Assembly: GCF_964212655.1 (NCBI RefSeq)
Contig: NZ_OZ156465.1
Span: forward strand, 1,612,001 to 1,676,000
Source of the DNA: Candidatus Thiodiazotropha sp. LNASS1
Lineage (GTDB): Bacteria > Pseudomonadota > Gammaproteobacteria > Chromatiales > Chromatiaceae
DNA length: 64,000 bases
Direction of reading: 5' to 3'
Part shown: positions 1 through 64,000 of the stretch, in pieces
Position numbering within the stretch: the stretch's first letter is position 1
Layout of the letters: each line of letters begins with the position of its first letter
The notes under the pieces: model-generated
Seen by the model: only the letters and a program-made list of their open reading frames with translations
Told to the model about the DNA's origin: nothing
Databases searched by the model: none
Translations under genes and position numbers: made by a program

Positions 1-99
1 CCTCTGCCCAATCTGTACGAAGAACTGATCGACTGTATGTGGCATGGCATGATGCCGACTTCGGTGAGCGAGGTAGTGGCAATAAGACCTACGGGTTGA
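1..99 (+). CDS. 3' end of an unidentified protein (partial)
   Basis: Frame 1 is open from the window edge to a TGA at 97-99 and would encode the last 32 residues of a protein entering from the left (PLPNLYEELIDCMWHGMMPT, then SVSEVVAIRPTG). The first 20 residues look protein-like. The last part lies in sequence resembling the repeat family seen at 52338-52606, so the natural C-terminus may have been altered by an insertion. I do not recognise the family and the call rests only on the open frame. Confidence 0.35.
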   Translation, partial: PLPNLYEELIDCMWHGMMPTSVSEVVAIRPTG

Positions 100-224
100 G
101 CCTGAAAAATCGCCACTCGGCATTGCTCGTCGTCCATTTGGCACAATCGAATCCCTCTACTTGTGCTTTGATTGGCGCTTTGTTAGAGACAAAAGGGCCA
201 ATTGGATGAGCGTTAACTGGCTCT
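60..224. repeat. Decayed copy of the TAGGGCCTGTTAACA repeat family
   Basis: The stretch with CGCCACTCGGCATTGCTCGT (111-130), the downstream ATTGGCGC block and the end GGGCCAATTGGATGAGCGTT (195-214) followed by AACTGGCTCT parallels the right half of the intact element at 52338-52606 in the same order and spacing, with scattered mismatches. GTGAGCGAGGT near 64-74 matches part of the left half. The left terminal repeat is not recognisable. I see no real gene between here and the stop of the gene ending at 286; the reverse-strand frame here (89-274) is a by-product of the repeat. Confidence 0.6.
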
Positions 225-285
225 GGATCGTGAACGCGATAGTGCGACAGTTTGTGATCGGAAATACCCGTCATTTTTCACTCAA

Positions 286-849
286 TTAGAAAGGGACCGG
301 AACGCCGGGGACGAGTTCCAACCCCGCCTCATACCATCCGTCACTGCCTTCCGGATACCAATAGAGATTTCTATAGCCCAGCGCATCTGCCCGCTTTACC
401 GCGTTCCAGGACATCCAACAATCGACCACACAATAGAAGACCAACGCTCTATCCCTGTCACCCAGGGTGAGGCGTTCAAGGTTGGTTTGCATATAGGCAT
501 GCATGCGTGAATCGAGATAGCCATATCCCACATTCGGCAACCAGGTGCTTCCCGGAATATGCCATCGCTGTCTGCTCGGCAGCCAGGCGATACCGAACTC
601 CTCCGTCTCCGGACGCAGGGTGATTGCCTGGACATCCAATAACAACGGATTCTGCCGACGTATCAATTCGACAAGCAACCTGGTATCGAGGCGTTTTCCA
701 GCGGGCGGCATCTCGGGCAGAGGTGCGCGATAACGGGCAATGCGGTAACCCTCCGGTGAAAAGAGCGGACTATCGGTCGCAAGCGTGACGGTAGGCTGTA
801 GCGAAAGAATGGCGCATAGGATTGTCTCGGCAAAGGTGCGCATTCTCAT
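286..849 (-). CDS. PQQ-dependent catabolism-associated CXXCW-motif protein (rhodanese-like)
   Basis: 187 residues with an N-terminal signal sequence (hydrophobic stretch to about residue 25). The body is a degenerate rhodanese fold ending in the family signature, here CVVDCWMSWNA (about residues 140-150), then a conserved region with YWYPEG and DGW. Proteins with this signature are found almost only beside quinoprotein alcohol dehydrogenases with MxaJ-like and SoxYZ-like partners, exactly the context here. It is the last gene of the leftward operon that begins with the cytochrome or the PQQ dehydrogenase, starting 6 bp after the metallohydrolase stop. The biochemical role is not established; a redox or sulfur relay in the periplasm is the usual suggestion. 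Confidence 0.88.
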   Translation of the reverse strand: MRMRTFAETILCAILSLQPTVTLATDSPLFSPEGYRIARYRAPLPEMPPAGKRLDTRLLVELIRRQNPLLLDVQAITLRPETEEFGIAWLPSRQRWHIPGSTWLPNVGYGYLDSRMHAYMQTNLERLTLGDRDRALVFYCVVDCWMSWNAVKRADALGYRNLYWYPEGSDGWYEAGLELVPGVPVPF

Positions 850-855
850 GCCGGG

Positions 856-1800
856 TCACTCTTGCACCACCCTGCCCCGGTCCAGCACCTTCGCCTCAAT
901 CTCCGGAAACAGATGGATGACTGAGCGTTGATACTCCTCGAGAAAGACAGCCAGTTCCATGATCGATGGGGGTGCATCAGGTTGCAGTACTTCGGCCATG
1001 CTCATCCCCTGTTCCGCAGCCTTGTTCAGACGGGTTGTCAACCATTGCAGGTAATTTCGCGTCTGAGCGATTGCCCCGCTATCCGTGACCACACTGCCGT
1101 GCCCAGGTACCAGCAGCTTGAAATCAAGCCCGGCTATCGTATCAAGTGCCTGTAACCATTGTCCTACATCGGCATGGGGGGTGGTGGGTGTACGCCCATG
1201 AAACACAACATCCGCAGCAAACAACACCCCGGTCGCATGATCGAGAATCACCAGGTCGGCATGGGAGTGACCATCAAGCTCAATCAATTCAAGACGGTGA
1301 CCTCCGATCTCTACAAAACCCGGTTTAACGGTTTCGGTCGGCACCACTACCCGGGTACCCGCCATCCAGGCACCCGCCAGACGGTACATACTGTCGTTGA
1401 ACAGTTCACCCTGTTCACGGATACCTTCAACGGTACCCGCCAGGGCGGCTATGGGGATATCCTCGAAGGCCTGATTACCGAGGATGTGATCCGGGTGCAG
1501 GTGAGTATTGAAGAGCTTCAGAATCGGTCGGTCGGTAATCCTGCCAATGGCTGCGCGCAACTGTTCACCATAGAAGCGGGATGGCCCGCTATCGATCACG
1601 ATCACGCCATCGTCCGTCACGATAAAACCGACATTGACGATATTACCCCCGTTGCTGAAATTGAAATGTTCATTTTCACCCAGCAGCACATAGGTATCGG
1701 GTGCGATCTTAAGTGGTTTCAAGCCATAGTCCTTGGCGCCCCATACCGGTGTGAGGAAACACAGGCAGAATAGGAATATCACAATTCGCCGTGACGACAT
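856..1800 (-). CDS. Quinoprotein relay system zinc metallohydrolase (SoxH-related)
   Basis: 314 residues with a signal peptide (cleavage near VWGA, residue 22), then a metallo-beta-lactamase fold. The metal motif THLHPDHILGN (about residues 99-109) gives the HxHxDH signature, and further ligands are seen in LDGHSHADL and LVPGHG. The family is related to SoxH and belongs to the quinoprotein-associated relay set. Its ATG overlaps the stop of the upstream SoxYZ-like gene in a TAATG arrangement, indicating translational coupling. Predicted periplasmic Zn hydrolase; substrate unknown. The family assignment is firm, the physiological role is inferred from the neighbourhood. Confidence 0.88.
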   Translation of the reverse strand: MSSRRIVIFLFCLCFLTPVWGAKDYGLKPLKIAPDTYVLLGENEHFNFSNGGNIVNVGFIVTDDGVIVIDSGPSRFYGEQLRAAIGRITDRPILKLFNTHLHPDHILGNQAFEDIPIAALAGTVEGIREQGELFNDSMYRLAGAWMAGTRVVVPTETVKPGFVEIGGHRLELIELDGHSHADLVILDHATGVLFAADVVFHGRTPTTPHADVGQWLQALDTIAGLDFKLLVPGHGSVVTDSGAIAQTRNYLQWLTTRLNKAAEQGMSMAEVLQPDAPPSIMELAVFLEEYQRSVIHLFPEIEAKVLDRGRVVQE

Positions 1801-2588
1801 TACATTTCCGCCTCATTCATGCCAGGCAAAAACCGCGCTTTGACTGGATTACCATTATTATCCGCCCCCACTACGGTTACGGAATCACGCCTCGGCAGAT
1901 CGAGTGTGAGAACGGGATTTTCAGAGACCGGTTCATGCAGGAACAGGCGGGAGAGTATCTCCCCTTTCGCATCGTGAAATTCCAGATGGTCGATATAGAA
2001 TGCCGGTATACCCGGCACTAACCCGGTGTCCATGGGATGCATGACGCGCATTCGCAGGCGCGTGGAATCTTGATTTGACCAGAGTCTGCCGGCAACCTCT
2101 CCCATGCGGCTGGCCCAATCACTGTTTTCACTGCCGATACTGGGCAGAGTGCAACCACCGCCAGCCGCATCGACAATCCGTCCACCCACATGCCATCGGC
2201 CGTCACCTGCAAGCGCCGCTGCCCGGACCGGCGTGGCCTGCTGCACCTTGATGCGAAAGCCGATAATGGGCTTGGCATGAAGCGGTTCCAATTCAAGCAC
2301 TTTATGGATGGGATTGAGTTCCGCGAACACCACGATCTTCGAAACCTCACCCAGTGCCGTTGCGTCCACCAGGACCGGTACATTCATCGAATCTTCCGCA
2401 TCGACGGGTGCCAATACCTGAACCCTATCATCAAACACCACCGAGGCGCCGCCCAACAGGGATCGGTGCATATCCTTCCACATCGGCGAGTTCAATGGGT
2501 CGGTTTGGCCCTGTTGCGCGTAGCCTGGATTCACAAGGCAGCATAGGAAGATGCAGGAAAGAAACAACTGTTGGTCAATCGACTTCAC
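1800..2588 (-). CDS. Quinoprotein dehydrogenase-associated SoxYZ-like carrier
   Basis: A periplasmic carrier in which a SoxY-like half and a SoxZ-like half are joined. I chose the GTG at 2588, which follows AAGGAG by 7 bases and leads directly into a signal peptide (VKSIDQQLFLSCIFLCC...YAQQ); a longer frame up to 2639 would overlap the neighbour. The SoxY-like part ends in DAAGGGCTLPS (about residue 150), a GGC-type motif reminiscent of the SoxY swinging-arm cysteine but internal rather than terminal. The C-terminal half resembles SoxZ (HPMDTGL...). In Sox systems such carriers hold substrate on the Cys; here the cargo is unknown. The gene sits between an unknown exported protein and the metallohydrolase. 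Confidence 0.85.
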   Translation of the reverse strand: MKSIDQQLFLSCIFLCCLVNPGYAQQGQTDPLNSPMWKDMHRSLLGGASVVFDDRVQVLAPVDAEDSMNVPVLVDATALGEVSKIVVFAELNPIHKVLELEPLHAKPIIGFRIKVQQATPVRAAALAGDGRWHVGGRIVDAAGGGCTLPSIGSENSDWASRMGEVAGRLWSNQDSTRLRMRVMHPMDTGLVPGIPAFYIDHLEFHDAKGEILSRLFLHEPVSENPVLTLDLPRRDSVTVVGADNNGNPVKARFLPGMNEAEM

Positions 2589-2599
2589 ACTATGGCTCC

Positions 2600-3193
2600 T
2601 TAGGATCCGACCGGTTCGATTATGATGCGGCGCAACCAATGCTTATCGGACGGTTCGTACAAGGCATCCGGATCGATGGGACGGAGATCACCCTCTTCCG
2701 GTGGAGCCTGGAGCACATTCAAATCGGTCTCTCTCAGCTCCCCGGAGAATCCATTCCGGTCGCGCTGAAATTTAAAATAGAGACCGTTCCAGGCATTGAT
2801 GCCGTATTCCTGGGGGGTCTTATGCAGAAACAACATGTCATATTCCAGGTCGGTCAGATCATCATTGTCTATCTTGCGCTTGATTTCATAGGGATAAGGC
2901 AGATGGCAGATTAACTGGACCGGGTGCGGGAGACATTTGAATGGACGCATGGAGAGGAAGTGATTTTCAAACTGCGCCTCATCCCATTCGATGCGATAGC
3001 CTTGACCATTGGGGCTATCCATCAATATTAGCGTGCCAAGTTGTATCAACTCCTGTTGCTGATTTTCGGCACGTATACGATAGCGCTCATCGACGGCCTC
3101 CACCGTCCCTGCTTCTGCGATCCCAGACAGTAGAATGATAACGAACCAGCTGCGCCAACCCCGTCTGTTAATCGCGCTGACTGATGCGCCCAT
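2600..3193 (-). CDS. Exported protein of unknown function in the quinoprotein operon
   Basis: 198 residues. An ATG at 3193, nine bases after AAGGG, is preferred over a TTG at 3202; both overlap the end of the upstream MxaJ-like gene by about 26-35 bp, implying coupling. The N-terminus is a signal sequence (hydrophobic WFVIILLSGIAEA). The mature part has PFKCLPHPVQLICHLPYPYE, two cysteines that could form a disulfide, and acidic stretches. I do not recognise a named domain. Position in the operon suggests a periplasmic helper of the alcohol dehydrogenase, but that is only guilt by association. Confidence 0.75.
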   Translation of the reverse strand: MGASVSAINRRGWRSWFVIILLSGIAEAGTVEAVDERYRIRAENQQQELIQLGTLILMDSPNGQGYRIEWDEAQFENHFLSMRPFKCLPHPVQLICHLPYPYEIKRKIDNDDLTDLEYDMLFLHKTPQEYGINAWNGLYFKFQRDRNGFSGELRETDLNVLQAPPEEGDLRPIDPDALYEPSDKHWLRRIIIEPVGS

Positions 3194-4079
3194 CAGATTC
3201 AACCCTTACCAGCCTGGTTCGGCTTGGTAATTGATAGGTGGAGCGATACTGCGTAAATATCTTACTTAATGAACTACTCTGGCGTAGCTGGGACATTGCC
3301 TGTTCCACTGCTTCAGCCAAGGCACCGTTACCCTGTTTCACCGCTGCACCCAGATCCCATCCGGAAGTACTCAAGCCAGGCATCCGTATCGGTCCCACAG
3401 CAAAATTGGCCGCCTGATCCCCCAGTGCGAACTCAATCTCACTGCGTGGACCGGCAACACCGGCAACCTCACCTTTTTTCAGGGCGTTAACCGCTTTACC
3501 GATATTCGAAAAGTGGACAACCTGATTGCGGATTTTGCCATTGTAGGCAGACAAGAGATAGAAATCCGTCAGGGTATCCAGCTCAACGCCCACCTTTTCG
3601 CGACTGAAATAGTCCAATGGATCGAGATTGGCCCCGACTCCCTTCTCAACCGCCACCACGACCTGTTCCCGGTAATAGGGCGCAACGAATATGACACGAT
3701 CATTCTCTTCGGCAAACGCGGCATCATAGGGAACATGCAGCATTACATCGGCTACGCCTCCACCCAGGTAATGCCCCTTCCAAACGTTATTACGCAGGTC
3801 GTCTTCCATCGATTCGTCGGCACCCACCGCTCTGATTGCCGCCGCCACACCCAATGACTTGGCAAGTGCATGGGCGATATCCGCATCTATTCCGACAATC
3901 CTGCCCCGTTCGTCACGATAGGAAAAAGGTGGAAAGTCGTTGTATACCGCAACCTCCAGGACGCCACGCTCTCTGATGCGATCCAATGCAGTGGGTTCAT
4001 CCTCGGCTGTTGCCGGACTCGCCAGCATAAGAGAGGCAACTGCAGCCGCAAAGATTAAAATGTCTTTGATCCTATACAT
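3168..4079 (-). CDS. MxaJ/XoxJ-like quinoprotein-associated periplasmic binding protein
   Basis: 303 residues with a signal peptide (to about ATAED, residue 27), then a family 3 solute-binding fold: LDRIRERGVLEVAVYNDFPP, then FSYRDERGRIVGIDADIA and the hinge region EVAGVAGPRSEIEFAL. This matches the putative ABC substrate-binding proteins that always accompany PQQ methanol/ethanol dehydrogenases (MxaJ, XoxJ). No matching permease lies in this operon, consistent with a chaperone or cofactor-delivery role for the dehydrogenase rather than transport; that role is proposed for XoxJ and is inference here. It follows the PedF-like cytochrome by 29 bp. Confidence 0.9.
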   Translation of the reverse strand: MYRIKDILIFAAAVASLMLASPATAEDEPTALDRIRERGVLEVAVYNDFPPFSYRDERGRIVGIDADIAHALAKSLGVAAAIRAVGADESMEDDLRNNVWKGHYLGGGVADVMLHVPYDAAFAEENDRVIFVAPYYREQVVVAVEKGVGANLDPLDYFSREKVGVELDTLTDFYLLSAYNGKIRNQVVHFSNIGKAVNALKKGEVAGVAGPRSEIEFALGDQAANFAVGPIRMPGLSTSGWDLGAAVKQGNGALAEAVEQAMSQLRQSSSLSKIFTQYRSTYQLPSRTRLVRVESDGRISQRD

Positions 4080-4108
4080 ATCACTCTCTCACTGTTATGT
4101 CTCGATGA

Positions 4109-4537
4109 CTACTCTTCAACAGGCAGGGTCACCAGCCAGGCCCTGATCGACCAGAGCGCCTCCTGTGAAAGGATGCCCTCAAACTTCGGCATGTAGGTAA
4201 TTCCGTTACGTACAGCACCGTTGCGGGCACGATACATAAACCACTCATCTCCCTCATCTTCGGGTGGCAGCAAACGCAGATCAGGGGCGATGCCACCGGA
4301 GACGGCACCCAGGCCATGACATCGCGCGCAGTTTTGATTGTAGGCGGAAGCCCCAGTCTTTACGGCATCCGCATTGTCTCTGTATGGATTAACCTCGAGC
4401 CAATCCTCACCCAACGGAGGCAGGTGCTTGGTATCAACGGCCTGAGGCGCCACATCGCCGTGCGCTAAAGCCTTACCCGCAATGATAGCCGATAATATCA
4501 GACCGAGTCCGACTTTAATTGATGTTGAGATTTGCAT
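4109..4537 (-). CDS. pedF: Cytochrome c-550 PedF-type electron acceptor of the PQQ dehydrogenase
   Basis: 142 residues: signal peptide ending ALA (about residue 25), mature start HGDVAPQAVDTK that is typical of PedF, one haem c motif CARCH (about residues 70-74) and a distal Met in YMPKFEG (the M about residue 117). Size and flanks match the small class I cytochrome that takes electrons from PQQ ethanol dehydrogenases and passes them to a terminal oxidase. GGAG lies 9 bases before the ATG. It is the gene immediately downstream of the dehydrogenase, separated by 180 bp holding a stem-loop. Confidence 0.9.
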   Translation of the reverse strand: MQISTSIKVGLGLILSAIIAGKALAHGDVAPQAVDTKHLPPLGEDWLEVNPYRDNADAVKTGASAYNQNCARCHGLGAVSGGIAPDLRLLPPEDEGDEWFMYRARNGAVRNGITYMPKFEGILSQEALWSIRAWLVTLPVEE

Positions 4538-4679
4538 GTGGAGATACTCCAGGTAATCAAACAGAAAGCCCGAGAATGATCGTCATGCCTGATAACCATC
4601 CGGCAAGATTTCTCTATCGCTATTTATCTGTCAGTGTTGGATTGTAAGTTGTTTGGTCAGCACTGCTGAGCGCGGATCA

Positions 4680-4709
4680 GGATCGGATATCAAACACAAT
4701 ATCCGATCC
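4680..4709 (-). terminator. Stem-loop downstream of the PQQ dehydrogenase gene
   Basis: An 11-bp perfect stem, GGATCGGATAT at 4680-4690 and ATATCCGATCC at 4699-4709, with an 8-base loop. It starts 10 bp after the dehydrogenase stop. No U-run follows, so it may be a 3' stabilising or attenuating structure rather than a full terminator, allowing the dehydrogenase to be made in excess of the downstream accessory genes. Confidence 0.6.
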
Positions 4710-4719
4710 ATCACGCTAA

Positions 4720-6489
4720 TCAGACATCAGACAACTTGAAGACCCAGAGTGATCCACCCTGGTTCAGGTATTTGACCTTCTTGGCCACATCACCACCCCA
4801 CAGTGGGACTGCGCCACCCCAGCCGGAGGGTACAGCGATGTACTGCTCACCATCCTGCTCCCAGGTAACCGGACAACCGACCACACCGGAACCGGTCTGG
4901 AAATTCCACAACTCATCTCCGGTCTTGGCATCGAACGCCTTCAGGTAACCTTCCGGCGTGCCGGTAAACACCAATCCGCCGGCTGTCGTCATCACGCCAC
5001 CCCATAGAGGTGCGTTGTTTTTGTATTCCCATACGATTTTTCCAGTCTTTGGATTGACCGCACGCAATGCACCGATGTAGTCATCATTGAGGGGCTTGAT
5101 GGTAAATCCGGCACCCAGGTAGGCCGCGCCCTTTTTATAGGTAATGGGCTCATTCCAGAGGTCCATGCCCCACTCATTGGCCGGTACATAGAAGAGTTCG
5201 GTATCCGGACTGTAAGCCATAGGCATCCAGTTTTTCGCGCCGAGGAAAGAGGGCGCGACGAATACAACATCACCCTTTTTACCATCTTTGCTCTTGGTGG
5301 GATCACCTGGACGCACACCGGTTTCGAGTGGACGGCCGGTCTTCAGGTCAACGCCTTTCGCCCAATCGATCCTGTTGACAAATGGAAAAGCGTTTTTCAA
5401 TTTACCGTTGGTACGGTCCAGGACATAGAAAAAGCCGTTCCTGTCAGCGTGACCTGCCAGCTTCTCGCCGCCGCTATTGAACGAAACGAGTTCGTTGACA
5501 CCATCATAATCCCAACCGTCATTAGGCGTGTATTGATAATGCCATGCGATCTTCCCGGTATCGGGATCGATGGCCAGAGTCGATGTCGAATAGAGGTTGT
5601 CGCCAGGCCTCAGATGCGCATTCCACGGTGCGGGATTACCCGTACCGTAAAAGATCAGATCGGTTTCATGATCATAGGTACCGCCCTGCCAGGTTGCGGC
5701 GCCACCGGTTTTCCACATATCGCCGGGCCAACTGGCATTGGTCTTACCGGTGACACCATTCTCCATCTTTTTGTCACCTTTCCAGATATGACCCATATGC
5801 CCTTCGACCGACGGACGGATCCAACGCAGTTTACCGGTCTTTGCATCACGCGCCTCAACACGCCCGATGACACCAAATTCACCACCGGAGACACCTGTGA
5901 TAACCATGTCCTTGACAATCAGAGGCGCTGCCGTGAAAGAGTAGCCCGCCTTATAGTCATCGATCTTGGCACGCCAGACGACCTTTCCGGTATCCTGATG
6001 GAGAGCGATAATCCGTGCATCCAAGGTTCCGAAAATCACCAGATCGTCATACAGCGCCGCACCTCGGTTGACCACGTCACAACATGGCAGGATGCCATCA
6101 GGCAGGCGGTGATCATATTGCCAAAGCTCTTGACCTGTCTTTGTGTCAATTGCATAAAGTCGGGAATATGATGCCGTGACAAACATCTTACCATCCTTGA
6201 TAACCGGCTGTGCCTCCTGTCCACGCTGCTTCTCTCCACCAAATGAGAAACTCCATGCGGGTACCAGTTTCTTAACATTGCCTGTATTGATCTTCTTAAG
6301 CGGGCTGTAACGCTGGCCTTGCTGGCCCATACCCCAGCTCAGAACATCTTGTGTACTGGCTGCATCATCATCTATTTCAGCCTGTGTCGTGCGTGCATTA
6401 ACCGTACCGGTAAAGGTAACAGCGGCACTGATGCTGGATATTGCAACCACTTTGAGCAAAACCCTTTTTCGATGCAGGGAAATCATCAT
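4720..6489 (-). CDS. PQQ-dependent methanol/ethanol-family dehydrogenase, lanthanide-type
   Basis: 589 residues, an eight-bladed propeller quinoprotein that oxidises primary alcohols in the periplasm. ATG at 6489 has GGAGG upstream and leads into a signal peptide ending VNA; an upstream in-frame start at 6552 would add an unlikely extension. Visible landmarks: the adjacent-cysteine disulfide [12 protein letters not shown], the PQQ-binding GGEFGV and TGNPAPWN region, and the catalytic [11 protein letters not shown]. The second Asp of DYD is Ala in Ca-dependent MxaF and is the lanthanide ligand in XoxF/PedH/ExaF enzymes. The YSRLYAID and HRLPDGILP stretches look more like PedH/ExaF than XoxF. 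Transcribed from a sigma-54 type promoter at 6571-6586. PQQ biosynthesis genes are not in the window. Confidence 0.92.
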
Positions 6490-6570
6490 TTCTTCTCCTC
6501 CAAGTTCAATGGATTGTTCTGTTCCCGTAACAGTTCGTTGGATACATCCCATTCCTCGTTACAGGTTTTC

Positions 6571-6586
6571 AGCAAGAACCAGGCCA
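6571..6586 (-). promoter_or_regulatory. Sigma-54 promoter of the PQQ dehydrogenase operon
   Basis: Reverse strand reads TGGCCTG-GTTC-TTGCT, matching the TGGCACG-N4-TTGCW consensus with exact GG-N10-GC spacing. It lies 82 bp upstream of the dehydrogenase ATG. The 300-bp gap (6490-6789) contains no gene; further upstream it holds AT-rich sequence suited to an IHF site and a TGTC...GACA-like element near 6700 that could be activator binding. The AcoR-type activator at 8789 is the obvious candidate regulator. Confidence 0.8.
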
Positions 6587-6789
6587 AACATTGCGTTTAA
6601 CGATTGGTTATTGATAAACGTTTATTTTTATTAAAAAAACTTAAGATACTTCGGTAGTCAAAAGAAATAATCATCGATTATGATCACCCACCCTGAGTTG
6701 TCATGTTTTGAGACAGTGGTTCAAGACTCAACACATTTGTTGTATTCGGTAGGCGATCAATTAAGAATAGATTAGGTTCAGAACAGCAC

Positions 6790-8070
6790 CTAGTTGTTAC
6801 TGATGTTCACTTGAGAAAGTGCATGATACGCCTCGCCAAGCCGGCATGGATCATCCATGAGCCTTTTTTTCCATTCTTTAAGTGGAGTATGCGCATGAAT
6901 CAACCTGGGTAATTGCTGCAGGCACTCGGCATTCCCGATGCAAGATCCGCCGACAAGTTTATCCTCACTAAACTGAAGGTTAAGATATGTGTAGTTACCG
7001 GACAGGGAATAGGTGACACTCTCCCCGCCCTCAACACCGTTCCAGGCACCGAAGGAACTGGATACCAACCCCAGCGTATCAAGCACATTCATGGTGATGC
7101 TTCCTGAATATCTGGCTTTAAATCCACACATGTTTGCAGCTGCTATGCGCCCATGTTCACTGGCGGTTAGTTGCACAGCCTGCACTCTTCGACCGCCGGT
7201 GGAAAAACCAAGACCTTGACAGGCATCGCCAGCAGCAAAGACATTCGGCATATTGGTATTGAGACGCTCATCCACTAATACACCATGATCAAATGCAATC
7301 TCCGATCCTTCGAGAAATTTTGTATTGATCTTGGTACCTGTTGTAAAAATCACCATGTCTGCATTGAGACTATCACCATTGTCCAATAAAACACTGAGAT
7401 GCGAACCCGATCCCGCATTACCACTGGTTACGCTTCTTCTTTCAATCGCCTCGATATCAACACATGTTTTCACCTCGATGCCTTTCTTATCACACCACGA
7501 TTGGATTAAACGACTTGATTCATCGTTCATTAAATGAGGGAGGATACGGTTTCCCTTTTCAATCACATCGATGTGCGCGCCGGTACGTGCTAGCGCATCG
7601 ATAATAACGAAGCCGATAAAACCTCCGCCAACCACAATCAATCGACTGTTGATGCCTAGATTACACACAATCTTTCTTGCATCCTCGAGAGTCCAACAGT
7701 TCACAACACCAGGAAGCTCTTTACCGGGAATCGCCGGCTTTTCAGGCCGACAGCCGGTGGCAATCAACAAACGGTCATATTCCAGGCGCGTGCCATCCGC
7801 CAGATTCACCGAATCGTTACGACTATCCACCTTGACAACACATCCCCTGCGAACGTCAATGGACTGGGAGGCGAAATAGTCCTGCCCGCATCTGAGATAG
7901 GTATCCTTTTCAGCAATAGTACCTTGCAGAAACCGCGGTATCGCAAGGCGTGAATAGGGTCTTTCAGATTCATTACTGACTAATGTGACAGTACTGGATT
8001 TATCGAACTTTCTGATTGATTCGGCTGCAACCACACCTGCCGGGCCTGCACCGATAATCACATGCTGCAT
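6790..8070 (-). CDS. NAD(P)/FAD-dependent oxidoreductase (nitrite/rubredoxin reductase-like)
   Basis: 426 residues from the ATG at 8070, which begins directly with the FAD-binding MQHVIIGAGPAGVVAAES; a longer frame to 8103 adds only 11 residues. The second dinucleotide motif RLIVVGGGFIGFVIIDALA (about residue 140) and the C-terminal FAD motif FAAGDACQG are clear. The fold is that of the single-subunit pyridine nucleotide-disulfide family without a redox CxxC, as in ferredoxin/rubredoxin reductases and the FAD domain of NirB. Partner and substrate are unknown. A sigma-54 promoter at 8355-8371 points at it, so it is likely co-regulated with the alcohol dehydrogenase downstream. Confidence 0.85.
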   Translation of the reverse strand: MQHVIIGAGPAGVVAAESIRKFDKSSTVTLVSNESERPYSRLAIPRFLQGTIAEKDTYLRCGQDYFASQSIDVRRGCVVKVDSRNDSVNLADGTRLEYDRLLIATGCRPEKPAIPGKELPGVVNCWTLEDARKIVCNLGINSRLIVVGGGFIGFVIIDALARTGAHIDVIEKGNRILPHLMNDESSRLIQSWCDKKGIEVKTCVDIEAIERRSVTSGNAGSGSHLSVLLDNGDSLNADMVIFTTGTKINTKFLEGSEIAFDHGVLVDERLNTNMPNVFAAGDACQGLGFSTGGRRVQAVQLTASEHGRIAAANMCGFKARYSGSITMNVLDTLGLVSSSFGAWNGVEGGESVTYSLSGNYTYLNLQFSEDKLVGGSCIGNAECLQQLPRLIHAHTPLKEWKKRLMDDPCRLGEAYHALSQVNISNN

Positions 8071-8788
8071 AGTGTCTCTCTCCACTCCCTGTATGTTGAA
8101 CATTGGGGGATCCGCGCAGATCCTGGCTGTTCAACAACTGCTCCGAACCCTTCCCGGACCGGGCATGAAGCCTCTGTTCCAGGTATTCCCGTTGTGTCTG
8201 AAATGTTCAAAATTCGAGGAACTCCCCACATACAATCATCCACCTGAACCTGCGTCAACAACCCGGAATCCAGCCATCTCGTTCATTCAAACCAGGTCTG
8301 TTTCCGAACCCTCTGCAGTGTCTCGATCGAGAAATGCATATCTGAATTAAGCGCTCGCAAAAAACGCGCCATCATGTTGGTACAGAAATTGATGTTATTT
8401 AATATCGATATCGGCTGATACCCATGCTGTTGCAGTTGTACAGCGTCTGAATGGTCTCAAAAGGCCTGGATGTCTTAGGCGGTCAAATCGCAGCCCGCAG
8501 GCGACAGGCAAATATGTAGACGAATATTATCTACTTGAAATCCGGGGTATTTTATCGATTCAACAAGCTGGCGGATTTGAGCTGTAAGCCGATCTTTTTA
8601 CTTGTAAATCACGCTTACGGCTTATGGGAGCGGTAAAACAGGCCTGACTGCCTGGCACATTTTTAAACAGTCCACTGTATCGTTTCTGAACAGTTCGCAT
8701 ATAAAAATGGCTGAATAGAGACTACAGTTTGTTGTTGTAAATAATAATTAAAGCAGACTCACTGCAACTTTGACCGGATGGAGTGGCA
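8071..8788. other. Intergenic regulatory region between FAD oxidoreductase and sigma-54 activator
   Basis: About 720 bp without a credible gene. It contains the reverse-strand sigma-54 promoter (8355-8371) and a short palindrome ACAGTCCACTGT near 8667-8678, upstream of the activator gene, which could be its own operator. The frames here have no ribosome site and poor composition. Confidence 0.6.
8355..8371 (-). promoter_or_regulatory. Sigma-54 promoter upstream of the FAD oxidoreductase
   Basis: Reverse strand reads TGGCGCG-TTTT-TTGCGA, with exact GG-N10-GC spacing and a near-consensus -24 box. It points leftwards to the oxidoreductase at 8070, giving a leader of roughly 270 bases. The divergently placed activator gene (8789) would be close to its target. 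Confidence 0.8.
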
Positions 8789-10801
8789 ATGACCCATAAT
8801 CAGAAGTTTCGGCAACATGCCGAACGAATCTCTTCTGTGGCTTCATTGAATGATGGAGTTGAGTTTCTCGGTATTGAACGTGAGATTATCAGATCCTGGC
8901 AGCGTTGTCTGAGCGATGATCACCTTGACCCGTTCAAGCCGCGCAGTCCCAATGTTCTCGAACCGCAATCACTGCATGAACTCAGATCCCGTTTCGAAGC
9001 CTTCATCAGATTATCCGAACCCGAACTGGCCAACTTGGCGTCGGCCCTGTCCGGTAGCGGGTATGCGGTTATCCTGACCGATAACAAGGGTCTCATACTC
9101 CACCATCAAGTCGAGGACAACCTGACTGACGAGTTCAGAAAGGCCGGCCTGTGGCAAGGCGCGGATTGGGGAGAAGAACATGTCGGCACCAATGGAATAG
9201 GTACTTGTATATCGGAAATGCGGCCTGTCACTGTACATCGGGATGAACATTTTCTCAGACAGAATATCGACCTCTCATGCTCGGCTTCACCGATACTCGA
9301 TCCTCACGGCAATCTACTCACTGTGCTGGACGCCTCCTGTTGCGGAACTGAAGACTCCCGTGCCTCTCAGATTCATACGCGCGCATTGGTGGTCAGTTAT
9401 GCACGATTGATCGAGGGCCGTTATTTTCTCCGCGAATTCCGCAACCAGCGGGTATTGCGCTTCCACAGTCGTGTCGAATGTGTTGCTCTGCCCAATGAAG
9501 CGATGCTGGCCCTCAGCGAGGACAACCGCATACTTGCAGCCAACATCGTTGCGCTGCAGCTGTTGGGTATTCAGGACCGAAACATGCTGGTTGGCATGAG
9601 CCTCTCCGACCTTGTGGGTAATGATCTCGACAGTCTGCTCTTCGCTTCCAAGTCTAATGAGGGTACTGTACTACCGTTCCGCCATCAGGAGAGCGGTGCG
9701 CGCTTTTTCGGCTTTATTTACAAGTACAAGGAACCTGCACCACTACGCGGTCTTACGATTAAGCCCGCTACCCAGAGCCCGGATGAGTGTCGCGGTGAAC
9801 TCTGCAACCTGAACAAGCTTGCCGGTGAAGACCCTCAGATGCTTGAAGCGGCCAAACGCGCTCTACGGGTTGTTGATAAGCGCATCCCTATTCTATTGCA
9901 GGGAGAAACCGGAACCGGTAAGGATCTCTTCTCTCAAGCAATGCATAAGGCAAGCAAACGCAAGGATAAACCCTTCGTTGCCTTAAACTGCGCCTCGATC
10001 CCGGAATCGCTCATCGAAAGTGAACTGTTCGGTTACAAGCATGGCGCTTTTACCGGTGCACGCAAGGAAGGACGCCGCGGAAAGCTGATAGAGTCAAGCG
10101 GTGGAACTCTTTTCCTGGATGAAATTGGCGATATGCCGCTCAACATGCAATCAAGACTGCTGCGGGTGCTCGAGACTGAGGAAGTGGTCCCTCTTGGTGC
10201 GGAACAACTCATCAAGGTTGATCTCAATATCGTGGCTGCGACTCATCGCGATCTTATACAACTGATCAATGAAGGCGCTTTTCGCGAGGATCTCTACTAT
10301 CGGCTCAACGGCATTACACTCTACTTACCGCCCCTCAGAGAGCGCCAGGATCTGCGCAATATCATTCTCAAAGTCCTTGAAGCGGAAAACGACACCGGTA
10401 AAAAGCTGCAAATCACACCGGAAGCCATTTCGCATCTATTGAAATACCCCTGGCCAGGCAATCTGCGTCAACTGCGCAATGTTATAAGAACAGCTGTTGC
10501 CTTATGTGATGGAGATGTCATCGATGTTTCCCATATCAATCTGCCAACCCTGGTTGGGCGCAACCAGAATCATGCCCATGCCTGTTCCCAGGACAGCATC
10601 GCTTCCACGCCGAAAAACGAAGACCTGCCCCCTGTAGATGCGGTCTCGGATAATCCCCTCAGGTCTGCTGAGCATACGGTTATTCTGAATGCGTTGAAAA
10701 CCTACAACTGGAATATAACACGCACTGCAGAAGCACTTGACATGAGCAGAAACACGCTCTATCGCAAGATACAGAAGCACAACATTAAGCAAGACAATTA
10801 G
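8789..10801 (+). CDS. Sigma-54-dependent activator, AcoR/DhaR type
   Basis: 670 residues. ATG at 8789 has GGATGGAG just upstream; a GTG two codons earlier is possible. Order: N-terminal GAF-type sensor (about residues 60-215, with GTNGIGTCISE), PAS-like segment (about 235-320), AAA+ domain with Walker A GETGTGKD (about residue 370), sigma-54 contact loop GAFTGA (about 421), Walker B GGTLFLDEIGD, and a C-terminal Fis-type helix-turn-helix (TAEALDMSRNTLYRKIQ). No receiver domain, so it probably senses a small molecule, such as an alcohol or aldehyde. Sigma-54 promoters at 6571, 8355 and 14107 flank it, making it the likely regulator of the quinoprotein locus. A paralogue lies at 42414-44354. 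Confidence 0.9.
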   Translation: MTHNQKFRQHAERISSVASLNDGVEFLGIEREIIRSWQRCLSDDHLDPFKPRSPNVLEPQSLHELRSRFEAFIRLSEPELANLASALSGSGYAVILTDNKGLILHHQVEDNLTDEFRKAGLWQGADWGEEHVGTNGIGTCISEMRPVTVHRDEHFLRQNIDLSCSASPILDPHGNLLTVLDASCCGTEDSRASQIHTRALVVSYARLIEGRYFLREFRNQRVLRFHSRVECVALPNEAMLALSEDNRILAANIVALQLLGIQDRNMLVGMSLSDLVGNDLDSLLFASKSNEGTVLPFRHQESGARFFGFIYKYKEPAPLRGLTIKPATQSPDECRGELCNLNKLAGEDPQMLEAAKRALRVVDKRIPILLQGETGTGKDLFSQAMHKASKRKDKPFVALNCASIPESLIESELFGYKHGAFTGARKEGRRGKLIESSGGTLFLDEIGDMPLNMQSRLLRVLETEEVVPLGAEQLIKVDLNIVAATHRDLIQLINEGAFREDLYYRLNGITLYLPPLRERQDLRNIILKVLEAENDTGKKLQITPEAISHLLKYPWPGNLRQLRNVIRTAVALCDGDVIDVSHINLPTLVGRNQNHAHACSQDSIASTPKNEDLPPVDAVSDNPLRSAEHTVILNALKTYNWNITRTAEALDMSRNTLYRKIQKHNIKQDN

Positions 10802-10848
10802 GATATGATCAGGTTAAGCCTGCATGCCGCGTCTTCGAACCGGCACTC

Positions 10849-10884
10849 GTGCAGCAGCAATTAATTGTCGGCGCTGCACTCTTT
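10849..10884 (+). terminator. Probable terminator after the sigma-54 activator gene
   Basis: GTGCAGC at 10849-10855 pairs with GCTGCAC at 10873-10879, with a partly pairing interior, followed by TCTTTATT. It lies 48 bp after the activator stop and between convergent genes. Confidence 0.5.
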
Positions 10885-10992
10885 ATTGATCTGGCACCAA
10901 AATAGGCAGTTCGATCTTCTTCAATATACAAGCCACACCGAACATCAAGAAAAATTTGCGCTTATTTGCGGGGCATAGCGTTCATGTGCGGC

Positions 10993-11748
10993 TTACGCTT
11001 GTTCGACTTGATCTACAGCAACACCGGACAGAATCCCTGGTTGACGTTTCAGCAGGGCTTTAGCCAGATTATCCGAGTCGCGTTCAACAGTGGGATCGAT
11101 ACGTGACGGTTGCAACGCTTCCTGATGGATAATACTGGCCGGTCCCTTTGACAGGAAAAGTACTCGGTCAGCCAGTTCCAGCGCCTCATTGAGATTGTGC
11201 GTCACGAGTATCACCGCACTGGAGTGATCACGCCAGAGATCGAGCACCATCTCCCGTAGCGATGCCGCGGTGGGTGCATCCAGTGACGAAAAGGGTTCAT
11301 CCAACAGCAATATATCCGGTTTTATGGCCATCGCTCTCGCAAGCGCCACGCGCCTCTGCATGCCGCCTGAGAGTTGGCCCGGAAATGCATCTGCCCTTTC
11401 GTTGAGCTCGACCAAATGCAACAGGTGATCAACCCATGAACTATCCTTTTTGGCGTCGTGCATGACCAGTTCGACGTTTTCTCTTACCGTCAGCCAGGGC
11501 ATCAAACGGGGATCCTGAAAAACGTAACTGACACACCCGGGACCGCCATCCACCCACTCCAGGCTGCCATCAAAGTTACCATCCAGACCGCTGAGTATAT
11601 TCAACAGGGTGCTCTTTCCAGCGCCTGAAGGACCCACCAGGCTGATAAAAGCGTCGGTTACAATCTCGAACTCGAGATTCTTAATCACCGACATCTCGCC
11701 AAATGATTTGTGGTTTATTCTCACTCGGCAACCGTTCACGATCGCCAC
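10993..11748 (-). CDS. ABC transporter ATP-binding protein (NitT/TauT type)
   Basis: 251 residues with Walker A GPSGAGKS (about residue 40), Q-loop VFQDPRLMPW, ABC signature LSGGMQRR, Walker B DILLLDEPFSSLDAPT and the H-loop VTHNLNEA. This is the SsuB/TauB/NrtD-like architecture for import of small anions or organic solutes. It overlaps the permease gene by 13 bp. With the permease and binding protein it forms a complete three-gene importer. Its place between the alcohol activator and the porin suggests uptake of a substrate or cofactor of the quinoprotein pathway, but the sequence does not reveal the ligand. Confidence 0.9.
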   Translation of the reverse strand: MAIVNGCRVRINHKSFGEMSVIKNLEFEIVTDAFISLVGPSGAGKSTLLNILSGLDGNFDGSLEWVDGGPGCVSYVFQDPRLMPWLTVRENVELVMHDAKKDSSWVDHLLHLVELNERADAFPGQLSGGMQRRVALARAMAIKPDILLLDEPFSSLDAPTAASLREMVLDLWRDHSSAVILVTHNLNEALELADRVLFLSKGPASIIHQEALQPSRIDPTVERDSDNLAKALLKRQPGILSGVAVDQVEQA

Positions 11749-12482
11749 CGACTTAAATAGTTCTCCAAGGGACGCATCAGCAGCGACTCGATACTATAGA
11801 TCACCAAGACAAATGCCAGTGTATAGGCAAGGATGCTTGTGATGTCGAAAAACTGAAAAAATGTACTTAGCTGAAAACCAACGCCATCACTGCGTCCAAG
11901 CAGCTCGACCACCAGTACGATCTTCCATATCAAGGAAAGGCCGGAACGGGCGGCTGTTATAAGGTAGGGATAGAGTTGCGGCATGTAGATACGAAACAGT
12001 GATCGTAGAAGAGGCACTCGAAACACCTCGCCTACCTGAAGCAATTGGTGGTCAATCGCCCGTACGCCTTCGCGCACGGTCACCGCCACCAAAGGCATTT
12101 TATTGATTGCAACCGCAGCTACTGCCGCAGCTTCGACCAGCCCGAACCAGACATAGCAGAGAATGATGATGACCAGGGCCGGTATGTTTAATCCCATGAT
12201 CAAGACACCATCCAGAATCGTATCGACCAGGGGATAACGCCCCATCAGAAATCCCACCACGATCCCCGCCAACATGGCCAGGGTAAAGGCCAGCACAACG
12301 CGTCGCAGTGTGACAATAATACTGATCAGCAGATCACCTTCGGTCAGGTGATACCAGAGTGACTGCATGACCTCCCATGGACCTGGCAGCTGATCACTCT
12401 CAAGCAAATGCGCAGCGATCTGCCAGATAAGAAGGAAAACAGAGAGAAAAAGCCACCTTCCCCAGTTACTGCCTTGCAACAT
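11736..12482 (-). CDS. ABC transporter permease (NitT/TauT type)
   Basis: 248 residues with about six hydrophobic helices and the cytoplasmic coupling-loop region EVFRVPLLRSLFRIYMPQLY, where the usual EAA-type loop lies before a conserved Pro. Typical of SsuC/TauC permeases. It overlaps the binding-protein gene upstream by 17 bp and the ATPase gene downstream by 13 bp, so the three are translated as a unit. Confidence 0.9.
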   Translation of the reverse strand: MLQGSNWGRWLFLSVFLLIWQIAAHLLESDQLPGPWEVMQSLWYHLTEGDLLISIIVTLRRVVLAFTLAMLAGIVVGFLMGRYPLVDTILDGVLIMGLNIPALVIIILCYVWFGLVEAAAVAAVAINKMPLVAVTVREGVRAIDHQLLQVGEVFRVPLLRSLFRIYMPQLYPYLITAARSGLSLIWKIVLVVELLGRSDGVGFQLSTFFQFFDITSILAYTLAFVLVIYSIESLLMRPLENYLSRWRS

Positions 12483-13461
12483 TGTTTTTGATCAACTCCT
12501 CGCTGTCCAGAACCTGCCAGAAGGTTCCGTCCTGTATCTGCATCGCCTCACCGACCAGTTTTTTCCCCCCTTCCCTGGCCAACATTTCAAATACTCGGGA
12601 TGCAACGTTCATTCCATTTTTCTTCAAACCATGAGGTATGCCTTTTCTGTAACCTTCTTTCAGATTATTGAGTGTGGTTGTATCCTTTGCCTTGGTCAAT
12701 GGCGCGACAATCTCCCACTCCTCATCACTTTCGCCCAATATCCGTTTCGCGGCATAAGAGGCATTTAACAACCCCTCAATCAAATGCTGATGTTTCTCCG
12801 CCCATTGGGACGAGAAAACCCAACCCAGCATGGGAACGGGTTCCACGATACCCAAACCATCAAGCATCGATCTGACATCGACCAGCGGTAACATACCTGC
12901 AGCCTCAAGGCGTGCACCGTAATGCCAGAAATTCAATACGGCGGACAGATCACCCTTGAGCATCAGTTGATTAAGTAGCGGTGGTGCGGCAAAAGCGGGT
13001 TCGACAGAAGTGGATATATCCAACCCCCGGTTACGACTATAGGCTTGCAACAACAGCCAGCTTTTATCGACCGGACCTCCGGCAACACCCAGTTTACGGT
13101 TCTTTAAATCCGATATCTGCCGTATACCGGAATCGGGGCGAACATACAATCCGCCGACTGTGAGTGAGTATGGGAAGAAGGTATAGTCTTTTCCTGCCGC
13201 TCTCTGTCTGTTGACCCATATCCAATCACTGACAATTACATCGACTGCACCTCCCTGCAAGGCAACGCTGTTCGCATTCTTGGAACTCAATGGGACGATC
13301 TTGATAGCAAAGCCGTTTTTATTATCAAGTTGATGGCGGATTACTACATCCATTTCCCAATTCACTGTGCCAAACTGAAGCACGCCAACCCGCAACTGCT
13401 CCACAGCCATTACAGGGAAGCAAACAATGAGGAAAAGCAAGTAAGTTATGATTCTAAACAT
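12466..13461 (-). CDS. ABC transporter substrate-binding protein (NMT1/SsuA-like)
   Basis: 331 residues from the ATG at 13461, which follows AGAGAGG; an in-frame extension to 13533 lacks a ribosome site. Signal peptide MFRIITYLLFLIVCFPVMAV, then a two-lobed binding fold with LRVGVLQFGTVNWEMDVV, GGAVDVIVSDWIW and SDLKNRKLGVAGGPVDKSW. Such proteins bind sulfonates, nitrate, thiamine precursors and similar ligands. Related three-gene importers are known beside PQQ alcohol dehydrogenases; the ligand is undetermined. Confidence 0.87.
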   Translation of the reverse strand: MFRIITYLLFLIVCFPVMAVEQLRVGVLQFGTVNWEMDVVIRHQLDNKNGFAIKIVPLSSKNANSVALQGGAVDVIVSDWIWVNRQRAAGKDYTFFPYSLTVGGLYVRPDSGIRQISDLKNRKLGVAGGPVDKSWLLLQAYSRNRGLDISTSVEPAFAAPPLLNQLMLKGDLSAVLNFWHYGARLEAAGMLPLVDVRSMLDGLGIVEPVPMLGWVFSSQWAEKHQHLIEGLLNASYAAKRILGESDEEWEIVAPLTKAKDTTTLNNLKEGYRKGIPHGLKKNGMNVASRVFEMLAREGGKKLVGEAMQIQDGTFWQVLDSEELIKNNVARQ

Positions 13462-14106
13462 GTGCCTCTCTTTCAGGATAACTGTTAGCGGGGGAGCATA
13501 TTCATAGCAAGTGAGAATTGTGCAGTTCGCCAAGAGAATAACAGACTGGGCTGGACAGACAAACTTCTAGCAATATATATCAATTTACCAAAATAGTGAC
13601 AGACTATATGTTGTATATTTTCGATTGCCATGGGGATCAATCCAGTGCTCAACATTTCTGCTGTGTGTTTATATCGAATCCCTGTTCAGCGAAATATGAT
13701 CGGGAATACAATTGCTTCGACAAATTGAAATGTAAAAGCTTCCCCTACCATGAAAAACGTGTATCTACTCCAGGGAAGCGATTTGGCAATGCAGCGACAC
13801 CAAATACCCACAATGTGACATGCAGCATTCCAGTGTAGGGTCCTGCACTGGTATTTCACATTTGGATGATACGGCTCAGTGACATCAAGAAAACATCTTG
13901 TTGGCAATATCAATATCAAAGCATATTGCAACAATTTAGGAAGATTACTGTCTACACAAATCCATCATAGTTCTTTCAGCTGTCCCACATTAGCACAGCT
14001 GATCCTCGGTTATTGTCTTAAAAGAGGGACAGTGCGTCACATATAATTTTTGCCGCATCGTTCCACTCTCCTCCTATCTTACTGTTATTCCTATCAATAA
14101 TCATAG
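13462..14106. other. Intergenic region with nested inverted repeats upstream of the porin
   Basis: No convincing gene in about 640 bp between the divergent ABC operon and porin. It contains a nested palindrome: AATGTGA (13812-13818) pairs with TCACATT (13856-13862), and inside it CCAGTG (13830-13835) pairs with CACTGG (13846-13851). A second pair TGTCCC/GGGACA spans about 13980-14032. Either could be an upstream activator site for the sigma-54 promoter at 14107. Small reading frames here lack ribosome sites. Confidence 0.5.
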
Positions 14107-14122
14107 TGGCATAGTGATTGCA
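14107..14122 (+). promoter_or_regulatory. Sigma-54 promoter of the porin gene
   Basis: TGGCATA-GTGA-TTGCA with exact GG-N10-GC spacing, 120 bp upstream of the chosen porin start. It resembles the hydrogenase promoter at 21733-21748 almost base for base in both boxes. Confidence 0.78.
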
Positions 14123-14241
14123 AAATTGCCCGAATAGAGTGCTGTGTAATTGTTTTGATGCAAATAACGATTCTAGTCGTAACGACGATTGCGGCCTTCA
14201 GCGGCCGTCAAATTAAACGAAAGAGAGGAGCCCAACTCGAT

Positions 14242-15426
14242 ATGAACACATCCAAACTCGTAATGACAATGCTGGGAGGAGCTTGTCTGGCCGGCGCCAG
14301 CACTGCCCAGGCAGTCAACTGGCAGGCCGGTGACTGGACATTAGGACTGGGAGGCAATATCAACGCCTTTTATACAGTGACATCATGCGACACCGGCGAT
14401 CTTAATTCGGGGGGTACGACACTGGCCGGACTCGCTTGCGGCTCAACGGATGACGACGCACACTCTGTATCAAATGGGTTGCTGCCTGCCTCACTCAATT
14501 TCAGCGCTACAACCAACCAAAACGGTTATGACCTGGCCGCCCATGTCAATGTCTACTACGGTATTGCATCTCAAGGCGGCGGTTCGAGTGATGCTTTGGC
14601 TTTTTCCACAGTCGATGCCCGTCAAGTCTATCTGACATTTGGCAATGACAGTATGGGCACAGTGCTGATGGGACGTAATTTCGGTCTGTTCGGCCTGGAC
14701 GCGATTCTGAATGATATCAGCCTCGTCGGCAGCGGCCCGACCTTTACCGCCGACAATCCCGGGCATACCACCCTGGGCGGTCTCGGCTATGGCTATGTCT
14801 ATGTTGATCGTCTGGCGCAAATCAACTGGACAACGCCGGCTATGGGTGGTTTCTCCGCCACCATCGGTATCTTCAATCCTATGAACGGTAATGCGAACGG
14901 CAGCACCTCACAGGGACAAGACTCACCCGGCATACATGGTAAGGCCAGCTATAAATGGGATGGTGATATCAACGGCCTTGTCTCCGCAACCTTCATTACA
15001 CAGGATGTCGATCTGGCGGGTGGCTCTGAAAGTACAATGAGAGGCTGGGATCTGTTCGGTAAACTTGGTTTCGGTGATCTGGGACTCACAGCCTATGTCT
15101 ACGATGGCGAAGGCATGTCCAGCCTGGCCCTTGGCGGTTTGGTGCTACCCGGTTTCGATGCCGCAACAGGCGATGCTGAAGAAACCAGCGGCTACTATCT
15201 GCAAGGCACCTACAAGATTGGCAACACAAAACTCGGCATAAACTGGAGCGAAAGCGAGCAGGAAAAAATTACTGAGGTTGAGAATACCCGAATCACATTG
15301 GGTGTCTACCATAATCTGACACCGGCGTTAACGTTGATGGCGGAGTATTCCGATATGGAGAGTGAAACTTCAGTCGGCTCTGATGACACAAATGCCCTGA
15401 ACGTGGGAGCGATCCTATTCTTCTGA
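14242..15426 (+). CDS. Outer-membrane porin
   Basis: 394 residues from ATG 14242, which opens a proper signal peptide (MNTSKLVMTMLGGACLAGAS, then TAQA). An upstream in-frame ATG at 14155 would add a charged extension before it. The mature protein shows alternating beta-strand composition, a Gly/Asp-rich body and a C-terminal phenylalanine (GAILFF) required for BAM-dependent insertion. It looks like a general trimeric porin of the Gram-negative type. A sigma-54 promoter upstream and the terminator right after it make it a single-gene unit, probably providing entry for the alcohol or importer ligand. Confidence 0.85.
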   Translation: MNTSKLVMTMLGGACLAGASTAQAVNWQAGDWTLGLGGNINAFYTVTSCDTGDLNSGGTTLAGLACGSTDDDAHSVSNGLLPASLNFSATTNQNGYDLAAHVNVYYGIASQGGGSSDALAFSTVDARQVYLTFGNDSMGTVLMGRNFGLFGLDAILNDISLVGSGPTFTADNPGHTTLGGLGYGYVYVDRLAQINWTTPAMGGFSATIGIFNPMNGNANGSTSQGQDSPGIHGKASYKWDGDINGLVSATFITQDVDLAGGSESTMRGWDLFGKLGFGDLGLTAYVYDGEGMSSLALGGLVLPGFDAATGDAEETSGYYLQGTYKIGNTKLGINWSESEQEKITEVENTRITLGVYHNLTPALTLMAEYSDMESETSVGSDDTNALNVGAILFF

Positions 15427-15483
15427 TTGTTATCTTCGCCCATATTAGAACAATAACTTATCTCTGAGTTGATGGGAATTGAC

Positions 15484-15513
15484 AGGCCGGGTGACTTATC
15501 CCGGCCTTTTCTT
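15484..15513 (+). terminator. Rho-independent terminator of the porin gene
   Basis: AGGCCGGG (15484-15491) pairs with CCCGGCCT (15500-15507) across an 8-base loop, followed by TTTTCTTT. It lies 58 bp after the porin stop. Confidence 0.85.
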
Positions 15514-15544
15514 TATCATTATTCGATATATAAGGGTGAGACAT

Positions 15545-16156
15545 ATGATCAAGCGCGGTATGTCAAGGCTAAAGATCTCTATTGCAACCTTCGCACTGAT
15601 CTTTTTCGGACAGTCAGAGGCCGCTCTTTTTTTCAGTTCCAGTCTGACGGAAATCTATTCGGTTGCTGCTGAAAATGAGACTCGCAACGCACACCCGGTT
15701 CATGGCGTGGATCAGCTCTCACTGGCAAAACTGTTTGCCTCCATCCGGATCGAATCGGCTGCGGAAGATGCAACCATCTATCTGATGAGTGAACTGAATG
15801 CAGAGCGCTTGGCTGATCAGGTCTTGTTGTCACTGAAACGCCTGCGTGCCGATCAGGACATGCATCTGGTCATCTATCGCACGGTGGGCGGATCGATATC
15901 CAGTAAACGGTACTCGACAGGCATCCGTGTTTTTGTCGATGCTTCCGGCCTGAATCTGATATTCGGCCAACTGGATACATTCCAGGATGACTTTCGGGGA
16001 CCAGACAGAAAAATCGCGCCTGCCGGCTCACGCAACGCAATTCGCCTTAAAGGCGGCTCAATCATTTCCGCTGATTGGTTCAGGTTTAAGGATGGTCGAA
16101 CGGATTGGATGATCTATCCTCTGCCGAAGCAACCCAAATTGAGGCTTCGTATGTGA
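15545..16156 (+). CDS. Exported protein of unknown function
   Basis: 203 residues. ATG at 15545 follows AAGGGTGAG and begins MIKRGMSRLKISIATFALIF, a signal peptide probably cut near SEA (residue 25). The mature part has a periodic mixed alpha/beta pattern, LIYRTVGGSISSKRYSTG and a basic tail (PKQPKLRLRM). No cysteines and no domain I recognise. It starts immediately after the porin terminator, so it must have its own promoter or rely on readthrough. Convergent with the Lys-rich gene that ends 15 bp away. Confidence 0.6.
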   Translation: MIKRGMSRLKISIATFALIFFGQSEAALFFSSSLTEIYSVAAENETRNAHPVHGVDQLSLAKLFASIRIESAAEDATIYLMSELNAERLADQVLLSLKRLRADQDMHLVIYRTVGGSISSKRYSTGIRVFVDASGLNLIFGQLDTFQDDFRGPDRKIAPAGSRNAIRLKGGSIISADWFRFKDGRTDWMIYPLPKQPKLRLRM

Positions 16157-16170
16157 TGATCCAATCACGA

Positions 16171-16635
16171 TCAGGATAGAATATCCTCCAGCTCAAGTTT
16201 GGTATACCCCGCCTCGTCACCGAAAGCGTCTCTCAGGTCCTGGTCTGCCAATGCTCTTGCCGTCTCCTTGTCCCGACCGTCCTCCATATAGTACTCGTAT
16301 CTGTTACGCAGAAAACCGTGTTGCTTCCATGCCTCTTTTTGTATGACGCCGATTCGGGTCGACTGTTGGGCTCGCAGTAATCTGGCGGCGCCACCCTTTC
16401 CTTTCGGTTTCTTCTCTTTTTTACCTTTTTTCCCGCTTTTGCTCTCTGCTTTTTTCAAACGTTTTTGCAATCGGCCAATGACATCATCGCGCTCTTCGAG
16501 TTCAGCTTTGAGCTTCTGAATTTTTTGCGTTAACGTCTGAATTGCAGAATCATCCGAGACAATATCGGCAGGTTTCAGTTTTCCCTTGCCTTGCTTGAGT
16601 TTTTTCTTCAGCTTCTTATCTTTTTTTTTCGTCAT
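16171..16635 (-). CDS. Lysine-rich coiled-coil protein of unknown function
   Basis: 154 residues. The N-terminal 80 residues are very basic (KKKDKKLKKKLKQGKGK; GKKGKKEKKPKGKGG) and enclose a predicted coiled coil (about residues 30-65, IQKLKAELEERDDVIGRLQK). The C-terminal part (about 85-154) looks folded: GVIQKEAWKQHGFLRNRYEY, then RDKETARALADQDLRDAFG. No signal peptide. The composition suggests nucleic-acid or membrane-phosphate binding, but there is no catalytic motif, and I do not know the family. Confidence 0.6.
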   Translation of the reverse strand: MTKKKDKKLKKKLKQGKGKLKPADIVSDDSAIQTLTQKIQKLKAELEERDDVIGRLQKRLKKAESKSGKKGKKEKKPKGKGGAARLLRAQQSTRIGVIQKEAWKQHGFLRNRYEYYMEDGRDKETARALADQDLRDAFGDEAGYTKLELEDILS

Positions 16636-16689
16636 AAAACACTTCCACACTCAGAATGAGTTCAAAACAATATCTAGATTATCAGTAAT

Positions 16690-17682
16690 TCAGCTCGGTA
16701 TCTTCACCACGGTGCGGCCACGCACATTCCCTGCCAGTATCTCTTCTGCCGCAGTCGGTAAATCGCTGAAGGGAAGCTCCACAGTCATCGCTTCCAGCTG
16801 AGCTAGATCCAGATCCCTTGCCAACCTGTTCCATGCCAGTTGGCGCTTTTCAATGGATGCCATCACCGAGTCGATGCCATACAGTGTCACGCCCCGTAGA
16901 ATAAACGGTGCGACTGAAGTGGGAAGATCCATCGATTCCGCCAATCCGCAGGCAGCAACAGCACCGCCATAATTGATCTGGCTCAGGACATTTGCCAGAG
17001 TATTGCCACCCGCCACATCGATTGCCGCCGCCCAACGCTCCTTTGCAAGGGGTTTGACCTTGCCGTTGAATTCACTGCGATCGATGACCTCCTGAGCGCC
17101 CAAACCGATCAGGTATTCCCTTTGCGACGCTCTTCCGCTCGATCCTGTCACCTGATAACCGAGCCGCGAAAGGAGCGAGACGGCCACACTGCCGACGCCA
17201 CCGGCCGCGCCGGTAACCAAAATATCTCCGCTATCCGGGGTCAATCCATGTTGCTCCAATGCCAATACGCACAACATGGCGGTATAACCGGCTGTACCCA
17301 CGGCCATGGCCTGTCGTGGCGTAAATCCGTTCGGCAGCGCGACCAGCCAATCGCCTTTCACCCGTGCCATACCGGCATAACCGCCCGAATGAACCTCTCC
17401 CACGCCGAAGCCATTCAACACAACCTGGTCGCCCTGCTTGAATCCCGGATGTTCTGAACTGACGACACTACCGGCAAAATCGATACCGGGAACCAGGGGA
17501 AAACGCCTCACAACCGGCGCCCTGCCGGTCAAGGCAAGACCATCCTTGTAATTAAGGGTTGAATACTCCACCTTCACTGTGACATCACCATCCATCAACT
17601 CATCGAGTGTAATATCTTTTAATTCAGTGATTTGACCATTGTCGGTTTTCGAGATCAGGTAGGCTGGAAAGCTTTCAGGCAT
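16690..17682 (-). CDS. acuI: AcuI/YhdH-type acrylyl-CoA reductase (MDR family)
   Basis: 330 residues of a zinc-independent medium-chain dehydrogenase/reductase. Visible: the N-terminal [27 protein letters not shown] and the NADPH-binding [20 protein letters not shown] (about residues 150-169). The catalytic-domain zinc Cys/His set of alcohol dehydrogenases is missing, as expected. In bacteria this family reduces acrylyl-CoA to propionyl-CoA and protects against acrylate and related acryloyl thioesters. Stand-alone gene; the link to DMSP or propionate pathways cannot be inferred from its neighbours. Confidence 0.85.
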
Positions 17683-17745
17683 GGCATCCTCTCAATGTTG
17701 TTGTTTATTCAATCACAATTCACTCGTTATAGCCTGTGACTCATG

Positions 17746-17773
17746 AAAAAAAAAGCGCGGAAAATCCGCGCTT
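17746..17773 (-). terminator. Rho-independent terminator of the hydrogenase operon
   Basis: On the reverse strand AAGCGCGGA and TCCGCGCTT form a 9-bp stem with a tight loop, followed by a run of Ts (the A-run at 17746-17754 on the + strand). It lies 58 bp after the cytochrome b stop and also faces the reductase start, so it insulates the two units. Confidence 0.9.
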
Positions 17774-17830
17774 ACTAAAATTGGCGTCTAAAACCTTCCC
17801 TGGTGACGCCAGAGGGCATGAGTTACCGAA

Positions 17831-18514
17831 TCAGGGTCTGTCGTCCTTGAACATACGCCAACCGCTGATCATGGTACTGATCAGACTCTGGCGTGAGACG
17901 ATATCCTCCCGGATCGCCACATAGACATGGATAATGACAAAGACAACGATGATCCACATACCCCAGTGGTGCCACAGACGCACATCCTGGCTCTGACCCA
18001 CCAAGGGGATCAACCAACCGAACAGCTGGTCCTGCCAACTGCCCAGCCCGGTCTGCTCTGCATAGAGGGAGAAGCCTGTCAGTACCATGGCGATACCACC
18101 CACGGTAATGATCGCGACCATGGTGAGATGAGCCAATGGGTTGTGGCCCTCGTATTTCTTCGGCTCCTTCTCCATGAAGGCATACCAGCGCACCTCATGT
18201 ATCAGCTCTTTCCAGAATGAGAGGCGGTAGAACGGCAGGCGAAACAACTCCTTTGCATGTTCATTGCCGACAAATGCCCAGTAGATCCGGCCGATAAATC
18301 CAACCGTGAAAACATATGCCGCGGCGAAGTGCGCGAAGCGCATATAGCCCATGAGAAAGTGATCGCTCGCCTCCCCCGGCATGGTGGGCAGGGGATTGGC
18401 TATGAAATAACCTGTTATCGCGAGTACCGTGATTGCCAACGCGTTGACCCAGTGCCACAACCTGACCGGGGCTTCATAGACATAAACAGCGGTGCGTTTG
18501 ATGGTTGTCTGCAT
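17831..18514 (-). CDS. hyaC: [NiFe] hydrogenase b-type cytochrome subunit
   Basis: 227 residues, four to five membrane helices. Haem-ligand histidines are visible in RLWHWVNALA (helix 1), GYMRFAHFAAAYVF (helix 2) and LWHHWGMWIIVVFVIIHVYVA (last helix). Family name HyaC/HupC/HoxZ: it anchors the catalytic dimer on the periplasmic face and passes electrons from H2 to the quinone pool. Last gene of the operon, with a good GGAG site; separated from the large subunit by a small extra gene. No maturation (hyp) genes follow, so they must lie elsewhere. Confidence 0.93.
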   Translation of the reverse strand: MQTTIKRTAVYVYEAPVRLWHWVNALAITVLAITGYFIANPLPTMPGEASDHFLMGYMRFAHFAAAYVFTVGFIGRIYWAFVGNEHAKELFRLPFYRLSFWKELIHEVRWYAFMEKEPKKYEGHNPLAHLTMVAIITVGGIAMVLTGFSLYAEQTGLGSWQDQLFGWLIPLVGQSQDVRLWHHWGMWIIVVFVIIHVYVAIREDIVSRQSLISTMISGWRMFKDDRP

Positions 18515-18558
18515 ATGCGTGACTCCTGAACGTCAATCAGGGATGGGGTGGTGATGGT

Positions 18559-18756
18559 TCAACGGCAGGTTAAGCGCGTTAGAATCAGACCGCCCGCTAC
18601 AACACCCAATAGAGCCAACAGGTAGCCATGGTCCACCAGCAGATGGGCCAAATCGGCCAGGAAACCCACCGGCCCATGTTCACCTACGTGAGCCGACAGC
18701 GGGCCGCTTATTGTCAGGATGGTTGTACTGACTAATCCAACTACAGTCTTTTTCAT
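18559..18756 (-). CDS. Small membrane protein inside the hydrogenase operon
   Basis: 65 residues: a signal-like N-terminus (MKKTVVGLVSTTILTISGPL, then SAH), a histidine-bearing segment (HVGEHGPVG, HLLVDHGY) and one transmembrane helix (LLALLGVVAGGLIL), ending LTRLTCR. AGAGG lies just upstream of the ATG. Not one of the standard hydrogenase subunits that I recognise; a metal-binding or complex-assembly helper is possible. The HxxxH spacing and location between large subunit and cytochrome b make it worth attention. Real coding is supported by its ribosome site, fit between two genes and codon use. Confidence 0.65.
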   Translation of the reverse strand: MKKTVVGLVSTTILTISGPLSAHVGEHGPVGFLADLAHLLVDHGYLLALLGVVAGGLILTRLTCR

Positions 18757-18813
18757 TTCATATCCTCTGCATACGTCTCAAAACTAAAAACCCATAACTC
18801 AAAACTTGTGCCA

Positions 18814-20610
18814 TCACCGTACCTTCACCTTCGCCAACTCCCTTCCCTCATCACTCATCACATGGGTGGAACAGGCAAGACAGGGATCGAAACTGTGCAA
18901 GGTACGCAGGATTTCCACCGGCTCCTCAGCTCTGGCCACCTTGGTATTCATCAACGAGGCCTCGAAGGCGCCGATATTGCCCTCACTGTCGCGTGGCGAT
19001 CCGTTCCAGGTTGTGGGGACCACACACTGGTAGTTGTCGATACGGGTATCCTTGATGCGGATCCAGTGACCAAGCGCGCCCCGCGGCGCTTCACTGATAC
19101 CGACCCCCTTGGCTTCCTTGGGCCAGGTGGCGGGATCCCAGTTGTCCACATTGGCCGTGCTTGAGTCGCCCGCCTTGATGTTGGCCATCAACTTATCCAT
19201 GAAGTAGCGCATCTTATCGCCGGCCCAGTCTGCCTCCAGGGCACGCGCCGCGGTGCGGCCGAGAGTTGAGAAGAGCGCAGTGACCGGCACATCGAGGGTC
19301 TTGAGCACGAAATTGATCTGCTCGGTGATCTCCTCGTGGCCCTTGGCGTAACCGACCACGTAACGGGCCAGCGGTCCCACCTCCATAGCGTGACCACGCC
19401 AACGCGGTGCCTTGATCCAGGAGTATTTGGCATTCTCGTCGATCTGCTCGATGTTGGTCTTGGTTCCCTTGGTATTGGGCCCAAGCTGGAAGTTATCCTC
19501 GGTGACACCATCCCAGGGATGCAGGCCTTTGACACCGTCCGGATAGTTGTACCAGGAGTGGGGAACGAACTCCTGGATCTCATCCGGATTGCGCAGGTCG
19601 ACCTCATGCACCTCCTTCAGATTACCGTTGATAATGGCGCCGCTGGGCATCAGCAGATTGCCTGGCGAGTAGTCGTTGGCCCGATCGGGAATATCGCCAT
19701 AGGCCAGTACGCTGGTGCCTGAAATGCCACCGCCATAGAGCCATCCTTTGTAGAACTGCCCTACCGCCAGGATGTCCGGAATATAGACGTTTTTCACGAA
19801 TTCACGGGTGCTGTCGATGATCGATGAGATCTGGTTCAGTGACACCATGTTGAGCGCACCCACCGAACCCACACCGTCCACATTGATGGGACAGGGCACG
19901 CCCCCCACCAGCCAGTTGGGATGGGGGTCCTTGCCGCCCAGGATAGTGCGGATCTTCATGATCTCTTTCTGAAAGTCGAGGGCCTCCAGATAGTGGGTTA
20001 CCGCCATCAGATCGGCCTCCGGCGGCAACAGATAGGCCGGATTGGTCCAGTAGCCGTTTTTGAAGGGACCCAGCTGACCGCTCTCTATGAATTTCTTCAG
20101 GCGATTCTGAATATCGCGAAAATACCCGGGGGACGATTTGGCATGCTTTGGTGAAACCTTCTGCTGCAGTTCTGAAGTCGCCTTCGGATTTGCCTTCAGG
20201 GCATTCACCGGATTGACCCAGTCCAACGCGTGCAGATGGTAAAAGTGGACCAGGTGGTCGTGAGCCTGCAGGGTCAACTGCATGATATTGCGAATCGAGT
20301 TGGCATTCTCCGGAATCTCGATCTTCAGCGCATCCTCGACTGCACGCACGGACGTCAATGCATGGGTACCGGTACAGACGCCACAAATACGTTGTGTAAA
20401 GGCCCAGGCATCTCTGGGATCGCGTCCCTTGAGAATCACCTCAAGCCCGCGCCACATGGTGCCGGTGGAAACCGCATTGCGAATGATGTTCTCCTCATCC
20501 ACATTCACCTCGCAGCGCATATGGCCCTCGATGCGGGTCACCGGATCGACGACGACGCGCTGACCGGAGTCGTCCAGGGTATAACCGTTGGGAGTGGTCT
20601 TGGTACTCAT
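18814..20610 (-). CDS. hyaB: [NiFe] uptake hydrogenase large subunit
   Basis: 598 residues, full length. The N-terminal NiFe motif [14 protein letters not shown] (about residues 76-89) and the C-terminal DPCLACSTH (about 577-585) supply the four cysteine ligands. The residues after the His ([15 protein letters not shown]) are the propeptide removed by an HyaD-type endopeptidase, which is not encoded here. Begins four bases inside the small-subunit gene (ATGA overlap) behind AGGAG. It oxidises H2 at the periplasmic face of the inner membrane. Confidence 0.96.
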
Positions 20611-21686
20611 TGATCCTGATCTCCTTTCTTCTGCGCATTCTTGATCGCGGTAACGGCTGCGTGGGCGGCAGCCGTGGCGCCGACGATCCCGGCAGCGGCC
20701 AGGCCGACCTTATCGGCATTGGCCTCAACCCCGAATTGATGGGTATCGGTTACGTGCTGATAGAAGCTACCCTTGTCCCAGAAACCGTCTTCGGAACAAC
20801 CGATACAGCCATGGCCTGCCTGGATCGGAAAGGAGAGCCCGCCGTTCCAACGGACAGTTGAGCAAGCGTTATAGGTGGTCGGCCCTTTACAACCCATTTT
20901 GTAGAGGCAGTAACCCTTCCTGGCGGAGTCATCATCCCAGGCCTCGACAAACTGTCCCGCATCGAAATGGGGTCGACGATAACATTTGTCGTGGATGCGC
21001 TGACTGTAGAACATCTTGGGTCTGCCCTGACGATCCAACTCGGGGAATTTCTCGAAGGTCAGGATATAGGTCACCACGGCCGTCATGACCTCGGCGATGG
21101 GAGGGCAACCGGGCACCTTGATGATCGGCTTGTTGGCCAGACCCGGCACCTTATGCACCGGCGTGGCACGGGTTGGATTGGGACGTGCGGCCTGAACGCA
21201 ACCCCATGAGGCACAGGAACCCCAGGAGATAATGGCCTTGCAGTGTTCGGCGGCCATCTTCAACTGATCGACGAATGGCTTGCCGGCGATGATGCAGTAC
21301 ATGCCATCCTCGTCCAGTGGCGGATTGCCCTCCACCGCAAGGATGAAGTTGCCGTCATACTTTTCAATAGTCTCTTCGACAATCGCTTCCGCCTGATGGC
21401 CGGCAGCGGCCATGATGGTGTCGTCGTAGTCAAGTGAGATCATCGACAGCACCACGTCTTTCGCCAATGGATGCGCCGAGCGGATGAACGATTCGGAACA
21501 GCAGGTACATTCCAGACCATGCAGCCATAACACCGGAATGCGTGGCTTGGTCTCCATCGCCTCGGCGATACGCGGTACCACTGCGGGCCCAAGCCCGAGC
21601 GCAGAGGCCGTCAGGCTGCAGAATTTCAGAAAACTACGGCGAGTGATTCCTTGCCGCCGCATCACATCATAAAAAGTCTCGGTCAT
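20607..21686 (-). CDS. hyaA: [NiFe] uptake hydrogenase small subunit, O2-tolerant type
   Basis: 359 residues from the ATG at 21686, preceded by a GGAGG/AGAGG region. A Tat signal (TRRSFLKFC) exports the dimer. Proximal-cluster region [14 protein letters not shown] has the extra cysteine (C-T-C-C), and [19 protein letters not shown] has the second extra one; together these six cysteines mark the [4Fe-3S] cluster of O2-tolerant group 1d hydrogenases. Medial and distal cluster cysteines are seen in [32 protein letters not shown] and [15 protein letters not shown]. The C-terminus has a hydrophobic helix ([18 protein letters not shown]) for membrane contact with cytochrome b. Promoter: sigma-54 site at 21733. 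Confidence 0.96.
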
Positions 21687-21732
21687 TGTCCTCTGCCTCC
21701 GAATCAACAAACCAGATATGCGATATGAAATC

Positions 21733-21748
21733 TGCAACACTTATGCCA
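21733..21748 (-). promoter_or_regulatory. Sigma-54 promoter of the hydrogenase operon
   Basis: Reverse strand reads TGGCATA-AGTG-TTGCA with exact GG-N10-GC spacing, about 47 bp upstream of the small-subunit ATG. Sigma-54 control is classical for uptake hydrogenases driven by HoxA/HupR-type activators. No such activator lies next to it. The remaining gap (21749-22027) has a GAGACT-GAC-AGTCTC palindrome at 21782-21796 that could be an activator site, and AT-rich sequence, but no gene. Confidence 0.82.
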
Positions 21749-22027
21749 TTCATGTTTTTATTTTTATTTCAATACGTTAGTGAGACTGACAGTCTCTGCA
21801 CAATCAATCGGATGTAATTGATTCGTTACTTCTGAGGAGACAACTGGAAAGCTGGTTACCAGTAGATTGGAAAGGTGGGGATTGGTGGATCTTATGCCGA
21901 TGTGGAGATATGAAACAGACTATGCATCTTCATTCATCTCGCTGTCGACCTCGATATCATGGTCTGAAATTAAGTCATATTGACGTATCAAGCTGAGACA
22001 GGCCACTAGAATAGAATGTCAATAGGT

Positions 22028-22050
22028 TAGGACCTGTCGAAATTAATCCG
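22028..22050. repeat. Possible solo end of the TAGGGCCTG repeat family at the RNR stop codon
   Basis: TAGGACCTGTCGAAATTAAT (22028-22047) followed by CC resembles the terminal repeat TAGGGCCTGTTAACACTAAT of the intact element at 52338. On the reverse strand the TAA stop of the ribonucleotide reductase gene lies inside it. Similarity is about 15-16 of 20 bases, so chance is not excluded. Confidence 0.4.
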
Positions 22051-23869
22051 CCTCACACGCATAATCGGAGCAATGATGATCCATAGTACGTCCGGCAGAG
22101 AGAATCATCCCGCTAACGGGATTGGGGCGAAACGTGGTGCATCCTTTCAAGCCCATACCAAACGCCAACCGGTAGAGTGATTTGAACACCTCAAAGGGAT
22201 AGTCAACTGGAACATTCACGGTCTTTGCTATGGCATTGTCAATGTAGGGCTGTAGTGCGGCCTGCATCGTCAATTGATCTTTCGGTGTCAAACCGCCTGC
22301 ATCGATAAAATAAGCGGGCACCGGCCTGCCCGGATGGAGGAGGTGCCAGCGTTGCCAGGCAAAATCGCTCAAATCATAACTCTGGTAACCACCTTCCGGC
22401 CGCCGGATTTTACGTTGGTAGTTAAAAGCGTATACCGGTTCCACCCCACTGCTGACGTTGTTCGCCAACAGGCTGATGGTACCGGCCGGCGCGATAGCGG
22501 TCAGATGGCTGTTGCGGATTCCCTGTTCCGCTATGCCTTGCTGGATGTCATCCGGCAAGGCGTGAATAAACGGGCTTTGCAGGTAACTATCCCGTTTGAA
22601 ATAGGGAAAAACACCCTTCTCTTTCGCCAGCCCAATGGAAGTCCGGTAAGCTGTATGACAGATCTCGGCCATGATCCTTGACGCCTCCTCCCTGGCCCTC
22701 TCATCGGCATAGTGCAAACCGAGCATGATAAGGCTGTCCGCCAAACCGGTGATACCCAGACCGATCCTTCTTGTACCCTGTGCCTGTTGCTGCTGGGCTT
22801 GTAGCGGGAAGCGTGACAGATCGATGACGTTATCCAGGAATCGGACCGCCACCTTTACGGTTTGTGCTACTGCAGCCAGATCAAAGCTGGCAGACTTACT
22901 GAACGGTGCCTTCACGAAACGGCACAGATTCACAGATCCCAGATTACATGCACCATAGGGCGGCAGGGGGATCTCCCCGCAGGGATTGGTTGTACTGATG
23001 TGCTCACGAAAGGAGAGATTGTTCATGCGATTGATGGTATCGATGAACAGTACCCCCGGTTCGGCATATTCATAGGTTGCCCGCATGATCCGTTCCCACA
23101 ATTCACGGGCCTTAACAATACGTACTACAAGACAGGGCTCGGTGGAATGACGACCACTCCAGGCCCGCTCTATAATCGCACCATTCGTGCGGCTACTATC
23201 CGCCATCGCTTTCACGGGAAACAGCAGCGGCCACTCCTCATCTTTATCGACTGCCGTTATGAATCGGTCACTGATCTGAACCGAAAGATTAAAATGGCGC
23301 AACTCTCCAGGCTGATGCTTGGCATCGATAAAACGCTCGATATCCGGATGGTCGCAGCGCAGGCTCGCCATCATGGCGCCCCGTCTGGACCCTGTCGACA
23401 CCAATGTGTCACACATGGCATCCCAGATACGCATAAAGGATACCGGTCCGGATGCGATATTCCCTACTCGTTTCGCCGGTGAACCGTACGGGCGTAGAGT
23501 GGAAAAATCATAGCCGATCCCTCCACCCTGCTGCATGGTCAATGCCCCCTCCCTGAGAGCGCCCAAAATACCCTCCAGGGAATCTTCGATCGACCCCATT
23601 ACAAAACAGTTGAAAAGGGTGGCGTCATGGGCCACACCGGTTCCCGCCAGGATCCGCCCCCCCGGCAGGAAATCAAAATCTGTCAGGATTTTCAGAAACC
23701 GGCGACGCCATGCATCCTGGTGTTGCGATTCAACACCAGCAACCCCTGTTGCCACCCGCCGCCAGGTATCAGCGATGGTTGTGTCAACAGGCTCGCCATG
23801 AAGACGGTAGCGATATTTGCTATCCCAGATAAAACGGGCGATCTGTGTTTGGAAAGGAGTTTGTGTCAT
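22043..23869 (-). CDS. nrdJ: Adenosylcobalamin-dependent (class II) ribonucleotide reductase
   Basis: 608 residues from ATG 23869 (a TTG three codons earlier is less likely). Makes deoxyribonucleotides using B12, independent of oxygen. Visible: LFNCFVMGS with the first active-site Cys, the loop motif TNPCGEIPLPPYGACNLGSV with catalytic Cys and Glu, and APAGTISLLANNVSSGVEP. C-terminal cysteines (HHCSDYAC) probably act as the reducing shuttle. The last two codons and the stop fall in sequence like the end of a repeat element, so the extreme C-terminus may be secondarily modified. Single gene; transcribed towards the hydrogenase. Confidence 0.92.
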   Translation of the reverse strand: MTQTPFQTQIARFIWDSKYRYRLHGEPVDTTIADTWRRVATGVAGVESQHQDAWRRRFLKILTDFDFLPGGRILAGTGVAHDATLFNCFVMGSIEDSLEGILGALREGALTMQQGGGIGYDFSTLRPYGSPAKRVGNIASGPVSFMRIWDAMCDTLVSTGSRRGAMMASLRCDHPDIERFIDAKHQPGELRHFNLSVQISDRFITAVDKDEEWPLLFPVKAMADSSRTNGAIIERAWSGRHSTEPCLVVRIVKARELWERIMRATYEYAEPGVLFIDTINRMNNLSFREHISTTNPCGEIPLPPYGACNLGSVNLCRFVKAPFSKSASFDLAAVAQTVKVAVRFLDNVIDLSRFPLQAQQQQAQGTRRIGLGITGLADSLIMLGLHYADERAREEASRIMAEICHTAYRTSIGLAKEKGVFPYFKRDSYLQSPFIHALPDDIQQGIAEQGIRNSHLTAIAPAGTISLLANNVSSGVEPVYAFNYQRKIRRPEGGYQSYDLSDFAWQRWHLLHPGRPVPAYFIDAGGLTPKDQLTMQAALQPYIDNAIAKTVNVPVDYPFEVFKSLYRLAFGMGLKGCTTFRPNPVSGMILSAGRTMDHHCSDYACEAD

Positions 23870-23926
23870 AAGTATCAACTCACTTTCTTTGTATCGTGAT
23901 TAGCGAGCCGACCTCACTCCCGGACG

Positions 23927-24622
23927 CTATCCACTGCGGGTCAATGGCACAAAAGCCACACCCAGGATACTCTTTTCACTGACCTCACCACTCCGACTCT
24001 TATCCACAACAATAAGATCCTGGTAACCATAAGGATGCCCAACAGGGATCACCAGCCGGCCGCCCGGCTTTAACTGTTCGATCAGTGGAGGTGGTATCTC
24101 CTGCGCAGCGGCAGTAACAATAACGGCGTCGTAGGGCGCATGTTCAGGCCAGCCGAAATAGCCGTCAACACATCGGCAGGAGACATTGTCGTATCCCAGA
24201 CTTGCCAGGGTTTCAGTGGCCTGCATGGCAAGGGTTTCGATGATCTCCACCGTGTAAACATGTTTCACAACTCTGGAGAGGACGGCGGCCTGATAGCCGG
24301 AACCGGTACCGATCTCCAATACCACGGCACCCTCGTCGACCTCAAGAAGGTCAGTCATCAAAGCGACGATATAGGGCTGTGAGATGGTCTGTCCACAACC
24401 GATCGGGAGGGGGCCGTTGTCATAGGCAAAACGGCGTTCTGCTGCCGGCACGAAGGCCTCTCTGGGTACTTCACGGATCGCTTGCATCACCGGTCCACTG
24501 AATGCGGAACGACCAATCATATGTCGTGTGTAGGCAACTTCCCGCTCGATATCGCTTATCATCTGGAGCTGATCTGACATCACTGCAACCTGTGGCCCTC
24601 CACAGAACGTCCTGTTTACCAT
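23927..24622 (-). CDS. pcm: Protein-L-isoaspartate O-methyltransferase
   Basis: 231 residues; internal ATG at 24580 (MSDQLQ) would give 217 residues and is also plausible, because neither start has an ideal ribosome site. SAM-binding motif VVLEIGTGSGYQAAVLS (about residues 94-110) and the Pcm-specific PLPIGCGQTISQPYIVALM are clear, along with GGRLVIPVG. Repairs isoaspartyl residues in damaged proteins. Followed upstream by the small zinc-ribbon gene at 24647 with which it may be co-transcribed. Confidence 0.92.
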   Translation of the reverse strand: MVNRTFCGGPQVAVMSDQLQMISDIEREVAYTRHMIGRSAFSGPVMQAIREVPREAFVPAAERRFAYDNGPLPIGCGQTISQPYIVALMTDLLEVDEGAVVLEIGTGSGYQAAVLSRVVKHVYTVEIIETLAMQATETLASLGYDNVSCRCVDGYFGWPEHAPYDAVIVTAAAQEIPPPLIEQLKPGGRLVIPVGHPYGYQDLIVVDKSRSGEVSEKSILGVAFVPLTRSG

Positions 24623-24646
24623 ATAACCCGTTCGTCTCCCTGCACC

Positions 24647-25147
24647 TCAGCGCGACCAACTGGCCCGCACCTGCCCGGATGCCTCCGGAAAGTGAATCTG
24701 GAGTTCTCCCTGGTAGGCATTTTTCAGCGCCTCGCCAACCCCTTTCGGCAGATGAAATTCCGTGAATGTGATCTCCATATCGCCGGATTCCTTCATATGT
24801 GTATCGATGATGCGCTGCAGTGGATGCCGGGTCCGCTGCCTTTCAACATGATTGTGAATCAGCCGCATGATCTCCTTTCTGTGCTCATTGAAAAAGGCGC
24901 CGCTGAGGGTTAGATATCCGGCTGGCACCCTGTCATGGATGCGCTGGCAGGCAGGGCAGCGGGTCTCTTTGGCCTCTATGGGGAGAACCTCACACCACTG
25001 CCAACGTCCACCTGTAAACACCGCACCACATATCTGGCATAGCGTGGGGTCTGGCAGTTTACGTTCACTTCGATAGGCATCAATACTTCTTTCCTTGAGT
25101 AGTCTGTCCCTTCTCTTGACTGATGTGTAGGTTGTATTTTGAGACAT
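24647..25147 (-). CDS. BCAM0308-like zinc-ribbon protein
   Basis: 166 residues with two CxxC pairs: CQICGAVFTGGRW (about residues 37-49) and CPACQRIHDRVPAGYLTLSG (about 69-88), a likely treble-clef or ribbon. The rest has HNHVERQR and a C-terminal domain. A GGAGG site precedes the ATG. The combination of such a protein with a Lon-like protease and a universal-stress-like protein is a recurring module in proteobacteria (named after Burkholderia BCAM0308); no biochemical role is established. It is divergent from the protease gene at 25393. Confidence 0.7.
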   Translation of the reverse strand: MSQNTTYTSVKRRDRLLKERSIDAYRSERKLPDPTLCQICGAVFTGGRWQWCEVLPIEAKETRCPACQRIHDRVPAGYLTLSGAFFNEHRKEIMRLIHNHVERQRTRHPLQRIIDTHMKESGDMEITFTEFHLPKGVGEALKNAYQGELQIHFPEASGQVRASWSR

Positions 25148-25392
25148 TATGGCGACCTCCTGGTGAGATGGCGTGAATGTGCTCTTTTTCTTGTTGTTCT
25201 ACCTTAATTGTAGCTTGTGGTCGGCGATCAACCTCCCTATCAATGTCAATGAGACTGGTAAGGTTAAACTGCGTCAGGTCATGTTGCCACCTCAGCATGG
25301 GTCTACAATTTTTATAGGGACTGGAATTCCAGACTGGTTGTGAACCGTCTCGTTCACGCCAATGATGATTGTGTGCCACAAGGAGTCTTGAT

Positions 25393-27819
25393 ATGACCAC
25401 TCGCGCACTGCCCCCCGAAACCCTGCGCCGCCATTGCGACCCGGATCAGTTCAACTTCGACACCACCGATGAACTGAAGGATCTGGAGGGCTTTATCGGC
25501 CAGGAACGGGCCACCGAATCACTCCATTTCGGCCTCGGGGTCGAACATAAGGGCTACAACCTCTATGCACTGGGTCCTGCCGGCGCGGGAAAATCCGCTA
25601 TGGTCAGGAAATTTCTCAAGGCCCTGGCAGCGGAACGTCCCATCCCGTCCGATTGGTGTTATGTCAACAATTTCAGTGATGCCCGCAAACCTCGTGCGGT
25701 CTCCCTGCCTGCCGGTAAAGGGGTGATGTTTAAGGAGGAGATGGAGCAGCTTGTCATTGGCCTGCAGGAGGCGATACCCCTGGTATTCGAAAGCGATGAA
25801 TACCATACCCGCAGACAGGCCAAGGAAGACCGACTCGAAGAACGCCAGGAAAATGCCATGGCGGCGATGCAGAAAAAGGCGGAGGAGAAGCATATCGCCC
25901 TGATCAACACCCCGACAGGCTTTACTCTGGGGCCAAAACAGAATGACAAGATCCTTGGTCCGGAACAGTTCCATAAACTCCCGGAGAAGGAACAGGCGGC
26001 GATCGAAAAGGATGTCAAAGCGCTACAGGAGGAGCTGCGTAGAACCCTGCACGCCATCCCCCAGTGGCAGAAAGAAGCGCGGGAGGAGATCAGCAAACTG
26101 AACAGGGAAATGACCGCTTCGGCGGTACACCACCTGATCGATGCGGTGCGGGAGAAATATCGGGATAACGAGGCAGTCATCGTCTATCTGGACCGGGTAG
26201 AGGATGACGTGATCAATAACTATCAGCAGTTCCTCCCCCGCGATGAACGCAAACCCACACTGTTCGGCCTCCCCTTGAGCCAACAGGAGGAAGGGCCGCC
26301 CTGGCACTACCGCTATCGGGTCAACCTGCTATTGGCTCACGAGGCCAATGGCGGCGCACCGATCGTCTATGAAGATCTGCCAGGCTACAACAATCTGGTG
26401 GGCCGCATCGAACATCGCGCTCATCTGGGTGCGCTGGAGACCGATTTCACCATGATAAGGCCAGGAGCCCTACATCGGGCCAATGGCGGTTATCTGATTC
26501 TCGACGCGCTCAAGCTGCTGTTCCAACCCTTTGCCTGGGAGACCCTGAAACGGGTTTTGCAATCGGGTGAAATACGCATTGAATCCCTGGCCCAGATCAC
26601 CAGCCTGATCAGTACCCAATCCCTCGAACCCGAACCGATTCCACTGCAAGTCAAGGTTGTGCTGCTCGGGGAACGGCATATCTATTATCTGCTGCAGGCC
26701 CTCGATCCGGAGTTCGACGAGCTGTTCAAGGTCGCGGTGGATTTCGACGATGACCTGGTGCGCGACAGTCACAACGAGCACCAATATGGGCAACTGGTCG
26801 CCACCCTCGCACGACAGCACAAACTGCGCCCGTTGGACAGGTACGCGGTGGCGCGGGTGATCGATCACAGCATGCGGCTGGCAGACGACAACGAACGCCT
26901 CAGCAGCCACATGCGCTCCCTCACCGACCTGATCCAGCAGGCCGACTTCTGGGCCGGTGAACAAGAGCATAAACTGATCTCCAGGGATGATGTGCAACAA
27001 GCCATCGAGGCCCGGATCCACCGCGCTGACAGGGTACAGCGGCGACTGCAGGATGAGGTTGTCCGAGGCACCTTGATGATTGCCACCGACGGTGAAGTCG
27101 TGGGTCAGATCAACGGTCTCTCTGTAATGCTGCTCGGTGATCAGCGCTTCGGCCACCCCAACCGCATCACCGCCCGCGCCCGACTCGGCAAAGGCCAGGT
27201 CGTGGACATCGAGCGGGAAGTGGAACTGGGCGGTCCGATCCACTCCAAGGGCGTCTATATCCTTTCCGGATTCATCGCCGGACGCTATGTGCCGGATTAC
27301 CCGCTGTCACTCTCCGCCAGTCTGGTCTTCGAGCAGTCCTACGGCGGGGTCGAGGGCGACAGTGCCTCGTCCGCCGAACTCTACGCCCTGCTCTCGGCAC
27401 TCTCAGGCCTCCCCATAAAACAGCAGTTTGCCGTCACCGGATCCGTCAACCAAATGGGAGAGGTTCAGGCCATCGGCGGGGTCAATGAAAAGATCGAGGG
27501 TTTCTTCGACATCTGCCGGACGCGGGGTTTGAGTGGTGACCAGGGGGTATTGATCCCCACTGCCAACATCAAACATCTGATGCTGCGCGAGGATGTGGTG
27601 CAGGCAGTGAAAGTGGGCGAGTTCGCCGTCTATCCCATCGATAACATCGACCAGGGCATTGCGTTGCTGACCGGCGCCCCCGCCGGCACGCGGGACGAAA
27701 ATGGCGAGTTTCCCGAGGACAGCGTCAACGGCCGCGTGGAGGCGAGCCTGATCCGCTTTTCGGAACGCATGCAGTCAACGGGTGAAATGGCCATCATGGT
27801 AACCGGAGAGGATCAATGA
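25393..27819 (+). CDS. Lon-like ATP-dependent protease (LonB-type, AAA+ with S16 domain)
   Basis: 808 residues from ATG 25393 behind AAGGAG. Walker A LGPAGAGKSAMVRKF (about residue 52), an inserted coiled-coil region (about 130-270, rich in Glu/Lys/Gln), a second ATPase part with YLILDALKLL and ARVIDHSMR, then the Lon proteolytic domain. The catalytic Ser is in GVEGDSASSAEL (about residue 656) and the Lys in GVNEKIEGFF (about 700). It lacks the N-terminal domain of classical Lon and belongs to the Lon-like family that partners with the 24647 gene. The stop overlaps the start of the next gene (ATGA). Confidence 0.88.
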   Translation: MTTRALPPETLRRHCDPDQFNFDTTDELKDLEGFIGQERATESLHFGLGVEHKGYNLYALGPAGAGKSAMVRKFLKALAAERPIPSDWCYVNNFSDARKPRAVSLPAGKGVMFKEEMEQLVIGLQEAIPLVFESDEYHTRRQAKEDRLEERQENAMAAMQKKAEEKHIALINTPTGFTLGPKQNDKILGPEQFHKLPEKEQAAIEKDVKALQEELRRTLHAIPQWQKEAREEISKLNREMTASAVHHLIDAVREKYRDNEAVIVYLDRVEDDVINNYQQFLPRDERKPTLFGLPLSQQEEGPPWHYRYRVNLLLAHEANGGAPIVYEDLPGYNNLVGRIEHRAHLGALETDFTMIRPGALHRANGGYLILDALKLLFQPFAWETLKRVLQSGEIRIESLAQITSLISTQSLEPEPIPLQVKVVLLGERHIYYLLQALDPEFDELFKVAVDFDDDLVRDSHNEHQYGQLVATLARQHKLRPLDRYAVARVIDHSMRLADDNERLSSHMRSLTDLIQQADFWAGEQEHKLISRDDVQQAIEARIHRADRVQRRLQDEVVRGTLMIATDGEVVGQINGLSVMLLGDQRFGHPNRITARARLGKGQVVDIEREVELGGPIHSKGVYILSGFIAGRYVPDYPLSLSASLVFEQSYGGVEGDSASSAELYALLSALSGLPIKQQFAVTGSVNQMGEVQAIGGVNEKIEGFFDICRTRGLSGDQGVLIPTANIKHLMLREDVVQAVKVGEFAVYPIDNIDQGIALLTGAPAGTRDENGEFPEDSVNGRVEASLIRFSERMQSTGEMAIMVTGEDQ

Positions 27820-28610
27820 ACTCCCCTACCCGTCGCCGCATCACCGTTGTGTTGCTCGACAAACCCCAGAGCAGGGAGTTGCTGTCGCTCGGTACAACCA
27901 TCGCCTCATTGCTGCAGGCAGAGCTGGAAGGGGTATTCGTTGAAGACGATGCGCTGTTCCGGATCACCGGCCTTCCCTTTCTGCGCGAACTGCGTATAGA
28001 CAGCCGGAATGAGGCGCGCCTTGACCCCGCCAGGCTGATCCGGGAATGGCGGGCGATTGCGAAACATGCCCGCGATGACCTGGAGGAATCAGCCAGACGT
28101 GCCGGATTGAACTGGAGCTTTCGGGTCTGGCGTGGTGAGTACGATAGCGATCTGCAACAGCTGGCAACAGACTCCGAGATGCTGTTGATGGGCAACCAGG
28201 GCGCCCTCACTTCACGCCTCCTATCCACCCAGACGCGACAGACCTCTTCGGTATCCACGCCCCTTAAGGTTGGGGCCATACTCGATGCCGGCATGGCCAG
28301 TCAAAAGCTGCTGGAAACGATCACCGAGCTTGGAAAGAGTCCCGATATTGCAATAACCCTGTTTCTCATTCCGGATGATGAGACACCCCAGGATGCAGCC
28401 CTGCAGAGTTACCTGTCGCAACAGGATCCACATCAACACATCAACGTTGTGTATATCAATGACCTGGAGCCTGTAGCCCTGGCCAATCAATTGAAGGGAT
28501 CCGCATGCGACTTATTGATGATCAGCGAACAGAGTCCATTGCTGCAGGGACCCACCATCAAGCAAATACTTGAGTGTTTGCCCTACCCCACAGTGTTGGT
28601 ACGCAAATAG
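27816..28610 (+). CDS. Universal-stress-protein-like tandem protein
   Basis: 264 residues. Alternating beta/alpha pattern starting RRRITVVLLDKPQSRELL, with the acidic strand LEGVFVEDDALF typical of the UspA fold, and a second half with VGAILDAGMASQKLLE and LLMISEQSPLLQGPTIKQIL, suggesting two Usp-like domains. The ATP-binding GxxGxxxxS motif is poorly conserved. Coupled to the Lon-like gene through a 4-bp overlap. Probably a stress-module component; function uncertain. Confidence 0.7.
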   Translation: MNSPTRRRITVVLLDKPQSRELLSLGTTIASLLQAELEGVFVEDDALFRITGLPFLRELRIDSRNEARLDPARLIREWRAIAKHARDDLEESARRAGLNWSFRVWRGEYDSDLQQLATDSEMLLMGNQGALTSRLLSTQTRQTSSVSTPLKVGAILDAGMASQKLLETITELGKSPDIAITLFLIPDDETPQDAALQSYLSQQDPHQHINVVYINDLEPVALANQLKGSACDLLMISEQSPLLQGPTIKQILECLPYPTVLVRK

Positions 28611-28972
28611 ACGATGCACAGATCAGACCATCGAGCGGGCATCTGAATTTCAGTTGACGCTGGGCGTGATTTTACATGCAGACCTGGCAACAGTTGTGAT
28701 CGGGCTATTCACATTCCTGTCGCACATCACTCTGCTGCTGATGCTTGGTGTCGTCACAGGTAAGCGGACGCTTGATCTGAGACCACCTGTATTTACTGAT
28801 CGCTTTTAGATCTTTACCTATATGATACTCCTGATGCTCAGATTCTTGCTGAGTGTTAAATTGAAGACAGTTTTTTTCAAACGGCCCTTAGAAACGGGAT
28901 ATAACTCTTAAGCGTTGTGCTTAATAAAGGCTCAACAAAAAAACCTTAGACACCTTAGACAAGACACCCACA
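28611..28972. other. Intergenic region, no gene seen
   Basis: About 360 bp between convergent genes. It has A/T-rich stretches and a weak CTCAG...CTGAG stem near 28838-28854. A frame extending across the start of this gap overlaps the preceding gene out of frame and has no ribosome site. I see nothing else of note. Confidence 0.5.
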
Positions 28973-29758
28973 CTAATCCGATGGCACCAAAGAACGATAG
29001 GCATGCCAGCTTGCATGTCCGACCAAGGGTAAAGCAATAAGCAATCCTACGAAGTAGGTCATCAGCCCCAATCCTACAATCACTACAATCATAAATGCCC
29101 AGAGCATCATCGCTGGCATGTTTTGCAGAACGGATTTGACACTGAGGCGAATCGCGGTGAATCCGTCAATCTTGCGGTCGATAAGTATAGGCACCGTTAT
29201 TACGCTGATCATATAGGCCCACCAGGCAAAGAAAAAACCGACCATAATGCTTGCTATGGTAAAGTTTCTTCCCTTTTCGGAAAGAAAAACATTACTGAAG
29301 AAATTGTCCAGCGGCGGCGAAAGACCCTCGTAGAGCAGGGAAAAAAGAACATAGTTCAAGGCTATCCACAGCTGCATCATGATGAAAAAACCTGCAGTGA
29401 TCATGCTGATCTGGGTATGATTGCTTTTCCACGCCTCCAGTGCGTTACAGGTTTTAAGTGGCTCCCCTTTTTCCAGGTGGGCACTCATCTGATATAGACC
29501 GATACCCAGGAATGGAGCAACCAGAAAAAAACCGGCAACGAGAAATGGCAACAGAAACATGCTGTCTGTTGAAAACAGCACAAATGTGAGCAGACCGCTG
29601 ATCAGTACTATAACGGCACCATAGGTAAGACTGTATCGTGCCGCGTCAATCATATCCCTCCAACCTTTCGCCAACCACATGAAAGGTTCGGTAAATTTTA
29701 TTTTATTGACAACGAGTTCATGCCACCGGGTGCTGCCTGTATTTGCTGTGGTCTCCAT
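28973..29758 (-). CDS. DUF2189-family integral membrane protein
   Basis: 261 residues with the family start MWLAKGWRDMIDAARYSLTY, then about six hydrophobic segments and the short motif FLVAPFLGIGLYQMSAHLEKG. Family members are predicted inner-membrane proteins without known function, often near respiratory genes. Single gene here. Confidence 0.82.
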   Translation of the reverse strand: METTANTGSTRWHELVVNKIKFTEPFMWLAKGWRDMIDAARYSLTYGAVIVLISGLLTFVLFSTDSMFLLPFLVAGFFLVAPFLGIGLYQMSAHLEKGEPLKTCNALEAWKSNHTQISMITAGFFIMMQLWIALNYVLFSLLYEGLSPPLDNFFSNVFLSEKGRNFTIASIMVGFFFAWWAYMISVITVPILIDRKIDGFTAIRLSVKSVLQNMPAMMLWAFMIVVIVGLGLMTYFVGLLIALPLVGHASWHAYRSLVPSD

Positions 29759-30141
29759 CTTCTAGCCTCCGAGAAAAACGCTAATGCTTAAGTTTTTATT
29801 AAATTCAGGCATCAACAACGTGCCTAAAAAGCCTACAAGGCTTAACATTAGTAATTGATTATGCTGGCCCGCAAAAAAACCACGTGACTGAATGGTATTT
29901 GACGAAGCTATTATCTTTATTGGTCGTGCGTCTAGTTTAGCTTGTTGTTTGTAGGTTGTGTAATTAAATCTCGACAAGGGTGATTTTCAGCTGGCTGCCC
30001 TGAATATAACCAATCGATTATTACCTTTTAACAAGAGACAGATATGAGACAATCTTGTTGTACAAAACGTCTAAGGCTCAGCAACCATCCACACTCCACT
30101 CGCCGACTGACCCCGTATCCATATGGGATTCATTGTAGGAT
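29759..30141. other. Upstream region of the DUF2189 gene, no gene seen
   Basis: About 380 bp between two leftward genes. It has AT-rich sequence suitable for a promoter of the DUF2189 gene. A 71-codon frame at 29762-29977 lacks a ribosome site and ends in a hydrophobic tail with no domain; I do not accept it as a gene. Confidence 0.45.
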
Positions 30142-31089
30142 TCATGCCAACATTGCCCTGACAACACCATTCCACCCCAACGCCAGATTGGAACGGTTAT
30201 ACCCACCTCCCCCCAGTGCAATCATACGACCGTTACAGAATTCATCGGCTAGTCTACTCAGCCGGCCCGCGGCATATTCATGCGCGGCAGGAGTAAACTC
30301 CATATGCGTGATCGGGTCACCCTGGATGCTGTCGGCGCCCGCCTGAAGTATGATCAATTCCGGTTTCCCCTGTCGAATAAACGCCTCAACCGACGGCCAA
30401 ACACGATGAAAATGGGCGTCATTGGCCAACGGCGGTAAGGGTACGTTCAATTTTTTGCCTTTGGCTTCTCCCTTGCCGGTCTCTTCCACCGCTCCAGTGC
30501 CTGGATAGAGATAACGGCCATCTTCATGGATATCGGCAAAGATCAAATCGGGGTCTGATTCGAAGGCATAATACACGCCATCGCCATGATGGGCATCGAT
30601 ATCGATATAGGCGATACGACGAATGCCGTGTTTGAGCCTCAGGTTTTCGATCATCACCCCGGCATCGTTGAAGACACAGAAACCGGCTGCCGAATCCCGC
30701 CGGGCGTGGTGCAGGCCTGCGATGGGAACAAACACCTTTGGGTGTCTCCCGGTAAGGATGGCTTGCATACCATCCAATACTGAACCAACCACGGTACAGG
30801 CGGCCTCATACACACCTTCAAAGGCAGGGGTGTCACCGGCATCGAGGTAACCGTGGCCGCTCTCCGACTGGATCTTGACCCGATTGATATAGGCCTGGGT
30901 ATGGAATGGGAGTAACACCTGCTCACTGCACAGCTGTGGCGTAGCGATAGATACCTGTTTGTCTAATCCCTGCTTGAGCGTCTCTTTCCAGAAGGCCTGA
31001 ATACGGTCGGGCCCGAAGGGATGCCCGTCACCAAAACCATAGCGGCCCAGGGTCTCACCGAAATAGATAGTGACCGGTTTATCGCTCAT
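30142..31089 (-). CDS. Histone-deacetylase-family amidohydrolase
   Basis: 315 residues. The zinc-dependent deacetylase core is visible: PIAGLHHARRDSAAGFCVFN (catalytic His pair), YIDIDAHHGDGVYYAF (Asp and His zinc ligands, about residues 168-183), AGADSIQGDP (third ligand Asp) and LGGGGYNRSNLA (final Gly-rich loop). Bacterial members (AcuC, acetylpolyamine amidohydrolase, related) remove acyl groups from proteins, polyamines or small amides. The substrate is not predictable here. Confidence 0.88.
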   Translation of the reverse strand: MSDKPVTIYFGETLGRYGFGDGHPFGPDRIQAFWKETLKQGLDKQVSIATPQLCSEQVLLPFHTQAYINRVKIQSESGHGYLDAGDTPAFEGVYEAACTVVGSVLDGMQAILTGRHPKVFVPIAGLHHARRDSAAGFCVFNDAGVMIENLRLKHGIRRIAYIDIDAHHGDGVYYAFESDPDLIFADIHEDGRYLYPGTGAVEETGKGEAKGKKLNVPLPPLANDAHFHRVWPSVEAFIRQGKPELIILQAGADSIQGDPITHMEFTPAAHEYAAGRLSRLADEFCNGRMIALGGGGYNRSNLALGWNGVVRAMLA

Positions 31090-31297
31090 AGAAACCACCC
31101 ACTTTGATATTCAGCCCCCTGTGACGATCTGTCTATTTCAAGTATAGGCAAGATAACAAACGACAGGCTCAAGCAATGGATGAATTGAAATAACTCATAA
31201 ATAGTCTTTCGATGCCGATATATTATATAAATGGGCAACCAACGGAAGCACACCCTCTGTTACATAACATCAGCTTATGCCCGACAACATTGTTTGT

Positions 31298-31804
31298 TTA
31301 TCTGTTCAGCATGGCTCGCAATTCAATCAACACCACTACTCCCAAGACAATCAATTGCAGCGTCATGATAACAACCATCCATAGCGGCATGCTCAAACCG
31401 AGAAACTGCCATTGAATATCGCCACAGAAACCTGTCGGCTGAAACACCGCTGGCAGCCATCGATCCAGCTTGAACCAAGCCGGGAACTTGGCATTGACAT
31501 CACAGCTCAGCGAAGGTTGAACGATACCCAGTTGCAACCCGGACAGTTCCAGTGCCAGATAGAGACACCAGCCCGCCGCCACACCCCAGCCGATATAGCC
31601 GATCCATCTGGCGATCGACGAAGTGGGGGCACTCATACCGATAAGCGCCGAGACGAAGATCCCCATCACCGCAGCCCGTTGATAGATGCAGAGGACACAG
31701 GGATCGAGCTCCAGGCCATATTGAAAATAGAGCGCTGCAGCCTCCAGGATAAGTGCGCTCACTGCCAGTAACAGCCATGGCAGGCGTTTTTGAATGAACA
31801 ACAT
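31298..31804 (-). CDS. dsbB: Disulfide bond formation protein B
   Basis: 168 residues, four membrane helices. The first periplasmic loop has CVLCIYQR (the CxxC pair that passes electrons to quinone) and the second loop holds CDVNAKF and GFCGDIQW, giving the second Cys pair. It reoxidises DsbA. Isolated from dsbA in this window. Confidence 0.93.
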   Translation of the reverse strand: MLFIQKRLPWLLLAVSALILEAAALYFQYGLELDPCVLCIYQRAAVMGIFVSALIGMSAPTSSIARWIGYIGWGVAAGWCLYLALELSGLQLGIVQPSLSCDVNAKFPAWFKLDRWLPAVFQPTGFCGDIQWQFLGLSMPLWMVVIMTLQLIVLGVVVLIELRAMLNR

Positions 31805-31938
31805 AAACTTTTTTTAAATTAATGTCTGGGATTCCTATAGTAGCCCATCCATGTCACTATCCAAATAATATCCCGCTAATCAGCCATTGATCATTTTCAA
31901 TGCCGGACAGATCGTATGGGCAGTATGCTGATCGTCAT

Positions 31939-32310
31939 ATGAAAATTGCAGTAACCAGTCAGAATTTCCGCACCATCACTCAACACGCCGGCAAGACAAG
32001 GCGCTTCCTGATCTATGAACAGGACCCGGAAACAGGCCAGGCCCATGAACTGGCCCACCTCAATCTGCCGAAGCAGATGTCGATGCATGAGTTCAGGGGG
32101 GATGACCATCCAATCTTTAAGATGGATTACCTGATAACCGGCGGCAGTGGACAGGGATTTGTCCGACGCATGAGGGGTGCTGGTGTCGAAGTCATTGTTA
32201 CCAGCGAACAAGACCCTCTGACAGCAGTCACGGCGGTGATAGAAGGCAAACCCCTGCCGCCATCTGAAGCGCATGCCCATGGCCAGCCCCATCCGCCAAT
32301 CATGCCTTGA
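31939..32310 (+). CDS. NifX/NafY-like Fe-Mo cofactor-binding-fold protein
   Basis: 123 residues from ATG 31939 (MKIAVTSQNFRTITQHAGKT), which is the usual start of this family; an in-frame extension exists upstream. Key region GSGQGFVRRMRGAGVEVIVT is the GxG...AGI-type motif of the dinitrogenase cofactor biosynthesis fold. A His-rich C-terminus (EAHAHGQPHPP) could bind metal. No other nif genes are here; such stand-alone proteins occur in many sulfur oxidisers. Convergent with the porin gene ending at 32334. The reverse-strand frame in the same place is a shadow. Confidence 0.82.
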   Translation: MKIAVTSQNFRTITQHAGKTRRFLIYEQDPETGQAHELAHLNLPKQMSMHEFRGDDHPIFKMDYLITGGSGQGFVRRMRGAGVEVIVTSEQDPLTAVTAVIEGKPLPPSEAHAHGQPHPPIMP

Positions 32311-32333
32311 ACAGGATAGGTGGCGGAGCGAAT

Positions 32334-33401
32334 TCAGAAGCCGTAGTTGGCCATCAACCTGACGAAGTCACCGTCCTCGTGCATGTCGGTGTAGATCAGT
32401 TCCAGACCCAGATGATCATTCAAGTCGTATACCGCGTAGTAGTCGGTTTCGTTTGCACCCTGATCGAAATCCACATGCAGCACGCCCACTGCCAGCGCCT
32501 CGACACCCGCATACTCGATACCGAATGCCGTTGCCTCCTGGTCCTCGACACCGTCAATGGTATGGTCGTCTGCCGAGGTAAAATAGGGACCGCCACCGAA
32601 ACCATTGGTCACCGTACCCGATACATCGTTGTACGCGGCGGTGATTGTGAAATCCGCCAGAGCATAGCTGCCGGTGATACCCCAAACATCACCATCAGGC
32701 CCTGACTCATCGCCGGTATCATCCGACTGCGAGCCAAATTGCAGACCGATACTGAAGGCATCGGTCTCATACATGCCTTCCAGGTAGAACAGCTTGGCAA
32801 AATCACTACCCTGGTAGTACCAGCCCTGCAGCGCCAGTTGTTCGATGGCCTCGAATACGGCACCGACCGCAGTCAGGCCGTCGTCGCCGTTCAACTCCCG
32901 GAATCTTTCCGGAATATCGGCATCGACACCGGCCCATTTATCGAGATGGGTCAGATAGAGGGTGGTACCGGCAATATCGTTATTGCTCAGTAACAGCCCC
33001 TGAAATGTATTCGGCACCATGCGAATATCATCGGTATCGGCGTGGGGTGTATCCAGCTCGAAGCGACCGACACGTAGCGCGGTGTTGATGTACTCAGCCT
33101 GGATGTAGGCCTCGCCCAGAATGGCGTAGCTGGCGTTTTCCGAGGAGAAAAAATCGCTGTTCTCATCATCGAACAGCTCCCCGGTGGTATAGAAGGTTGC
33201 GCCGGCGCTCAATCCCTTCCAGGTCTGACGGATATAGCCGAGTTTACCGCCAATGGCGGAGCCGTCCGTCTCATTGCCGTCTTCATCCTCGGCATGAATA
33301 ACAGCTACCCTGAGGTTTCCAAAGACACCCTCATCGGCCTGTACGGTGGCCACCCCCGAGAGACCAAACAGCACTCCGGACAACAATCCTACCTGGACCA
33401 T
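32334..33401 (-). CDS. Outer-membrane porin (OprD/MOMP-like)
   Basis: 355 residues from ATG 33401, which opens a signal peptide (MVQVGLLSGVLFGLSGVATV, then QADE). The frame is open up to 33593 but the N-terminal extension is not membrane- or signal-like; the exact start is uncertain because AAGAGG abuts the ATG directly. The mature protein is acidic and beta-rich with a terminal Phe (ANYGF), as in 16- to 18-strand porins. Solute unknown. Confidence 0.75.
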   Translation of the reverse strand: MVQVGLLSGVLFGLSGVATVQADEGVFGNLRVAVIHAEDEDGNETDGSAIGGKLGYIRQTWKGLSAGATFYTTGELFDDENSDFFSSENASYAILGEAYIQAEYINTALRVGRFELDTPHADTDDIRMVPNTFQGLLLSNNDIAGTTLYLTHLDKWAGVDADIPERFRELNGDDGLTAVGAVFEAIEQLALQGWYYQGSDFAKLFYLEGMYETDAFSIGLQFGSQSDDTGDESGPDGDVWGITGSYALADFTITAAYNDVSGTVTNGFGGGPYFTSADDHTIDGVEDQEATAFGIEYAGVEALAVGVLHVDFDQGANETDYYAVYDLNDHLGLELIYTDMHEDGDFVRLMANYGF

Positions 33402-33942
33402 CCTCTTGATAAACGATCTTTCACCATCTGGCAAAAAGGGATTGCGGTGACACCTCACAGGCAGGGGAACGATATTCTTATTCTGGGCGCCAACAACCCG
33501 GAACAGGGGATTAAAAACCCGTTTCCGTTCGTCAAAGAAGATCCCAGCAGGCACACTCTCTGCACCGAACCTAGTCAGTCTTGTTTTTTGCATAACTCAA
33601 TATCCCACTCAGAGTTTAAGTTAAGGCTGGCTGGCGTCTGCTGGCAGGCCGATCGGCTTAATATTTGAAAAGATGAACTGTTTGCCTAGCGATGCCCGCG
33701 GTGTCTTATGAAGCCTAAGGATGTACGCAGTTTCACTCCTTTCTCATACCACCGTGAAGCCGCTATGCTCATTAGCCGGGGCAATATTAATACGAATGAT
33801 TATCGTTTGCAATTTGTTTCGCACTACTTACGACACACTGATCAGTGCTATCCTTTACTTGATCTGCGATACACGACACCTGAGGCCGTACACCGCATGG
33901 CAAGCCGCTCCCCATGGAAACTTACGATGTCGAGTACCAACT
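33402..33942. other. Intergenic region between divergent porin and lipoprotein genes
   Basis: About 540 bp. It contains the 5' flank of the porin gene and the promoter region of the lipoprotein/OmpA pair. An upstream in-frame extension of the lipoprotein frame back to 33721 is Cys- and Leu-rich but without a ribosome site and is unlikely to be translated. Confidence 0.4.
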
Positions 33943-34191
33943 ATGAATAAAACGCTTGTTTTCTTTATCCCTGTATTGTTGCTCTTTGGCTGTTCCAACA
34001 GCGATGAAGAAGATACTAGTGCAGGTTCAGGTGCCGGCGAGCGGAAATACAGTATCTGCGAATGTGTAAACGAGCCCATCAGATCGGGCGAAAAAGCCCA
34101 AGCCTGCGGAAAACTTGCGGAGACCGTACCCGACTACGTGACACAGGTGATGGCATGTAAAGGCGAAACAGTTAAGGATGAACAACGATGA
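33943..34191 (+). CDS. Small lipoprotein
   Basis: 82 residues. Signal II sequence MNKTLVFFIPVLLLFGCSNS with the lipobox LFGC, followed by acidic Asp/Glu and Ser/Gly-rich linker and a segment with three cysteines (SICECV, AQACGK, MACKGE). No recognised domain. The stop overlaps the start of the OmpA-family gene (ATGA), so the two are coupled and may work together at the outer membrane. Confidence 0.7.
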   Translation: MNKTLVFFIPVLLLFGCSNSDEEDTSAGSGAGERKYSICECVNEPIRSGEKAQACGKLAETVPDYVTQVMACKGETVKDEQR

Positions 34192-35126
34192 AAATGATAT
34201 TTGTTATTGTCTCAGTATTGTTCGCACTTACCACTCCGGTATCGGCTGCCGACCTTGTCTCGCCGTTTTCCGGGAGTACACCGATTGGCGAATACAAGGC
34301 CGACTTCGTGAAGTACCATTACCTGCCTTCCGCCGCGGCAGATGCCAAACCGGCGACCATTGACGGCCGGATCCACAGTCGCCTGTTTAAGAAACCGGAT
34401 GAAAAAAGCAATTACGAGGTGATCAAAAGTTTCGAGAATGAATTCAAGGCAGCGGGATTCAAGGTCCTTACCTTGATCGAAGATACCCGCCAGGGTGAGT
34501 TGAAAGTGCGCGACCTGAATACCGCCGGCAAGAACGGCATGCTCAAACGTCCTTACGCCGGCAAGGGCGGTAAGACCGGGGTCGGCACTGTCGCACAGAT
34601 CTCAACCCAGGCACAGGAATACCTTGTCGCACGCAAGACGATCGACCAGACCGATGTGTTGATTGCCGTCTTTACGAGCCGCAGCGGTGGTTATGCGATT
34701 GAACAGATTGAATCCGCGGCGATGGAACAGGGCACGGTGTCTCTGAATCTCGATGCGATGCGCAACAAGATGGCAAGCGAAGGGCGTGTCGCAATCTATG
34801 GTATTCGTTTCGATACCGGCAGCGCGAATATCCGCCCGGATTCCGCAGCGACACTCGCGACAATCGTGAGCTATCTGCAGGAGAATCCGCAACGCTATTT
34901 CTATGTGGTTGGCCATACGGACGACCAGGGCAAGTTTACAAACAACCTCACGTTATCGAAGGCGCGCGCGGACGCCGTCGTCAAGGCGATCATCGCCAAG
35001 CTGCCGGCGGCCGCCAACCGGCTGCAGGCAGATGGTGTCGGTCCCCTCTCCCCTGTGGCCACCAATACGGGTACTGACGGACGCAGACTGAACCGGCGCG
35101 TTGAGCTCGTGTCGCGGCTCAAGTAA
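34188..35126 (+). CDS. OmpA-family peptidoglycan-associated protein
   Basis: 312 residues. Signal peptide (to about VSAAD), then a middle domain of unknown type (about residues 25-190, including DTRQGELKVRDLNTAGKNG), and a C-terminal OmpA/MotB domain: GIRFDTGSANIRPDS (about 205-219), VGHTDDQGKFTNNLTLSKAR (about 241-260) and NTGTDGRRLNRRVELVSR. This domain binds diaminopimelate peptidoglycan. The N-terminal domain resembles proteins of the OmpA family that carry a DUF4892-like segment. Confidence 0.82.
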   Translation: MKMIFVIVSVLFALTTPVSAADLVSPFSGSTPIGEYKADFVKYHYLPSAAADAKPATIDGRIHSRLFKKPDEKSNYEVIKSFENEFKAAGFKVLTLIEDTRQGELKVRDLNTAGKNGMLKRPYAGKGGKTGVGTVAQISTQAQEYLVARKTIDQTDVLIAVFTSRSGGYAIEQIESAAMEQGTVSLNLDAMRNKMASEGRVAIYGIRFDTGSANIRPDSAATLATIVSYLQENPQRYFYVVGHTDDQGKFTNNLTLSKARADAVVKAIIAKLPAAANRLQADGVGPLSPVATNTGTDGRRLNRRVELVSRLK

Positions 35127-35135
35127 CCCGCCGGT

Positions 35136-35600
35136 TTACCCAAGCAACTCCGGTCTTATGATCCAATTGACCCGCCAACTCACATCATCCATGCGTTCCA
35201 AGCAGACGACGCTGCCTGGCTGGTAGGCAATGATCGGCTTGTCTTTATCCCCGAAAAGCAAATGCGAAACCAACTTCGCCATGAACGGCAGATGACCGAC
35301 AACCATTATCCCTTTACCTCCGCCTTGCTTATGCAAATCAAACGCCTTGGGATCGTCATTTGGGTTAATACCGCCATTTGCTTCCAGCGTTAATCCCGGC
35401 GCAATCGCATTGGTCAAACGCTCAGCTGTTTGCATAGCGCGCAGCTTTCCGCTGTGGACCACCCTGTCTGGGCGAATACCGGCCTGTTTAAGAAAGGTGG
35501 CGAGCCGATCAATATCCTCCCTGCCCCGGTCAGTCAGGGGTCGATCGGGATCGACCTCTTTTTTACATGCCTCACCGTGCTGTACGAGATATAGTTTCAT
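35136..35600 (-). CDS. sixA: Phosphohistidine phosphatase SixA
   Basis: 154 residues starting MKLYLVQHGEA, where the RHG of the histidine phosphatase superfamily appears as QHG, as in SixA. Supporting motifs: DRPLTDRGREDI, VVHSGKLRAMQTAERL and VVGHLPFMAKLVSHLL with the second catalytic His. GGGGGTGAC lies before the ATG; the frame is open 42 bp further upstream. Convergent with the OmpA-like gene, 9 bp apart. Confidence 0.88.
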   Translation of the reverse strand: MKLYLVQHGEACKKEVDPDRPLTDRGREDIDRLATFLKQAGIRPDRVVHSGKLRAMQTAERLTNAIAPGLTLEANGGINPNDDPKAFDLHKQGGGKGIMVVGHLPFMAKLVSHLLFGDKDKPIIAYQPGSVVCLERMDDVSWRVNWIIRPELLG

Positions 35601-35683
35601 GTCACCCCCAAACTCATAAGCCTCGTGTGATTCGATCAACACCCGCCCATCCGATATTTCTTGTTGATTCTTTCAAAACCATC

Positions 35684-36757
35684 TCAGGTCAGCAACGCCA
35701 CACTCTTGACCTGTGCATAGAGCTGCATCCCCTCACGAATCCCCATACCCATGGCGGAGCGGCGGGTGATGCGTGACAGCAGTGTCTGGCCATCCTCCAG
35801 TTCCAAGCGCACCAGCACCTGGGTGGGGCTGATGTCGCGGGTGTCGATGACCCGCACCGGCAGGATGTTGAGGATACTGGTGTCGGTATGGGCTCTGAGA
35901 GACAGGCTGACATCCCTGGCCTGGATCTGTACCCTGGCGTGGCGGCCCACCGGCAGATCCTCCCGGGGTACGGCAATCCTGTTGCCCTGCAAAGTTATCC
36001 AGGTCAGATGATAGCTGTGGTCGTGGGAAGTAACGTTGCCCACCAGCAGCGCGGAGGCGTCATCGTAGCCCGACAGGGGCATATCAAGCCGCGTCAACAG
36101 TGGCGCGGCCTCGCCCTGTGCGGTGACTCGCCCGCTATCCAACACCACCATATGGTCAGCGAGCCTGGCCACCTCATTGGGGTCGTGGGAGACATACAAG
36201 GAGGGGATGGCGAACTCATCGTGCAACCGCTCCAGATAGGGCATTATGGTTTGTTTGGCCGCATGATCGAGGGCGGAGAGCGGTTCATCCATGAGCAACA
36301 GTCGCGGGCTGGTGAGCAGGGCGCGGGCGATGGCGACCCGCTGGCGTTCACCGCCGGAGAGCCGGGCTGTAGACCGCGGCAAGAGTGTTGATATCCCGAA
36401 CAGTTCCACCACATCATGAAAGGGTATCTGCCGCTGTGCTTCGGATACCCGGCGCATGCCATACTGCAGATTCTCCCGCACCGATAGATGCGGAAAGAGA
36501 CTCGCCTCCTGGAATACATAACCGATGGGCCTCCGATGGACCGGCAGAAACCGGTTCTCATCCTGCCATGTCTCACCATTGACCCGCACCACGCCCTGGG
36601 TTGTGCGTTCGAGACCGGCCACGGCCCGCAACACACTGGTTTTGCCCGATCCCGAAGGACCGAACAGGGCTGTGACACCCTGTGCCGGCGCAGTGAAATC
36701 CACTTCCAGGTCGAAGCCACCCAAACAGTGCTTCAGATTGACCTCGATACCACTCAC
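35684..36757 (-). CDS. modC: Molybdate ABC transporter ATP-binding protein
   Basis: 357 residues, GTG start overlapping the stop of modB. ATPase motifs: Walker [20 protein letters not shown]-loop [11 protein letters not shown], signature [15 protein letters not shown], Walker [13 protein letters not shown]. The C-terminal Mop/TOBE region (about residues 290-357) binds molybdate and is typical of ModC. Third gene of modABC. Confidence 0.93.
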
Positions 36758-37431
36758 GGCTGATGACTCCGGGTAATACGTCCATTGACCAGGTAGAGGG
36801 TCATCAGTACAAGGAACGAGAAGGCGAGCATACCGGCAGCCAGCAGGTGGGCCTGGCCATACTCCAGGGTCTCAACCTGTTCGTAGATCGCCACCGACAA
36901 CACCCTGGTCTCGCCGGGGATGCTCCCGCCAATCATCAGCACCACACCAAACTCGCCCACCGTGTGGGCAAAGGAGAGGACCGCGGCGGTAAGAAAGCCT
37001 GATCGCGCCAGCGGTATCACTACAGTCGCAAAACGGTCCCATGGGGAAGCGCGCAGGGTGGCGGCCACCTCTGCCGGACGCGGCCCAAGGGCCTCGAATG
37101 CATTCTGCAGCGGCTGTACCACGAAGGGCAGCGAATAGAGCACCGAGGCGAACACAAGCCCTTCGAAGGTAAAGGCCAGACTACCGATACCAAGTGCCTC
37201 CGTCAGGCGTCCTACAGGCCCATCTGGGGCGAGCATGATCAGCAGGTAGAATCCGAGCACGGTGGGCGGCAACACCAGCGGCAGTGCAACCACCGCCGAA
37301 AGGGCCTGTTTGTACCAGGCATGGGTGCGCGCCAGCCACCAGGCAATCGGGGTACCGACGATGAGCAGCACCAGGGTTGTGGTGCTGGCCAGTTTGAGAG
37401 TCAGCCAGACGGGTTGCCAGTCGAATGCCAT
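36754..37431 (-). CDS. modB: Molybdate ABC transporter permease
   Basis: 225 residues, about five membrane helices, with [20 protein letters not shown] and the coupling-loop [20 protein letters not shown], both characteristic of ModB. It follows modA after 142 bp and is coupled to modC. Confidence 0.93.
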
Positions 37432-37573
37432 GCTCAGCTCCGTAGTTGGTTTTGGCTTTGAATGTCAGTTAACGTAAAGCCGAAATTACTTGGATGCGTC
37501 GATAATACGCTGTTTTTGGCGGGATAGGCCCCATCCTACCTTGGTTTTTGTATCAGGAGATCGCCCCGCCCTT

Positions 37574-38332
37574 TCACTTGACCCCATAGCCATAGCGCTC
37601 GATCACTTCCCGCGCCACATCGCCCTTAAGGAACTCGAGGTATGCAATGGCCGCCGGATTGCCTTCACCCTTTTTCAACAGCACTGCCACCTGGTCAATG
37701 GGGGTATGATAGTCAATCGGGATCTGCCACAGTGTACCCTCTTCACCCTCCCAATCCTTGATCTGGGCCAAGGCGACAAAACCCAGCTCCGCGTTGCCGG
37801 TGGCGGTGAACTGGAAGGCCTGGGCTATCGATTCTCCCATCACGAGTTTGGGCGTGAGCGTTTCCAGTACTCCCAAACGCCGCATGACCTGTTCCGCCGC
37901 CATGCCGTAGGGAGCGATCTTGGGGTTAGCCAGTGAGAGATGATCAAAAGAGCCATTTTTAAGATAGTGCTCACCGTCAGTGAACAAACCCGGCCTCAAG
38001 CTCCACAACACCAGTTTGCCTCTAGCATAAACAAAACGGGTTGCGGGTACAGCCAACCCCTCGGCCTCCGCCTTGATCGGGTGCTGGCCGTCGGCCGCAA
38101 GGAAGATTTCGAAAGGGGCGCCATGCGCAATCTGTGAATAGAGCTTACCGGTTGAGCCATGGCTGATTCGGGCGGTGTGGCCGGTGGCCTTTTCAAACAA
38201 TGGAGCAATCTCGCGGTTTGCGGCGATAAAGTTGGATGCTACGGCAATCTTCACCTCTTCGGCTTCCACCTGCGCATAGGGTAGTGCGAGCCAAATGTAT
38301 ACGGCAAGAAAGATGTAGTCGGTTTTTTTCAT
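37574..38332 (-). CDS. modA: Molybdate ABC transporter substrate-binding protein
   Basis: 252 residues from the ATG at 38332 (MKKTDYIFLAVYIWLALPYA signal peptide). Ligand-loop features EVKIAVASNFIAANREIAPL, ARISHGSTGKLYSQIAHGAP and FEIFLAADGQHP are diagnostic of ModA. First gene of the operon; no clear ModE box was recognised upstream. Confidence 0.93.
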   Translation of the reverse strand: MKKTDYIFLAVYIWLALPYAQVEAEEVKIAVASNFIAANREIAPLFEKATGHTARISHGSTGKLYSQIAHGAPFEIFLAADGQHPIKAEAEGLAVPATRFVYARGKLVLWSLRPGLFTDGEHYLKNGSFDHLSLANPKIAPYGMAAEQVMRRLGVLETLTPKLVMGESIAQAFQFTATGNAELGFVALAQIKDWEGEEGTLWQIPIDYHTPIDQVAVLLKKGEGNPAAIAYLEFLKGDVAREVIERYGYGVK

Positions 38333-38690
38333 GAAGCTAATATCGAGCATGGATAACATCGTACAACTAAACGGCATAATACCAACAAGTGGGTTGTGTA
38401 AACCAGCCAACATATTCGAGATGCCCGCTATTAACGACCATTAACCAGTCAGCCCCATAGAATACAGGGTTAATAACATCATCTACAATCATATTGCCAA
38501 TCAACCATGCCGTTACTGAGAGCCTGGATCAGCTGAAAAAATAAGTGGATGTCCATACGTATTACTACGACTTAAAATATTTCCCGGCAGTATTTATTAT
38601 TTACGTCAATTGCTAAGCAAGTCGTTTTTAAGACGTACTGTCCTGATTGCCATTCCTTGAATTGCGCTTGTGCAATCAGAGGTTACTATC
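38333..38690. other. Intergenic region marking the left edge of the accessory block
   Basis: About 360 bp, AT-rich, between the divergent modA and MetX-like genes. I see no reading frame, no inverted repeat of the ModE type and no exact sigma-54 site. From here rightwards base composition becomes visibly more AT-rich until about 57.4 kb. Confidence 0.5.
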
Positions 38691-39740
38691 ATGTGTGAGA
38701 ATCCATATTATACCGCAGAACAACATGGTGATTTCGACCTCTTTGAACTGGAAGATTTTGTTCTTGAGCAAGGCGCCACGTTGCGCAATGCAAGCCTGGC
38801 CTACAAGACTTTTGGTCAACTCAATAAAGAAGCTGACAATGCAATCCTATTTCCGGTTATGTTTTCCGGCACCCATGCTGCTATGGCGACATATGTAGGT
38901 AGTGAATTGGCACTCAATCCCGAAAAATATTTTATTATAATACCCAACCAACTAGGAGGCGGCCTATCCACTTCACCGCATAACACACAAGGAGAATACG
39001 GTGGAGCATCCTTCCCAATGTTGAGTATTGGCGATGACGTACGCGCTCAGCACAAATTGCTAAACGAACACTTTGGCATTCGCACTCTGCAACTGGTGAC
39101 TGGTTGGTCAATGGGGGCGCAACAAACCTATGAATGGGCTGTTCGGTACCCGAATATGGTCACACGAGCTCTACCTATTGCTGGAACAGCCAAGACGACT
39201 CCTCACTGCGGCTTATATGTGGATGTTTTCTGTGAAGCGTTGAATTCTGACCCAGCCTGGAAAAATGGTGCTTATAAAAACGCCAATGACGTAAGTGAAG
39301 GTTTATGCCGAATGGCTAGAGTATTCGCCATGATGGGTGCCAGTCATGAGTTGTTTAATGAAAAAAGCTGGTCGAATTTTGGTTTTTCCTCAACAGAAGA
39401 CTTTCTAGCAGGATTTTGGGAGAACTGGTTCTTGCCAATGGACCCCAACAATCTGCTGTGTATGGCAAAAAAATGGCGTAGCGGCGATGTCAGCCAACAT
39501 ACAGGTGGAAATTTGGAATCTGCTTTGCACCGTATCAAGGCAAAAATGCTTGTTGTTGCTTTTAAACAGGACATGTTTATCACTGAAGCTGATTGTCGCC
39601 GTGAGCAGCAAATGATTGCTAATAGTGAATTTGTAAGCATTTCCTCACAATGGGGGCACTTTTCAATGTTAGGTATGTCGCGAGACGACTTCAAAATAAT
39701 CAATTCTTGCCTGGAACGGTTACTGGCCGCTCCGGTTTAG
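38691..39740 (+). CDS. MetX-like alpha/beta-hydrolase
   Basis: 349 residues from ATG 38691 (MCENPYYTAEQHGDFDLFEL), behind AGAGG. The alpha/beta-hydrolase fold of the homoserine O-acetyltransferase family is visible: LAYKTFGQLN, nucleophile elbow VTGWSMGAQQTYEWA (Ser about residue 137), acid in VVAFKQDMFIT and catalytic His in SSQWGHFSMLG. Lacks the extended lid and homoserine-specific sequence context of true MetX, so transferase, hydrolase or dehalogenase-like action on another acyl or thiol substrate is more likely. Next gene is the SBP56/methanethiol oxidase homologue, suggesting a link to sulfur or volatile-compound metabolism. Substrate unknown. Confidence 0.7.
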   Translation: MCENPYYTAEQHGDFDLFELEDFVLEQGATLRNASLAYKTFGQLNKEADNAILFPVMFSGTHAAMATYVGSELALNPEKYFIIIPNQLGGGLSTSPHNTQGEYGGASFPMLSIGDDVRAQHKLLNEHFGIRTLQLVTGWSMGAQQTYEWAVRYPNMVTRALPIAGTAKTTPHCGLYVDVFCEALNSDPAWKNGAYKNANDVSEGLCRMARVFAMMGASHELFNEKSWSNFGFSSTEDFLAGFWENWFLPMDPNNLLCMAKKWRSGDVSQHTGGNLESALHRIKAKMLVVAFKQDMFITEADCRREQQMIANSEFVSISSQWGHFSMLGMSRDDFKIINSCLERLLAAPV

Positions 39741-39748
39741 GTAGATAG

Positions 39749-39772
39749 GCCAGCCACATATTTGTGGCTGGC
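39749..39772 (+). terminator. Stem-loop between the MetX-like and SBP56 genes
   Basis: GCCAGCCACA (39749-39758) pairs perfectly with TGTGGCTGGC (39763-39772) around a 4-base loop. It lacks a U-run, so it may be a partial terminator or mRNA 3' stabiliser. It starts 8 bp after the stop. Confidence 0.6.
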
Positions 39773-39906
39773 ATTTAGATTGTCATGTTGATTTAAAACT
39801 GTTCTTTGAGAGCAGATACTTGAAAGGCTGGTGTTACACATCAAGATGTGTAGCTATGGCCTGACAAACCACCTAGTTCACTATATTTTATTCGGAGGCA
39901 CATAAC

Positions 39907-41286
39907 ATGGGTTCTGCAACCTTAATACCGGCCGGCAAGGTCTCTTTGGCGATTTTCCTCGCGACTGCTACCACATTGACTTCACTATTAAGCACAGCCG
40001 TGGCTGACGAAACCTGCCAGTCGCCCTACATGGCTAAGATTGTCGGCCAGGAAGATTTCGTTTATGTCTGGACACTTGGAGTCGAGGGTGTAGGTGATGG
40101 ACAGGATAAACTGGTTACAGTCGATGTCAATCCAAAATCCAACCATTATGGCACAATTGTCAATACGCTTTCTGTTGGCGGCAGGAATGAGGCGCACCAT
40201 TCCGGGTTTACTGACGACCGTCACTACTTGTGGGCTGGTGGCTTGGATACCAATAAGATTTTTATATTCGATGTTTACAGCGACCCAAGGAAACCACGTC
40301 TACACCATATCATCACTGACTTCGTCTCCAAGAGCGGCGGTGTTGTCGGACCTCATACCACTTATGCATTGCCTGGACGAATGATGGTAACCGGGCTTTC
40401 AAACAATAAAGATCACGGTGGCCGTACAGCACTGGTAGAGTACACTAACGACGGCCAATACATTTCGACACACTGGATGCCGACTGATGGAAATCTTCAT
40501 GGCGCAACAAAAAGTGGCAAATATGCTGATGGTTACGGTTATGATATTCGAGCCCTTCCTCGTCGTAATGTGATGGTTTCATCTTCGTTTACCGGCTGGT
40601 CCAATTATATGATGGACTTTGGTAAAATGTTACAGGATAAAGAGGCTATGAAGCGCTTTGGCAACACAGTCGTTGTATGGGATCTGCATACCCGTAAACC
40701 TAAGAAGGTATTGGATGTTCCAGGCGCTCCACTGGAAGTCCGCTGTGCATGGCAACCAAATAACAACTGGTGCCTGACCACGACTGCCCTGACATCGAAG
40801 ATATGGTTGATTTACGAGGATAAAGATGGCGAGTGGCACTCCAAAGCTGTTGCCGATATTGGCGATCCGTCCAAGGTACCCCTCCCGGTGGACATATCGA
40901 TTGCCTCAGATGACTCTGGCTTATGGGTCAATACATTTATGGATGGAAAAACACGCTTCTTCGATCTGAGCGATCCGCACAAACCTAAGCAGGTGTATGA
41001 GAAAGCGATAGCATCACAGGTTAATATGGCATCCTCAAGCTGGGACGGCAAGCGTATCTACTATACCAGTTCCCTATTGGCCAATTGGGATAAGAAAGGC
41101 AATGACGATGAGCAGTACTTCAAGGCCTATCATTGGGATGGAAACAAGCTTACCGAGCAGTTCAAGATAGATTTCTATAAGGAGAAGCTTGGACGTGCCC
41201 ATCAGATGCGTTTCGGTGCATATTCACTTTACGGTATGCAGAGGAACGACATGCTGAAAAGCGTTGACTTGGCGGCTACCAAGTAA
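39907..41286 (+). CDS. Selenium-binding protein 56 family, methanethiol oxidase homologue
   Basis: 459 residues. ATG 39907 follows GGAGG. An N-terminal signal sequence ending AVAD exports it. Family landmarks: VGGRNEAHHSGFTDDRHYLW, VGPHTTYALPGRMMV, GNLHGATKSG...YGYDIRALPRRNVMVSSSF and RAHQMRFGAYSLYG with conserved metal-site histidines. In bacteria (MtoX) this Cu-dependent periplasmic enzyme oxidises methanethiol to formaldehyde, sulfide and peroxide. It lacks the neighbouring SCO1/MauG maturation genes of the classical mto cluster, so methanethiol as substrate is inference. It sits at the left of the monooxygenase block. Confidence 0.85.
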   Translation: MGSATLIPAGKVSLAIFLATATTLTSLLSTAVADETCQSPYMAKIVGQEDFVYVWTLGVEGVGDGQDKLVTVDVNPKSNHYGTIVNTLSVGGRNEAHHSGFTDDRHYLWAGGLDTNKIFIFDVYSDPRKPRLHHIITDFVSKSGGVVGPHTTYALPGRMMVTGLSNNKDHGGRTALVEYTNDGQYISTHWMPTDGNLHGATKSGKYADGYGYDIRALPRRNVMVSSSFTGWSNYMMDFGKMLQDKEAMKRFGNTVVVWDLHTRKPKKVLDVPGAPLEVRCAWQPNNNWCLTTTALTSKIWLIYEDKDGEWHSKAVADIGDPSKVPLPVDISIASDDSGLWVNTFMDGKTRFFDLSDPHKPKQVYEKAIASQVNMASSSWDGKRIYYTSSLLANWDKKGNDDEQYFKAYHWDGNKLTEQFKIDFYKEKLGRAHQMRFGAYSLYGMQRNDMLKSVDLAATK

Positions 41287-41350
41287 ATCCGGCTTTACTT
41301 TATTGCAAAGTAATCGCCACTTGAGCTTTATCAATTTATCAAGCTGAGGA

Positions 41351-41382
41351 GGGAGGCCATTTCAACTGATGGCCTCCCTTCG
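41351..41382 (+). terminator. Terminator of the SBP56 gene
   Basis: GGGAGGCCAT (41351-41360) pairs with ATGGCCTCCC (41369-41378), an 8-base loop between, followed by TTCG. Strong stem, weak U-run, 64 bp after the stop. Confidence 0.7.
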
Positions 41383-41717
41383 ACGATACTGGTCACGAGC
41401 AGCCATCTTCGCTGGTGGCCATGATATTCATCTTACGGCGTTCACTGCAGCGCAAGAAGCAAGGATACCACACAGCCTCAGGCACCATCTGATATCCATG
41501 CAGTTCCACCAAGAGATGGTGCCGGTATCGACATATCGGATATATGGCACATATGTTCAATGCAACAGCGACAGTACGGTAGGAAAAGGTGTGGTTGATG
41601 TGGCACGTATCTAAGCCTGATACCGGTACGTTCTTACTACAGGATCCGGTTAAGCAGACAGTTGTCTAGTCTACAGATGTTGGCGGCTGCCTAGGAAATC
41701 GTGTACCGTACCAACAA
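41383..41717. other. Intergenic region with a perfect 10-bp inverted repeat
   Basis: No credible gene in 335 bp between convergent units. GGCACCATCT (41481-41490) pairs with AGATGGTGCC (41514-41523) across 23 bases. The loop holds GATATCCATG. Could be a structured RNA, operator or remnant of a mobile element. Nothing else is seen. Confidence 0.45.
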
Positions 41718-42119
41718 TCAGACCTCCCGCCATGAGAGTTTCTCTATTCGCAAAAGATCGCATATAAAGGCCAAGCAATCGTTGACTTCAATTTCCTTGC
41801 AAGTATAGATATCGAGAGTGAAAAAATGTCTTTCCCGCCAGGTATAGAAAGAGCATCCTGATTCAGCCCAGGCCTGGTAACCACCTATACCGTGATGCAA
41901 CTTACTGACTGAATCGGGTGAAAAGATCAGAGTATCGGCGATTGGAGTCATGGCAAGGCAATCGCTCAAACCGCTAAGCACTTCACGTACCGTCTCTTCA
42001 GAAACAGCCGGAAGACTGTAGATACCTTCGATGATAATGCGCTGTCGTCGAATATCAGGACAAATAGCCAATGTGTCACCATGCGAACGAACTTGCGGTT
42101 GAAAATTCTGATTTGGCAT
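41718..42119 (-). CDS. S-adenosylmethionine decarboxylase-like protein
   Basis: 133 residues from ATG 42119; a GTG at 42134 is also possible and neither has a clear ribosome site. The central part resembles SpeD: DTLIFSPDSVSKLHHGIGG, then ESGCSFYTWRERHFFTLDIY, TCKEI. In SpeD the equivalent ESHxSxHTWPE holds the Ser that becomes the pyruvoyl group, and YTC the proton donor. Here Ser and Cys are retained but the two His of the ESHxSxH segment are Gly and Tyr. Processing and decarboxylase activity are thus uncertain; it could have a new substrate. Lies next to the sigma-54 activator and SBP56 genes, with a repeat element in front. Confidence 0.55.
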   Translation of the reverse strand: MPNQNFQPQVRSHGDTLAICPDIRRQRIIIEGIYSLPAVSEETVREVLSGLSDCLAMTPIADTLIFSPDSVSKLHHGIGGYQAWAESGCSFYTWRERHFFTLDIYTCKEIEVNDCLAFICDLLRIEKLSWREV

Positions 42120-42162
42120 TGAAATTGTAAACACGGGCGTTATTCTTAATCACTGTTCATGC

Positions 42163-42295
42163 TAGGGCCTGTCAACACTAATCCTGTCGGCCCTGTTACC
42201 CCTGAAAAAACGCCAATCAATACACACCCCAAGGGCACTTCCTTCGGGGCGCACCCCAAGGGCTGGTGCTATTGGATCAGTGTTATCAGGCCCTA
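42163..42295. repeat. Short repeat element with terminal inverted repeats
   Basis: Left end TAGGGCCTGTCAACACTAAT (42163-42182) and right end, inverted, TAGGGCCTGATAACACTGAT (from 42295 leftwards) match the ends of the 52338-52606 element. The 133-bp interior has ACCCCAAGGGC and CGGGGCGCACCCCAAGGGC stem parts instead of the longer interior of the full copy, so it is a short or rearranged version. It lies upstream of both the SpeD-like gene and the end of the sigma-54 activator gene. Flanking TA on both sides fits a TA target duplication. Confidence 0.75.
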
Positions 42296-42413
42296 GGACT
42301 ACTCATGATTGTTTGGCGTAACAAATATACACGCTTCCTTCCCTGATCGACAATAATTCAGTCACAGTAGTCGCAAGTATATACATGTTTACATACCCTT
42401 GTAATGCGCTGTA

Positions 42414-44354
42414 TCAGCGTGGTGGACGGATATCAAAACGTTTCATTTTTCGGTAGACGGTGTTGCGGCTGATATGCAGTTTAGAGGCAACCCGGGTGAT
42501 GTTCCAATGAGCAGCCTCCAACTCCCGCAATATTGCATCACGCTCAGCGATATCCAATGAATTGGTTGGGCGGAATCGTTGCGTGGGCTCACCGCTGTAC
42601 GAGACATTGACGATCTCATCCGGCAGGTCTTCCACTCGAATGCTTGTGTTGTCGCATAGACCAATCAGGATACGAAGAATATTGCGCAACTGACGGATAT
42701 TGCCCGGCCAATAATAATCGTGAAGTGCTTGCAGCGCTTTATCCTCTATTATGATCCGCTCTCGATCGCCTATCTCCTGTTCTAAAAGATGTTTAATCAG
42801 GGCATCTCGGTCTTCGCGATCTCGCAACGGGGGCATCTTCAGGCTAATACCGTTGAGTCGATAATAGAGGTCTAACCGGAAACGGCCCTCGTCAACAAGC
42901 AACTGGAGATCCTTATGGGTCGCGCTGACCAGGCGAATGTCAACCTTTATCGGGACCTCGCCACCAAGTGGAATAACCTCTCTCTCCTCCAGAACTCTCA
43001 AAAGACGTGCCTGTAGGTGGAGAGGCATATCACCGATTTCATCAAGAAACAGCGTACCACCGTTTGCCTGCACAATCTTGCCTCGATACCCCTCTTTGTT
43101 TGCTCCTGTGAATGCGCCAGAGCGGTATCCGAAGAGTTCACTCTCAATCAGTGTTTCTGGCAATGAGGCGCAATTGACTGCAATCAGTGGCTTATCCGCC
43201 CGGCGGCTGGATTTATGTACAGCCTTGACAAATACATCCTTTCCGGTCCCCGTCTCTCCAAGTATGATAAAAGGGATATTCCGCTCAAGTAGTTTCTTGG
43301 CGCGTTCAATATTGCGACACATGCGAGTGTCACCGAACTCCAGGTCATCCAGTACCGGTTTCACCTCGTTACCTGAGGTTGACGTGGTAAATCTTTTACT
43401 TCGGCCATTCGGCCGGCGTTTGTCGGAACTGGGGGGTTGGAAACCGGCATAGAATCGGCGACCATGTATTATATCCTGCAGTGCAGTAGGGACTGTCGCC
43501 AAATCATGGGCATTGCTCAGAGCATTACTGATGTGGATGTCAAACAGCGCTTCAATCCGCTGACCAAGCAAACCCTTTATGTTGGCCATATCAAGTTGAA
43601 ACAAAGCGCTACGGTTTGCAGCTTTTATACACCCGTCACCATCGAATGCCAGTACCCCCTCACCTAGGGTGGTGATGAACTCGGGACGGCTATGGAAGCG
43701 GAGGATATAGTTATCGCGCATGCAACAAAACAAGAGGCGGTTTTCGATCAGCTGGGCCGACATATTGACCAGCACCATGGTATGTTGCTGAGCCTGGTGT
43801 GAATGACTGGAAGCGTCCAGCACCGCGATCAGTTCACCTGTTGGATCCAGTATGGGCGCTGCAGAGCAGCTCAGATGGGTATTTTGCGAAAAGAAGTGCT
43901 CATTCTTGTGGATAATCAGTGGTCGCTTTTCAATCAGGCACGTGCCCATGCCATTTGTTCCTTGTGTCTGCTCGGCCCAAACGGCACCCAATTGTAACCC
44001 TGTTTTGCCAGCGATGTTTGTAAACATCGGATCGCTCACATAGTTGACAACCACCCCTTCGCTGTCCGTCAGTAGGATTGAGTGGCCTGAACCGGCAACC
44101 TGCTGATACAGGTTGGTCATTTCTGAAAACGCAATCGCTGAAAGGTGACTGTATCTTTCCTGCCTCTGCTTCAAGTCTTTATGGTCGACAACAACTGTTT
44201 CCGGTCGATACTCAGGATCCAGAATGTGGTCATTGATACAGCGTTCCCAGGAGCGGATGATCTGTTCATTGACCACATTCTCGACGGTTCTGCGATCGCG
44301 AACGGCGGCTTTCACAAATCCATAATGCGGCAAATTGGCGTTGTCACTATTCAT
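42414..44354 (-). CDS. Sigma-54-dependent activator, AcoR/DhaR type (second copy)
   Basis: 646 residues. GAF-like sensor (about residues 60-210 with TQGTNGMGTCLIEKRP), PAS-like linker (about 225-320), AAA+ domain with Walker A GETGTGKD (about 366), GAFTGA loop (about 411), GGTLFLDEIGDMP and R-finger region, and a C-terminal Fis-type HTH (VASKLHISRNTVYRKMKR). Same architecture as the regulator at 8789, with moderate identity, so the two are paralogues. No receiver, hence ligand sensing. The sigma-54 promoter at 46698 in front of the acyl-CoA-dehydrogenase-like gene is a plausible target, as are FadL and neighbours. Confidence 0.88.
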   Translation of the reverse strand: MNSDNANLPHYGFVKAAVRDRRTVENVVNEQIIRSWERCINDHILDPEYRPETVVVDHKDLKQRQERYSHLSAIAFSEMTNLYQQVAGSGHSILLTDSEGVVVNYVSDPMFTNIAGKTGLQLGAVWAEQTQGTNGMGTCLIEKRPLIIHKNEHFFSQNTHLSCSAAPILDPTGELIAVLDASSHSHQAQQHTMVLVNMSAQLIENRLLFCCMRDNYILRFHSRPEFITTLGEGVLAFDGDGCIKAANRSALFQLDMANIKGLLGQRIEALFDIHISNALSNAHDLATVPTALQDIIHGRRFYAGFQPPSSDKRRPNGRSKRFTTSTSGNEVKPVLDDLEFGDTRMCRNIERAKKLLERNIPFIILGETGTGKDVFVKAVHKSSRRADKPLIAVNCASLPETLIESELFGYRSGAFTGANKEGYRGKIVQANGGTLFLDEIGDMPLHLQARLLRVLEEREVIPLGGEVPIKVDIRLVSATHKDLQLLVDEGRFRLDLYYRLNGISLKMPPLRDREDRDALIKHLLEQEIGDRERIIIEDKALQALHDYYWPGNIRQLRNILRILIGLCDNTSIRVEDLPDEIVNVSYSGEPTQRFRPTNSLDIAERDAILRELEAAHWNITRVASKLHISRNTVYRKMKRFDIRPPR

Positions 44355-44448
44355 CTAAATACCATTGACAGGTGATACCGGTCATACACTGAATACACCG
44401 ACAATCGCGTGGAATGACCATCCAAACCACCTGCATTAATGCATGCCA

Positions 44449-45705
44449 TTAGAAATTCCAGGTCAATGCAACCCCGGTGTGCCACGAATAGGTTTCAGCA
44501 TTGGTGTGACCACCGCCAGGGAGACTGCCCGTACCGTAATCACGATCCTCTTTGAACTGCCACCCGACATGCGCGTCCAGATCGATAGGAGGCGCTAAAA
44601 AACCCTTATAGCCGAATCCCAAGGTGAGTCTATGCTTATAGATCACTTCCGCCTGTGTGGCCTGGATATACTGGGTTACCTGTTGATTTAGAGGAATTGG
44701 GCCGACATTGCTAAAAACTTGTGAAATTCCCCCTATAGGTCCGGTCGTACCGGTATCAGTGGGATCGTCACCATAACCGTAACCGATTCGATATTTCCAG
44801 CTACCTCGAGTTAATTGGGCGCCCAGGGAGACGACTGTTTGATCATCGTAAACATCCTGCCAGAATTTTGCGTCATCCCAGAATTTGTGGATGACATCAA
44901 ATGCCAGCAAAAGATTTCCATGCATGAGACTGTTGTTCGCGATACCGAATCCTATATTAGAGGGTTGCTCAATATCCGGGCTTGCATAACTGTTGGCGCT
45001 GGTTTGTACCTGGTTGTCGAAGGTATGTTTGAGCTCTGTCTGATAGTAGGCTCCATACATCGTCGTGCCGGTATCGTATGTGGCTCCAAACGTACCTCTC
45101 AATCCAATATCATGAGTGGCAGCGGAGGTTGATGAAAGCCCAAGATCCAGTTCAGCGAAACTGATTGTTGCAGCGAACCCGAGTGAAATGCGATCAGTGA
45201 CCTCGTAGCCAAGGCCGGCATTTACACCAAGAATGATAAATTCCGCTCCTGCACCCAGGCTCCCCGGATTGCCCCTGAATTCTGCGCCGATTCCGGACAC
45301 TGCAGTCAAACCCAAACCCAGCGTTGCGGGAAAACCCAATCCTCGAAGGTCCTGGGTGATTGCCGTATTGGGTACGGCAAACACATCTGTACCTGAATTT
45401 TCGCTGAATGCAGTACCGGTAACACTGCCGTCATGGGTCAGATCAACTTCTGGCATGTAGAAAGTTGCACCGAAACTGAATTTTGTGCCTTTGAATTGTG
45501 TGAGTGTTGCGGGGTTGCCAAACACCGTTGAGCTTATATCCTGAGGGCGCGCCAGACTTGTGCCTGCCATACCTCCTGAAGCGGGAGACAAGGTATTGTG
45601 CAGATCGTATCCATGGGGTCCGGCAAAACAGTTTGCCGTGGAAATACAACCAATAGCCATTGTCAATACCGATATACCACGAGTCATGTGAATCACTTTA
45701 TACAT
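44449..45705 (-). CDS. FadL/TodX-family outer-membrane hydrophobic-compound channel
   Basis: 418 residues: signal peptide (to about NCFAGP), then the conserved N-terminal hatch region GYDLHNTLSPASGGMAGTSL with the family's NPA motif (VFGNPATLTQF). The rest is beta-barrel with a terminal aromatic (ALTWNF). Members such as FadL, TodX and XylN import fatty acids, alkanes and monoaromatics across the outer membrane. Its presence beside an XylM/AlkB-like oxygenase suggests a hydrocarbon-type substrate. The unknown gene at 45773 probably leads this transcription unit. Confidence 0.87.
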   Translation of the reverse strand: MYKVIHMTRGISVLTMAIGCISTANCFAGPHGYDLHNTLSPASGGMAGTSLARPQDISSTVFGNPATLTQFKGTKFSFGATFYMPEVDLTHDGSVTGTAFSENSGTDVFAVPNTAITQDLRGLGFPATLGLGLTAVSGIGAEFRGNPGSLGAGAEFIILGVNAGLGYEVTDRISLGFAATISFAELDLGLSSTSAATHDIGLRGTFGATYDTGTTMYGAYYQTELKHTFDNQVQTSANSYASPDIEQPSNIGFGIANNSLMHGNLLLAFDVIHKFWDDAKFWQDVYDDQTVVSLGAQLTRGSWKYRIGYGYGDDPTDTGTTGPIGGISQVFSNVGPIPLNQQVTQYIQATQAEVIYKHRLTLGFGYKGFLAPPIDLDAHVGWQFKEDRDYGTGSLPGGGHTNAETYSWHTGVALTWNF

Positions 45706-45772
45706 TTTTCTATCCCATAAGCTTGAGATGTTAATGGTTGGTTCAGGTCACATAGGCACTAGAGGCGAAGCT

Positions 45773-46264
45773 CTAACCATTGATCCCCGCAAAGCCATTA
45801 GCTTGTAGAACATGTGTTAATAGCTTTAATAAAGGACAACGAGATTGCTCAGAATCGATCAGCTTCCACAACCTGTCTCGATCAGCAGAACGGTTGGCGT
45901 CTGTTTCAATGATGATTTGATTTGAACGCATGGGCCCCGACTCGACAAGACTGAATAAATTGTTTACATCCAGATGCCTACGAGCAAAGAAATCATCCGG
46001 ACAAATACCCATTTTCAATTTATCGGTTGAGTTATCCAATTGCTGATAGACTGTAAACATTGATAATGGCAATCCCATTGGGGCAGTAGACTTCTGCCAC
46101 TCATGAATGGTTTGTTCGTAGCGTTCGGCGTTGTGAACATCTGTAGTCTGTGTATCGATAAGCCATTCTTCCCATAACGCCGCATTCATGCTGAATTCAA
46201 TATTGGGCATGGACATGCTGTTTCGAGCTGCTTTTATTGCACCACCACACGTCGTTCGGGACAT
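45773..46264 (-). CDS. Protein of unknown function upstream of the FadL-like gene
   Basis: 163 residues from ATG 46264, behind GGAGG at proper spacing. No signal peptide or membrane segment. Trp-containing helix WEEWLIDTQTTDVHNAERYE, then ICPDDFFARRHLDVNNLFSL and SGPMRSNQIIIETDANRSAD. Two cysteine-containing regions (CGG, RCPLLK). I recognise no domain. Its own ribosome site and the 67-bp distance to the FadL gene suggest an operon, so it may be a soluble partner of uptake or catabolism. Unique composition makes it a useful marker for finding similar clusters. Confidence 0.65.
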   Translation of the reverse strand: MSRTTCGGAIKAARNSMSMPNIEFSMNAALWEEWLIDTQTTDVHNAERYEQTIHEWQKSTAPMGLPLSMFTVYQQLDNSTDKLKMGICPDDFFARRHLDVNNLFSLVESGPMRSNQIIIETDANRSADRDRLWKLIDSEQSRCPLLKLLTHVLQANGFAGING

Positions 46265-46697
46265 TGTTCTTACCTCCAGCAATAAATGTACTAATGCGTA
46301 ATAGGTGTCATCCCTGAAACACTAGAGATGGCTTTTATATGCCACTCATTGGACAGCTACTCTAGTATTTCAAACAGCTTGGTGGTATACGCAGAACTAC
46401 GTGTGTCAAATTGCAGAGAGGCTATTATGATATGGTGAGGATAGTATCGAATTACCGGCACACGGGTATGACATGCAAAGTAAAACGGTCATTCTTTCGT
46501 TACGATCGAGGCTAAAATAATATTACTTATTGATTAACTGGTTAATATCCAGAAAACACTAGGATTAGACGGGGGTTGTGAAATGACACACTATTTCATC
46601 GATATACACTTCACTAGATACCAAGTTGGTTTTTGGGGTGCGCATGGCTTTAAATGTATACACTACCCTACAGTAACTAATTATTCAGGTTGACAGG
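46265..46697. other. Divergent control region upstream of the acyl-CoA-dehydrogenase-like gene
   Basis: AT-rich region without genes between the divergent 46264 and 46793 genes. It contains the ATTAAC-TG-GTTAAT palindrome (46533-46546). No exact sigma-54 site was found for the leftward unit; a TGGCATA...AGCC near 46340 has nine instead of ten bases between GG and GC. Confidence 0.5.
46533..46546. promoter_or_regulatory. Palindromic candidate operator
   Basis: ATTAAC-TG-GTTAAT, a perfect 6+6 inverted repeat with a 2-bp centre, about 150 bp upstream of the sigma-54 promoter. Its layout recalls the ATAAACCATGGTTTAT box bound by StyR/TodT-type response regulators, and a regulator of that type is encoded at 50012. 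It may instead be the activator site of the sigma-54 regulator. Confidence 0.4.
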
Positions 46698-46713
46698 TGG
46701 ACTAAAACTTGCA
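46698..46713 (+). promoter_or_regulatory. Sigma-54 promoter of the acyl-CoA-dehydrogenase-like/two-component unit
   Basis: TGGACTA-AAAC-TTGCA with exact GG-N10-GC spacing, 80 bp before the start codon at 46793. A second, poorer GG-N10-GC match lies about 70 bp further upstream (TTGGTTTTTGGGGTGC). Confidence 0.78.
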
Positions 46714-46792
46714 AATTATCAATCTAATAGGTCGTTTAAGTAATATTTATATAGTAAAATGACTAACCACCACTCACTAGGGCTGCTTACTC

Positions 46793-47962
46793 ATGTATCC
46801 ACGAGACCTGGAATCCATCCTTGAGCAGGTCCAGCGCGTTGCAAAGGGAGTTATTTCGGAAAACGCCTTAGATGTCGATCAGCAAGCTCGTTGGCCCGAG
46901 GAGGGGCTTCGTGCATTGCAGCAGGCGGGAATTGCCGGACTTACAGTACCAATTGAATACGGCGGTCTCGGTCATGGTTCTTTCGCTGTTGCGCAAGTAT
47001 GTGAATTGCTAGGACAGGAATGTGCATCGACCGCCATGTGCTTTGGCATGCATTGCGTGGGATCAGCCGTGCTTTCAGCCAAAGCAACGAAAGATCAGCA
47101 AGAGCGGTTTCTGCATCCTATCGCTGCCGGAGAACACCTTACAACGCTATCATTAAGCGAAGCAGGAACCGGCTCTCATTTCTATATCCCAAACACGCGT
47201 CTCGATGCTATTTCACCGGAAATGTATCATGTTTCTGGCACCAAGACATTTGTAACCAACGGTCGGTATGCGGACTCTTATGTCATTTCTACGGTGGCTG
47301 CCGACCCGGATGGCCCATTGGGTGAATTTTCCTGCATCGTAGTACCGGCTGATGCCGAAGGTTTAAGCTGGGGCCCCCCCTGGTCCGGATTGGGCATGCG
47401 TGGCAACTCTTCCACCAGCCTGACCTTGGATAAGGTGGCTATTGCCAGGGACAACCTCCTAGGAGAAGAGGGAGATCAGATCTGGTATGTATTTCAAGTG
47501 GTGGCGCCGATATTTCTGATGGCGATGACTGGCACCTATCTGGGCATTGCGAGTGCCGCGCTTGAAGAGGCAAGAATCCATTTACTTCAACGACAATATA
47601 CCGAGAGTGGAACCGGTCTTTCTCAGCTTGCAGTAGTCCAACACCGGCTCGGTTCATTATGGGGGATGCTGGAACGTACCCGTCGTCTGTGTTACCACGC
47701 AGCCGCCAGTTTTGATGCCGGTAACCCTGATGCTCTGCCCACCGTGTTTACCGCAAAGGCAGAAGTTGCGGACTGCGCTGTAAATATGGTTAATGAAGTA
47801 ATGACCTTAATGGGGGGACTTGCCTATCGGGACGATTCACGGCTGCACCAACTTCTGCGCGATGCAAGGGCGGCACATGTAATGGCTCCCACCACGGACA
47901 TGTTACGCACTTGGACCGGTAGAGTACTGCTCGGCCTTCCAATACTCGGTACCGGATCATGA
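46793..47962 (+). CDS. Acyl-CoA-dehydrogenase-like flavoprotein without the usual catalytic Glu
   Basis: 389 residues of the acyl-CoA dehydrogenase fold. N-terminal helices, then the FAD-binding TLSLSEAGTGSHFYIPNTRL (about residues 118-137), WGPPWSGLGMRGNSSTSLTL, and the C-terminal VMTLMGGLAYRDDSRLHQLL. At the place of the MCAD catalytic Glu (EGTSQI-like) it reads HVMAPTTDMLRTWTGR, so the Glu is absent. This variant occurs in dehydrogenase-like proteins of uncertain activity; it may use another base elsewhere or be an FMN/FAD monooxygenase relative. The stop overlaps the start of the histidine kinase gene (ATGA), tying metabolism to sensing. Confidence 0.8.
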   Translation: MYPRDLESILEQVQRVAKGVISENALDVDQQARWPEEGLRALQQAGIAGLTVPIEYGGLGHGSFAVAQVCELLGQECASTAMCFGMHCVGSAVLSAKATKDQQERFLHPIAAGEHLTTLSLSEAGTGSHFYIPNTRLDAISPEMYHVSGTKTFVTNGRYADSYVISTVAADPDGPLGEFSCIVVPADAEGLSWGPPWSGLGMRGNSSTSLTLDKVAIARDNLLGEEGDQIWYVFQVVAPIFLMAMTGTYLGIASAALEEARIHLLQRQYTESGTGLSQLAVVQHRLGSLWGMLERTRRLCYHAAASFDAGNPDALPTVFTAKAEVADCAVNMVNEVMTLMGGLAYRDDSRLHQLLRDARAAHVMAPTTDMLRTWTGRVLLGLPILGTGS

Positions 47963-50019
47963 GAAGCACAGGCACAGGAACTGCTTTTGGAGAGATACAT
48001 AAGCCGGCAAAGGCCGGTGATTATCGGAATCAACAGACAGATCCTGCTAAGCCACCTTCCAGCGGACATTTTACGGCTGGTAAATCAAGAGGGACTGCAG
48101 TCCTTCTCAATGTCGACCCGACGATTTTCAGCTATATCCATCAACGATTGCACTCCACACTGGATTTGGAGGATTTACCTGGATTGGAACAATTGTACAT
48201 CGGATTGGAACAAGGACGTGTGCGTATTGACGCTCTTATGCTCGGTGTAAGCCTTGAAGAGCCTGTACGTATAGCACAGCGCATTCACTCCTTAGGTGTC
48301 GATATCCCTGTGCTGATTCTGACAGAACCCGAGCATCATGATCATCTCAAACATGCGCTAAAATTCGCCCCATTTGTTGGTAATGATGTGCTGCTCTGCT
48401 CCATTGCCGATTATGAATCACTGCCTCGCATCTTGTCTGAGGCCGTAGAAAGGGTTCGCAAACGAAGACACTATAAGGGTTCTATGGAAGCAGCTCAGGT
48501 CCGTCTTGGAGCTATTTCTGGTCAAAGGCCCCAGATTACACACTATTATGAGCGGCTGCTTGATCGTGCACCGATTGGCGTTCTGAATATCAATATCAAT
48601 GGGGCCATTCTCAATTTGAATCGTCATGCCTGTCAGGTTTTAGATATCAATGAACGTGATGCGCTTGGAACACCGCTTGCGGGTCTTTTCGAAGAGTGTG
48701 AACGAGACCGTCTGCAAGCTACAATCGCACGCTGTGTCGCACCACTTGGACGCAGGATGTCGGAAATATTTCAGATCGGCATAAACCCGGCACGATTTGT
48801 GGAATTGAATGCTTCCTCTCTTGTTGATCGTTCAGGTCAACTTGGTGCCACACTAATTCTTCAGGATGTATCTGATCGGATTCGTGCTGAAGAGGAACGA
48901 AATAAAGCGATTAATGAACTGCGTGCAAGCGAACATCGTTATAGGGAATTGGTGGAAACTATGAGTGAGGCGCTGGCACTAACGGATGCTCAGTATAATA
49001 TCACATTCGTGAACCGCCGGTTCTGCGACCTGTTTGGATACTCCATTGAAGAGATAATCGGTCAGCCCCTGATCAGCCTGGTACATGAAAACACCAAGGA
49101 AAATATGCGGGAACGGATGGCTGCCAATCCAAATAACGGTCAGGACAGTTTTGAGACAGCCTGGCTATGCAAGGATGGGCGTGAGGTTTTTACATTAACT
49201 TCTCCGAAGTCCATTTTTGACGAGGATCAACAGTTTATTGGCTGTCTTGGCGTCTTCACAGACATCACGGAGCGAAAGGAGGTAGAACAAAGGGAAAAGC
49301 TGCATATGATCGAGCTGGCCCAGGCCTCAAGGGTTTCCACCATAGGTGAAATGAGCAGCCAAATTGCCCACGAACTTGCTCAACCCTTAACTGCGATCGG
49401 AGGGTTGAGTACCGCTTTACTGAAACTGCTCAATGCCGGTACCGCATCTCGGAATGAAGTGACAGACAGTCTGTCGGACATCCTGACGCAAGCGAATCGC
49501 GCTCGGGAAATAATCATGCGACTGCGTGAATTTGTGCGCAATGATGAACTTCAGCAAGTGACTATAAATCTCAACAACCTGGTCAACACCGTTATCCGGT
49601 TAGCGAATATAGATGCAAGATGGAATGCGATAAAAATCATATTGTTACTCGACGAATCGCTACCGATTGTCACAGGTGACGGTATATTAATCGAACAGGT
49701 GCTGCTCAATCTTGTCCGCAATGCTTGCGATGCCATGCAGGGAGCCAACAAGGTCAATAGGATACTCACCATAACCACTCGCCAAATAGACACAGACTCC
49801 ATACAAGTCTCCGTGGATGATACGGGGCCAGGCTTGGATGAGGCAATACTCAATCAGGTATGCCAACCATTTTTTAGTACAAAAGAGGATGGTATGGGTA
49901 TGGGACTTGCTATTGCACGATCTGTGGTGGAGGCTCACGGCGGCCAGATGTTTATTGCCAATACACCACAGGGAGGTGCAAGCTTCAGCTTTACTCTACC
50001 GGTTATCAACGATGAGTAG
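47959..50019 (+). CDS. PAS-domain histidine kinase (FixL/StyS/TodS-like)
   Basis: 686 residues; the true start may be internal since the first 45 residues are low-complexity. Layout: pseudo-receiver-like N-domain (about 50-165; the phospho-acceptor position reads DALMLG without Asp), PAS1 (about 195-310), PAS2 (about 330-440; LFGYSIEEIIGQPLISLV), HisKA with the phospho-His in SQIAHELAQPLTAI (about 475), then HATPase with NLVRNACDAM (N-box), DDTGPGLDE (G1) and GMGMGLAI (G2). No membrane helices: a cytoplasmic sensor, as in StyS and TodS, which sense aromatic hydrocarbons. Partner: the response regulator overlapping its stop. Confidence 0.87.
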   Translation: MRSTGTGTAFGEIHKPAKAGDYRNQQTDPAKPPSSGHFTAGKSRGTAVLLNVDPTIFSYIHQRLHSTLDLEDLPGLEQLYIGLEQGRVRIDALMLGVSLEEPVRIAQRIHSLGVDIPVLILTEPEHHDHLKHALKFAPFVGNDVLLCSIADYESLPRILSEAVERVRKRRHYKGSMEAAQVRLGAISGQRPQITHYYERLLDRAPIGVLNININGAILNLNRHACQVLDINERDALGTPLAGLFEECERDRLQATIARCVAPLGRRMSEIFQIGINPARFVELNASSLVDRSGQLGATLILQDVSDRIRAEEERNKAINELRASEHRYRELVETMSEALALTDAQYNITFVNRRFCDLFGYSIEEIIGQPLISLVHENTKENMRERMAANPNNGQDSFETAWLCKDGREVFTLTSPKSIFDEDQQFIGCLGVFTDITERKEVEQREKLHMIELAQASRVSTIGEMSSQIAHELAQPLTAIGGLSTALLKLLNAGTASRNEVTDSLSDILTQANRAREIIMRLREFVRNDELQQVTINLNNLVNTVIRLANIDARWNAIKIILLLDESLPIVTGDGILIEQVLLNLVRNACDAMQGANKVNRILTITTRQIDTDSIQVSVDDTGPGLDEAILNQVCQPFFSTKEDGMGMGLAIARSVVEAHGGQMFIANTPQGGASFSFTLPVINDE

Positions 50020-50623
50020 ACAACAGACAGTTTATATAGTTGACGATGAAGAACCAGTACGCCGCGCATTGACCCTGCTGGCCAAAGCCGATGGTTTAAG
50101 ATCTAAATCATTCTGTTCAGCGATAGACTTCCTGAGCGAACTCGACAAAGTCGACTCTGGCTGTTTATTGCTCGATGTCTGCATGCCGGAGATGACAGGC
50201 CCGGAACTCCAGCAAGAACTGAAGAAACGGAACTGTCCACTACCGGTTATTATCATCACAGGCCACGGGGATATCCCTGTAGCAGTCCGTGCAATGCAGG
50301 CTGGAGCGCAGGATTTCATAGAGAAACCATTTGACAGTGAAGATCTTATGGAACGCGTGCATAAGTGTCTGAGCAATGCGGCAAAAATTGATGAAAAAGA
50401 TCAACTGAAATTGGAGGCAGGAAGACTGCTTTCCAAATTAACCCGAAGGGAATATCAAATTATGGAACTGCTTGTTGCAGGTCGGCGCAACAAAGAAATT
50501 GCCCGGGAATTATATATCAGCTTCAGGACGGTTGAACTTCACCGAGCAAAGATTATGGAAAAACTCGATGCAAAGTCCCTATCCGATATAGTACGCATCG
50601 CCATGCTTCACACTATGGGTTAA
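50012..50623 (+). CDS. Response regulator, FixJ/StyR/TodT type
   Basis: 203 residues from ATG 50012, which overlaps the kinase stop by 8 bases. Receiver: VYIVDDEEPVRRAL, phospho-Asp in GCLLLDVCMPEMTG (about residue 54), Thr in VIIITGHGDIPVAV and Lys in DFIEKPF. C-terminal LuxR-type HTH: LTRREYQIMELLVAGRRNKEI, then ISFRTVELHRAKIMEKL. This family binds short palindromes and activates catabolic promoters with RNA polymerase sigma-70. Possible targets: promoters in 46265-46697 and 50624-50973. Confidence 0.9.
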   Translation: MSRQQTVYIVDDEEPVRRALTLLAKADGLRSKSFCSAIDFLSELDKVDSGCLLLDVCMPEMTGPELQQELKKRNCPLPVIIITGHGDIPVAVRAMQAGAQDFIEKPFDSEDLMERVHKCLSNAAKIDEKDQLKLEAGRLLSKLTRREYQIMELLVAGRRNKEIARELYISFRTVELHRAKIMEKLDAKSLSDIVRIAMLHTMG

Positions 50624-50973
50624 GCGCCAATTACCCAGGCTTTTATATTTGGTTATATGACGATCATCTGATATAGCGTGCCTACGTAAGATCACCCCAT
50701 TCTTCTGAATACAATCATTTCAGTAATGCTTTTGAATGGAACGTACTGTATATACTCAGCGAATTATATTGTCTCCGGTCCGGTCTTTTCACGTGTTAAT
50801 ACGTATATACCCATACAGACCTCATATCTAACATCATATCTAACATCCAGTACCGGCCCTGTTAATTGCCACATACAGGTTTTGGACGCAAATAACATTT
50901 CATATTTTACTGGTTGACGTGATGACAATTCATCATAAATAACAGCCCAACTAATCATGAACTGGAGAAAGTT
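50624..50973. other. Promoter region of the monooxygenase operon
   Basis: 350 bp without a credible gene. It includes a 12-bp tandem repeat (50823-50846) and AT-rich stretches. A CGGCCCTGTTAATTGCC element at 50863-50879 looks like a sigma-54 site but has eleven bases between GG and GC. A short frame at 50726 has no ribosome site. Confidence 0.5.
50823..50846 (+). repeat. Two-unit 12-bp direct repeat in the operon promoter region
   Basis: CATATCTAACAT occurs twice head to tail (50823-50834 and 50835-50846), about 130 bp upstream of the haemoglobin start. One helical turn spacing of the units suggests two protein-binding half sites on the same DNA face. Confidence 0.6.
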
Positions 50974-51342
50974 ATGAGTGAAACCGAATCTAATCTATAT
51001 GTACGACTGGGTGGTCAGGAAGGCATAGCAGCTATTGTCGAAGATATCTGGAGTAACCATGTCAGCAATCCAGCCATAAAACAGCGTTATGCACAAAGTG
51101 ACCCGGAAAATGTTAAACGCCTGGTACGTGAGTTTTTCGGTGCCGGTATTGGCGGTCCGGAAACATATACTGGTCGTGACATGCTTACAGCACACAAAGG
51201 AATGAATATCAGTGACAAGGAGTTTGTTGCCGTTGTCGATGATGTGTTAAGCGCACTAGACAAAAACCGTGTTGGCCAGCGAGAGAGAGATGAAGTTTTG
51301 TGCATTCTCTATTCCATGAAAGGAGATATTGTCCATGTCTGA
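50974..51342 (+). CDS. Group 1 truncated haemoglobin
   Basis: 122 residues, GGAGA upstream. Family features: LYVRLGGQEGIAAIVEDIW at the start, YTGRDMLTAHKGMNISDKEF containing the proximal His (H of AHKGM), and the E-helix/F-loop region FFGAGIGGPETY. In this family it binds O2 or NO; inside a monooxygenase operon it probably supplies or buffers O2, or protects a diiron or Fe-S enzyme from NO or peroxide. First gene of the apparent operon up to 57359. Confidence 0.9.
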   Translation: MSETESNLYVRLGGQEGIAAIVEDIWSNHVSNPAIKQRYAQSDPENVKRLVREFFGAGIGGPETYTGRDMLTAHKGMNISDKEFVAVVDDVLSALDKNRVGQRERDEVLCILYSMKGDIVHV

Positions 51343-51395
51343 TGGAAATCAGTGTATCCATTCCATTAATCGATAAATAAGTCAGGAGTAATCGC

Positions 51396-51578
51396 ATGAA
51401 TAACTTAAGCTGGGATGAGAAGACCTGTCAGCATGCAGGGAACTGCGTCAAAGGCTTACCGTCTGTTTTCAGAATAGAGAACGGCCAATTCGTTATTGAT
51501 GAAAGTGCTGCAAGCCTTGAAGAAATCAAAAAGATTGTCGATAGCTGCCCTTCTGGTGCATTAAAGCTACAAGACTAA
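51396..51578 (+). CDS. Divergent mono-cluster ferredoxin
   Basis: 60 residues. CQHAGNCVKGLPSVF (first two cluster cysteines) and SCPSGALKLQD (third) match the divergent single-cluster ferredoxin family (Fer4_19-like), which has only three visible cysteine ligands and so probably a [3Fe-4S] or ligand-exchangeable [4Fe-4S]. GGAG precedes the ATG. Likely electron carrier in the oxygenation pathway, in addition to the plant-type centre in the 52671 reductase. Confidence 0.85.
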   Translation: MNNLSWDEKTCQHAGNCVKGLPSVFRIENGQFVIDESAASLEEIKKIVDSCPSGALKLQD

Positions 51579-51631
51579 ACCCTGTCATTCGATATATCAC
51601 TATTCACACCAAACAAGGAGAAACCGAGATC

Positions 51632-52318
51632 ATGTTAGGCGACCATTTAAAAACCAAGATGATATTGTTCGGCATAGCAAATGACCCCGATACATTAAAG
51701 TGCTTGATGACAGCAGGTGAAAAAGGTGTGGATATTGACAGCCGGGTTGTAGGAGAGACCGCATTATCAGCCGATTCCCAGGAGTTCCGCTCGATGTCAC
51801 CATTCGGCACAACGCCATGCCTCAAAGATGTAGACTTTATTCTCTGCGGCACATCAACCATCATGTCTTACCTCAACGATAAAGGTTTCGGTCCATCACT
51901 GATACCGAGGAATGGTGTCGCACGTGCCCTGCACTACCAATGGTCTGAGATTGCCACAGAACATGTCGCGCCTCTTGTATCTAAACTGCTCACTAACGAT
52001 GCTAACGAGTCTACCGATGCAGCTTTGGCCGCCTTATTTGACGCATTGGACAGGCAGGTACAGGATAAAAGATATCGCGGGGATTTTATCGTCGGAGAAT
52101 TTACTCTAGCTGACCTTCACTGGGCACCATACATACACTGTTGCGAGCTAACCGGGAAAGGTGAACTAATCTCAGCACGTAGAGCCATGAAGAACTGGTG
52201 GGAAAAAGTAAAGGCACACAAGAGTACAAGCAAGGAGAATTATGTAGCTTATGACGTTCTGCCAACCATGGAAGAGATTAAGGCAAATCAACTTAGATCT
52301 GTCACAATCAATGTTTAG
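51632..52318 (+). CDS. GST-like protein, first of three paralogues
   Basis: 228 residues, AAGGAG upstream. Thioredoxin-fold half with cis-Pro segment SPFGTTPCLKD (about residues 51-61), then an alpha-helical half (PTMEEIKANQ near the end). The motif after the second beta-strand that usually reads E-S and binds the gamma-glutamyl group of glutathione reads CGTSTIMSYL here, without Glu. No obvious catalytic Ser/Tyr/Cys near the N-terminus except the DTLKC segment. Shares the C-terminal Y-x3-LP-[ST]-[ML]-E-[ED]-I block with the two paralogues. The repeat element follows it directly. Confidence 0.82.
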   Translation: MLGDHLKTKMILFGIANDPDTLKCLMTAGEKGVDIDSRVVGETALSADSQEFRSMSPFGTTPCLKDVDFILCGTSTIMSYLNDKGFGPSLIPRNGVARALHYQWSEIATEHVAPLVSKLLTNDANESTDAALAALFDALDRQVQDKRYRGDFIVGEFTLADLHWAPYIHCCELTGKGELISARRAMKNWWEKVKAHKSTSKENYVAYDVLPTMEEIKANQLRSVTINV

Positions 52319-52337
52319 GATGACATTCTTATTGTTC

Positions 52338-52606
52338 TAGGGCCTGTTAACACTAATCCAATCGACTCTGCTGGAGCTGTTTTTTTACCCAGCAAGGCAG
52401 AATGAGCGAGGTTTAGCCGTGCTAAATGAGCGAATGATAACGCCGCTGGGTGGAAAAACAGCCCCAGCCCTTCGGGTTGTGCCTGAAAATGCGCCACTCG
52501 GCGTTGCTCGTCACTCATTTGGAATCACCAAACCTCACTCCTCGCGCCTTGATTGGCGCATTTTCAGACACAACAGAGCCGATTGGATTAGTGTTAACAG
52601 GCCCTA
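52338..52606. mobile_element. Intact 269-bp MITE-like element inside the operon
   Basis: Terminal inverted repeats of about 33 bp: TAGGGCCTGTTAACACTAAT at 52338-52357 continues CCAATCGACTCTG (to 52370), and the right end (52574-52606) is its complement with one mismatch. The TA at both ends fits a TA duplication. An internal inverted pair (GAGCGAGGTTTAGC / CCAAACCTCACTC) lets the whole element fold into a long hairpin. No transposase frame. It separates the GST gene from the reductase gene; transcription through it would make a large RNA stem, which may process or attenuate the mRNA. Confidence 0.9.
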
Positions 52607-52670
52607 ATACGATGACCAGGGATGGGATTACCTTCAACCGCTTATACACCAACAACTGCGAGGCACGATT

Positions 52671-53756
52671 ATGTTCGGCCTTTTCGGAAAATCGAAAAAA
52701 GAGTTCCAGGCCATAATCAAGCCATCCGGCAAAACCCTTGAGGTAAAGGCAGGTGATAATCTGCTGAAGGCCGGACTGGCTGCCGGATTGCGATGGCCCC
52801 ATGACTGTCGCGTAGGGAGTTGTGGAACTTGTAAATGTCGTTTGCTCGAGGGCAAAGTCAAGGAACTCTCTGATTTTGCATATGTTCTAGATGGCGATGA
52901 CTTAAATAGAGGCATGATTTTAGCCTGCCAGGCACAACTCAAAAGCGACGTAGCGATCGAGGTCGAATTGAACCCAGGAGATGAGGATGGGGCTGGTGTA
53001 AGCACCACGACAGGCATATTGAGTGCAACCCGTATGCTTACACACGATATCATGGAATTGAAAATCACGATTGATCAGCCCCTGCGGGAAGAGGGTGGAC
53101 ATTATCTGGCAGGACAATATGCTGACATCAGTTTTCCTGGGATCAGCCATCCAAGATCCTACTCATTTGCGGCAGCGCCCGAAGATGACAGAAGAAACGA
53201 ACTTACTTTTTTCGTTCGTAAAGTCCCCAATGGGGAGCTTACCGGGTGGTTGTTCGAGGGTGACCGAACGGGAAGTCCGGTTACTGTGAGTGGACCTTAC
53301 GGATCGTTTTGGCTGCGGGAAGGTGATGGGCCAGTCGTTTGTATTGCCGGTGGTAGCGGAATGAGTTCGATCAAGGCTTTGCTTGAACATGCAGCCAACA
53401 TGGGCTGCAACCGAGACATTATCTACCTTTTCGGAGCCCGAACACAGGCAGATCTGTATTGCCTGGACAAGATGAGCGCTCTCGAACAAGAATGGTATTC
53501 AGGAAATACTCTACGCTTTATTCCAGTCCTTTCAGATGAGCCGGACAACAGCAATTGGCAGGGATTGCGAGGTATGGTAACTGAACATATTCCTGATCAA
53601 CTAAAAGACTGGTCATCCACACAGGCCTATCTTTGCGGTCCACCGCCAATGATTGACGCAGCCATCAAATCCCTTAGGCAGCAAGGTGTGGATCAAAACA
53701 ACATTCATTTCGATAAGTTCCTTGATGCCAGCAGTATGCCCAATGGCCGCCAATAA
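52671..53756 (+). CDS. XylA-like NADH:ferredoxin/monooxygenase reductase
   Basis: 361 residues, cytoplasmic. N-terminal plant-type 2Fe-2S domain with CRVGSCGTCKCRLLEG and the fourth Cys in ILACQAQ (about residues 45-90); FAD domain with RSYSFAAAPED (about 160); NAD domain with IAGGSGMSSIKALLEHA (about 225) and the C-terminal YLCGPPPMIDAAI. This is the order and length of XylA, the partner of the XylM hydroxylase, and of phenol/benzoate oxygenase reductases. It lies directly upstream of the membrane monooxygenase, so I infer they form the two-component system. Confidence 0.9.
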   Translation: MFGLFGKSKKEFQAIIKPSGKTLEVKAGDNLLKAGLAAGLRWPHDCRVGSCGTCKCRLLEGKVKELSDFAYVLDGDDLNRGMILACQAQLKSDVAIEVELNPGDEDGAGVSTTTGILSATRMLTHDIMELKITIDQPLREEGGHYLAGQYADISFPGISHPRSYSFAAAPEDDRRNELTFFVRKVPNGELTGWLFEGDRTGSPVTVSGPYGSFWLREGDGPVVCIAGGSGMSSIKALLEHAANMGCNRDIIYLFGARTQADLYCLDKMSALEQEWYSGNTLRFIPVLSDEPDNSNWQGLRGMVTEHIPDQLKDWSSTQAYLCGPPPMIDAAIKSLRQQGVDQNNIHFDKFLDASSMPNGRQ

Positions 53757-53984
53757 TATTATAGATCCATAGCGTTTTTTGTAGCTATATTATTTCTTCG
53801 AAATATTACTAACCCGGCAAACCAATGCATTGCCGGATTAGTAGCCGGCTATCAGACAAATTGTCCTTCCTCGCATACTTTATTCAACGCTCGAACAACA
53901 AAACACGTAGTGATACGTATAGGACAATTCCAGTTCTCTTATTAGATTTACCTACGCACCCGTAACAGAACCGGAGGAGCTCAA

Positions 53985-55208
53985 ATGAATAAATTGATTA
54001 TCAATTTAAGATATTTTCTTACACCAGCGCTTATCGTCACCTCATTAATAGGTATTGTTATCGGTGGTCCGTGGGTATGGCTTGGTGTGGCTATGTTCGT
54101 CGCCTCGATCATACTTGATTGGATCACCAGTATTTTACCAACACACGCGAACCCGGCTGGCACTGACAAGGATGGCGAACTAAATGGAATACCCTGGCTT
54201 CTGAATACGATGATGTACATGCAGTTCCCTGTATTCGTTGCCTTACAATTATCACTTGTATGGCGTGTTTATGAGTACACGACTGGTGTACCCATAGGTT
54301 CAACAGAAATACTGAGTGCGATGGAAATTGCCGGTGTCTCACTACCGGCAATCAGTATTCAGACAGGCATTACGGGTATTGAACTGATAGGTGCATCAAT
54401 TTCTGCCGCCCTGTACATGGGACTGGGCATCATGTTTGGCCATGAGCTATCCCATACCAAGGGCTGGACATTCGTATTGTCACGCTGGATGATGGGGTTG
54501 AGCGGGATTGCACACTTCTGCTACGCGCATGTCTATAATCATCACCTTGAATTGGCACATGAAGATGACCCCGCCACCTGCCCTCGCGGTCGCAATATCT
54601 ATAAACACTATCTTTTATCTCACTTTGGCCAATCGCGATTTCTGTATGTCATGGAGCAGCAACGGCTAAAGCGCCTGGGAAAGGTTTTTTTCTCGCCAGC
54701 CAATCGTTGGATCCGCGGTTATTTTATAAGCCTGCCAACAGTTTTTATGTTCTGGTTCGCAGGCGGTTGGGAGGGTCTTGGTATCATGGCTATCACATGG
54801 ATAATTTCCGGCTTTGAACTCGAAGTGTTGAATTTTCTCGAGCATTACGGGCTTATTCGCGAGAAGGGCCAACCAATCGAGTATCGTCACTCATGGGATG
54901 TTGGTGAATCACCTTTCACTCAATTCGGTTTCATTGAAATCGGCCGCCAGGGCGATCACCACGACCGTGGAGAAACCCACTTCTGGGAACTCGAAGAGGT
55001 CGGTTCACCCGATACAGGATTGGGTTATTACGCCATGTTTTCACTCTTGCTGGTCCCGCCCGCATGGGAGAGCTTCATTAAACCTCACTTGGCAAAATGG
55101 GATGCTGAAATGGCCTCAGAGGGAGAGCGACGTATAGCTCAACGCCTGAATGCAAAGGCCGGTTGGCACGATATGGATCAAATATCGGCCCAGGCCAGTA
55201 GTGCCTGA
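53985..55208 (+). CDS. AlkB/XylM-type membrane diiron monooxygenase
   Basis: 407 residues, GGAGGAG upstream. Several membrane helices and the four histidine motifs of the family: FGHELSHTK (about residues 151-159), HVYNHHLELAHEDDPAT (about 186-202), LNFLEHYGLI (about 284-293) and GRQGDHHDRGETHFW (about 324-338). The HxxHH and HYG boxes give the diiron site. Such enzymes insert oxygen into alkanes, alkyl side chains (XylM) or double bonds, using electrons from the reductase. Sequence alone cannot tell the substrate; the HEDDPATCPRG box and paired XylA-like reductase favour the XylM-like branch over AlkB with rubredoxin, as no rubredoxin gene is present. Confidence 0.88.
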   Translation: MNKLIINLRYFLTPALIVTSLIGIVIGGPWVWLGVAMFVASIILDWITSILPTHANPAGTDKDGELNGIPWLLNTMMYMQFPVFVALQLSLVWRVYEYTTGVPIGSTEILSAMEIAGVSLPAISIQTGITGIELIGASISAALYMGLGIMFGHELSHTKGWTFVLSRWMMGLSGIAHFCYAHVYNHHLELAHEDDPATCPRGRNIYKHYLLSHFGQSRFLYVMEQQRLKRLGKVFFSPANRWIRGYFISLPTVFMFWFAGGWEGLGIMAITWIISGFELEVLNFLEHYGLIREKGQPIEYRHSWDVGESPFTQFGFIEIGRQGDHHDRGETHFWELEEVGSPDTGLGYYAMFSLLLVPPAWESFIKPHLAKWDAEMASEGERRIAQRLNAKAGWHDMDQISAQASSA

Positions 55209-55284
55209 CCCCAAGGCTACAGGAGAGTCTGCCAGTCAACAGCATCCCTCCTGTACACCATCGATACTATTCGAGGAGACTGAT

Positions 55285-55485
55285 ATGGCAACCTATAAAG
55301 CACTATTCTTCGTACTGTTATTTACTGCCGCCAGCGGCTTTGGCCTGGTCAAGCTAGGTGTAGGAGAACACCACACCGATCCATTATGGGCGCTTGGCAC
55401 CTCAATCTGTTTTATTTTGATCCTGCTATTCAATGTTTGGATGTTTTTTGCCATCGCGAAGGATGAGCCCTTCCGCTGGGAGTAA
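55285..55485 (+). CDS. Small two-helix membrane protein after the monooxygenase
   Basis: 66 residues from ATG 55285, behind GAGGAG. Two hydrophobic segments (LFFVLLFTAASGFGLV and LGTSICFILILLFNVWMFF) joined by a polar loop with a HH pair (GEHHTDP), and a charged C-tail DEPFRWE. Likely an inner-membrane accessory subunit of the oxygenase complex. I do not recognise the family. A longer in-frame reading back to 55150 overlaps the monooxygenase gene and is unlikely. Confidence 0.7.
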   Translation: MATYKALFFVLLFTAASGFGLVKLGVGEHHTDPLWALGTSICFILILLFNVWMFFAIAKDEPFRWE

Positions 55486-55584
55486 TCACAACTTACCCAT
55501 ATGCCTGTTGTGAGATCTGAAGCGTAGGACGCTTAGATCTCCACGGGCTGAGGGGTCAAAACAGACAAATTAGAGGTATCGCTA

Positions 55585-56295
55585 ATGAAATTATTCAGCA
55601 AGAAAAAAACAACCGGATCTACCGATATGCATCTTCGGGGCTATCCCGCAGATCCGAATACCAACAAATGCCTACTCATGGCTGCAGAAAAGGATATTAG
55701 ACTGAACTGCGAGTTGTTGGATATCGAGGCTGGTGCATGTGAAAGCCCGGAATATCGTCGATTATCACCTTTTGGAAAGGCCCCCTGCCTCAAAGAAGGC
55801 GGGTATGTAGTCAGTGGAATTCAAGCAATATTGGCCTACATGGATGTGCGCGGCGAAGGTGGATCGCTCAATCCGAAAAAAGCAGCGATACTCGGTGAGC
55901 AAAACTACTGGGTTGATGTGGCCGAGAGATTCATTGATCCGAACGTAACCGTTCTTACTTCTAGGCTGAAAAACAATACCGAATCAGCGAATGAAAATGA
56001 TGTGCAAAGCGCCAAAGCGGTAATCGGTGAGGCGATGGATACCCTCGATACCGTACTCTCGGATCGTCGACGATTCATTGCCGGTGACTACTCTTTTGCA
56101 GACATTCACTGGACGGCGGCAGTCCATCTCTGCGTATTAGCCGACCATCAGGATTTAATATCCGACCGACCCAATATCAAACAATGGTATGACAGGGTTA
56201 AGGGTCATACCAGTAAAGTCAGTAAAAAACAGACCTACAGCCATTTAGCGTCACTTGAGGAAATACGCGAAAAACGCCTCAAGTCTGTGGCCTGA
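55585..56295 (+). CDS. GST-like protein, second of three paralogues
   Basis: 236 residues. Thioredoxin-like start MHLRGYPADPNTNKCLLMAA, cis-Pro segment SPFGKAPCLKEG, then a C-terminal helical domain (YSFADIHWTAAVHLC). The usual E-S is replaced (VSGIQAILAYM). C-terminal block SHLASLEEIREKRLKSV matches the other two copies. Pairwise similarity to the other two is moderate, so duplication is old and functions have diverged. It may conjugate or isomerise the oxygenated product with a thiol, or be a structural subunit. Confidence 0.82.
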   Translation: MKLFSKKKTTGSTDMHLRGYPADPNTNKCLLMAAEKDIRLNCELLDIEAGACESPEYRRLSPFGKAPCLKEGGYVVSGIQAILAYMDVRGEGGSLNPKKAAILGEQNYWVDVAERFIDPNVTVLTSRLKNNTESANENDVQSAKAVIGEAMDTLDTVLSDRRRFIAGDYSFADIHWTAAVHLCVLADHQDLISDRPNIKQWYDRVKGHTSKVSKKQTYSHLASLEEIREKRLKSVA

Positions 56296-56322
56296 GCAAC
56301 CCTTAATCATGAGGACATTTAT

Positions 56323-57114
56323 ATGACAGATTTATTCGCTTTTGGCAGCGCAACACAACGCCTGGATGCAGAAGGTCGATATGGGACGGCGGGCGACCTG
56401 AAGAAGACACAGTACGTTATGCAGCTACTCGGCTTTCCCGGTGATGCCGATACTCTGAAAGCGCTTATAGTCGCGGCTGAAAAGGGTATTGAGATCGAGA
56501 GTGGCATCCTGGATATCACCCAAAATATCAATAAATCAGAGGATTATCTGAGTATCTCTCCACTGGGCATAATGCCTGCATTGAAGGAGGCTCACTACCA
56601 GGTTGCCGGTGATTTAGGCATTATCAGTTTCATTGAAGGTCGGGGCTTAGGGAACCGCCTGCCACCGAGAAATGCAGCGGTTTTGGCGGAACAGAACTAT
56701 TGGATCGATATAGCTCGCAGCAATGTCGCCCCTCATGTAAATGCCATCATGGATGAAAAGGTGTTGAAAGCCATGAATGAAAAACCAATTCAAGCAGACA
56801 CTGAAGTCATTGAAACGGCACGCCAAGCCCTTGCTTCACCACTGAATGCACTTGATTCACAGCTTGCCAACAAGGAATTTATCGTTGGCGATTATAGCTA
56901 TGCCGACGTACACTGGACCGCATATGTGCATCTGTTGTGCGTAAGCGGTGAACAGTCACTCATCAGTCAGCGCAACAACCTCAGTCAATGGCTGGAGAGA
57001 ATAAAGCGCCACAAGAGCTTTTCAGGCCAGAATATTGTAGCCTATGATCTCTTGCCGAGCCTGGAAGATATTCAAGCCAAGAACATTAACGATGTGGTTA
57101 TCACTGACTTTTAG
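56323..57114 (+). CDS. GST-like protein, third of three paralogues
   Basis: 263 residues, 27 bp after the second copy, GAGGAC upstream. An N-terminal extension (about 35 residues) precedes MQLLGFPGDADTLKALIVAA; cis-Pro segment SPLGIMPALKEA, then YSYADVHWTAYVHLL and the shared tail AYDLLPSLEDIQAKN. The E-S position reads VAGDLGIISFI. It retains the same DADTLKA segment as the others. All three copies lie in one operon with one monooxygenase, implying a heteromeric or sequential role. Confidence 0.82.
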   Translation: MTDLFAFGSATQRLDAEGRYGTAGDLKKTQYVMQLLGFPGDADTLKALIVAAEKGIEIESGILDITQNINKSEDYLSISPLGIMPALKEAHYQVAGDLGIISFIEGRGLGNRLPPRNAAVLAEQNYWIDIARSNVAPHVNAIMDEKVLKAMNEKPIQADTEVIETARQALASPLNALDSQLANKEFIVGDYSYADVHWTAYVHLLCVSGEQSLISQRNNLSQWLERIKRHKSFSGQNIVAYDLLPSLEDIQAKNINDVVITDF

Positions 57115-57143
57115 TATTCAGCTAACCAGGGCGGGGTATCAGA

Positions 57144-57359
57144 ATGAACACAACCAACCAAGATCTTTTCAAAATCATGCAGGAAAAAAACCTGAGCTGT
57201 AAAGATGTCGCAACAGTGCTCGATGTTCCGCTTGAAACCGTCGAAGCTTGGACATGCTCATCGGAGAGAAACGGAAATCCTCTTCAGATGCCTGAGTTGG
57301 ACCTGCGAATGTTGAAATACAGCTTGATGACGGAGAACACACGCTATCATCTGTTTTGA
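57144..57359 (+). CDS. Small HTH-like protein at the end of the operon
   Basis: 71 residues, starting MNTTNQDLFKIMQEKNLSCK, with a helix-turn-helix-like segment (CKDVATVLDVPLETVEAW) of the XRE/lambda-repressor style. Ends YSLMTENTRYHLF. Short, cytoplasmic. It might be a feedback regulator of the operon. Ribosome site GGCGGGG is modest. The terminator follows 29 bp after the stop. Confidence 0.65.
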   Translation: MNTTNQDLFKIMQEKNLSCKDVATVLDVPLETVEAWTCSSERNGNPLQMPELDLRMLKYSLMTENTRYHLF

Positions 57360-57387
57360 TTCTACGGCTTGTTCATTGCAACCCCCT

Positions 57388-57415
57388 AGGCTGTAGAAAT
57401 ACAGCCTTTTTTTAT
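57388..57415 (+). terminator. Rho-independent terminator of the monooxygenase operon
   Basis: AGGCTGTA (57388-57395) pairs with TACAGCCT (57400-57407) around GAAA, followed by seven Ts. Textbook form. It marks the right end of the block that begins at the haemoglobin gene. About 100 bp further right GGGCCTGTCGAAATACTGAT (57511-57530) resembles one end of the repeat family. Confidence 0.95.
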
Positions 57416-57546
57416 CACCTCCTGTTCTATAGCAGCTTGCATACTGTGGGTGAAGGTGTGCGACAATATCGACAGCTTGCTTATCGAGGGACAGCATCAA
57501 ACGCTGCAGGGCCTGTCGAAATACTGATGCCAGAGGAGGCTAACGG

Positions 57547-58656
57547 TCACTCGGCCGGGTAGGCGAGCTCCAACTGGCGATAGATTTCGTCGCTGAAATC
57601 CGCACTGTTCGCATCGAGCCTGGCCAGGATCTCCGCCAGGTGTTCGTTGTCTTCGCGTCCATTCCACATCTTGATATAGCTACCCTCCTTATAGCCATGA
57701 TCCTGGCGGAAAAAATTGAGCACATTCTTACCCACGTAGGTCTTGAAGAGCTCGTCGAAACCCAGCTCGGCCGCCTGCATAACAGCCGCGAAATGGCTGA
57801 TGTCAGCGGATTGTGTCTGAATGCTGGCCATCGCCAGCTGCTCGATGGAAGTCCTGAAATCAACCGCCTCAGAGGGTTCACCCAATCCCTTCATGGCCAG
57901 TTCCGCGGCCTCCTCGAGGGTGGTGTTATGCAGGATCAGGTCACTCAGGGCAAAGTGCCAGATATCGACGATCTCCAGGTGGACCTGTTGCATGTCGGGC
58001 TTCTGATGTTTCCACCACTTCCAGCCATAGTGGTCGAGCATTTCGGCACACTCGGTCCAGATTGCCCGGTACCAGGGATAGCCCGCATCCAGCCAGTCGC
58101 TGTTCACCTTGCGGTTCATGGCATCCTGCAGTTCAAGCATGGTTAGGATTTTCTGTTTCATATTGGTCTTCTTTTCGTTGAGCAAATCGTCAAGCAGGGT
58201 CACCACCGTCTCCACATAATCGGGGCAGCGGGTTTTAAACAGATCCAGTGCTTTTGCCTGCTGATACTCCTCCGCGATACTCAGATCCTTCTCCAGCAGC
58301 TGCTTGCACCGGCTGCTGCCGTGGCGTTCGATAAAACGTTCCTGCAGCTGTCGGGTCGCCACATAGGTCGCCTCCTTGGCATCAGGCTCCTCCCGTGTCT
58401 TGGGCCCCAACTCCAGACCCAGCACCAGCGCCGCGCCGGTGAGGGTACCACAAACATCCCCCATGCGGCCTACACCGCCGCCGAGACCGGAGGCGATACG
58501 CATCGCCAGACTCTCGTCGAGATCGTAACGATCGGCAAACGAGGTCAAGACCGCCTGGGAGCAGTTACAGCCATCACAGAAGCGCTCGACGGCAACCTTG
58601 GTCCTGTCAGCCACCTGACAGACCTGCTTTAGTGTTGATTGTTTGTCGGACATCAT
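57547..58656 (-). CDS. Fusion of a CGCxxGCC-family redox protein with a dimeric dUTPase
   Basis: 369 residues from ATG 58656; a weak ribosome site leaves the start open (frame open to 58755). Part 1 (about 1-160): C_GCxxG_C_C protein with FCDGCNCSQAVLTSF and GLGGGVGRMGDVCGTLTGAA, a family thought to hold a metal or redox cysteine cluster. Part 2 (about 170-369): all-alpha dUTPase of the dimeric MazG-like type with YPWYRAIWTECAEMLDHYGW, WWKHQ and LEIVDIWHFALSDLI acidic metal ligands. At the joint reads KKTNMKQKILTMLELQDAMN, where a separate dUTPase would start. No stop lies between, so the fusion is real in this sequence. dUTP hydrolysis would spare DNA from uracil. Confidence 0.85.
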   Translation of the reverse strand: MMSDKQSTLKQVCQVADRTKVAVERFCDGCNCSQAVLTSFADRYDLDESLAMRIASGLGGGVGRMGDVCGTLTGAALVLGLELGPKTREEPDAKEATYVATRQLQERFIERHGSSRCKQLLEKDLSIAEEYQQAKALDLFKTRCPDYVETVVTLLDDLLNEKKTNMKQKILTMLELQDAMNRKVNSDWLDAGYPWYRAIWTECAEMLDHYGWKWWKHQKPDMQQVHLEIVDIWHFALSDLILHNTTLEEAAELAMKGLGEPSEAVDFRTSIEQLAMASIQTQSADISHFAAVMQAAELGFDELFKTYVGKNVLNFFRQDHGYKEGSYIKMWNGREDNEHLAEILARLDANSADFSDEIYRQLELAYPAE

Positions 58657-58783
58657 CTTGATCGCAATGGAAAGAGTGGTAACGCTGAACCAGTTCACAC
58701 TCAAGGTCAAGTCCGGAGCTTCAATCACGCGAGGCATATCCAGCAATAATCTCAAGCTGGACGATGTATTGCTGTCTCTACGC

Positions 58784-59764
58784 TCAGTCAGGCAGAAGCA
58801 GCGTGCTGCCCCTGGTCATACGTGACTCGAGAGCCTGGTGAGCCCTCGCCGCCTCCCTGAGTGGATACTCCTGGGCAATCTCCAGCTTGATCTCTCCCCC
58901 CAGGATCGCATCGAACAGCGCGCCTGAGCTCTGCAACAGCTGCTCCCTGGTCCTGGTGTAGTCGAAGAGCGTGGGGCGGGTCAGGTAGAGGGAACCCTTG
59001 GCGCTCAGCTGGGTGATATCGAAGGACGGCACCTTTCCGGATGCCTGACCGAAAGAGACCAGGGTTCCGCGGGGCGCCAACACAGAGAGGGATGCCTGGA
59101 AGGTATCCTTTCCCACCGAGTCGTAGACCACCGGGACACCGTCGCCGTCAGTAATTGCCCGGACCCGGTCCACGATATCCTCGCTGCGGTAGTTGATGAT
59201 GTGGTGGCAACCAAGATTACGCACCACTTCCGCTTTCTTCTCACTGCCGACGGTAGCGATGACTTCAGCACCGAGTGCCAGCGCCCATTGGCAGAGTAGT
59301 TGCCCCACGCCGCCCGCAGCCGCATGGACGAGTATGGTCTCTCCCGCCTGCACCGGGTAAGTTCGCCGAATCAGGTACTCAGCCGTCATGCCCTTGAGCA
59401 TCATCGCCGCAGCCTGCCTCTCACCGATACCTTCAGGCAGTTTGATCAATCGCTCAGCGGGAAAATTCCGAGACTCCGCATAGGCACCCAAGGGACCGCC
59501 CGCATAGGCTACCCGATCACCCGGCGCAAACTCCGTAACACCCTCCCCTACCGACTCCACGGTGCCCGCCGCCTCGAGTCCTGGAATAAAGGGAAGCTTC
59601 CCTGCGGGGTAGAGACCGGTGCGATGATAGACATCGATGAAGTTGAGCCCGACGGCGCTATGTTTTATGCGCACTTCACCAGAAGCGGGTTTGGCGAGTT
59701 GAACCTCCTGCCATTGCAAGGTATCGCTACCGCCATATTCATAGACCATTAATGCATGGTTCAT
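58784..59764 (-). CDS. qorA: Quinone oxidoreductase, zeta-crystallin type
   Basis: 326 residues of an MDR-family NADPH:quinone reductase. Features: SAVGLNFIDVYHRTGLYP, the NADPH motif LVHAAAGGVGQLLCQWALAL (about residues 144-163), VVYDSVGKDTFQASLSVLAP and GTLVSFGQASG. Lacks zinc ligands, as usual. A one-gene unit, probably one-electron quinone reduction or detoxification. Confidence 0.9.
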   Translation of the reverse strand: MNHALMVYEYGGSDTLQWQEVQLAKPASGEVRIKHSAVGLNFIDVYHRTGLYPAGKLPFIPGLEAAGTVESVGEGVTEFAPGDRVAYAGGPLGAYAESRNFPAERLIKLPEGIGERQAAAMMLKGMTAEYLIRRTYPVQAGETILVHAAAGGVGQLLCQWALALGAEVIATVGSEKKAEVVRNLGCHHIINYRSEDIVDRVRAITDGDGVPVVYDSVGKDTFQASLSVLAPRGTLVSFGQASGKVPSFDITQLSAKGSLYLTRPTLFDYTRTREQLLQSSGALFDAILGGEIKLEIAQEYPLREAARAHQALESRMTRGSTLLLPD

Positions 59765-60085
59765 TGGAATCCCCTTTTTGATGGATACACTCCGCGAGCC
59801 TCAAAAGCCCCAACTGGATCGCAAATACAACTGTATATTAAGCACTCATAAGGATTAGTCATGTCAGTAAAACAGTGCCCCTTCAAATCCAGCCAATCGA
59901 TCAGATAACGCATATAACCTGTGATGAGTGTCTATCCACGCCGGATTGGGACAGGCTATGATACTGGGCGCTCTTGAAGGGCGTCTGCAGGCCAGCTGTG
60001 TAACAGGTCGCAAATAAGATTTCGATAATCAGACCCAGCATCTGGCGATGCCGCATAACTGATAATTTTAGCCTGGAATGATGCA
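59765..60085. other. Intergenic region between divergent genes, no gene seen
   Basis: About 320 bp containing the promoter side of the quinone reductase and the upstream flank of the unknown gene at 60086. A possible 61-codon frame on the reverse strand has no ribosome site. No repeats were identified. Confidence 0.45.
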
Positions 60086-60775
60086 ATGGAAATTCTACCC
60101 AAAAGGATCTATGAGATTCTCAAGGAAAAAGGCGTTTCTTCTATACTGCATGCAAACAGTGTTGAGAATGCCTGTCTTTTCTTAAGAAATCGATGCTTGA
60201 TGTCACGTGAAACCATTGAAAAACTCAGCTCACAAAAGAGATCACCGAAACCAAGCCACAATAGCAACAACTATAGTATCTGGAACGATATTTTCACCGA
60301 CTCCATAGACCTGCATAAACAGGCCAATAGTGTGCATAACTACGGCCCGGTGCTGCTGGAGCTTGATACCGAAATAATCAAAAACACCTATACGGGAAAG
60401 GTTTGGGTGACAAAAAGCAATCCCACGACATGGGATACAAACACATCGCACGAAAGAAAATGGTTTGTCTCGGTGAATGACCTGGAAGACAGCTTTCATT
60501 ACGGGAGCCTTGATCACATGATTGTGTTTCGCCACTGCGGAGGAAAGCTGCCGATACTCGGTCATCTCAACAGGGTGGTACTCGACGATCCAAGGCTACA
60601 GACAGAAAGGTACCGGATTGACTACTTCAGCATGGCATTCGGTGCCTTGATGCTTGCCATGAAAGAGGGTGGTTTAGAAGTACCCATTGAAAAGAGAACC
60701 TGCAATCAAGGGTGCAGTTGTTTGGATAGCTACAGAAACGGTAAATCTGAACCCGAGAAGATGTTTACCCTGTAG
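60086..60775 (+). CDS. Unknown protein with cysteine cluster
   Basis: 229 residues. The start segment IYEILKEKGVSSILHANSVE, then NACLFLRNRCLMSRE, resembles in pattern the His-and-Arg N-terminal region of DarT-like or other small ADP-ribosyltransferases, but this is only a loose resemblance. The middle has GPVLLELDTEIIKNTYTGKV and WVTKSNPTTWDT, and the tail has a cysteine cluster CNQGCSCLD. No membrane segment. The gene stands alone, convergent with the ArsR-rhodanese gene 19 bp away. Could be a toxin- or defence-type enzyme; function unassigned. Confidence 0.6.
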   Translation: MEILPKRIYEILKEKGVSSILHANSVENACLFLRNRCLMSRETIEKLSSQKRSPKPSHNSNNYSIWNDIFTDSIDLHKQANSVHNYGPVLLELDTEIIKNTYTGKVWVTKSNPTTWDTNTSHERKWFVSVNDLEDSFHYGSLDHMIVFRHCGGKLPILGHLNRVVLDDPRLQTERYRIDYFSMAFGALMLAMKEGGLEVPIEKRTCNQGCSCLDSYRNGKSEPEKMFTL

Positions 60776-60793
60776 CCAAACAGCACGCTTGTG

Positions 60794-61453
60794 TCACTTC
60801 TCCACCGGCAATCCCTCTAACATCCACTCCGGCAGCCCACCCTCCAGACGGTGAGCCGTCAATCCCTTCTGTCTCAGCTTGGCCACGGCATCGAAGGCAA
60901 GTACACAATGCGGGCCACGGCAGTAGGCCACGACTTCACGCTCAGGATTCAGTTTATCCAGATGCGTCTCCAGTTCATGAAGCGGGATGTTTATGGCGCC
61001 CGGCAGATGTCCCGATTCATACTCCTCGCTGGGACGTACATCCAATACCGTGACCAGGCCCTGTTTAGCGCGCTCAAGCAATTCGCTGGCGGGTATGGGC
61101 TCCAGACTGTCCTTGACCTTCAGATAGTCATCCACAAGACGGTCCACCTCGGCCAATCGGCGTTCCGCCACTTCTCGCAACGATGCGAGCAGGGATGAGA
61201 CATCCATGCCACTCAATCGGTAGAAAACCTTGTGCCCTTCCTTGCGGTTAGTCACCAGGCCTGCCTGGCGCAGTTGCTGCAGGTGCTGCGAGGTGTTGGC
61301 CACTGTCAACCCCGATACCTGGGCCAGGGCATCCACGCTGCGTTCGCCCTGGGCCAGAAACTCCAGCAGCTCCAGCCGGTAACCGTTGCTCATCGCCTTT
61401 GCGACCCGGGAAAATTCATTGAACAGATCGTGCTTGAAGTGCGTGCTTGACAT
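60794..61453 (-). CDS. ArsR-family regulator fused to a rhodanese domain
   Basis: 219 residues from ATG 61453 behind TTGGAG. N-terminal winged helix: RVAKAMSNGYRLELLEFLAQ, LTVANTSQHLQQLRQAGLVT and GHKVFYRLSG (about residues 10-90). C-terminal rhodanese domain: VTVLDVRPSEEYESGHLPGA and the active-site VVAYCRGPHCVLAFDAV with the persulfidable Cys (about 186). Related two-domain proteins sense persulfide or sulfane sulfur. It represses or activates through the palindrome at 61474, probably controlling itself and the divergent sterol-desaturase/DsrE genes. Confidence 0.9.
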   Translation of the reverse strand: MSSTHFKHDLFNEFSRVAKAMSNGYRLELLEFLAQGERSVDALAQVSGLTVANTSQHLQQLRQAGLVTNRKEGHKVFYRLSGMDVSSLLASLREVAERRLAEVDRLVDDYLKVKDSLEPIPASELLERAKQGLVTVLDVRPSEEYESGHLPGAINIPLHELETHLDKLNPEREVVAYCRGPHCVLAFDAVAKLRQKGLTAHRLEGGLPEWMLEGLPVEK

Positions 61454-61473
61454 ATTGGCTCCAATGGACTTCA

Positions 61474-61499
61474 ATTATTCAAGAGATCTATTGAATAAT
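61474..61499. promoter_or_regulatory. Operator for the ArsR-rhodanese regulator
   Basis: ATTATTCAA-GAGATCTA-TTGAATAAT, a perfect 9+9 inverted repeat with an 8-bp centre, between the divergent ArsR-rhodanese gene (starts 61453) and the sterol-desaturase-like gene (starts 61548). It matches the AT-rich palindromes bound by ArsR/BigR-type repressors. Confidence 0.85.
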
Positions 61500-61547
61500 A
61501 GAAATATAAAAAATTATAGCAGAAAAGGCATTGGAGGATAGCTGATC

Positions 61548-62390
61548 ATGAATTGGAATGAGTGGGTACTCGGCAACGAACTCCCGATCCGTCTGATTTT
61601 CTTTTTCGGCGTGTTTGCGATCATCGCTCTGTGGGAGATCCACTCGCCGCGCCGTCAGCTCACTGTTTCCAAGGGGGCGCGCTGGATCAACAATCTCGGG
61701 CTTGTCGCGCTCAATACAGTGATTCTGCGCCTGCTCTTCCCGGCAGCCGCGGTGGGCGTGGCGCTCCTCGCCCAGAAACAGGGCTGGGGACTACTCAACT
61801 ACGTTGCGATCCCTTTTCCGCTCTCGGTCATCATCGCCGTGGTGGCGATGGATTTCGTCATCTACCTGCAACATGTCATGGTCCACGCCGTTCCCCTGCT
61901 CTGGCGCCTGCATCGGGTGCACCATGCCGACCTCGACTACGACGTCACCACCGGCGCACGCTTCCATACCATTGAGATTATCCTCTCCATGCTGATCAAG
62001 ATGGCTACCATTATTTTGCTTGGTCCACCGCTTGTGGCGGTGGTGATTTTCGAGATTCTGCTCAATGCCACCGCAATGTTCAATCACGGCAATATCTCGA
62101 TCCCGGAAAGGATCGACCGGGTGTTGCGGCTGTTTGTGGTCACCCCGGACATGCACCGGGTTCATCACTCGGTTCACGCCCCCATGGCCAACTCCAATTT
62201 CGGCTTCAATCTGCCCTGGTGGGATCGCCTTTTCGGCACCTATGTCGCCCAGCCCCCTGAAGGGCATGTGGAGATGGAGATCGGCCTGAACGAGTTTCGC
62301 GACCCGCAACAGGTGGACAGGCTCCCGGGCATGCTGATGCTGCCGTTTGTGCGCGAGCTGGGTGAATACACCATCAACCGGCGCTGGTGA
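61548..62390 (+). CDS. Sterol desaturase/fatty acid hydroxylase-family membrane protein
   Basis: 280 residues, GGAGG upstream. Membrane helices and the histidine boxes of the family: VIYLQHVMVHAVPLLWRLHR (HxxxH), VHHADLDYDVTTGARFH (HxxHH-type) and DMHRVHHSVHAPMANSNFGF. Diiron oxygenase-like; bacterial members of this type have little known function and often sit near sulfur genes. Divergent from the ArsR-rhodanese gene and behind its operator, followed 4 bp later by the DsrE-like gene, so likely sulfur-responsive. Confidence 0.88.
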   Translation: MNWNEWVLGNELPIRLIFFFGVFAIIALWEIHSPRRQLTVSKGARWINNLGLVALNTVILRLLFPAAAVGVALLAQKQGWGLLNYVAIPFPLSVIIAVVAMDFVIYLQHVMVHAVPLLWRLHRVHHADLDYDVTTGARFHTIEIILSMLIKMATIILLGPPLVAVVIFEILLNATAMFNHGNISIPERIDRVLRLFVVTPDMHRVHHSVHAPMANSNFGFNLPWWDRLFGTYVAQPPEGHVEMEIGLNEFRDPQQVDRLPGMLMLPFVRELGEYTINRRW

Positions 62391-62394
62391 TTCC

Positions 62395-62739
62395 ATGCAC
62401 ATCCTCATCATTTTGAACGATCCCCCGTACGGCACCGAGCGCAGCTATAACGGACTGCGCCTGGCCAAGGCGCTTGGCAGGGAAGAGGCCAGAGTCACGT
62501 TATTCCTTCTGGCCGACGCCGTGGTTTGTGCAAACCGCGGTCAGAAAGTACCCCAGGGTTTTTACAACGTGGAGCTGATGCTCAATTCGGTCATCCGTAA
62601 AGGCGAGGTGCTGCTTTGCGCCAGCTGCATGGATGCTCGCGGTGTCGGCGATGACGATCTCGTGGCCGGTGCCCGCCGCAGCAGCATGAAAGAACTGGGT
62701 GAAAAGACGTTGACGGCGGATAAGGTGCTTGTCTTTTAG
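62395..62739 (+). CDS. DsrE-family protein
   Basis: 114 residues from ATG 62395 (MHILIILNDPPYGTERSYNG). DsrE/YchN fold with LRLAKALGREEARVTLFLLA and a conserved Cys region LLCASCMDARG, whose cysteine(s) may carry sulfane sulfur. Starts 4 bp after the preceding gene. A natural partner for the rhodanese-sensing regulator upstream. Confidence 0.85.
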   Translation: MHILIILNDPPYGTERSYNGLRLAKALGREEARVTLFLLADAVVCANRGQKVPQGFYNVELMLNSVIRKGEVLLCASCMDARGVGDDDLVAGARRSSMKELGEKTLTADKVLVF

Positions 62740-62774
62740 TTTTCACGGCAGAAATGCCTCTCCTTGGAGACAGT

Positions 62775-64000
62775 GTGAACACAACCCATCCTCTGAGCTA
62801 CCGGGCAAGACCGAATCAGGCGACGCAACAGTCTGTTCTGCCGGGACGCTATCGTGGCTGGGTCATGGCGCTCGCCATGGCGGGTTTTACGATCGCCTTC
62901 CTGGGTTGGCTCAACGAATCCTGGCTCTATCTGTTCGAGAATCCGATCTGGCTCAATCGATATACTGAATATGCGATTATCCTGGCTTTCGGTGTCTGGC
63001 GCATTCGCGCCGAACAGAATCCCTATACGCGTAAACGGCTGATCATTCTGGTAACCGTTGTAACCCTGTTCTGGTGGTTCATCCCGTGGCTCACACCGGT
63101 GTTTGAACCTTATGTGGGCTATGTCTGGAGTCAACCGGTCTTCCCTGCCCTGCACACCCCGGGCACCATCACCTTCTTCCTTACGCTGCTGCTGGTGTTG
63201 CTATTTGGACGCAGGATAATTTGTGGATTCGGCTGTCCCTGTGTAGCTGTTCGCGAGACCGTCGGTTTTCCCTTTCGTCGATTCACCTTGCGGGGCGACT
63301 GGGCCTGGCGCCTGCGCCATACCAAATGGCTCTTCTTCATATGGTACCTGGGGGTATTGGTCGCCACCCAATTCCCGCCCAACACCTGGACCACAACCCT
63401 GGTCGGACTTTTCGCCCTGGTGGTGGGGATCACCTATTTTGGTTCGTTTTTCATCATCCCCATTACCGGCAACCGCTTCTATTGCCGTTACCTCTGCCCC
63501 TACGGCTCGACATTCGGCCTACTCAATCATGCCGGCTTTTACAGCATAAAAATGGACACCCAACAATGCATCGACTGCCGGCGCTGCGAACAGGCATGCG
63601 ACATGGGCATCCCGGTATGGAAGCAAGGCAGGACGAGCGGTGAGGTCACCGGTCTTGAGGACTGCATGGGGTGCGCCCGTTGTGTCGTCTCCTGCCCGAC
63701 CGATGCCCTGGCGATTCAAGACGTGCGCAATCTGTTCCGCCCTGCGCTTCGTCAGAATGCGAGCCATCTGCTCAAGCGCGAACCAAACGGGTCAATACCC
63801 CGTGGGGAAATCGTTTATCGCCCCCCCGTAGACCGGAAACATGACTGGCAAGAGGTGGCGCAACCCCTTTCCCAGCAAGCGTTGCAGCTGCAGGCGGACC
63901 GCTGTCTGGATTGTGGCGTTCCCGGCTGCCGCAACGCCTGTCCACTGGGTAACTTCATCCCCGACTGGTTGGCGGCAACCGCCAGGGGGGATTGGCGGCA
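62775..64000 (+). CDS. Membrane polyferredoxin/GltD-like fusion oxidoreductase (3' end outside window)
   Basis: GTG at 62775 behind GGAGA; 408 codons are visible. First part: several membrane helices and NapH/CcoG-like CGFGCPCVAVRE and YCRYLCPYGS. Then two 4Fe-4S motifs: CIDCRRCEQACDMGIPVW and CMGCARCVVSCPTDALAI (about residues 265-320). After a linker the sequence becomes CLDCGVPGCRNACPLGNFIP (about 380-399), the N-terminal Fe-S domain of the glutamate-synthase beta/GltD family that precedes FAD- and NAD-binding domains. The gene continues past the edge, so these domains are inferred. Likely a membrane NAD(P)H/ferredoxin electron-transfer protein. Confidence 0.85.
   Translation, partial: MNTTHPLSYRARPNQATQQSVLPGRYRGWVMALAMAGFTIAFLGWLNESWLYLFENPIWLNRYTEYAIILAFGVWRIRAEQNPYTRKRLIILVTVVTLFWWFIPWLTPVFEPYVGYVWSQPVFPALHTPGTITFFLTLLLVLLFGRRIICGFGCPCVAVRETVGFPFRRFTLRGDWAWRLRHTKWLFFIWYLGVLVATQFPPNTWTTTLVGLFALVVGITYFGSFFIIPITGNRFYCRYLCPYGSTFGLLNHAGFYSIKMDTQQCIDCRRCEQACDMGIPVWKQGRTSGEVTGLEDCMGCARCVVSCPTDALAIQDVRNLFRPALRQNASHLLKREPNGSIPRGEIVYRPPVDRKHDWQEVAQPLSQQALQLQADRCLDCGVPGCRNACPLGNFIPDWLAATARGDWR

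Follow-up and report, generated by a model that had tools for sequence, protein, structure and literature searches.

The closest described relatives of the protein reported here are the S-adenosylmethionine decarboxylases (AdoMetDC, SpeD) of class 1b, with structures from T. maritima (TM0655; 1tlu and 1vr7) and A. aeolicus (2iii). In the T. maritima enzyme S63 is the precursor of the pyruvoyl group and H68 is called essential for processing, and S63, H68 and C83 are reasoned to be conserved in SpeD as well as in SpeDA and SpeDC, the arginine and ornithine decarboxylases that are found in polyamine clusters and provide a precedent for a SpeD fold with a changed amino-acid substrate (PMC10407285). 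For SpeDA and SpeDC, kcat/Km values of 100-1000 per M per s are reported, and SpeDC is further marked by four diagnostic residues, Gln, Thr, Phe and Tyr (PMC10407285). According to a 2025 survey, the known pyruvoyl-dependent amino-acid decarboxylases act on histidine, on aspartate and, in some cases, on arginine (PMC12484125), to which Li 2023 added ornithine.

Biosynthesis of methylofuran (MYFR) is the second system that bears on this locus. The cofactor is described in a tyrosine form and a tyramine form, with the conversion of tyrosine to tyramine as the amino-acid decarboxylation of the proposed pathway and with MfnA, a PLP enzyme of PF00282, as the enzyme that makes tyramine (PMC8141765). 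An MfnA homologue was absent from three of six strains with tyramine-containing MYFR, and the authors suggested either that other tyrosine decarboxylases exist or that another precursor is used (Hemmann et al. 2021, PMC8141765). Methylorubrum extorquens AM1, by contrast, produces MYFR-tyrosine, although it can accept tyramine (PMC8141765). Here we analyse a SpeD-like gene in a 64,000-nucleotide stretch of the genome of Candidatus Thiodiazotropha sp. LNASS1 (the window), and we lean towards its product as a candidate L-tyrosine decarboxylase of MYFR biosynthesis, neofunctionalised from SpeD and probably reliant on a pyruvoyl group.

Family membership and active-site residues

The gene and the positions that matter for its putative active site are, in window coordinates:

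41718..42134, minus strand: SpeD-like protein, predicted AdoMet_dc fold, 138 aa from GTG 42134
41859..41864, minus strand: Glu91-Ser92, predicted self-cleavage bond, Ser92 corresponding in alignments to the pyruvoyl precursor S63 of T. maritima
41844..41846, minus strand: Tyr97, which occupies the processing/catalytic position H68 of SpeD and does not vary among the family members compared
41799..41801, minus strand: Cys112, corresponding to C83 of T. maritima and likewise unvaried among the family members compared

An internal ATG at 42119, the end given in the first-pass annotation of this DNA, yields a protein of 133 aa. To judge from the homologues, which begin just upstream of the CPE/ICPE stretch, translation may naturally start at TTG 42071, for 117 aa. 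The sole Pfam match up to E 1 was AdoMet_dc (PF02675), above its gathering cut-off (E 2.7e-10, 41 bits against 25), with homologues at two other loci (L030 and L012) scoring 40.0 and 35.1 bits. The window protein fell below the cut-off of the NCBIfam AdoMetDC equivalog TIGR03330 (32.7 bits against 75.65) and did not match the profiles of MfnA-type PLP decarboxylases (PF00282 and TIGR03812). HMMER aligned the solved AdoMetDCs 2iii and 1tlu with it across both motifs (for 2iii, 1.2e-3 when the window protein alone was the query and 1.8e-5 when a family profile was), which bears out the earlier proposal that ESGCSFYTWRE and IYTCKE are the counterparts of the SpeD motifs. The SpeD-like proteins formed a single clade (support 97/92) in a tree whose deeper order is not supported and in which a number of the sequences beyond the family sit on very long branches. 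The window gene is thus a true AdoMetDC/SpeD homologue of a new subfamily. Values of dN/dS between 0.07 and 0.19 in six of nine pairs (dS above 2 in two of the six; the other three pairs saturated) point to purifying selection acting on this subfamily.

Structure prediction agreed with this placement. An AF2 model built from nine family members reached moderate confidence (pLDDT 68.9, pTM 0.64, with residues 1-25, 71-77 and 83-89 under 50), its first five Foldseek matches were all AdoMetDC, and the structural comparison (VIA) with T. maritima AdoMetDC 1tlu_A gave Z 13.5 and rmsd 2.2 over 106 residues. The likeness to SpeD that had been suggested from motifs therefore extends to the predicted model, in which the protein adopts the AdoMetDC fold.

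The residues themselves were compared in an alignment of 11 family members that included the window sequence, with numbers as in T. maritima. E62, S63 and C83 were kept in every member, H64 was replaced by Gly and H68 by Tyr in every member, and the S55 position held Gly in eight and Ala in three. The replacement of both motif histidines, already remarked in the first-pass annotation for the single sequence, is therefore a family trait and is accompanied by a change at S55. The equivalents of S55 and H68 have roles in human AdoMetDC. Compared with class 1b SpeD, the family shares the fold, the Glu-Ser bond, Cys83 and the TW motif, but differs at S55, H64 and H68, in a His-His-Gly ahead of the motif, in its methylofuran operon and in missing the TIGR03330 cut-off. 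SpeDA and SpeDC differ from it in turn, as there H68 is treated as conserved and the clusters are those of polyamine genes (PMC10407285), whereas the SpeD-like proteins have Tyr at this position and a cofactor-biosynthesis context. With H68 replaced in 11 of 11 members, the residue set S63, H68 and C83 is incomplete, and the family is therefore no ordinary member of SpeD, SpeDA or SpeDC. Invariant in the nine-member alignment were His80 and His81 (window numbering, just ahead of the motif), Cys94, Ser95, Tyr97 and Lys113, and from sequence conservation these are candidates for the roles lost with S55 and H68.

The loss of these processing residues is a real point against a working pyruvoyl enzyme, and it raises the question of a non-processing pseudoenzyme with a structural or regulatory role. 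Trypanosome prozyme, an inactive AdoMetDC homologue, offers a comparison. Both S55 and H68 are replaced throughout the family, and a SpeDC domain that has lost critical residues and cannot self-cleave is on record (PMC10407285). We nevertheless hold a pseudoenzyme to be improbable, given that E62, S63, C83 and the further invariant residues are kept, that dN/dS is low wherever it is measurable, and that neither G000 nor G023 has another PF02675 protein as a possible active partner.

A sister clade of plasmid-borne relatives with an ESG/DSG...Y motif shares the replacement of H64 by Gly and of H68 by Tyr and keeps the Ser and the Cys:

L014:5992-6348: Halioglobus
L015:5992-6348: Acaryochloris
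L016:5992-6354: Nostoc

The methylofuran query genes were absent near the Halioglobus copy, and no such annotation was present near the Acaryochloris and Nostoc copies. Since this clade has the ESG...Y changes and the Halioglobus copy has none of the methylofuran query genes nearby, the changes are not tied to tyrosine as a substrate.

Place in methylofuran and H4MPT gene clusters

Homologues with these motifs, on whose existence the first-pass reading depended, were found at ten distinct loci outside the window species by whole-genome searches and one motif scan of named species genomes. The loci belong to genomes G023, G188 (same contig as L036) and G303, to Sedimenticola selenatireducens DSM 17993, an S. 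thiotaurini MAG and two other Sedimenticola MAGs, and to a Chromatiales, a gammaproteobacterial and a Thiotrichales MAG. At all ten, the SpeD-like gene lies directly 3' of DUF447-MfnB, with an overlap of 1 or 4 bp between its start and the mfnB stop. On stretches long enough to show it, the genes run sigma-54 regulator, PTPS-like, flavoprotein, DUF6513 DHPS-like, FhcB, FhcA, DUF447, MfnB and SpeD-like, and alongside these clusters are MfnE, PabB, MfnF, MyfA/MfnD-like, Orf17 and Fae, where we take Pfam AA_kinase to correspond to MfnE and Hydantoinase_A to MfnF. The whole gene set is present at L030, L031, L033 and L035, and likewise at L011, where the stretch reaches no further than the regulator's edge; the remaining loci are shorter stretches or hold part of the set. 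This content matches the archaeal-like H4MPT/MYFR cluster described for methylotrophs (PMC8141765), and membership of the SpeD-like gene in a MYFR biosynthesis operon is well supported. Among the papers listed in our search of open-licence PMC literature, mostly at title and abstract level, we found no link of SpeD to methylofuran/H4MPT clusters; AdoMetDC and methanofuran do appear together in PMC10560149, as separate methanogen transcripts.

This context bears directly on whether the protein could be a polyamine enzyme that decarboxylates AdoMet, ornithine or arginine in the manner of SpeD, SpeDC or SpeDA. Its Pfam family would suit such a role and neofunctionalisation of SpeD of this kind is documented, but the processing residue H68, treated as conserved in those enzymes (PMC10407285), is Tyr here. 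The genes identified at the ten loci are those of H4MPT and methylofuran (polyamine genes having been searched for at part of the loci), a long SpeD of the E. coli type is encoded separately in G188 and G303, together with SpeE, and in G000 and G023 no SpeE exceeded the cut-off, the weak matches being of 31 and 40 bits. A polyamine role thus seems to us very improbable. The long SpeD is presumably the form labelled class 1a.

At the window locus the surroundings of the gene are different:

38670..39740, plus strand: MetX-like alpha/beta hydrolase (NCBIfam PRK07581 subfamily)
39907..41286, plus strand: methanethiol oxidase MtoX (SBP56 family), NF052453 at 781.6 bits against a cut-off of 650
42162..42296, strand not applicable: MITE-like repeat bounded by terminal inverted repeats of 23 nt, lying between the regulator and the SpeD-like gene
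42414..44354, minus strand: sigma-54-dependent regulator (GAF, AAA+, Fis HTH), from Pfam and comparison with the cluster regulators
44449..45705, minus strand: FadL/TodX-type outer-membrane protein, adjoining the regulator, also in two congeners

The window regulator is 65-70% identical to the regulators of the SpeD-like clusters (partial sequences, six of the ten loci) and 56% identical to a paralogue near the window genome's own MYFR cluster. That cluster, with the MYFR/H4MPT genes at about C1:773,000-795,000 (L027, L147), contains no SpeD-like gene. We infer that the window locus is left over from a second cluster of Sedimenticola type, of which the window species has kept the SpeD-like gene, and the detached gene would still serve the MYFR cluster elsewhere in the genome. 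A further locus, L029, is of the window's own kind, being from a MAG of a Ctena orbiculata clam symbiont with six neighbouring proteins 100% identical, and it probably belongs to the genus Ca. Thiodiazotropha. The regulator-FadL pair occurs without the SpeD-like gene in congeners G015 and G003, and the MITE-like repeat is matched by 77 segments of the window genome (40 of 129 candidates scored). Between FadL and an acyl-CoA dehydrogenase lies a 169-aa ORF (window 45773-46282) for which neither Pfam nor NCBIfam gave a match up to E 1.

From the neighbouring mtoX and MetX-like genes, the first-pass annotation had taken the setting to be catabolic and sulfur-related. This proved misleading, as those neighbours accompany the gene in the window species only, the mtoX neighbourhood not being found at the other loci, while all ten loci elsewhere are in H4MPT/methylofuran genes. 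Of the neofunctionalised decarboxylase proposed there, the decarboxylase stands as the best reading of a SpeD-fold protein and the hint of a sulfur substrate falls; a sulfur-compound decarboxylase was rejected on the MYFR context of the ten loci, and tyrosine is therefore the likelier substrate. MtoX yields formaldehyde (PMC6548844), and since the H4MPT pathway that requires methylofuran takes formaldehyde as its substrate and oxidises it, the window neighbourhood is nonetheless coherent.

Unrelated decarboxylases and the tyramine step

The tyrosine decarboxylase reading was put to a displacement test. MfnB was found in 49 of the 369 genomes of a class sample, and with the weak G129 dropped and G023 added, 49 genomes were scanned for PF02675 and PF00282. 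The SpeD-like gene was present in four of them (G000, G023, G188 and G303). In G059, G216 and G419, all of one family, a PF00282 decarboxylase follows PabB-MfnE with a 4-bp overlap with MfnE, on a different contig from mfnB. The best NCBIfam model for two of these three is MfnA, below its cut-off, and the PLP enzymes that adjoin methylofuran genes score under the MfnA cut-off. In the cluster of G297 the regulator is a related one (54%) and gene order is shared except at FhcA/FhcB, but MfnB is not followed by a SpeD-like gene; a PF00282 decarboxylase (L146:16099-17682) lies divergent from the cluster regulator, and an ordinary long SpeD is encoded on another contig. Dihydropteroate synthase (DHPS) and FolE2 accompany this decarboxylase beside the methylofuran cluster, and G112 (L141) has a decarboxylase 47.5% identical to it that also adjoins a DHPS.

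Within the window's genus, an NspC-like PLP decarboxylase directly follows mfnB in G015, G010 and G020, three of the nine congener MfnB loci surveyed (nine of the genus's 11 MfnB genomes, G005 and G019 being left out), and its first in-frame start codon, the putative start, lies within the end of mfnB:

L028:9186-10427, also in L022 and L023: NspC-like PLP decarboxylase, in the slot held by the SpeD-like gene in Sedimenticola

At all nine of these congener loci, a 323-aa protein with no Pfam match (L027:8956-9927) follows mfnB or the NspC-like gene.

All seven genomes with such decarboxylases (G059, G216, G419, G297, G010, G015 and G020) were without the SpeD-like gene. Conversely, PF00282 above cut-off was missing from three of the four SpeD-like genomes, and G023 has two such proteins, one of them PanP, as well as a genuine NspC outside the methylofuran cluster. 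We looked for methylofuran query genes around 30 PF00282 loci, which came from 23 genomes, in flanking sequence of at most 1.5 kb: PabB-MfnE stood beside three, the regulator with DHPS beside one (G297) and DHPS alone beside one, and the cluster query genes were absent from the flanks of the other 25. This displacement by other decarboxylases supports the tyrosine decarboxylase reading, and because the numbers are small and phylogenetically clumped we treat it as a pattern and not as a statistic; the 25 loci, the NspC of G023 and the scores below the MfnA cut-off weigh against it. A clean mirror between PF00282 absence and the SpeD-like gene was considered and set aside, there being too few cases, two PF00282 proteins in G023 and a number of MfnB genomes that carry neither gene.

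The operon also admits a different assignment, in which the protein acts in MYFR/H4MPT synthesis at another step or on another substrate, such as an intermediate that contains tyrosine, or the unassigned step that forms the amine of the furan moiety. It is linked most closely to MfnB, which synthesises the furan ring, rather than to a known tyramine step, and for bacteria both the transaminase MfnC and what Orf17 does are described as still open (PMC8141765). We think this assignment unlikely, however, given that those SpeD-family enzymes whose activity is known use free alpha-amino acids or AdoMet as the compound to be decarboxylated (PMC10407285) and that decarboxylases of other folds adjoin the methylofuran genes in some genomes without the SpeD-like gene.

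The L-tyrosine decarboxylase reading can be put as a sequence of steps. The SpeD-like proenzyme would cleave itself at Glu91-Ser92 to form the pyruvoyl group, with Tyr97 and the invariant His80/His81, Cys94 and Lys113 presumably taking over from H68 and S55. The processed protein would then convert L-tyrosine to tyramine, the building block of MYFR-tyramine, a substrate suggested by the pathway and the displacement, and in doing so would perform the step otherwise carried out by MfnA, with which it would share reaction and pathway step but neither family nor cofactor. An mfnB-coupled amino-acid decarboxylase of SpeD type fits the gap left where MfnA is lacking. In its carrier organisms the protein is a concrete candidate, of unexpected fold, for the missing tyrosine decarboxylase. 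We give even chances to the wider proposition that this is the first pyruvoyl-dependent L-tyrosine decarboxylase, processed without S55 and H68, filling a missing tyramine step that two unrelated PLP folds, group II and NspC-like, fill in relatives; no pyruvoyl tyrosine decarboxylase was found among the papers listed from open-licence PMC literature, searched mostly at title and abstract level. If true, an aromatic amino acid would join the substrates of the SpeD family, and pyruvoyl formation would be shown to proceed with the canonical histidine replaced.

Distribution and look-alikes

The SpeD-like family is narrow in its occurrence, which weighs against the tyrosine decarboxylase reading, as does the detached position of the gene in the window species. 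It was present in two of the 22 genomes of the window's genus, MfnB occurred without it in ten of 20 congeners, and in the class sample it was carried by three and missing from 45 of 48 MfnB genomes (G129 left out). Genomes with MfnB but not this gene may produce MYFR-tyrosine or rely on a different enzyme. The motif scan, which required exact motif matches, returned nine loci, and the genera of Methylophilus methylotrophus, Hyphomicrobium zavarzinii and Burkholderia sp. Leaf177, the three strains that lack MfnA, were not among them; the SpeD-like protein as the solution for these strains is thus unsupported.

The class sample of 369 genomes gave the members G000, G188 and G303 plus five weak matches with ordinary ESH motifs, and the relatives sample of 93 genomes gave G000 and G023 plus one SpeD-type protein (G033). 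In the phylum sample of 398 genomes, the family profile matched the window genome and 21 others, and all 21 have His at H64 and, apart from one with Asn, at H68; these matches are therefore SpeD-type and outside the family, and a wide distribution was rejected. The small SpeD-like proteins of MfnB genomes G198, G311 and G406 likewise keep both histidines and are not members. One further look-alike, a 211-aa frame in G465 (L176:1123-1755), is AdoMetDC-like and has extra sequence ahead of its ESH motif.
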